From: Sphingomonadales bacterium
GTDB taxonomy: Bacteria; Pseudomonadota; Alphaproteobacteria; Sphingomonadales; Sphingomonadaceae
Assembly: GCA_027489295.1 (NCBI GenBank)
Contig: JAIYAA010000327.1
Coordinates: forward strand, 1-9,917
Direction of reading: 5' to 3'
Length of the DNA stretch: 9,917 nt
The notes below the pieces were generated by a model. That model was not told the origin of the DNA. It ran no database searches and saw only the letters and a program-made list of their open reading frames with translations. Below, in pieces: positions 1 through 9,917 of this stretch; the first letter of the stretch is position 1, and every line of letters starts with the position of its first letter. The translations under genes were made by a program, and so were the position numbers.

Positions 1-1106
1 ACGACATGGAAGGTGACGACGATGCCGATCGCGCGGGGCAGGGCGATCCGCCCGCGTGCCGCGCGTACCAGTACCCGCTCGATCGCCAGCCAGCCGCCGT
101 GCAGCGCGCCCCACAACAGGAAGGTCCAGTTGGCGCCGTGCCACAGCCCGCCGAGCAGCATCGTCAGGAACAGGTTGAGATAGGTCCGAACGCGCCCCTT
201 CCGGCTGCCGCCGAGCGGGATGTAGAGATAGTCGCGCAGCCAGCTCGACAGGCTGATGTGCCAGCGCCGCCAAAAGTCCTGCAGCGAGGCGGCGCGATAG
301 GGCTGGTCGAAATTGCGCGGGAAGCGGTAGCCGAGCAGCAGCGCCAGGCCGATCGCCATGTCCGAATAGGCCGAAAAGTCGCAGTAGATCTGCACCGCAT
401 AGCCATAGGCGCCGAACAGCAAGTCGAGGCTCGATCGGTGCAGCGGATCGCGGAAGGCGGGGTCGACCAGCGCGGTCGCCAGCTCGGAGGCGACCACGAC
501 CTTCTTGAACATGCCCCACAGGATCAGCAGCAGCGCCGCTGCCACGGCCCCGCGCTCCAGCTTTGGCGCGGTCCGGAACTGCGGAAGCAGGTCCGATCCG
601 CGCACGATCGGCCCGGCGACCAGATGCGGGAAGAACGACATCAGCAGCGTCAGGTCGAGCCAGCCCGCCGGCGCGATCCGCCGCTGCTGCACGTCGACCA
701 GATACGACACGGCCTGGAAGGTGAAGAACGATACGCCGACCGGCAGGAACACCTGCAGCAGCGGCACGTCACGACCGAAGCCGAGCGCCAGCAGCAATGC
801 ATCGAGCTGCTCGAGGAAGAAGCCGGCATATTTGAAATAGGCGAGCACGGCGAGGTTCAGCACGACGCCAAGCGCGACCAGCACGCGCCCGCGCGTCGGC
901 ATCGCCGCGATGCCGCGCGCGAGCAGCCAGTTGCCGCTCGCCGAGAGGAACAGCAGCAGCACGAAGCGCCCGTCCCAGGCGCCGTAGAAGCACCAGCTCG
1001 CCATCAGCAGGGCGATCTTGCGCCACTCGTTCGAGCCGTTGAGCGCCCAGGCAATCGCATAGACCGCCAGAAAGAAGAGCCCGAAGCTCAGCGTGGGGAA
1101 CTGCAT
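1..1106 (-). CDS. MBOAT-family membrane O-acyltransferase, AlgI-like (3' end cut by window)
   Basis: Polytopic inner-membrane acyltransferase of the MBOAT family (AlgI, PatA, DltB relatives). The family passes an acyl group, usually acetyl, from a cytoplasmic donor across the membrane to a periplasmic partner that modifies a polysaccharide or peptidoglycan. The 368 visible residues start MQFPTLSFGLFF and are strongly hydrophobic with many membrane segments. Diagnostic MBOAT motifs are WRRWH at about 279-283, followed by a DYLYIPLGG segment, then LWHGANW with His323 and a second His at 336. His323 falls almost exactly where AlgI has its catalytic His322. The ATG lies 5 bp after the stop of the upstream SGNH gene, with a short AAGG just before it, so the gene is probably translated from the same transcript. 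The last roughly 100 residues expected for an AlgI-type protein lie outside the window. The family call is secure; the acyl group and the acceptor glycan are unknown. Confidence 0.92.
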   Translation of the reverse strand, partial: MQFPTLSFGLFFLAVYAIAWALNGSNEWRKIALLMASWCFYGAWDGRFVLLLFLSASGNWLLARGIAAMPTRGRVLVALGVVLNLAVLAYFKYAGFFLEQLDALLLALGFGRDVPLLQVFLPVGVSFFTFQAVSYLVDVQQRRIAPAGWLDLTLLMSFFPHLVAGPIVRGSDLLPQFRTAPKLERGAVAAALLLILWGMFKKVVVASELATALVDPAFRDPLHRSSLDLLFGAYGYAVQIYCDFSAYSDMAIGLALLLGYRFPRNFDQPYRAASLQDFWRRWHISLSSWLRDYLYIPLGGSRKGRVRTYLNLFLTMLLGGLWHGANWTFLLWGALHGGWLAIERVLVRAARGRIALPRAIGIVVTFHV

Positions 1107-1111
1107 CGGCC

Positions 1112-2353
1112 TTAGCGGACGGTCTGGGGAACGGCGCCGGTCGTCGCCATCGCGGCTTCCAGATCGGCTTCGAGCCAGCCAGCGATCCGCGCCGCGCCGG
1201 GGCTGGTGAAATGCACGCGGTCGCCACGCATCAGCGGCGGCACCTGCGTCGCCCAATCGGTGGCGGTGCACCGCCCGCCCATGCGCTGCGACCAGTCCCA
1301 ATAGGCGAAACCAAGCTGGTGCGCGCGCGCCCGCTGAATCGACTGGACGGTGGCAAGCGCCGCGGTCGGCAGCCAGTCGCCCTCGCCGCAGGAAAGCGAC
1401 GTGCCCGCTGCACCCGCCTGGAGCGACGGCAGCTTCGTGGCGGAATCCGGCGCACCGATCAGCAGCATCGGTACGCCCGGCGCGAGACGCTGGAGGCGCC
1501 GCAGGCTGGCTTGCAGCTGCAGGTCATAGCCCGCCGCAGTGAAGCGCGGGTAGAAGGCCTCGTTGGTGCCGAAGGCGACGACGATCAGGTCGGGGCGGTA
1601 TTCGGCAAGCTCGCGCGCCACCACGGCATCGTCGGTGCGATCGTAATGCAGGAGCTGCGCGCCGACCGTGCCGAGATTGGAGAGCGTCACCCCGCCGGCA
1701 CTGGTCTCGGTGGACCATGAGGTGAGGGTGACGGGCCCCAATATGACGGCCACGCTGGCGCTGGTGGCGGGCACGGGGCTGGCCAGCGTGGTGCAGTCGC
1801 TGCCCGCTACCGGGGCAGTGAGCGACCATGATTTCTGCACCCCGCCGATCGCCAGCGATACCGAACCCGCGCCCGGCCCGGTCAGCGCGCAGACGGTGAA
1901 GCGGTCGAAGCCCAGCTCGGACCGATCGGCGCGCAGGCCGATGGTGGACCCGGCCAGCGGCGTCGAGAGCGTATAGCCGGTCAGCCCGAGCGGACCGCTA
2001 CCAGGATGCCAGGCAGCGCCGAAGATGCCGCTGGTCCCCCAGGGTCCGGCCTGGGTCGCGGTGATGTCGCGGGTGAGATAGCCGGCATAGGGTCGCCCGG
2101 GCGGCAGCACGCCGCGTCCGCCGCGGCCGAAGCGCGCCTGGAGCAGCGTCCGCCAGCTGCCGGTCACCTGATCGGCGGCGGTGTGGCTGTCGCCGATCTG
2201 GACGATCCGCACGGTGTGACCGTTGCGGCGCGCGTCGGCGAGCTTGGCGAACACCGGTGCGAGCCGATCGGCATCGCAAAGCGCCTGTGTGCAGGGCGCA
2301 GGCGCGGCAGGCGCAGCGACCTGGAGCATCGCTGCAATCAGGGCGCCGATCAC
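1112..2353 (-). CDS. Secreted SGNH/GDSL-fold hydrolase or O-acetyltransferase
   Basis: Protein of 413 residues with an SGNH esterase/acetyltransferase core. Block I is IGDSH with the nucleophile Ser56, block III is GTNE with Asn264, and block V is DRVH with Asp378 and His381, so the catalytic set is complete. Between blocks I and III lies a long Gly/Ser/Thr-rich segment (about 115-230) that looks like an inserted beta-rich domain, possibly glycan binding. The N-terminus is a short hydrophobic Ala-rich segment ending near APAPC at 18-21. It resembles a signal peptide but lacks basic residues at the front. The start is GTG and overlaps the upstream gene's TGA as GTGA; Met9 (ATG at 2329) is an alternative. 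Four cysteines or more in the mature part fit an oxidising compartment. Sitting between a DUF459 SGNH protein and an MBOAT protein, it probably transfers acetyl from the MBOAT protein to a glycan or removes it. The direction of the reaction cannot be told from sequence. Confidence 0.85.
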   Translation of the reverse strand: MIGALIAAMLQVAAPAAPAPCTQALCDADRLAPVFAKLADARRNGHTVRIVQIGDSHTAADQVTGSWRTLLQARFGRGGRGVLPPGRPYAGYLTRDITATQAGPWGTSGIFGAAWHPGSGPLGLTGYTLSTPLAGSTIGLRADRSELGFDRFTVCALTGPGAGSVSLAIGGVQKSWSLTAPVAGSDCTTLASPVPATSASVAVILGPVTLTSWSTETSAGGVTLSNLGTVGAQLLHYDRTDDAVVARELAEYRPDLIVVAFGTNEAFYPRFTAAGYDLQLQASLRRLQRLAPGVPMLLIGAPDSATKLPSLQAGAAGTSLSCGEGDWLPTAALATVQSIQRARAHQLGFAYWDWSQRMGGRCTATDWATQVPPLMRGDRVHFTSPGAARIAGWLEADLEAAMATTGAVPQTVR

Positions 2354-3294
2354 TTGGCAGCAGCCTCGGTCGTGCCCTCGCGGCGCATCCGCTGCGCCAG
2401 CGTCTCGATCCGCGTCGCAAGCGGCGCGGTAATCCGCTGATAGCCGACGCCCAGCATGTGCAGACCGTCACCGGTGCGCACCAGCTTGCGTGCGCCGGTC
2501 TTTTCGTCGGGAAGATAGGCGGCATAGCGCCCCTGTTCGTCGACCGAACGCGGCCGCGTCTCGAGGAAGGGCACGCCCAGCGCCCGCATATGCTCGGCAT
2601 AGAAGGCGTTCATTGCCTGGATCGAGCCATCGAGCGTGGGATCGCGCATCGCCGGTAGCCCCAGCCAGTACACGCTGGCCCCGGTCGAGCGCGCGACGGC
2701 GACGAACCGATCGATCCGCTCGCCGACCACGCGCTTCCAGCCTTCGCTCAGCAACGGCTGCTCGTGGCCGGCGTCGTAGAAGGGGACGGCATCGTTCGCA
2801 CCGAAGCAGATCACCGCGACGTCGACCGGATCGGCGGCGAGCTGCTCGCGGGCCCGCGCTTCCAGGTTCAGGCGATGATATTGGGTGAACCCGGTCGCCT
2901 CCTTGGCGAAGCGGAGTACCTCGAACCCGGACTCGCGCGGCAGCTGGTGGTCGAGCGCTTCCCACACGCCAACGCCGAAGCTGTCACCGAACACGCCCAC
3001 GCGGACCTTGCCGGTCTGGCGGACGCGGGCGATCGCGACAGCGCTGGCCGCGTCGTCGCGCACCGGTGCAGGCGCAGGCGCCACCGCTACGGCCTGCGTC
3101 GGGATCGACATGGCAACCGGCGCCGGTACGGCAGCGATGGGGCGATGAAGATCGAACGAAAGCCCCACGCCAAGTCCGGCCGCGAAGCCGACGACCAGGA
3201 CGGCACTCCGATCCAGCGACAGCCGAACCCAGCCGAACCGCCGCCTGCGCTTCGGTGACCTCGGGTCATGGGACGCACCTGCGCCCTCGCGCAT
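2350..3294 (-). CDS. DUF459-type SGNH protein, single-pass membrane anchored
   Basis: Protein of 314 residues counted from the ATG at 3294. A basic N-terminus with KRRRR at 14-19 precedes one hydrophobic segment (about 30-47, AVLVVGFAAGLGVGLSF). An Ala/Pro/Val-rich linker (about 53-78) follows, then an SGNH domain predicted to be periplasmic. Catalytic blocks are FGDSF with Ser105, FGAND with Asn167 and Asp168, and DGLHM with Asp276 and His279, giving a complete triad. This block pattern and the alphaproteobacterial setting match the DUF459 family. The ATG was chosen because GGGAG lies 4 bp upstream; an in-frame GTG at 3333 would add 13 residues and has a weaker GGGA upstream, so the start is uncertain. 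Its TGA overlaps the GTG start of the next gene, implying coupled translation. As the first gene of the acylation operon it is likely the periplasmic partner that hands the acyl group onward. The substrate is unknown. Confidence 0.83.
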   Translation of the reverse strand: MREGAGASHDPRSPKRRRRFGWVRLSLDRSAVLVVGFAAGLGVGLSFDLHRPIAAVPAPVAMSIPTQAVAVAPAPAPVRDDAASAVAIARVRQTGKVRVGVFGDSFGVGVWEALDHQLPRESGFEVLRFAKEATGFTQYHRLNLEARAREQLAADPVDVAVICFGANDAVPFYDAGHEQPLLSEGWKRVVGERIDRFVAVARSTGASVYWLGLPAMRDPTLDGSIQAMNAFYAEHMRALGVPFLETRPRSVDEQGRYAAYLPDEKTGARKLVRTGDGLHMLGVGYQRITAPLATRIETLAQRMRREGTTEAAAK

Positions 3295-3540
3295 GTCGCT
3301 CCCGGCCTCGTCATGGAGGGAAAGAAATCTCACCGCACGTCCCGCTCGTCATGGCAACGACGACGGCCTTCGCCCCGGTGGCGAGGCGACGGCCCTTCGT
3401 TTCCGATGTCCCCTGTTCCGGCCAGGCCGCGGTGGATACCGCTTTTCTGTCCGTATCTTGGATGTGCAACTGCGCGCAGAGAAAGTCGAGAGTGGGGACC
3501 GCAAAAAAGCGGGACAGGCGCTCACATCGGCGCGGTGGGT

Positions 3541-3552
3541 TTCCCGCGGGAA
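3541..3552. promoter_or_regulatory. Perfect 12-bp palindrome, possible operator
   Basis: TTCCCGCGGGAA reads identically on both strands. It sits at the GC-to-AT transition of the gap, about 210-250 bp upstream of the possible starts of the minus-strand acylation operon. A dimeric repressor site is plausible, but a 12-bp palindrome in 600 bp is not rare enough to exclude chance, and I do not recognise it as a known regulator's box. Confidence 0.25.
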
Positions 3553-3739
3553 TTACCATCCGATATCGCTCGAAGTAATATCCAAATCCGATCTAGCACC
3601 GAAACGGATGCGCGGATGTCGAACGTCCAGCCGTTCCAAATTGCTGCAATGTCAGTTGACCGATTGACAAACAGGCTTCGACCATTTCGATCAGATCGAA
3701 CATTGCGTTATATCAATATACCGCACCCGATTCTTTACG

Positions 3740-3767
3740 TTGACTCCAACGTCTTTCAATATAGGAT
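3740..3767 (+). promoter_or_regulatory. Candidate sigma70-type promoter for the plus-strand operon
   Basis: TTGACT (3740-3745) is separated by 16 bp from TAGGAT (3762-3767), a reasonable -35/-10 pair inside the AT-richer part of the gap. It would leave a leader of about 165 nt before the cytochrome-like gene. A second TTGACA at 3664 has no good -10 partner. The call rests on consensus matching only. Confidence 0.35.
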
Positions 3768-3793
3768 CGCCTATCGCAGATGATATCCTATAT
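3759..3793. repeat. 9-bp perfect inverted repeat overlapping the candidate -10
   Basis: ATATAGGAT (3759-3767) is the exact reverse complement of ATCCTATAT (3785-3793), with a 17-bp spacer. The left arm contains the proposed -10 hexamer. Inside it, ATAGG (3761-3765) can also pair with the nearer CCTAT (3770-3774), so two pairings compete. Immediately to the right, GATATC occurs twice (3782-3787 and 3796-3801), forming a second, imperfect dyad. The placement suits an operator, but no regulator gene is present in the window. Confidence 0.4.
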
Positions 3794-3818
3794 GAGATAT
3801 CCGGCGCAAACGATTAGC

Positions 3819-3833
3819 GCCACAGCATGTAGT
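3819..3833 (+). repeat. Imperfect direct repeat, copy 1
   Basis: GCCACAGCATGTAGT matches the later copy at 3900-3914 (GCCACAGCGTGCAGT) at 13 of 15 positions; the copies start 81 bp apart. Both lie in the probable leader of the plus-strand operon. They may be paired regulator sites or chance similarity. Confidence 0.25.
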
Positions 3834-3899
3834 TAGATGTTGTGAAGACACGCGTAATGTGCGCCAGCGGTGATGCTTTGTCGCAGGCGTAAAAGCCAT

Positions 3900-3914
3900 G
3901 CCACAGCGTGCAGT
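3900..3914 (+). repeat. Imperfect direct repeat, copy 2
   Basis: GCCACAGCGTGCAGT, 13 of 15 identical to copy 1 at 3819-3833. This copy ends 25 bp before the proposed ATG of the cytochrome-like gene, so a protein or RNA bound here could affect translation as well as transcription. Confidence 0.25.
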
Positions 3915-3939
3915 ACATCTAGGTTCCGGATAGGGGGAA

Positions 3940-5355
3940 ATGCCGGTGCAAAAGTTGGTACTCGTCTGCGCATCAGGCGCATTGCTACTTGGTGTCACCT
4001 ATCGCCATCCTGCAACGGCCAGCGACCCTGTCGACGGGGGCAGGGGAACCGCGGCGGCTGATGCGGCAGGAGACGCGGCTGTCCCGCCGATCAACCCGGT
4101 CGTGACCAATTGCAACACCACCCTGCCGCCAGCCCCTGCGAAGGTCACGCCACAAATGGCGCGCAGCGGGCTGCCTTGCGCGCTCGCCTTCAGCGGCAAG
4201 GCGTCGCTGGAGACGCTTCAGCAGGCGTTCGACTTCAACAGCTGGCTGACGTTCGTCGCGCTCAACACGCCCGCGACGACGCCCGGCGATGCGCCGGCGC
4301 CGTGGGAAGGCTGGCAGGACATTTTCAGCCTGATGCTGCCGGACGGGGCGCCGCCGCCGGCCTTCGGCACCGCGCTGCCACCGCCCGCCATCTGCAAGGG
4401 GGCAGGTGCCGGTACCCGCGTGCTGCGGATGATCAGCAAGACGCCGATCACCCCGACGATCAGCGTCGCGGGGCAGCCGCTCAATACCGGACCGCTGATC
4501 GACCAGAACGGCCGCTATGTCCGCTACCAGATCCTCGTGAACCGGCCGATGTACGACTATATCGTGCAGAACGGGCTCTACAGCAAAGCCGGGCAGCAGA
4601 AGTTCACCTCGCCGATCCGCTTTCCCGTCGGCGCGACGACCAGCGGGACGACCGGCACGATCGGCGCCATCGTCGTGAAGGCGGCCTGGAAGGTGCTGGA
4701 TCCAAAGGACCCGAACGACCAGGCGGCAAACTTCCATGTCACCCGCGCCTATGTGTACACGCCCGCCTCGTCCGGTGTGGCGGAAAGCTGCCGGGTCGAA
4801 AAGCTGGGCCTGGTCGGGCTGCACATCGTCCACAAGACGCAGGACGAGCCGCAATGGATCTGGTCGACCTTCGAACATGTCCGCAACGTGCCGCTGTCGG
4901 TGCAGGTTGGCAGCGGCACTACCGATCCGCACTATAATTTCTTCAACCCCAAGTGCAGCGCGTCGGCCTGCAAGGTGAACCAGCAGCCGCCCCAGCCCTG
5001 GGATCCCGCGGCCCCTCCGGGCAGCTTCCGCAGCCAGATCGTGCGCACGACCCGCTATCCGGACATCGCAACCAGCAGCGCCGGCCTGTGGAACGCCCAG
5101 TTCCGGCCGGCGCTGAAGGGCTCGGTCTGGCAGAACTACCAGCTGATCACGACCCAGTGGCCGACCGACGCGACCAACAAGACCGATCCGAACGGCGTGC
5201 CGTTTCCGGTCTTCGCCGCCAACGCGACGATGGAAACCTATGTCCAGGGCAACGTGCCCCAGGCCTCGTCGAGCTGCATGGCCTGCCACGGCAATGCCAC
5301 CAGCGCGGCCGGACGCGAGTCCGACTTCAGCTTCGTTCTCGAAAAAGCGCACTAA
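3940..5355 (+). CDS. Exported cytochrome-c-like protein with one C-terminal heme motif
   Basis: Protein of 471 residues beginning with a signal peptide (basic MPVQK, hydrophobic 6-20, cleavage probably after ATA near 25-27), so it is periplasmic. The only heme-c attachment motif is CMACH at 446-450, close to the C-terminus. No Met follows it, so the sixth iron ligand must come from upstream or be absent. The large N-terminal part is not a standard cytochrome fold. It carries conserved-looking stretches such as GLVGLHIVHKT (290-300), WIWSTFEHV (306-314) and a METY segment before the heme motif, which I recognise only as a family of cytochrome c family proteins. First gene of the dehydrogenase operon, it is the likely electron acceptor for the flavoenzyme downstream. 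AGGGGG lies only about 2 nt before the ATG; an in-frame GTG at 3946 has better spacing and may be the real start. Confidence 0.8.
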   Translation: MPVQKLVLVCASGALLLGVTYRHPATASDPVDGGRGTAAADAAGDAAVPPINPVVTNCNTTLPPAPAKVTPQMARSGLPCALAFSGKASLETLQQAFDFNSWLTFVALNTPATTPGDAPAPWEGWQDIFSLMLPDGAPPPAFGTALPPPAICKGAGAGTRVLRMISKTPITPTISVAGQPLNTGPLIDQNGRYVRYQILVNRPMYDYIVQNGLYSKAGQQKFTSPIRFPVGATTSGTTGTIGAIVVKAAWKVLDPKDPNDQAANFHVTRAYVYTPASSGVAESCRVEKLGLVGLHIVHKTQDEPQWIWSTFEHVRNVPLSVQVGSGTTDPHYNFFNPKCSASACKVNQQPPQPWDPAAPPGSFRSQIVRTTRYPDIATSSAGLWNAQFRPALKGSVWQNYQLITTQWPTDATNKTDPNGVPFPVFAANATMETYVQGNVPQASSSCMACHGNATSAAGRESDFSFVLEKAH

Positions 5356-5368
5356 GGAATCCCGCGAC

Positions 5369-5866
5369 ATGGCTGATCCCGATCCGCTCGACGATTTCGT
5401 CGCGCTATCCGCGCTGCTGACCGGCATCGCGGCGGACAAGCTCCACCCCGAACTCGACGTCTATCAGATGGCCGAGGACTATCTTGCCTATGCCACCGCC
5501 AAGGGTGGGGGGGCATTCCAGCAATTGATCGCGCTCTACAGCGCAAACAAGGCCCAGCCGCCCGCCGCAATCGCCGCGCTGATCTTCGCCGATCAGGCCA
5601 GCGACCTCGCCTATATGGCCAAGGCAGTCATCCTGATGTGGTATCTCGGCGCCTGGTATGATCCCGCCGGGCTGCGCAGCTATTACCAGGCGGCGGCACA
5701 GGGGCAGCATCCCTTCGCCAGCTCGGTCGTGATCTCCAGCAAGGCCTATACCCAGGGCTGGGCGTGGCGGGTCGGGCAGACGCATCCCATGGGCTACAGC
5801 GACTGGCGCTTCGGCTATTGGAACACGCCGCCCCAGCCGCTCGGCGATTTCATCGGGGGGAACTGA
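5369..5866 (+). CDS. Small subunit of FAD-dependent sugar/alcohol dehydrogenase (FAD-SLDH type)
   Basis: Protein of 165 residues resembling the small subunits of membrane-bound sorbitol and fructose dehydrogenases (Pfam FAD-SLDH). These subunits help fold and export the FAD-containing large subunit. Family features are SALLTGI near 14-20, LMWYLGAWYD at about 89-98, and the C-terminal block SSKAYTQGWAW...HPMGY followed by FGYWNTPP (123-155). In described complexes this subunit usually begins with a Tat signal that exports the flavoprotein. Here the protein opens directly with MADPDPLDDF, and no twin-arginine segment exists in any upstream extension. The ATG is 13 bp after the cytochrome-like gene with AAGGA about 10 nt upstream. 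A longer in-frame ATG at 5240 would read through the previous gene's C-terminus and is unlikely. Only 2 bp separate it from the GMC gene, supporting a complex of the two products. Confidence 0.82.
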   Translation: MADPDPLDDFVALSALLTGIAADKLHPELDVYQMAEDYLAYATAKGGGAFQQLIALYSANKAQPPAAIAALIFADQASDLAYMAKAVILMWYLGAWYDPAGLRSYYQAAAQGQHPFASSVVISSKAYTQGWAWRVGQTHPMGYSDWRFGYWNTPPQPLGDFIGGN

Positions 5867-5868
5867 TC

Positions 5869-7773
5869 ATGGCCACGACACCCGAATATGACGTCGTCAT
5901 CGTCGGCGCGGGCATCGCCGGCGCGCTGATCGCCAAGCAGCTGGGCGCCGCGGGCAAGACGGTGCTGATCCTCGAAGCCGGCATGGACGGTCAGGGGTCC
6001 TATGCGGAGTTTCTCGAGCGCTTCTATCTGGCCCAGGCCAAGGTACCGGAATCACCCTACACGCCGCCGATCGTCGACACCCAGCCGGACGGGACGCAGG
6101 TGCTCGCCGATCCCGGCAAGATGACGGTCGGCCGGCCGACCGTACTGACGCTCGGCGCCGGCAACTGGCAGGACCCGAAACAGGCCTATCTCGATCAGCA
6201 GGGCCCGCTCGCCTTTGCGAGCACCTATGAACGGGTCGGCGGCGGCACCATGCGCCACTGGCTCGGCACCAGCCTCCGCTTCGTGCCGAACGATTTCAAG
6301 ACGAAGACGGTGTACGGCGTCCAGGAGGACTGGCCGATCGACTATGCCCAGCTCGAGCCGTGGTACGGCAAGGCGGAGGCGGAGATCGGCATCGCCGCCG
6401 ACGTCGCCGACCAGGCCTATCTCGGCATCCAGTTCCCGAGCGACTATCATTATCCGATGCCGCCGATCCCCGCCTCGGTGGTCGATCAGGCGGTGGCCGC
6501 GGCGCTGCCGAAGCTGCCGCCCCAGGAGGGGATCACCCTGGCGGTGACCAACACGCCGGCGGGGCGCAACTCGATCCCCTATCAGGATCGGCGGGTGTGC
6601 GCGGGCAACACCAACTGCATTCCGATCTGCCCGATCCAGGCCAAGTACGATGCCAGCGTGACGCTGGGCATGGCGCTGCAATATCCCGGTGTGTCGATCC
6701 GCTACCAGACCGTCGCCAGCGAGGTGCTGGTCGGCGATGATGGGCAGGTAAGCGGCATCCGCTATCTGGAATATGCCGACCAGGGCGGCCCGGCGACCGG
6801 CAGCGGCACGGTGACCGCGACACGCTACGTGATCGCCGGCCACGCCATCGAGACGCCGAAGCTGCTGCTGATGTCGACCAATGGCGGCAAGACTCCGAAG
6901 GGCGTCGCCAACAGCAGCGGGCATGTCGGCCAGCATCTGATGGATCACCCCATCTATCTCGCCTGGGCGATGAGCGCCGATCCGGTATTCGGCTATCGCG
7001 GGCCGCTGTCGACCGGCGGCATCGAGAGCATGCGCGACGGCGCGTTCCGCAGCAAGCACGCGCCCTTCCGCATCGAAATCGGCAACGAAGGCTGGAACTT
7101 CGCGGTAGGCGATCCCTATACGACGACGCTGGACATGGTGCTCGGCACCAACCTCAGCCAGCTCAACGGCACCGGCCCTGTCGGCACCGCCGATTATGGC
7201 GACGCGCTGACCGGCGCGCTCAACCATGCGCTGACCCGGCAGTTCCGCCTCGGCTTCCTGCTCGAACAGACCCCAGACGACGATTGCACGGTGGGCCTCT
7301 CGCCGACCTTCAAGGACGCGCTGGGCCTGCCGCGGCCGCAGATCCGGTACAATTTCTCCGACTATACCAAGATGGGCTTCGTCGTCTCGCGGCGAGTGGC
7401 GAGCAGCATCTACCAGGCGATGGGCGCGACCGAATTTACGACTTTCCCGACCGCCGAGGACATCGCCACCGGCGACCCCACCGCGTTCGCGGTGACCTAT
7501 GACGCCAACGACGTGCCGGTGCCCGAAGGCACGCCGGGGGCGACGACCGAATATTTCCGCTATTTCGGCGCCGGCCATGTCGTCGGCACCTATCGGATGG
7601 GGGCCGATCGTGCCGCTTCGGTCGTCGACTATCAGCAGCGTAGCTGGGATCACCCGAACCTGTTCCTCGTGGGCAGCGGGGTGTTCCCGACGGTGGCGAC
7701 CGGCAACCCGACGCTGACGATCGCCGCGCTGGCCCTGTGGGCGGCGGAGACCATCACGCACGACCTCGGCTGA
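5869..7773 (+). CDS. GMC-family FAD oxidoreductase (dehydrogenase large subunit)
   Basis: Flavoprotein of 634 residues in the glucose-methanol-choline family, which oxidises an alcohol or sugar hydroxyl to a carbonyl. The Rossmann FAD motif is GAGIAG at 13-18 with the ribose-binding Glu36. Other GMC blocks are GGGTMRHW (124-131) and GQHLMDHP (354-361). The C-terminal domain carries GHVVGTYRMG with catalytic His570 and ATGNP with Asn613, the usual His/Asn pair. A cysteine cluster, C244-x5-C250-x3-C254, lies where fructose and glucose dehydrogenases bind a 3Fe-4S cluster, but the middle cysteine of their CC pair appears to be Ala245. No signal peptide is present, normal for this family when a partner supplies it. 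The start is fixed by MATTPEYDVVIVGAG, with GGGGGGAA upstream inside the small-subunit gene; a further upstream ATG at 5764 gives a non-homologous extension. The substrate cannot be told. At 634 residues it is longer than the roughly 540 of glucose or fructose dehydrogenases. Confidence 0.92.
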   Translation: MATTPEYDVVIVGAGIAGALIAKQLGAAGKTVLILEAGMDGQGSYAEFLERFYLAQAKVPESPYTPPIVDTQPDGTQVLADPGKMTVGRPTVLTLGAGNWQDPKQAYLDQQGPLAFASTYERVGGGTMRHWLGTSLRFVPNDFKTKTVYGVQEDWPIDYAQLEPWYGKAEAEIGIAADVADQAYLGIQFPSDYHYPMPPIPASVVDQAVAAALPKLPPQEGITLAVTNTPAGRNSIPYQDRRVCAGNTNCIPICPIQAKYDASVTLGMALQYPGVSIRYQTVASEVLVGDDGQVSGIRYLEYADQGGPATGSGTVTATRYVIAGHAIETPKLLLMSTNGGKTPKGVANSSGHVGQHLMDHPIYLAWAMSADPVFGYRGPLSTGGIESMRDGAFRSKHAPFRIEIGNEGWNFAVGDPYTTTLDMVLGTNLSQLNGTGPVGTADYGDALTGALNHALTRQFRLGFLLEQTPDDDCTVGLSPTFKDALGLPRPQIRYNFSDYTKMGFVVSRRVASSIYQAMGATEFTTFPTAEDIATGDPTAFAVTYDANDVPVPEGTPGATTEYFRYFGAGHVVGTYRMGADRAASVVDYQQRSWDHPNLFLVGSGVFPTVATGNPTLTIAALALWAAETITHDLG

Positions 7774-7775
7774 CC

Positions 7776-7797
7776 GGCGCGGGGAGGGCGCCGCGCC
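7776..7797 (+). other. GC-rich stem just after the GMC stop codon
   Basis: GGCGCGG (7776-7782) and CCGCGCC (7791-7797) can form a 7-bp stem with an 8-nt loop, starting 3 bp after the GMC stop. No run of T follows, so it is not a classical intrinsic terminator. It could protect the upstream mRNA end or weaken read-through into the next gene. Its right arm is shared with the longer inverted repeat at 7790-7857, so only one of the two can form at a time. Confidence 0.35.
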
Positions 7798-7857
7798 CGC
7801 CACGACCCCGGCAGGTCTCGCTCGAACCGCCGAGCCACCGGAAGTGGCGGGCGCGGC
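7790..7857 (+). repeat. 14-bp perfect inverted repeat between GMC and SnoaL-ADC genes
   Basis: GCCGCGCCCGCCAC (7790-7803) is the exact reverse complement of GTGGCGGGCGCGGC (7844-7857), with a 40-nt loop. The structure ends 29 nt before the next start codon. Its right arm can alternatively pair locally, GCCAC (7834-7838) with GTGGC (7844-7848) around a CGGAA loop. With the 7776-7797 stem this makes three mutually exclusive hairpins, an arrangement reminiscent of an attenuator or RNA switch. No leader peptide or known riboswitch was recognised. High local G+C favours pairing, but a 14-bp perfect match within 113 bp is unlikely by chance. Confidence 0.5.
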
Positions 7858-7886
7858 ATTGCTCGAACACGTCTCGGAGAACCGGC

Positions 7887-9089
7887 ATGACCAGCGAAGC
7901 AAACGAAGCCACCGTCGCGCGCCTCGGCGCCTATTTTGTCGCGGGCGATCTGGAGGGTGCGTTCACCTGCCTCTCGCCCGACTTGGTCTGGACACTGCCC
8001 GCACCCCCCGCGCTCCCCTATGGCGGGCGCTATGTCGGGCATGAAGGCTATGCCGAATGGGTCCGCCGGGTTCGCGCGACGCTGCACTTCGACAGCGTCA
8101 CCATCCAGCCGGCGGTGGGGCAAGGTAGCCAGGTCGTCCTGCTGGGGCACGAGGCAGGCACCGCGATCCCGACGGGTCGCCCCTATGGCTATAGCTGGGC
8201 GCAGGTGTACGGCTTCGGCCCGGACGGCCTGATCGCTACCATGGATCAGGTCTTCGATCCGGCGAACATCCTCGCGGCGCTCACCAGCCCCGGCCAGCTT
8301 CCGACGATCCCCGACGGCTTCTCGCTGCCCTTCTATTATTCCTCGCTCACCGATTTCGAGGTCCTGTATCTGGTCGAGCCCGCGGTGGTGGCCAACTATC
8401 TCGCCGGCACCGGGCTCAGCCCCGCACTGTTCGGCGGTCGCGCCTGCGTCTCGTACAATTTCCAGAGCTATACCGGCCAGTTTCCGTTCGGCACCGCCAT
8501 CACCCAGGAAATCGAGCTCAACATCGTCGCCTATCCGGATGCTGCGCGTGGGCAAGTGGTGCAATTGTCGTTCGAAGACTTCGTGACGGGCAACGACCAG
8601 ACCAAGCTGCTCGGCAACCACCGCGTGCACGTGCCCTGCGATAACGACAACGCCATCGCCGCGGGCATGCAGCTGTTCGGCGAACCCAAGTTCAAGACCA
8701 GCTTCACGATGCGATTTCCGTCGTTGAACGATGCCAGCGTCGCGACCTGGGCATTTACCTGCAACGATCCCGAAATGCCGGCGACGACGATCTTCTCGGT
8801 CAGCGCCGATCTCTCGGGGCTGACCGCGGTACCGGCCGATATTGCGCCGCAGACCGAATACGGCCTGTTCCAGACCAGGCTGATCGGCTGCCGCTGGAAC
8901 ATGCTGCAGCCAAGCCGCGCCTATTTGCTCGGCGATGGCGATCGCAGCCGCGTCCAGCTGCACCTGGGCGAGAGCGGGCATGCGATGCGGCGCGATGTGG
9001 CGACGTTGCTGGCGGGCGTACCGCCAGCGGCGGTGCGCACCTTCCAGTCGCAGCCTGCCGCCATCCAGAGCCGCGCATATTTCGTCTGA
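7887..9089 (+). CDS. Fusion protein: SnoaL/NTF2-like domain plus acetoacetate-decarboxylase-like domain
   Basis: Protein of 400 residues with two parts. Residues about 5-132 look like a SnoaL/NTF2-like cone fold: an AYFVAGDLEGAF helix, then LSPDLVWTLP, the GHEGYAEWV segment and a C-terminal strand with VYGFGPDGLIATMDQVFD. Such domains often act as isomerases, cyclases or binding modules for small ligands. Residues about 143-400 resemble the acetoacetate decarboxylase family. The key match is AAGMQLFGEPKFK (258-270), like the family's G-x3-x-G-x-P-K signature, placing Lys268 where the Schiff-base lysine sits. This suggests decarboxylation or related imine chemistry on a beta-keto acid, but active-site relatives with other reactions exist. 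No signal peptide is seen, so it is probably cytoplasmic. The ATG at 7887 has GGAG 7 nt upstream; in-frame sequence further upstream gives an Arg/Pro-rich shadow. It probably belongs to the dehydrogenase operon despite the 113-bp gap. Confidence 0.75.
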   Translation: MTSEANEATVARLGAYFVAGDLEGAFTCLSPDLVWTLPAPPALPYGGRYVGHEGYAEWVRRVRATLHFDSVTIQPAVGQGSQVVLLGHEAGTAIPTGRPYGYSWAQVYGFGPDGLIATMDQVFDPANILAALTSPGQLPTIPDGFSLPFYYSSLTDFEVLYLVEPAVVANYLAGTGLSPALFGGRACVSYNFQSYTGQFPFGTAITQEIELNIVAYPDAARGQVVQLSFEDFVTGNDQTKLLGNHRVHVPCDNDNAIAAGMQLFGEPKFKTSFTMRFPSLNDASVATWAFTCNDPEMPATTIFSVSADLSGLTAVPADIAPQTEYGLFQTRLIGCRWNMLQPSRAYLLGDGDRSRVQLHLGESGHAMRRDVATLLAGVPPAAVRTFQSQPAAIQSRAYFV

Positions 9090-9105
9090 AGGGAAGGGAA
9101 GAACC

Positions 9106-9917
9106 ATGGTCCATAGCCACCCAACGATGCCGGACGGCCCGGTGACCGAATATGCGCTGGCGTGGCCCGACGCTTCGGAACCGGCGGCATCGGCCATGGC
9201 CACGCCCAATGCCTGCTGCGCACCCGGCGGAGGATCGACGCATGAACTGGTGTGGGACCGCCAGCGCGACGGCACGGTCTTCTGGGTGTCGGGGCAGATG
9301 TACGACCACATCGCGCGCATCGAGATGGACGGCAGCGCGCGCTATTTCGCGATGCCCCCGGGCAGCCTGCCGCACGGCATGACCTTCGATTCCGCGGGGC
9401 AGCTGTGGGTGACGTTCGAAGGAATCGGGCAACTCGCGCGGATCGATTCCGACGGCGCGGTCGCGGAGACGGTCGACGTGCAGCTCCATGCCGAGGGCAT
9501 GGTCGAACCATTCAACACGCGGCCGCACGGGCTCGGGATCGCGGGCGACGGCGCCCTCTGGTTCACCGGCAAGCGCAGCAACACGGTCGGCCGCGTCGAT
9601 CCGGTCTCCCGCGCGGTCCTGCATGTCGGGCTGCCAACCATCGGCGCAGTACCGATCTACCTTTCGGCCGGGCCGGACGGCAACATGTGGTGCACCGAGC
9701 TGGGCGGCAGCAGCATCGCCCGGATCACGCCGGAGGGTGCGGTCACCGAATTCGTCATCCCCACCTCCAATAGCCGCCCGATCGCGATCCTTCCCGGACC
9801 TGACGGCCGGTCGATGTGGTTCAGCGAGGAAGCCGGGCGCCGGATCGGCCGCATCGATATGGCGGGCGCCATCACCGAATTTCCCGTGCCGCTGACCAGC
9901 TCGACCTCGATCCTCGC
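9106..9917 (+). CDS. Virginiamycin B lyase (Vgb)-like beta-propeller protein (3' end cut by window)
   Basis: The 270 visible residues contain at least five repeats of the Vgb/streptogramin-lyase propeller pattern, GDG-LWFT...N-IGRID..G.ITEF. Repeat cores lie near 58-81 (FWVSGQMYDHIARIE), 99-118 (LWVTFEGIGQLARID), 150-166 (ALWFTGKRSNTVGRV), 190-215 (PDGNMWCTELGG, then ITPEGAVTEF) and 232-259 (PDGRSMWFSEEAG, then AITEFPV). A seven-bladed propeller is expected, so the rest is outside the window, including the region where Vgb has its catalytic His and Glu. The N-terminus has about 45 extra residues with a Cys37-Cys38 pair and no signal peptide. The ATG follows the previous gene by 16 bp, with an AAGGGAAGGGAAG purine run as ribosome-binding site. 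Known Vgb opens cyclic depsipeptide lactones by elimination; here the operon suggests a metabolic role rather than drug resistance. Other functions of the propeller are possible. Confidence 0.82.
   Translation, partial: MVHSHPTMPDGPVTEYALAWPDASEPAASAMATPNACCAPGGGSTHELVWDRQRDGTVFWVSGQMYDHIARIEMDGSARYFAMPPGSLPHGMTFDSAGQLWVTFEGIGQLARIDSDGAVAETVDVQLHAEGMVEPFNTRPHGLGIAGDGALWFTGKRSNTVGRVDPVSRAVLHVGLPTIGAVPIYLSAGPDGNMWCTELGGSSIARITPEGAVTEFVIPTSNSRPIAILPGPDGRSMWFSEEAGRRIGRIDMAGAITEFPVPLTSSTSIL

Follow-up and report, generated by a model that had tools for sequence, protein, structure and literature searches.

A probable GMC flavodehydrogenase gene pair linked to an ADC-like gene in a Sphingomonadales locus and in other bacterial genomes

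The stretch of 9,917 nucleotides from a Sphingomonadales bacterium analyzed here (the window) encodes an acetoacetate decarboxylase (ADC)-like protein whose relatives keep close company with a GMC flavoenzyme: a GMC homologue is encoded within about 10 kb of the ADC-like gene at 27 of 29 genome loci, 3 of 4 plasmid loci and 44 of 45 Streptomycetaceae loci retrieved by HMM search. We put at roughly even chances the reading that genes 2-4 of the window are the local form of a conserved unit, combining a small-subunit/GMC flavodehydrogenase with a dedicated ADC-superfamily Schiff-base enzyme, in which oxidation of a hydroxy acid would be followed by Schiff-base decarboxylation. The ADC-like relatives are mostly unnamed or labeled 'hypothetical protein', with a few called ketosteroid isomerase-like or acetoacetate decarboxylase; the family thus gains a firm genomic context and, with it, a testable reaction order. 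The reading further predicts sugar-dehydrogenase-like GMC enzymes that act in the cytosol and are coupled to C-C bond chemistry.

Organization of the locus

Five genes lie on the plus strand between positions 3940 and 9917 (Table 1), separated in the ORF calls by gaps of 13, 2, 113 and 16 bp, which bears out the same-strand run described in the initial annotation. The 113 bp that separate gene 4 from gene 3 speak against taking a single transcript for granted. Scans recovered three promoter-like sites (1.3 expected) and three terminator-like sites (3.4 expected). An Rfam search gave no match.

Table 1. Genes and domains of the five-gene run in the window
Feature	Coordinates	Strand	Description
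Gene 1	3940..5355	+	471 aa, exported-looking monoheme c-type cytochrome, no named family
Gene 2	5369..5866	+	165 aa, FAD-SLDH-type small subunit
Gene 3	5869..7773	+	634 aa, GMC flavoprotein, probable dehydrogenase large subunit
Gene 4	7887..9089	+	400 aa, SnoaL and ADC-like domains
Gene 4, N-terminal domain	7887..8285	+	residues 1-133, SnoaL/NTF2-like
Gene 4, C-terminal domain	8286..9089	+	residues about 140-400, ADC-like, with K268
Gene 5	9106..9917	+	270 aa, Vgb-like beta-propeller, open at window end

Conservation of the ADC-GMC core

The 78 loci surveyed (29 genome, 4 plasmid and 45 Streptomycetaceae) were searched with the GMC protein of the window, those of Streptomycetaceae also with a Streptomyces GMC protein. 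They are not independent, including as they do nine from Chryseobacterium, two from Symploca and a pair (L027 and L028) that is apparently one contig represented twice; several, among them L006, L007, L010, L020, L026, L029, L109, L112, L123, L130 and L136, are cut by contig ends that could hide genes. The 44 Streptomycetaceae loci with a GMC neighbor all show the order small subunit, GMC, ADC on one strand, and at 24 of the 27 genome loci the neighboring GMC gene lies on the strand of the ADC-like gene, the opposite strand being used in L004, L020 and L029. In four cases the stretch inspected around an ADC-like gene contained no GMC gene: two loci in Skermanella, one on a Nocardia plasmid and L119 in Streptomycetaceae.

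If GMC genes were distributed at random, a 20.8 kb stretch would include one near the ADC-like gene in 0.4 to 5.7% of cases per locus, a figure from 11 genomes that were chosen from GMC-bearing loci and that serve as a background rate only. The linkage (27/29 and 44/45) is far above this, and we accordingly reject the possibility that the ADC neighborhood is incidental. Two of the 11 genomes have no GMC match away from the ADC locus (G001 with 3 of 3 there, G007 with 1 of 1). Distances between ADC proteins also track those between their GMC partners (Mantel r 0.588, reached in none of 5000 permutations; 26 of 68 pairs after near-duplicates were dropped), a correlation that is not corrected for the species tree. 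A longer block of small subunit, two GMC genes, ferritin-like gene, SnoaL, ADC, GMC and UbiD is common to a Calothrix locus and four loci of Pseudomonadota, the ADC proteins of which form one branch (support 98/90).

The phyletic distribution of the ADC-like family is patchy. It is present in 44 of 200 sampled genomes from the family of Streptomyces sioyaensis, which makes hosts amenable to laboratory work available, in 2 of 247 genomes from the phylum of G003 (G003 itself and one partial match) and in 1 of 220 from the family of G021 (G021 itself). A weak additional match in G1311 (2.3e-5), interrupted by a stop, lies outside the loci examined. No match was confirmed in viral contigs, and none was found in phage records.

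The small subunit and the GMC flavoenzyme

Gene 2 matches the FAD-SLDH family (PF12318) marginally, at 24.5 bits against a cut-off of 24.2. Gene 3 contains the Pfam domains GMC_oxred_N and GMC_oxred_C, with the GMC His/Asn motifs present. The closest solved relatives of gene 3 are FAD-glucose dehydrogenase (6a2u, E 1.2e-84) and fructose dehydrogenase (7w2j, E 5.9e-67), so that its earlier designation as an oxidase has to be corrected. Alignment to 6a2u shows conservation of a Cys triplet, which in that enzyme binds a 3Fe-4S cluster and which occurs in its usual context, as judged by eye, in 37 of 38 aligned GMC proteins. As this Fe-S triplet of FAD-glucose dehydrogenase is kept, gene 3 probably encodes a dehydrogenase.

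No Tat signal was seen in gene 2 by a pattern script and by eye, and the script flagged none of 25 small subunits, all from loci other than L100-L144; the small subunit of L051, unflagged by the script, has by eye a Tat-like SRRAM start. Since the small subunit shows no Tat signal, the small subunit/GMC unit is, on this by-eye judgment of location, probably cytosolic. In Collimonas, by contrast, the small subunit is reported to carry a Tat signal (PMC12542777).

The SnoaL and ADC-like domains of gene 4

The N-terminal domain of gene 4 matches SnoaL_2 at 44.6 bits (cut-off 27), in agreement with its SnoaL/NTF2-like fold. The C-terminal domain scores below the Pfam gathering threshold for PF06314 (19.4 against 29.8 bits), and fold comparison upholds the ADC fold over its whole length; a profile of the ADC alignment gave no match when compared with PDB sequences. 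A local HMM-HMM comparison (E 6.2e-07) places K268, which stands in a G-x-P-K motif, opposite the lysine of the PKK motif in canonical ADCs. In ADC this lysine forms the Schiff base, and the active site also includes Arg and Glu. In our alignment of 73 sequences, comprising 72 matches selected by us out of 119 plus the window sequence, the lysine is kept in 70 and lost in 3, and E208 is invariant in all 73, the HMM-HMM alignment to canonical ADC being gapped at this position. The 29 genome loci were collected via the patterns LFGEPKFxT and E[ILV]ELNI.., and hence cannot be used to judge conservation of the lysine.

A SnoaL domain adjoins the ADC-like domain or gene at 5 of 29 genome loci and 1 of 4 plasmid loci, and at none of the 45 Streptomycetaceae loci. 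The pairing of SnoaL with ADC thus extends to further clades, in one case as a single protein: L001 encodes a triple fusion of ferritin-like, SnoaL and ADC domains, 839 aa long with no internal stop. Thus, the association of gene 4 with the GMC trio proposed in the initial annotation holds up elsewhere for its ADC-like part and only in part for SnoaL.

The cytochrome and possible alternative electron outlets

Gene 1 has a single CxxCH close to its C-terminus and an N-terminus that appears signal-like by eye, and matched no family in Pfam or NCBIfam. Scoring of 7999 candidates recovered 1073 homologues at E<=0.001, and C446, C449 and H450 are invariant across 57 aligned sequences. The predicted structure (pLDDT 78.4) found no match in the PDB (best Foldseek E 0.3); as the model contains no heme, we do not propose that the fold is new.

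Of the 29 ADC-like genome loci, 5 encode a close cytochrome of the gene 1 type upstream, and the complete trio of cytochrome, small subunit and GMC likewise precedes ADC at 5 of 29. The trio also occurs apart from an ADC gene at three loci (L050, L051 and L073). Among 337 genomes from the class to which G022 belongs, 7 have a relative of gene 1, as do 8 among 398 from the order that includes G091; 13 regions around these relatives were inspected, from 12 of the 15 genomes. In L073, the relative is 41% identical and the trio is present without ADC; the other 12 regions, with relatives at 25-33% identity, lack all three of GMC, small subunit and ADC, though L072 among them has a ferritin-like gene.

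Across 33 loci, a close upstream cytochrome of the gene 1 type and a ferritin-like gene were never found together: 5 have the cytochrome, 21 the ferritin-like gene and 7 neither (Fisher p 0.003 counted by locus, 0.055 by lineage). Two loci speak against strict exclusion: L022 combines a ferritin-like gene with a remote gene-1 relative (28%) on the opposite strand, and L006, which is cut upstream and counted among those with neither, has a remote relative (31%) downstream. It is conceivable, if tentative, that the GMC Fe-S flavodehydrogenase and its own ADC-type enzyme form a cytosolic oxidative-decarboxylation unit spread over at least six phyla with interchangeable electron outlets, some lineages using an exported monoheme cytochrome and others a ferritin-like PF12902 protein. 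The earlier assumption that electrons pass to the cytochrome is weakened by its signal-like N-terminus beside a small subunit with no Tat signal.

The Vgb-like propeller

Gene 5 matches Vgb_lyase (PF24684) at 156.4 bits (cut-off 50; 9.2e-46). It is cut by the window end; P0240, 97% identical to it, is 359 aa at full length. Against the curated NCBIfam Vgb(A) and Vgb(B) models the partial protein reaches 103 and 93 bits (cut-off 600), and by this rule it does not qualify as a streptogramin lyase. Vgb has its catalytic His/Glu in the last blade; the window ends before that blade, and P0240 ends in MHRI...WFSE, but phmmer aligns another blade there.

No Vgb-like propeller was found near an ADC-like gene at any of the 78 loci, and so it is rejected as a conserved member of the unit; the neighborhood proposed earlier for this gene fails at these more distant loci and may hold in close relatives. 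Vgb matches occur in 92 genomes in the order of G091, and neither the three best places in that order nor three in Skermanella (L094-L099) have another gene of the set. Matching contig figures, a fingerprint by length only, hint that two further metagenome contigs, from close relatives, carry Vgb together with the cytochrome: P0140 (cytochrome) and P0271 (Vgb) are each assigned to 5 contigs, the longest 17076 bp, and P0142 (cytochrome) and P0288 (Vgb) each to 3 contigs, the longest 47089 bp. The Vgb-like protein thus looks like a local, close-lineage addition.

Proposed mechanism and alternatives

Given the linkage, gene order, folds and conserved catalytic motifs observed, we infer a reaction course for genes 2-4 as follows. 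The flavoenzyme would take a small hydroxy acid, such as a sugar acid, and oxidize one of its hydroxyl groups to give a beta-keto acid, electrons passing via FAD and the Fe-S cluster, and the ADC-like domain would decarboxylate this product through K268. The SnoaL domain probably isomerizes, dehydrates or cyclizes an intermediate, the exported monoheme cytochrome may be an optional and possibly indirect electron outlet, and the Vgb-like protein may open or eliminate a lactone. The initial annotation had already suggested oxidation followed by decarboxylation; co-localization and the conserved Schiff-base lysine now favor this order. Among open-license PMC papers, several searches for joint mention of these parts gave no paper, and another gave 13 that contain at least two of five terms.

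The same lysine also occurs in ADC-superfamily members that act as aldolase-dehydratases, and a lesser though serious possibility is that the ADC-like domain is a Schiff-base enzyme of this type, comparable to MppR and the Streptomyces bingchenggensis aldolase-dehydratase, in a tailoring module of specialized metabolism where it would condense, dehydrate or cyclize a ketone made by the GMC enzyme. Against this, no wider biosynthetic cluster is evident in Streptomycetaceae, because the largest cluster of non-core genes around the units covers just 13 of 47 loci (43 of 47 for GMC) in a clustering based on crude ORF calls, in which no more than 17 ADC genes were grouped; moreover, a UbiD carboxy-lyase, present at 5 of 29 genome loci, fits decarboxylation chemistry.

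That all five genes form one pathway, in which Vgb would open a ring at the end and electrons would go straight to the cytochrome, is improbable: the tight gene spacing and the shared contig figures of the two cytochrome-Vgb pairs agree with it, but Vgb is absent from all 78 ADC loci, its nearest relative among 398 genomes in the order of G091 (51% identity, in G694) stands without any further member of the set in the 11.5 kb inspected, and an exported-looking cytochrome is paired with a small subunit that shows no Tat signal. Still less credible is a sugar or alditol dehydrogenase complex of the usual exported kind (FDH/GDH/SLDH type), followed by unrelated genes. The nearest solved relatives of gene 3 and the presence of an SLDH-family small subunit and a cytochrome are as such a complex would have them; the missing Tat signal, the single-heme cytochrome with no family match and the ADC linkage are not.

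Comparison with known systems

The genes resemble FAD-glucose, fructose and sorbitol dehydrogenase complexes in that a PF12318 small subunit and a neighboring cytochrome gene go together with a GMC large subunit that has the Cys triplet. The cytochrome subunit of the known FAD-GDH/FDH/SLDH complexes carries three hemes, whereas gene 1, with its one CxxCH, is not a multi-heme subunit; the small subunit lacking a Tat signal and the ADC-like partner are further differences. LodA/LodB quinoprotein loci offer a second parallel, as in L072 a distant relative of gene 1 (26%) and a ferritin-like relative (29%) adjoin LodA, and a PF12902 protein is reported beside fungal lodA (PMC4417212); these loci differ in having another oxidase and no ADC or GMC match. 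Virginiamycin B lyase shares the PF24684 propeller family with gene 5, which as a partial protein nevertheless falls far under the Vgb(A) cut-off (103 against 600 bits). Gene 4 has the fold and the SnoaL_2 domain of SnoaL/NTF2-like isomerases and cyclases such as TerC and ketosteroid isomerase, differing in its fusion to an ADC-like domain. That domain in turn is set apart from the ADC superfamily (ADC, MppR, Swit_4259 and the aldolase-dehydratases) by an identity of only 11-16%, its score under the Pfam ADC cut-off, a Phe in place of the second lysine of the pair and the nearly constant GMC partner of its subfamily.

Composition of the gene cluster

The initial annotation described five same-strand genes with gaps of 13, 2, 113 and 16 bp, encoding a monoheme cytochrome, an FAD-SLDH-type small subunit, a GMC flavoenzyme, a SnoaL domain fused to an acetoacetate-decarboxylase-like (ADC) domain and a Vgb-like propeller, and ORF reading of the window (G+C 66.7%) recovers the same coordinates and gaps. 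Genes 2, 3 and 5 pass the Pfam cut-offs, gene 4 passes that of SnoaL_2 and misses that of ADC, and gene 1, without a Pfam or NCBIfam match, is the only part not accounted for by known superfamilies. Among solved structures, gene 3 is nearest to FAD-glucose dehydrogenase (6a2u, E 1.2e-84), followed by fructose dehydrogenase (7w2j, E 5.9e-67). In alignment it keeps three cysteines of 6a2u, which hold a 3Fe-4S cluster there, along with the catalytic His and Asn motifs of GMC enzymes; judged by its sequence, it is a GMC of the dehydrogenase type. Of 38 GMC rows, counting that of the window, 37 have the cysteine triplet in its usual context; only the second GMC of locus L029 departs from it. The Vgb-like protein has named relatives in Sphingomonas and Allosphingosinicella, among others, and gene 4 has one in Allosphingosinicella, which makes a sphingomonad the probable source of the window. 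The divergent genes upstream (table) are possibly a polysaccharide- or wall-acetylation set.

Coordinates of features in the window and at related loci
Feature	Locus	Position	Strand	Remark
MBOAT O-acyltransferase (PF03062) and two SGNH/GDSL proteins (one DUF459, one PF13472)	window	3-3333	minus	family matches; upstream of the five-gene set
Five-gene set	window	3940-9917	plus	
Solo ADC-like gene by ThiC and cobalamin genes, without GMC	L023, L025 (Skermanella)	around 10000		
Ferritin-like, SnoaL and ADC-like domains	L001	8825-11344		single 839-aa frame
Two GMC, ferritin-like, SnoaL, ADC-like, GMC, UbiD	L014 (Calothrix)	4596-15347		block common to several Pseudomonadota
Heme protein, P460-like domain and CxxCH (cluster C3)	L005	11549-12997		
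Conserved 343-aa protein (cluster C6)	L009 and relatives	10847-11878		no Pfam match
Tyrosinase gene, then gene-1 relative two genes downstream	L052 (Paracoccus plasmid)	4038-9053		
Distant gene-1-like cytochrome adjoining ferritin-like protein and LodA-type quinoprotein oxidase	L072	7301-15028		

Conservation of the GMC-ADC neighborhood

Scanning GTDB genomes with the ADC-family alignment, using motif patterns, yielded 29 loci from Pseudomonadota, Acidobacteriota, Myxococcota, Bacteroidota, Cyanobacteriota and Actinomycetota. In 27 of these, the ADC-like gene has a homolog of the window's GMC no more than 10 kb away, the other two both being from Skermanella; one of those genomes (that of L023) carries the cytochrome-small subunit-GMC trio at another place (L073). 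Among plasmid records, GMC is near ADC in three of four loci (Cupriavidus, Streptomyces and Ruegeria), the Nocardia locus lacking it; a fifth match, to the SnoaL part only, stands outside this count. Because the first scan used motif patterns, it was repeated with an HMM on 200 whole genomes from the family of Streptomyces sioyaensis (G016). The ADC family is present in 44 of them: the G016 copy is one of the first 29 loci (L017), and the other 43 genomes provide 45 new ones, where small subunit, GMC and ADC occur together on one strand in 44, with ADC alone at L119. GMC and ADC matches are separated by -9 to 240 bp in 35 of 41 measured pairs and by 1154 to 1312 bp, with a ferritin-like gene between, in the remaining six. 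Non-core flanking gene clusters reach at most 13 of 47 loci by crude ORF calling. Eleven genomes of the 29-locus scan, chosen from loci with GMC, encode 1 to 20 GMC genes each, and the chance of a GMC in a 20.8 kb stretch of these is therefore 0.4-5.7%. Of the neighborhood initially proposed as one module, the link of ADC to GMC holds at these loci, but the Vgb-like gene was found at none of the 78 ADC loci.

Variant architectures and optional ends

Two architectures are seen: (i) cytochrome-small subunit-GMC-ADC, in the window, Acidobacteria (L003 and L027/L028) and Symploca (L007, L021); and (ii) small subunit-GMC(-GMC)-ferritin-like PF12902(-SnoaL)-ADC, to which Serratia, an Enterobacteriaceae strain, Parachitinimonas, Balneatrix and Calothrix add a further GMC and a UbiD-type decarboxylase. 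PF12902 was scored on four ferritin-like proteins (L002, L004, L005, L009), the rest being tblastn relatives. Since Calothrix and several Pseudomonadota share the block, its transfer as a whole is suggested. A second heme protein family (C3, 10 loci) recurs near the ADC-like gene, and the C6 protein is found in Chryseobacterium and Flavobacteriales loci (8 loci).

At L002, SnoaL is fused with the ferritin-like protein. In the ADC tree, where several deep forks are open, SnoaL-bearing forms are scattered (the window clade, protein P0013 and a Pseudomonadota/Calothrix clade), and hence the SnoaL-ADC pairing probably arose or was retained more than once.

The genes at either end of the cluster, for the cytochrome and the Vgb-like protein, are optional. 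Of the 29 loci, 5 have a close relative of gene 1 (40-44%) upstream; L006 is cut on that side. The trio occurs without ADC in Azospirillum, Bradyrhizobium and a Skermanella (L073). More distant gene-1 relatives occur in other contexts, including tyrosinase and LodA. Among the 120 matches listed of each, two Vgb relatives agree with two cytochrome relatives in contig count and in longest contig (17,076 bp for one pair, 47,089 bp for the other), so the two genes may share contigs in close relatives; neither length occurs among the 119 ADC-like matches.

Predicted location and function

By eye, the small subunit has no Tat signal and genes 3, 4 and 5 have no evident signal. On these sequence features, the cytosol is the best common placement for the flavoenzyme and the ADC-like enzyme. 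The N-terminus of gene 1 appears signal-like, and that of a relative (P0142) lipobox-like. Following from this joint placement, we propose that the GMC and small subunit would oxidize a hydroxy acid, after which the ADC-like domain would carry out a Schiff-base decarboxylation, with the SnoaL domain probably working on an intermediate. The main rival to such a decarboxylation is that the ADC-like domain performs aldol/dehydratase chemistry. The cytochrome and ferritin-like protein could be alternative electron outlets: the close upstream cytochrome and the ferritin-like gene do not co-occur in 33 loci. By lineage, however, p is only 0.055, and at L022 a ferritin-like gene is accompanied by a remote relative of gene 1 on the opposite strand.

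A literature search covering open-licence PMC papers found no description of the small subunit-GMC-ADC unit. In Collimonas, the small subunit of a comparable GMC complex is reported to bear a Tat signal (PMC12542777), unlike that of the window. The gene set at L072, in turn, resembles the PF12902/lodA neighborhoods reported in fungi (PMC4417212).
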